The position numbers and the translations under genes were made by a program. The notes below the pieces were generated by a model. It saw nothing but the letters and a program-made list of their open reading frames with translations. It did no database searches and was not told where the DNA came from. DNA of 8,838 bases. Source: Streptomyces violaceus (GTDB taxonomy: Bacteria; Actinomycetota; Actinomycetes; Streptomycetales; Streptomycetaceae). This document shows positions 1 through 8,838 of the stretch, in pieces. The stretch spans positions 3,597 to 12,434 of the forward strand of contig KL569136.1 in assembly GCA_000715635.1 (NCBI GenBank), written 5' to 3'. How positions within the stretch are numbered: the stretch's first letter is position 1; each line of letters opens with the position of its first letter.

Positions 1-1
1 G

Positions 2-682
2 CTCGCCACAGTGGTGCGCAGCCACGGGAAGCAGTTGGTCCTGGGCACCTTCATCATGCTGGCGACCTACGTGCTCTTCTACCTGATGACCACCTTCTCG
101 CTCAGCTACGGACGCGCGGCGAAGGATGCCGCCGTGCCCGGACTGGGGTACGACTACACCACGTTCGTGCTCATGATGATCTTCGGTGTGCTGTTCTTCG
201 CCGCGTTCACCCTGATCTCCGGTCCGCTCGCGGACCGGTACGGGCGGCGCGCCACCCTGATCTGGATCACCGCCGCGATCATCGTCTTCGGACTGGTCTG
301 GGTGCCGCTGATCGATCTGGGCACCCTCGGCGTGGTGCTGTGGCTCGTCCTCGGCTTCACCCTGATGGGCATGACGTTCGGCCCGATGGGCGCGCTCCTG
401 CCCGAGCTCTTCCCGACCAGCGTGCGCTACACCGGCTCCGGCATCGCGTACAACGTCAGCTCGATCCTCGGGGCGGCGGTCGCCCCGTTCATCGCCGTGG
501 CGCTGTGGGAGACCGGGGACGGCTCGCCGTGGCTGGTCGGCGTCTACCTCTCGGCGATGGCGGTGCTGACGCTGATCGCGCTCCTGCTCGGCAAGGAGAC
601 CAAGCACGTCTCCTTCGACGACCGCGAAGCCGCCTCCGCCGACGACGCGCCCCGCACCGAGGCCGCCTCCCCCACCTCCTGA
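2..682 (+). CDS. MHS-family MFS transporter, C-terminal half (5' truncated by window edge)
   Basis: This is a proton-coupled metabolite symporter of the MHS branch of the major facilitator superfamily (relatives carry shikimate, proline/betaine or dicarboxylates); it would sit in the cytoplasmic membrane. Counting from the GTG at 11, hydrophobic stretches at about 8-32, 50-70, 82-101, 107-130, 143-166 and 175-194 give the last six membrane helices. The MFS loop motif GPLADRYGRR (71-80) and the MHS hallmark PELFPTSVRYTGSGIAYN (131-148) are both present. The frame is open to the window edge (codons from base 2) and the usual N-terminal six helices are missing, so the GTG at 11 is most likely an internal valine and the gene is cut, not short. 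The tail after about residue 200 is acidic and cytoplasmic. The substrate cannot be told from this half. A strong terminator follows 21 bp after the stop. Confidence 0.9.
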   Translation, partial: LATVVRSHGKQLVLGTFIMLATYVLFYLMTTFSLSYGRAAKDAAVPGLGYDYTTFVLMMIFGVLFFAAFTLISGPLADRYGRRATLIWITAAIIVFGLVWVPLIDLGTLGVVLWLVLGFTLMGMTFGPMGALLPELFPTSVRYTGSGIAYNVSSILGAAVAPFIAVALWETGDGSPWLVGVYLSAMAVLTLIALLLGKETKHVSFDDREAASADDAPRTEAASPTS

Positions 683-703
683 AGCCGACCGGCGTTCACC
701 ACC

Positions 704-732
704 GCCGGGCCGCGAGCCTCCTCGCGCCCGGC
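704..732 (+). terminator. Intrinsic terminator after the MHS transporter
   Basis: GCCGGGC at 704-710 pairs with GCCCGGC at 726-732, and GCGAG at 712-716 pairs with CTCGC at 721-725. This makes a 12-bp GC stem with one bulged C (711) and a CCTC loop. There is no T-tract, which is common for Streptomyces terminators. It separates the transporter from the lysozyme gene, so the latter needs its own promoter in 733-812; I could not pick out convincing -35/-10 boxes there. Confidence 0.75.
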
Positions 733-800
733 GTACCGCCGTCGTCGCGGGGCATAACAACAACCCCCGAACCAAGGGAACTTCCGCCCCACCCGCACCA

Positions 801-807
801 GAGGGAG
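801..807 (+). promoter_or_regulatory. Ribosome binding site of the GH25 gene
   Basis: GAGGGAG lies five bases before the ATG at 813 and fixes this start. It shows that the protein begins at the barrel and has no exported leader. Confidence 0.7.
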
Positions 808-812
808 CCCCC

Positions 813-1370
813 ATGCTGCGCGGCATCGACGTGAGCGCCTACCAGTCCTCCTCCTACGGCACCGACGGCCTCTCCTTCGTCTTCGTCAAGGCGACCGAGG
901 GGCGTTCCTACGTCAACCCCAAGCTCGCCGCCCAGACGAAGCGGGCGCGTGACGCCGGGCTGGTCGTCGGCTTCTACCACTTCCTGTGGCCCGGCAACCT
1001 CACCGCCCAGGCCGAGTACTTCGTCGGCAAGGCCCCGGACCGGGCGGGCGACATCCTCGCCGTCGACTGGGAGACGACCAGCAACGGCACGCACGCGAGC
1101 AACGCGGAGAAGGACCTGTTCATCCGCAAGCTGAAGGACCTTCGGCCGAACAACCAGGTCATTCTCTACGCCAACCGCAACTTCTGGCTCAACATCGACA
1201 CGACGTCCTACGCGGGCGACGCCCTATGGATCGCCGACTACGTCTCCGCGGGCAAGCCCCGCATCAAGGCGAAGTGGCGCTTCCACCAGTACACGGACGA
1301 CCCGCTGGACAAGAACGTGGCCGACTTCGAGAGCAAGGCGGCGCTGCGGAAGTGGGCGACAGACGCCTGA
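813..1370 (+). CDS. GH25 family muramidase (lysozyme-like), no signal peptide
   Basis: A 185-residue single-domain glycoside hydrolase of family 25, which hydrolyses the MurNAc-GlcNAc beta-1,4 bond of peptidoglycan. It shows the N-terminal GIDVSAYQ strand (4-11, with Asp6), the FVKATEG segment (24-30), GFYHF (53-57) and the acidic pair in LAVDWE (Asp85, Glu87), plus the C-terminal barrel end with W-F-Q and DKNVADF. These match the conserved active-site cleft of the family. The size equals a bare catalytic barrel: there is no cell-wall-binding repeat and no signal peptide, since the protein begins directly with the barrel. It would therefore need a holin, lysis or a non-classical route to reach the wall. 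The ATG has a good ribosome site (GAGGGAG, 5 nt spacing). Its 3' end converges on the endonuclease gene with only 10 bp between stops. Confidence 0.88.
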   Translation: MLRGIDVSAYQSSSYGTDGLSFVFVKATEGRSYVNPKLAAQTKRARDAGLVVGFYHFLWPGNLTAQAEYFVGKAPDRAGDILAVDWETTSNGTHASNAEKDLFIRKLKDLRPNNQVILYANRNFWLNIDTTSYAGDALWIADYVSAGKPRIKAKWRFHQYTDDPLDKNVADFESKAALRKWATDA

Positions 1371-1380
1371 TCCGCCCACT

Positions 1381-2112
1381 TCACCTGCCGCGTTCCGTCT
1401 TCGTTCGGAGCCGCTGCGCCGGAGGATCGGACAGGTACGCGTTCAACAGGCTGAAGGTACGAAGCTCGGCCGGCAGGGCTTCGTACCACCCCAAGCCATG
1501 GAAATTGCAGCTGCTGCAAACGAGGCCTCGCACGCACCTGCCGCAGCTTCGCCTGCCCGGACAGCACGCGTGGTCATGGTCGATGTCCATGGCCCTTTGA
1601 GCGGTGTTGCCCGCGCCGCACACGGCACACCTTCCTTCCTGAAAGCGCAGCAACAGATCGACGAAGTCCTTGGTCACGTTGTAATGCCCGAGACGGACGC
1701 GCTCGGCATTGCACGGCTTGCAGTACGGGCGCGGGCCTCCCGAGGCACTGATCGGCGAGTACTCGGATACAGGTTTGTACTCTCCGCACTCTCGGCACTC
1801 AACAATTCCGCGTCTGATCATTTCCTGAACGGCACCGTTGGCTCTTTTCTTGCCCAGTGGCGACAGCGCTTTTCCCTTCCGCTGTTGCTGATAGTGCCCC
1901 GTACAGAGCCCACTCGCCCGCGCTGTTCTCGCACATCCGCCGAACGCACATCCACGCCGCTTTACCACCGTCCGAGCGGCACCGACCGGAGCCATGGACC
2001 TACCCCTGCGGTGCTGCGCATAGTGAGCCGCGCAGAGCCTTCGCGTGAGCCGATACCTGTCCGAAGAGCGGTCGCAAGACCACCCATCACCTCCCGCCGC
2101 ACACACGTCCAC
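1381..2112 (-). CDS. Endonuclease VII-type HNH (beta-beta-alpha-metal) nuclease with N-terminal zinc knuckles
   Basis: A 243-residue protein whose C-terminal part matches the recombination endonuclease VII family: C162-x2-C165 and C199-x2-C202 would bind the structural zinc, and D178-H179 and N203 correspond to the catalytic Asp-His and Asn of the phage T4 enzyme (D40, H41, N62). Ahead of it lies a zinc ribbon, C106-x2-C109 with C131-x2-C134. At the N-terminus are two similar knuckles, C4/C13/C27-x2-H30 and C55-x4-C60-x9-C70-x2-H73, each followed by a basic Gln/Arg-rich helix. Such knuckle-plus-HNH layouts occur in phage and homing-type nucleases. The start is GTG at 2112; a second GTG follows two codons later, and neither has a strong ribosome site. 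The DNA is less GC-rich than its neighbours (for example 1801-1840), which suggests transfer. A structure-selective or homing DNA cleavage role is inferred. Confidence 0.82.
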   Translation of the reverse strand: MDVCAAGGDGWSCDRSSDRYRLTRRLCAAHYAQHRRGRSMAPVGAARTVVKRRGCAFGGCARTARASGLCTGHYQQQRKGKALSPLGKKRANGAVQEMIRRGIVECRECGEYKPVSEYSPISASGGPRPYCKPCNAERVRLGHYNVTKDFVDLLLRFQEGRCAVCGAGNTAQRAMDIDHDHACCPGRRSCGRCVRGLVCSSCNFHGLGWYEALPAELRTFSLLNAYLSDPPAQRLRTKTERGR

Positions 2113-2301
2113 GTCAAACCCCCAGCCGTCGCCACCTGTTGGCGTACAACCGGATCAACGAGGCGGACGAACATGTGTCACGCTTTCGCAAGCCAGTCGG
2201 AAACCTGGCCGGCGAAACAGCCGTCCACAGAGGTCACCCATGAGGGCCGGGGCGGTGCCGCAGGGCACAGCCCATAGCGCAGGCCAGCCCTTCACCGTTG
2301 C

Positions 2302-2964
2302 CTAGCCGCTGAACCCCGGCGTGCGCTCCGGGGACGCCTCTGCCAAGGCCTTCGTGACCGCCTCGACGCCGCCGCGCAGGCCATAGACCGGGGTGTCGGG
2401 CTGCTGGCGCCAGGAGTCGTCGATGCCGCCCGCGTCGACGGTGTCGAAGCCGAGGGCGTCGATCAGGTCCCGTACCTTGCGCTTGGCCGCCTCGTCGTCG
2501 CCGGCCACCGGGAGGGCCATGCGGTCGGGGTCGCCGGCCGGGAGCGGGCGGTCCAGGATGTCCTGGGCGTACGTGCCGTTGAAGGCCTTGACGACCGGGT
2601 GGCCGATCTGGCGTTCCGTCCAGCGGCTCTCGGTGAGGCCGTCGTCCTCGATCGCGGCGATCCTGCCGTCGCGTTGCCGGGGGTAGTAATTGCCGGTGTC
2701 GATGACGGCGACGCCGTCCGCTGCATCGTCGAGCACGCCGGACGGCAGGTCGGGGACCGCCTTCAACGGGATGGTGATCACGACGATCTCGGCGCCCCGC
2801 GATGCCTCTTCGACCGTCACGGGCGTCGCGCCGGTCTCTTCCGCCAGGGCCGTGAGTGTGTGCGGGCCTCGGGAGTTGGCGACGGACACGTCGTGGCCGA
2901 GGGCGGTGAGCCGCCGGGTCAAATTGCCTCCGATGTTGCCCGCTCCGATGATGCCGATCTTCAT
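2302..2964 (-). CDS. NADP/F420-type oxidoreductase with Rossmann fold (F420_oxidored family)
   Basis: A 220-residue reductase of the NADPH:F420 oxidoreductase-like family. It opens with the dinucleotide-binding strand-turn-helix MKIGIIGAGNIGGNL (G7-x-G9-x2-G12), followed by ANSRGP at the end of the second strand, where the small/basic residues suggest NADP(H). VVITIPLKAVPDLP, VIDTGNYYP and HPVVKAFNGTYAQ fit the later strands of this family. The second partner (F420 or a metabolite) cannot be read from the sequence. The ATG at 2964 is chosen because GCGAGG lies just upstream and the Rossmann fold starts there; a much longer open frame reaching 3633 is low-complexity GC-rich sequence and is rejected. 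The ATG overlaps by 4 bases (ATGA) the stop of an upstream frame that begins with a GntR-like remnant. Confidence 0.87.
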   Translation of the reverse strand: MKIGIIGAGNIGGNLTRRLTALGHDVSVANSRGPHTLTALAEETGATPVTVEEASRGAEIVVITIPLKAVPDLPSGVLDDAADGVAVIDTGNYYPRQRDGRIAAIEDDGLTESRWTERQIGHPVVKAFNGTYAQDILDRPLPAGDPDRMALPVAGDDEAAKRKVRDLIDALGFDTVDAGGIDDSWRQQPDTPVYGLRGGVEAVTKALAEASPERTPGFSG

Positions 2965-3040
2965 GTCCTCGCCTCGCCCTTTCGGGGATCGGTACCGCCT
3001 GGGCCTCCTCGCGGAGCCTTCGTGACCAGGGTCAACCTCC

Positions 3041-3203
3041 GGGGCGAGTGGGCTATTCCGGGTCCTGGGTGGGCTGGTCGGGGCCCGGGGCGGGCTGTTT
3101 CGGGCCTCGGGTGGCTGTTCCAGGTCCCGGGCAGCCACGGACGACCCCGGGTGGCTGTTCCGGGCGCCGGACAGAACCGGACCCCTGGTGGTTCTTCCGG
3201 ATC
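3041..3203. repeat. Degenerate ~20-21 bp repeat cluster with alternating inverted copies
   Basis: The core GGNTGGCTGTTCCGGG recurs with its GGCT (or GGTT) at 3051, 3072, 3093, 3113, 3153 and 3190. The steps are 21, 21 and 20, then about twice 20. The empty slot near 3132 holds the core in reverse: CAGCCAC at 3132-3138 pairs perfectly with GTGGCTG at 3111-3117 and equally with GTGGCTG at 3151-3157, so two mutually exclusive hairpins can form. The cluster lies between the reductase start (2964) and the GntR-like remnant. No protein family is recognisable in any frame across it. It could be a regulatory leader or decayed low-complexity DNA. Confidence 0.6.
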
Positions 3204-3227
3204 CCGCGTGGGCGCGGACGGTCCCTG

Positions 3228-3329
3228 AGCCGGCGCGAACGGGTCCTCGAGCTCCTCGCGCAGCACCTCCGCCGCCCCCTCCGCGTCCCCGTCCGCCACC
3301 GCCCGGACGAGCGCCTCGTGGTCTCCCAG
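3228..3329 (-). pseudogene. C-terminal remnant of a GntR/FCD-type regulator
   Basis: Minus-strand translation gives LGDHEALVRAVADGDAEG followed by AAEVLREEL, ending around DPFAPA. This resembles the last helices of the FCD effector domain of FadR-subfamily GntR regulators, whose usual form is EH-x-A-[IL]-x-A-[IL]-x-x-GDAE-x-A. The DNA-binding domain and the rest of the FCD domain are missing. At about 3324-3329 the sequence switches into an ABC ATPase fragment on the other strand, with the bases tcccag fitting both genes, so this looks like a deletion or fusion joint. The frame stays open through the repeat cluster to a stop at 2961 that overlaps the reductase start. The family call rests on about 33 residues and is tentative. 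Confidence 0.45.
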
Positions 3330-3615
3330 GGGCAGCGCGGCCGGACCCTGATCGCCCGGGCCCATGGTGGCGCTGGAGGACCTGCGCCGGGATCATCCGC
3401 ACCTGGCGACGGTCCTGGTCACCCACCATCTGGAGGAGCTTCCGCCCCACACCACGCACGCCCCGCTGCTGCGCGAGGGCCGTCCGCTCGCCGGCGGCCC
3501 GGTGGCCGAGGTACTGACCGTCGACCTGCTCGGCAAGTGCTTCGACCTGCCGTCGGCGCCGGCACAGCACGACGGCCGCTGGAGCGTACGCACGGCACGT
3601 TCGGCGCGACCGTGA
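3322..3615 (+). pseudogene. ABC transporter ATP-binding protein remnant lacking Walker A, Walker B and D-loop
   Basis: From 3324 one frame reads SQGQRGRTLIARA, an ABC signature motif with its following helix. A different frame starting near 3364 reads VALEDLRRDHPHLATVLVTH, then HLEELPP and LLREGRPLAGGPVAEVL, which is the H-loop region (T-H) and the C-terminal end typical of an ABC ATPase. In an intact protein about 25-30 residues lie between these blocks, containing the Walker B LLLLDEP and D-loop. Here they are missing and the frame shifts at about 3360-3366. Walker A and everything before the signature are also gone, replaced by the GntR-like remnant. The product could not hydrolyse ATP. 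It is a decayed gene, unless the joint is an assembly error. It ends at a TGA just before the terminator at 3638. Confidence 0.72.
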
Positions 3616-3637
3616 GCCCCGCACGCCGGACATGACG

Positions 3638-3673
3638 AGGGGCCCGGTCCGACCGAGGACGGACCGGGCCCCT
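3638..3673. terminator. Perfect 14-bp terminator hairpin, probably bidirectional
   Basis: AGGGGCCCGGTCCG at 3638-3651 and CGGACCGGGCCCCT at 3660-3673 are exact reverse complements around the 8-nt loop ACCGAGGA. It lies between the end of the ABC remnant (+, 3615) and the stop of the EF-hand gene (-, 3709), so it can terminate transcription arriving from either side. Confidence 0.88.
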
Positions 3674-3708
3674 TCGTTGAGGAAACTTCAGAGCGGCAGC
3701 AGCGGCGG

Positions 3709-3921
3709 CTACTTGCTCAGGTAGGCCCAGAACTCGTCGAAGCTCAGCTGCTTGTCGCCGTCGAGGTCGCGGGTCTTGATGACGACCTCGGCGACCGACT
3801 CGGTGACGTTCCAGTCACCCGACCGGGCCAGGGCGGCCTTGAACTCGGCAGCGGTGATGAATCCGTCGCCGTCCGTATCGATCCGCTCGAACTGCTTGCG
3901 TGCTTCCTCGATGTCCGCCAC
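3709..3921 (-). CDS. Small EF-hand calcium-binding protein (Cab-type)
   Basis: A 70-residue cytoplasmic protein made of one pair of EF-hands. Loop 1 is DTDGDGFITAAE (15-26), fully canonical, with Asp at 1, 3 and 5, Gly at 6, Ile at 8 and Glu at 12. Loop 2 is DLDGDKQLSFDE (52-63), which keeps the Asp/Asp/Asp and Glu ligands but has Lys instead of Gly at position 6, so its calcium affinity may differ. Streptomyces carry several such small proteins (CabB, CabC, CabD), some linked to calcium control of germination and aerial growth. I do not assign one of these names. The start is GTG at 3921 with AGGGG upstream. The gene follows merR on the same strand after 56 bp that hold a stem-loop and a tandem 8-bp repeat, so co-transcription is possible but not sure. 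Confidence 0.92.
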   Translation of the reverse strand: MADIEEARKQFERIDTDGDGFITAAEFKAALARSGDWNVTESVAEVVIKTRDLDGDKQLSFDEFWAYLSK

Positions 3922-3934
3922 CGGTCCGCCCCTA

Positions 3935-3950
3935 CTCTCGTGCTCTCGTG
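3935..3950. repeat. Tandem 8-bp repeat in the EF-hand leader
   Basis: CTCTCGTG occurs twice in perfect tandem (3935-3942, 3943-3950); read on the minus strand it is CACGAGAG twice. It sits directly before the AGGGG ribosome site of the EF-hand gene, so copy-number slippage would change the leader but not the protein. Confidence 0.6.
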
Positions 3951-3952
3951 TT

Positions 3953-3971
3953 CTGCGTCGTGCTGACGCAG
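3953..3971 (-). promoter_or_regulatory. Stem-loop between merR and the EF-hand gene
   Basis: CTGCGTC at 3953-3959 and GACGCAG at 3965-3971 form a perfect 7-bp stem with a 5-nt loop, 7 bp after the merR stop codon. It may be a weak terminator or attenuator for merR, or an operator for the EF-hand gene. It has no T-run and is short for a strong terminator. Confidence 0.5.
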
Positions 3972-3977
3972 GTCAGA

Positions 3978-4892
3978 TTAACTGGCCGTGCGCGCCTCCA
4001 GCGCGGCGACCACCCAGGCGAACTCCTCGTCGTAGGTCGGCTGGGGGCCGAGGCCGTTGACGATGGCCTGCAGTTCGCGGTAGCGGGCGACCCGTACATT
4101 GGAGGCGGCCGTGAGGCGTTCGAGTACGGCGGCCCGGTCGGTGTCGCCGAGCAGATCCCTCAGGACATCGTCGGCCTCCGGCGCCTCGGGGGCGATGCCG
4201 CGCTGCCGTGCCTGCGCCGCGAGCTGAACGAGCCGGCTCATGAACCACAGGGACGAACCGGCCGGGACGTCCGGCCCCCGGTCCGCCGCGTTGAACTCGA
4301 TCATCTGCCGCATCTGCGCGCGGAAGCCGGGGTCCTGGATCAGCTCGGCGAGCTCCACCCAGGCGTCCACCTGCTCGGGCGTGGGGTCGTCAGGCAGCTT
4401 GGCCGCCGTGAAGCGCAGCCTGCGCCGGATGTCCGGGTCGGCCGTGTCGATCCCCTCGAAGATCTCCGCCATGAAGTCCTCGACGATCCGCCGCCGTTCG
4501 GCCGCCGAGAGCCGTGCCAGTCTGTTCATGAGTGTCATCTCCTCCGCGCTGGAACCACGTTTCGCCACCGTCGACAGCACCGCACGGGTCACCTTGAGCG
4601 ACCGGATCTGCGCGTCAAGCGCGACCACGTGCGCGGCGGCGACCTGCGCGACCGTCGTCTCACCGGCCAGGACCCGGTGGACGTCCGCCAGGCCGAGGCC
4701 GAGTTCGCGCAGGGTACGGATCAGCTCCAGGCGGGCCACGGACGCGGCGTCGTACAGCCGGTAACCGCCCGCGGACCGGGCCACCGGGGGCAGCGCGCCC
4801 TCGTCCGACCAGTAGCGGATGGTGCGCACGGTCAGCCCGGTGACCCGGGCCAGTTCGCCGATGGTGAGCAGTCCGGTGCCCTCGTCGATCAT
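3978..4892 (-). CDS. MerR-family transcriptional regulator
   Basis: A 304-residue DNA-binding regulator. The N-terminus is a classic MerR winged helix: LLTIGELARVTGLTVRTIRY (8-27), then WSDEGALPP and GGYRLYD, followed by the second helical motif LELIRTLRELGLGLADVHRVL. The long dimer helix runs through about 80-115. The remaining ~190 residues are helical and have no cysteine set for metal binding, so a metal sensor is unlikely; the ligand is unknown. The ATG at 4892 is used because the fold begins a few residues later and a MerR promoter ends just before it; open sequence further upstream overlaps the divergent gene. It is transcribed away from the GNAT gene, with only 49 bp between the two start codons, and probably regulates itself and that neighbour. 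It ends in TAA. Confidence 0.93.
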   Translation of the reverse strand: MIDEGTGLLTIGELARVTGLTVRTIRYWSDEGALPPVARSAGGYRLYDAASVARLELIRTLRELGLGLADVHRVLAGETTVAQVAAAHVVALDAQIRSLKVTRAVLSTVAKRGSSAEEMTLMNRLARLSAAERRRIVEDFMAEIFEGIDTADPDIRRRLRFTAAKLPDDPTPEQVDAWVELAELIQDPGFRAQMRQMIEFNAADRGPDVPAGSSLWFMSRLVQLAAQARQRGIAPEAPEADDVLRDLLGDTDRAAVLERLTAASNVRVARYRELQAIVNGLGPQPTYDEEFAWVVAALEARTAS

Positions 4893-4898
4893 GTCTGC

Positions 4899-4930
4899 GA
4901 GTCTGGGCCCTCCAGTGGGTGGAGACTCAA
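4899..4930 (-). promoter_or_regulatory. MerR-type promoter/operator with 19-bp spacer, leaderless merR start
   Basis: On the minus strand the -35 TTGAGT (4930-4925) and -10 CAGACT (4905-4900) are 19 bp apart, the overlong spacing typical of MerR-controlled promoters. The spacer contains the dyad CTCCA-N5-TGGAG (minus-strand reading; 4910-4914 and 4920-4924 on the plus strand). A second, outer dyad pairs GAGTCT at 4899-4904 with AGACTC at 4923-4928. Only 7 bases separate the -10 from the merR ATG, so transcription should start at or next to the ATG and give a leaderless mRNA. The -35 overlaps the ribosome site of the divergent GNAT gene. Confidence 0.75.
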
Positions 4931-4934
4931 GGAG
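4929..4934 (+). promoter_or_regulatory. Ribosome binding site of the GNAT gene, overlapping the merR -35
   Basis: AAGGAG with 7-nt spacing decides the ATG at 4942 over longer in-frame starts inside merR. Two of its bases (4929-4930) are also part of the merR -35 box on the other strand. Confidence 0.75.
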
Positions 4935-4941
4935 CGCGTCG

Positions 4942-5613
4942 ATGACGGACACTCTGCGGGACATTCTGGACGCGGCGGCGCGGGGCGTCTTCCCGCCGGC
5001 GGACGGCGGGACGACGATCGTGAACCAGCCCTCGCCCAGGGACGCGGGGGTCCTCGCCTTCACGGCCCACTCTGTCGTCTTCACGGACGAGGATCCCGGG
5101 TGGATACGCCGGACGCTGGCCGCCGCCGACTGCGACAGGCTGGCGGCCACGATGAACGCCCGCTTCCTGGCGGCCCTCATGGACCGGACCGGGCGTACGT
5201 CCGACACGATCGACGTGCTGCTGACCGGTGCCGCGCTGCCCGGGGAGCCTCCCCTCGCGTTGACGGAGATCGACGATCCCGGCCATCCGCGGGTGGTCTC
5301 GGCACGCCGGCGCCGTGACGACGTGCGGGTGTGGGCCGCGGAGGGCGGGGTGCTCGTCCTGGGCCGCGGGGTGGCCGGGCGGTGGGAGGTCGCGGTCGAG
5401 GTGGACGAAGGGGCGCGGCAGCGAGGGCTGGGGCGGCGGCTGGTGGCGGCGGCGCGGCACCTGGCCGGGGGCGCGCCGGTGTGGGCCCAGGTGTCGGCAG
5501 GGAACGCCCGTAGTCTGCGGGCGTTCCAGGCGGCCGGCTACCGTCCCGTGGGCTCGGAGGTGCTGCTCAGTGCCAGGGCTGGTAGTGCGGGTTGCCCTCG
5601 CACTCGCTCATGA
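4942..5613 (+). CDS. GNAT-family N-acetyltransferase
   Basis: A 223-residue protein whose C-terminal half is a GNAT fold. VAVEVDEGARQRGLGRRL carries the acetyl-CoA loop Q160-R-G-L-G-R165, followed by helix RLVAAARHLAG, strand PVWAQVSAGNARSL with Asn188, and FQAAGYRPVGSEVLL with Tyr200. The N-terminal ~120 residues are not a standard GNAT piece and may bind the acceptor; the substrate is unknown. The ATG at 4942 has a strong AAGGAG site 7 nt upstream. The gene is divergent from merR and shares its operator region. At the 3' end it overlaps the ADP-ribosyltransferase gene on the other strand by 47 bp, so its last 15 or so residues (after LLSAR) come from bases that also code the toxin C-terminus and are not conserved GNAT sequence. 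Confidence 0.85.
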   Translation: MTDTLRDILDAAARGVFPPADGGTTIVNQPSPRDAGVLAFTAHSVVFTDEDPGWIRRTLAAADCDRLAATMNARFLAALMDRTGRTSDTIDVLLTGAALPGEPPLALTEIDDPGHPRVVSARRRRDDVRVWAAEGGVLVLGRGVAGRWEVAVEVDEGARQRGLGRRLVAAARHLAGGAPVWAQVSAGNARSLRAFQAAGYRPVGSEVLLSARAGSAGCPRTRS

Positions 5614-6175
5614 TCTCGGTCTTGGTCTGCTTGTCGACCGGGCAGACGCCGATGATGTACTGCCGTGCGATGCCGCCGGGGAAGGCGACCTCCTGCTGGT
5701 CGGCCCATTTGTGGGTGTCGCCGATGGTCTTGTTGACGTCGATGCCGCCGGGGGCGTCGACGTAGTAGTTGAAGCCGGGCCGCCACTTCTTGTAGAGGTC
5801 GTGGTCGTACGACGTCGACACGTACGGGGACGGCTGGTTGACCAGGACGTACTTCTCCAGGTCGTACTGGCCGGTGATGACGTCCTTGGGGTGGAAGCCC
5901 TGCTCGAAGATGACGGACGGGCCGCGGCCGTCGGCGCGGTAGAGGGTGCCGCAGCTGGTGCGCCAGGACGGCTCGGGGGTGATGCGGTCGACGTCGGCAC
6001 GGCGGTCGGCGGCGGCCTTGATCTTGTCGTCGAACCGGACGGGACAGGTGGCCGGCGCGGGGGCGGCGGCCGTGGCGGCCGTCGGGGCGGGCGCCTGGGC
6101 CGGCGTGGCGGCCGTGGTCGTGAAGACGGCCGCGAGGGAGAGGGCGGCGGCAGCGATCCGCCGCCGCAGGCTCAT
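5567..6175 (-). CDS. Secreted mono-ADP-ribosyltransferase of the ScARP/Scabin (pierisin-like) type
   Basis: A 202-residue exported enzyme expected to transfer ADP-ribose from NAD+ to guanine bases or nucleosides. A signal peptide (MSLRRR, hydrophobic 7-18, cleavage after ATPAQA at about residue 28) and a short Ala/Pro linker lead to the catalytic domain. It has the R-STS-QxE triad of this toxin class: Arg80 in LYRAD, Ser120-Thr121-Ser122 in YVSTSYD, and Gln160-x-Glu162 in DQQEVAFPGG. Gln two residues before the catalytic Glu is the pattern of guanine-modifying members such as pierisin, ScARP (S. coelicolor SCO5461) and Scabin. Four cysteines (44, 75, 178, 192) could form two disulfides. The domain is complete and all key residues are present. 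The ATG at 6175 is chosen for the signal peptide; a GTG three codons upstream is possible, and no strong ribosome site is seen. No immunity gene is recognised. Confidence 0.9.
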   Translation of the reverse strand: MSLRRRIAAAALSLAAVFTTTAATPAQAPAPTAATAAAPAPATCPVRFDDKIKAAADRRADVDRITPEPSWRTSCGTLYRADGRGPSVIFEQGFHPKDVITGQYDLEKYVLVNQPSPYVSTSYDHDLYKKWRPGFNYYVDAPGGIDVNKTIGDTHKWADQQEVAFPGGIARQYIIGVCPVDKQTKTEIMSECEGNPHYQPWH

Positions 6176-6198
6176 AGTGATCACGAGGGCACGATGGC

Positions 6199-6247
6199 GG
6201 GTCCGCGGCACCGGGCCTGGGACCCTCACCCGATCAGGGCGTGTCAA
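6199..6247 (-). promoter_or_regulatory. Possible promoter and leader hairpin for the ADP-ribosyltransferase
   Basis: On the minus strand a perfect -35 hexamer TTGACA (6247-6242) lies in the 100-bp gap between the propeller stop and the toxin start, but no good -10 follows at 17-18 bp. Downstream, GGGTCC (6199-6204) and GGACCC (6220-6225) can pair around a 15-nt loop, as a weak terminator of the propeller gene or a leader structure. A separate toxin promoter is plausible, not proven. Confidence 0.35.
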
Positions 6248-6275
6248 CTTCCCTTGAGTGGACGGCAGATGGGCC

Positions 6276-7454
6276 TCACCGGAAGATGCCCGTGTGGCCG
6301 AGGGAGTAGCGGCCGGGCTGCGGGTAGACCGCGAGGCCGTGCGGGCCGCTGCCGACGGGGATGCGGGCGAGCTGGGCGCCGGTGCGGGTGTCGATGGCGT
6401 AGACCTCGGCGTCGTAGCGGCCGGAGAGCCACAGGACCTTGCCGTCGGCGGAGACACCGCCCATGTCGGGGCTGCCGCCGTCGGGCAGGTCCCACTTCTT
6501 GGTGAGCTTGTTCCGGGTGAAGTCGAAGACGGAGACGGTGCCTTCGCCGCGGTTGGAGACGTACATCTCGCGGGAGTCGCGGCTGACGTAGAGGCCGTGG
6601 CAGCCCTTGCCGGTGGGCAGCAGGGTGGGCTCGGTGAACTTGTCGCCGTCCAGGACCCACATCCCGTGGGCCATCATGTCGGCGATGTAGAACCTCTTGC
6701 CGTCCGGCGAGACCTTCACGTCCTGCGGCATGGCGCCCTCGAACGGCAGTCTCTGCTGCCCGACGACCTTCATCTTCTCGGTGTCGACCTTGAGCAGTTC
6801 GCCGCTGAACTCGCAGGAGACGATGAAGTAGCGGCCGTCGAGGGAGAAATCGGCGTGGTTGACGCCGTAGCAGGAGACCGGGACCGTCTTCTTGATGTCC
6901 ATGGTGTGCGGGTCGCGGAAGACCAGCTCGCGGTCGAGGGAGGCCATCACTACGGCGTACTTGCCGTTGGGCGTGAAGTAGAGGTTGTACGGGTCATGGA
7001 CCTCGACCTCCTTGCCCGCCTTGCCCGTCTTCGGATTGATCGGGGTGAGGGTGTGGCCGCGGTTGTTGTTGACCCAGAGCGTCTTCAGGTCCCAGGAGGG
7101 CACGACGTGCTGGGGCTGCCGGCCCACGGGGATCGTCTCGATGATCTCGTACGTCTTCGGGTCGATGACGGAGACGGTGTCGGACTCGGTGTTGGGGACG
7201 TAGACCCGGGACGGGAAGCCCTTGACCACGGGTGACAGCTTGTTCGGGCGGTCGGCCGCATAGACGTCCTTCGGGTCGAGGACGGGCGGCATGCCCGGCA
7301 GGCCCTGGACGGCCTTCTTCTCGGGCGGGGCGGGCACGGCGGCCTTGGTGGGGCGTGTATCGGAGGTCCGCTCCTCGCCCTGGGTGCCACAGGCGGCGAG
7401 AACGGCGAGGGCGGCGCCCGCGACAAGGGCGCTTTTGACGAAGTGGCGGTGCAT
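6276..7454 (-). CDS. YVTN-type beta-propeller lipoprotein
   Basis: A 392-residue exported protein. MHRHFVKSALVAGAALAVLA ends in the lipobox L19-A-A-C22, so it should be lipid-anchored on the outer face of the membrane. After a Pro/Lys-rich linker (about 25-75) come repeated propeller blades: YVPNTESDTVSVIDPKTYE, then LWVNNNRGHTLTPINPKTG, YFIVSCEFSGELLKVDTEKM, YVSNRGEGTVSVFDFTRN and LWLSGRYDAEVYAIDTRTG, most with the surface strand-turn of YVTN repeats. Related folds occur in S-layer YVTN proteins and in NirF / cytochrome cd1 haem-d1 domains. His residues (HVVPS, NHADF, GCHGL, GPHGL) recur at blade starts, and the partner or substrate is unknown. The ATG at 7454 fits the signal sequence, though no ribosome site is evident. 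It lies 100 bp upstream of the ADP-ribosyltransferase on the same strand. Confidence 0.87.
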   Translation of the reverse strand: MHRHFVKSALVAGAALAVLAACGTQGEERTSDTRPTKAAVPAPPEKKAVQGLPGMPPVLDPKDVYAADRPNKLSPVVKGFPSRVYVPNTESDTVSVIDPKTYEIIETIPVGRQPQHVVPSWDLKTLWVNNNRGHTLTPINPKTGKAGKEVEVHDPYNLYFTPNGKYAVVMASLDRELVFRDPHTMDIKKTVPVSCYGVNHADFSLDGRYFIVSCEFSGELLKVDTEKMKVVGQQRLPFEGAMPQDVKVSPDGKRFYIADMMAHGMWVLDGDKFTEPTLLPTGKGCHGLYVSRDSREMYVSNRGEGTVSVFDFTRNKLTKKWDLPDGGSPDMGGVSADGKVLWLSGRYDAEVYAIDTRTGAQLARIPVGSGPHGLAVYPQPGRYSLGHTGIFR

Positions 7455-7548
7455 TGGACCATTTAAGGTGCGCTTCGCGGGGAAACCGGTGATTCGCCCG
7501 ATCGACGTCCAGGTGAGTCGTCGCAGGTCACACCCCTGGTCGAGCCCC

Positions 7549-7565
7549 GGCCGCCGCCGGCGGCC
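7549..7565 (-). terminator. Hairpin directly after the HATPase stop codon
   Basis: GGCCGCC (7549-7555) and GGCGGCC (7559-7565) form a 7-bp all-GC stem with a 3-nt loop, one base downstream of the HATPase TGA. It has no T-tract. It would separate the HATPase gene from the propeller gene, which starts 95 bp further along. Confidence 0.5.
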
Positions 7566-7566
7566 G

Positions 7567-8163
7567 TCAGCGGTCGACGACCCGCATCTCGAACCACGTC
7601 GTCTTCCCCCGGGGCAGCAGATCGACCCCCCAGCGGTCGGCCAGCTTGTCGACGAGGAAGAGGCCCCGGCCGCTGACGTCCATCTCCTGGACCGGCATCA
7701 GACAGGGCAGCCCCCGGGAGGGGTCGCGGACCTCGACGCGGATCCAGCCGCGGCGCCGGTGCAGACGCAGCCCGAAGACGCGGGCGCCGGTGTGGCGTAC
7801 GGCGTTGCCGACCAGTTCGGAGACGAGTAAGACCGCCTCCTCGGTGATCTTGGGGGTGAGTCCCCACTGGCGCAGGACCACGACCTGGGTGAGCCGTCTG
7901 GCGGTGGCCGCGGACTCGGGGCGGGACGGCAGTGGGACCTCTGCCTCCGTCGGGTTGCCGTACAACTCCAGCGCCTTCAGCGCGTGTTCGTCCTCGACGG
8001 TCGGCGACCAGCGCGCCGCGGCCGCCTGTGCGTGCCCCCGCGGCTGTTCCATACCCTCCAGCCCCGCCATGCCCCCCATCATGGCCGCCCGGGACGCCCG
8101 ACGGGGCCGTTCCCGGGGAATAGACCCCTCGGAACGGACCCTGAACCGGCAGTCGGACGTCAT
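7567..8163 (-). CDS. Anti-sigma-factor-type ATP-binding protein (HATPase_c_2)
   Basis: A GHKL-fold ATP-binding domain protein of the RsbW/SpoIIAB-like group that is abundant in Streptomyces, where such proteins may act as serine kinases or partners of anti-anti-sigma factors. The ATP site is visible: ITEEAVLLVSELVGNAVRHT holds the N-box (E-L-V-x-N-A), VRDPSRGLP the G1 region, and DVSGRGLFLVDKLADRWG the G2 box and lid; WFEMRV closes the sheet. The N-terminal ~85 residues have no domain, with MEQPRGHAQAAAARWSPTVE leading into the fold. The start is uncertain: ATG at 8211, 8163 (used here), 8082, 8079, 8070 or 8052 are all in frame and none has a clear ribosome site. The target sigma factor is unknown, and no sigma or anti-anti-sigma gene is nearby. 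An inverted CTTAAGG repeat pair lies upstream. Confidence 0.82.
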   Translation of the reverse strand: MTSDCRFRVRSEGSIPRERPRRASRAAMMGGMAGLEGMEQPRGHAQAAAARWSPTVEDEHALKALELYGNPTEAEVPLPSRPESAATARRLTQVVVLRQWGLTPKITEEAVLLVSELVGNAVRHTGARVFGLRLHRRRGWIRVEVRDPSRGLPCLMPVQEMDVSGRGLFLVDKLADRWGVDLLPRGKTTWFEMRVVDR

Positions 8164-8256
8164 ATGCCAAAGGCACTTCGGAGCCTTCCGCGGGCCGCCT
8201 GAGCTGCGCATACGACCAGTTCCGGGGCAAGCGACGAAGTTCCCCGCCCGGACAGG

Positions 8257-8289
8257 CTTAAGGCTCCCTTAAGGCTGCCATAAACCGCC
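8257..8289. promoter_or_regulatory. Phased 11-bp direct repeats upstream of the HATPase gene
   Basis: CTTAAGGCTCC (8257-8267) is followed directly by CTTAAGGCTGC (8268-8278), 10 of 11 identical, and then by a weak third unit CATAAACCGCC (8279-8289, 6 of 11). An 11-bp period places each copy on the same helix face, as in sites for OmpR/PhoP-type response regulators or SARP activators (7-mer plus 4). It lies in the gap between the enoyl-CoA hydratase stop and the HATPase start, so it most likely controls the latter. The regulator is unknown. Confidence 0.55.
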
Positions 8290-8345
8290 CCATCGAGGGA
8301 CCCGGATCAGACACCGCGTCAATTGCAAGCCCCTGGGGGGGGTGT

Positions 8346-8813
8346 TCAGAGGAACTTGGCCTTGCCCGGCCCCTCCTCCACGAAGCTGCGCATGCCGCGC
8401 TCACGGTCCTCGGTGGCGAACAGGCCCGCGAACCAGTTGCGTTCGATGGTCAGGCCCGTCTCGATGTCCGTCTCCAGGCCGGCGTCGATCGCCTCCTTCG
8501 CGGCGCGCAGCGCGAGCGCCGGGCCCTGCGCCAGCTTCGCGGCCCAGGCGTGTGCCTGCGCGTACACCTCGTCGGCGGGCACGACCCGGTCCACCAGGCC
8601 GATCTCCCGCGCCTCGTCGGCCTTCACCATCCGGCCGGTGAAGATCAGGTCCTTGGCCTTGGAGGGGCCGACCAGACGGGCCAGGCGCTGGGTGCCGCCC
8701 GCGCCGGGGATCAGGCCGAGCAGGATCTCCGGCTGGCCGAGCTTGGCGTTCTCGCCGGCGATGCGGTAGTCCGCGCACAGCGCGAGTTCGCAGCCGCCGC
8801 CCAGCGCGTAGCC
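8346..8813 (-). CDS. Enoyl-CoA hydratase/isomerase (crotonase family), C-terminal 155 residues, cut by adapter
   Basis: This is the C-terminal 60% of a crotonase-fold enzyme that hydrates trans-2-enoyl-CoA in fatty-acid beta-oxidation or a related acyl-CoA pathway. The fragment starts GYALGGGCELALCADYRIAG, which includes the oxyanion-hole Gly-Gly-Gly and the first catalytic Glu (fragment residue 9, equivalent to Glu144 of rat mitochondrial hydratase). QPEILLGLIPGAGGTQRL follows, with the second catalytic Glu (residue 29, rat Glu164). Both glutamates favour true hydratase activity. The end, FVEEGPGKAKFL, is the usual C-terminus. The N-terminal ~100 residues are not missing from the organism: genomic sequence stops at about 8812-8814, where a transposase adapter is joined. 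The ATG at 8630 is internal. From memory, an enoyl-CoA hydratase is also near ScARP in S. coelicolor. Confidence 0.92.
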   Translation of the reverse strand, partial: GYALGGGCELALCADYRIAGENAKLGQPEILLGLIPGAGGTQRLARLVGPSKAKDLIFTGRMVKADEAREIGLVDRVVPADEVYAQAHAWAAKLAQGPALALRAAKEAIDAGLETDIETGLTIERNWFAGLFATEDRERGMRSFVEEGPGKAKFL

Positions 8814-8838
8814 CGTCTCTTATACACATCTCTGATGG
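8813..8838. other. Sequencing adapter contamination: Tn5 mosaic end plus 454-type Nextera adapter
   Basis: GTCTCTTATACACATCT at 8815-8831 is identical to 17 bases of the 19-bp hyperactive Tn5 mosaic end used in transposase-based library kits; over the full 19 bp, 8813-8831 matches 18. The last seven bases, CTGATGG, are the reverse complement of CCATCAG, the 3' end of the 454 primer A that flanks the mosaic end in the 454 version of Nextera. The enoyl-CoA hydratase frame stops making sense exactly here, and a frame through it starts Met-Cys-Ile-Arg-Asp, a familiar adapter artefact. This is not an insertion sequence in the genome. Confidence 0.95.

Follow-up and report, generated by a model that had tools for sequence, protein, structure and literature searches.

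The closest described relatives of the enzyme considered here are the ADP-ribosyltransferases (ARTs) ScARP (SCO5461) of Streptomyces coelicolor, Scabin of Streptomyces scabies, and Pierisin-1 of the cabbage butterfly. ScARP is described as a toxin that is secreted and probably serves in conflict with other microbes (PMC9411070, PMC11833690), and strains with a disrupted SCO5461 are said to be altered in differentiation and in the production of antibiotics (Szirak 2012, cited in both PMC5087735 and PMC11833690). The same guanine-ADP-ribose linkage is reported for ScARP and for DarT1 of the DarT1-NADAR toxin-antitoxin system (PMC11543638). NADARs of several other organisms reverse the ScARP modification of guanine on DNA and RNA in vitro (PMC11543638, PMC11125620, PMC11833690), whereas the macrodomain and ARH proteins tested in the reports consulted did not (the same three sources and PMC9411070), the macrodomain protein SCO6735 being inactive on ScARP-modified guanosine (PMC9411070). 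It has been proposed that unlinked NADARs may protect organisms that carry such ARTs (PMC11543638).

The DNA analyzed (the window) is a stretch of 8,838 nucleotides from Streptomyces violaceus, and the ART that it encodes has the same motif residues and domain layout as ScARP and the same motif as Scabin. It differs from both in its PN loop, which is one residue shorter and carries Arg in place of Tyr after a conserved Trp; in the window protein and the ScARP-like sequence alike, Gln and Lys take the places of Scabin Lys181 and Arg183. The catalytic stretch is also similar to that of Pierisin-1 (E 2.8e-10), but the window protein, with one Pfam domain in its 202 residues, lacks the second, receptor-binding domain. 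In contrast to the DarT1-NADAR system, the ART is of a different type, and the NADAR of this genome is encoded on a different contig and does not follow the ART in its distribution.

The ADP-ribosyltransferase gene and its active site

The minus-strand open reading frame at 5567..6175 is complete, with 202 codons plus a stop and an ATG at 6175; the coordinates, strand, and length assigned to it in an earlier, sequence-only reading of this DNA were correct. Several close relatives begin three codons farther upstream in the alignment, and the start is thus uncertain by a few codons. The same reading had placed the protein in the pierisin/ScARP/Scabin group, which was right and can be tightened to an equivalog-level ScARP/Scabin assignment: the protein matches NCBIfam equivalog NF041482 at 377 bits (cut-off 250), the Pfam Scabin-like family PF22596 at 146.8 bits (cut-off 27), the Scabin chain 5ewk over its whole length (E 5.4e-99), and chain 5zj4 (E 6.9e-93). 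The database label of 5zj4 is merely "ADP-ribosyltransferase", and we took this chain as ScARP from the visual agreement between its sequence and that of the ScARP-like protein P0063, to which the window protein is identical at 154 of 202 residues (76%). P0063 is named guanine-specific ADP-ribosyltransferase by one source, and its Gln162 and Glu164 have ScARP's published numbers; from these numbers and the sequence, we take it to be ScARP. Among the best 120 of 663 matches, the nearest named relatives are from S. violarus (97%) and S. violaceus (96%), and the draft genome from which the window derives shows a single copy. Judged by its sequence, the protein is an intact member of the known ScARP/Scabin kind and an ordinary orthologue.

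Residues 1-43 (6047..6175, minus strand) are predicted from homology and composition, namely an Arg-rich start, a hydrophobic stretch, and an Ala-rich end, to comprise a signal peptide followed by an Ala/Pro-rich linker. For the active site, the query was aligned with 37 relatives picked for spread among those best 120 matches. Over these 38 rows, Arg80, the NAD+-site arginine (codon 5936..5938), Ser120 and Thr121 (Ser120-Thr121-Ser122, 5810..5818), Trp131, and Gln160 and Glu162 of the QxE motif (Gln160-Gln161-Glu162, 5690..5698; all minus strand) are invariant, and residue 122 is Ser or Thr. Arg80, STS 120-122, and Gln160-x-Glu162 had all been read at these positions from the letters alone and, residue 122 apart, every one of them proved invariant. 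Trp157 is nearly so, being Tyr in only three of the 38 rows (P0031, P0032, and P0036); it corresponds to Trp155 in the ARTT loop of Scabin, and the Ala variant at that position is reported to have a transferase kcat of 5.5 per min against 186 per min (PMC7828395). AlphaFold models made from the single sequence and from the 38-row alignment, in which the relatives are 72-97% identical, were of low confidence (mean pLDDT 34.6 and 35.5, respectively), but the ART fold is very likely because the sequence matches solved structures. Homology would assign guanine binding to Gln160 and roles with NAD+ and in catalysis to Arg80, Ser120, and Glu162; the enzyme, which is predicted to be exported, would likely use NAD+ as the ADP-ribose donor and the N2 amino group of guanine as the acceptor, whether in nucleotides, RNA, or DNA.

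At an E-value of 0.001, PF22596 is matched in 145 of 392 Streptomyces genomes, and at 130 bits or more, which is the level of most free-standing orthologues, in 81 of the 392 (counted by hand from the listed rows), the genome of the window included. This agrees with the statement that SCO5461 is absent from most Streptomyces species (PMC5087735). The ART copies at L055, L056, and L057 look shortened or broken: the match covers 369 nt at 54% in L055, the frame is broken in L056, and residues 165-202 alone are matched in G124. Two further loci, L066 (G023:C1:2205000-2220000) and L067 (G390:C3:3296000-3311000), hold giant open frames of 18430 and 8738 codons, each with two Scabin-like domains and a papain-fold toxin domain (Gln_amidase); they are likely polymorphic-toxin proteins.

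A shortened PN loop

The conserved Trp is separated from an Asn-Tyr-Tyr by five residues in Scabin and in the ScARP-like sequence, and 82 of 83 proteins with this long loop have Tyr or Trp as the first of the five. In the window protein, the loop (5771..5785, minus strand) comprises Trp131 and a shortened Arg-Pro-Gly-Phe, which has no aromatic residue at the position of Scabin Tyr129. This four-residue loop is shared with 37 other proteins, making 38 of 121, and all 38 fall on one side of a single branch that has a support of 100/100 and is present in 100% of 200 bootstrap trees, the tree having been built with the loop columns included. The loop could be read at 51 of 54 related loci, 16 of which have the short and 35 the long form.

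Neighboring genes and evolutionary rates

Tail to tail with the ART lies a gene for a GNAT acetyltransferase (4942..5613, plus strand; PF00583, E 7.9e-5), which overlaps it by 47 nt at 5567-5613. Upstream and on the same strand as the ART are a YncE-like beta-propeller gene (6276..7454, minus strand; PF21783, E 1.6e-25) and a conserved neighbor encoding a histidine-kinase-like ATPase of RsbA/anti-sigma-like type (7567..8211, minus strand; PF13581, E 1.7e-14). At the end of the window, positions 8813-8831 (12409-12427 of L061) hold, with one mismatch, a copy of what we take to be a sequencing-library transposase adapter, and a run of N begins a few bases beyond it (from 12435); adapter and N run are an artefact of the assembly and interrupt the gene for the enoyl-CoA hydratase.

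A pattern scan, which is not a complete census, yielded 54 related loci, some of which end at contig ends. YncE is present in 41 of them, the ATPase in 48, and GNAT in 33, each in constant orientation; 13 of the loci thus have an ART but no YncE, and 21 an ART but no GNAT, the contig ends accounting for some of these. In the 33 loci with GNAT, the overlap with the ART is 47 nt in 17, 50 nt in two, 19 nt in two, absent in 10, and unreadable in two. We then compared 40 ART-lacking genomes, each of at most five contigs, in which the enoyl-CoA hydratase was found in all 40, YncE in 26 (E 1e-60), and GNAT in 22 (E 1e-20). In seven (G004, G007, G065, G091, G101, G140, and G166), GNAT and YncE face each other no more than 60 nt apart, leaving no space for an ART, and at the four of these sites that were read (G004, G007, G065, and G101), there was no ART match at E 0.001. 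In G124, a remnant matching the last 38 ART residues (165-202) at 82% persists between YncE and a GNAT match broken into three pieces, and in G098, GNAT and YncE are 2.2 kb apart; in none of the remaining 31 was the pair found adjacent. The empty sites and the remnant indicate that GNAT and YncE are independent of the ART, which can be missing or lost while its neighbors stay, and that neither is likely to be a dedicated antidote. The ART gene behaves as a unit of its own, set between two convergent genes that are also found in its absence.

The mature ART has a median dN/dS of 0.55 (0.36-0.86) against 52 related loci, whereas the medians for its neighbors are 0.32 for GNAT (29 loci), 0.21 for YncE (40), and 0.15 for both the ATPase and the hydratase (46 each); the ART value exceeds those of YncE and the ATPase in all 37 loci that hold all three. 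The protein is constrained, but less so than its neighbors. Its high ratio is partly due to a low dS, as the median over window positions 5567-6046 is 0.22 versus 0.31-0.57 for the neighbors at the same loci. A hidden overlapping element was considered as the cause of the low dS and disfavored, codon identity being 0.76-0.95 in windows along the whole gene. Because this identity is gene-wide and tracks C-ending codons, which make up 86% of those in the mature ART where such a choice exists, codon usage is the simplest reading; it is perhaps a mark of strong translation, and recombination between species may also account for the low synonymous divergence. Synonymous-site conservation is highest (0.95) in the last ART codons, within the tail-to-tail overlap with GNAT.

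Self-protection and alternative readings

The genome of the window contains one NADAR match, on contig 153 of the draft assembly, the ART being on contig 37; the NADAR frame occupies positions 1348-1947 of L002. Aligned with chain 8bau, it has identical residues at all eight positions that are described as NADAR ligand contacts or catalytic residues (Glu43, Lys50, Arg79, Trp89, Arg93, Glu125, Asp130, and Trp133 as numbered in PMC11543638), if, as we assumed, 8bau corresponds to the P. nicotianae protein and is offset by two residues. PADLOC matches this protein to PDC-M42C (E 2.1e-40) and gave no match for the ART, GNAT, or YncE proteins; NCBIfam names it a riboflavin biosynthesis intermediates N-glycosidase (169 bits). 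A NADAR occurs in 373 of the 392 genomes of the genus, namely in 79 of the 81 with an ART of at least 130 bits and in 294 of the 311 without (Fisher p 0.39), and no match was found in two ART-carrying drafts, G028 and G330 (98% completeness). NADAR was thus rejected as a dedicated, co-inherited antidote, its distribution over the 392 genomes not following that of the ART; being so widespread with or without an ART, NADAR is at most a general safeguard and not a partner. The passages of PMC11543638, PMC11125620, and PMC11833690 that we consulted contain no test of a Streptomyces NADAR, which may exist elsewhere.

Taken together, the reading that we hold with considerable confidence is of an exported guanine ADP-ribosyltransferase encoded by a self-contained gene, with self-protection that would come from export together with the general NADAR hydrolase encoded elsewhere, rather than from a neighboring antidote. 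It draws on the equivalog match, the solved relatives, the invariant catalytic residues, and the 76% identity to P0063; on the coding constraint, the empty sites, the G124 remnant, and a NADAR in the same genome that has the published ligand residues; and on the ScARP activity and its reversal by NADARs already in print. Against it are the low confidence of the structure models, a dN/dS above that of the neighbors and hence weaker constraint, a PN loop unlike that of either characterized enzyme, and a NADAR that does not track the ART, is missing from G028 and G330, and has a riboflavin-intermediate name. The sequence-only reading had found no dedicated immunity gene beside the ART, and the empty-site comparison bears it out; its suggestion that export alone or a neighboring antidote protects the producer was incomplete in overlooking the NADAR elsewhere in the genome, and the neighbor half of it is disfavored by the empty sites. 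The invariable orientation of GNAT (33/54) and YncE (41/54) and the recurrence of the 47-nt overlap (17/33) could be expected if the convergent GNAT or the beta-propeller protein neutralized the enzyme as a linked immunity factor. However, an adjacent partner that is co-inherited with its toxin is not what was found, since the pair faces each other without an ART in seven of the 40 ART-lacking genomes and some of the 54 loci have an ART without one or other neighbor, and we regard either gene acting in this way as highly improbable.

It is conceivable, though unlikely, that the enzyme acts not on rivals but on extracellular or envelope targets in the producer's own development, as the phenotype of the SCO5461 disruption might imply (Szirak 2012, cited in PMC5087735 and PMC11833690); the ART is not a general developmental factor, however, because most genomes of the genus (all but the 81 of 392) do without one. 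Somewhat less probable still is that the short loop grips duplex DNA poorly, so that the enzyme would have free guanine nucleotides or RNA as its main substrates. The confinement of this loop to one branch of 38 among 121 proteins is consistent with such a shift, as is the modeling of Scabin Tyr129 as a DNA contact (PMC7828395). On the other hand, the tabulated transferase kcat values for Scabin Y129A and Y129K are 119 and 132 per min versus 186 per min, the text of that paper is divided on the effect, terming it severe at one point and modest at another (PMC7828395), and ScARP is reported to accept nucleotides with no change in the loop; from the Y129A value and this mixed wording, the functional consequence of the short loop is likely modest.

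For the exported enzyme that we favor, the near-universal presence in the genus of a family whose members reverse ScARP modification means that the question of how a producer survives the enzyme it makes can be put to a simple test by removing a gene, and the natural short-loop branch supplies ready variants with which to probe the role of the loop aromatic. It would be a long shot, but one Streptomyces branch may have reshaped the DNA-gripping loop into that of a nucleotide- or RNA-directed enzyme, with the near-universal NADAR serving as a shared, unlinked antidote that confers tolerance across the genus.
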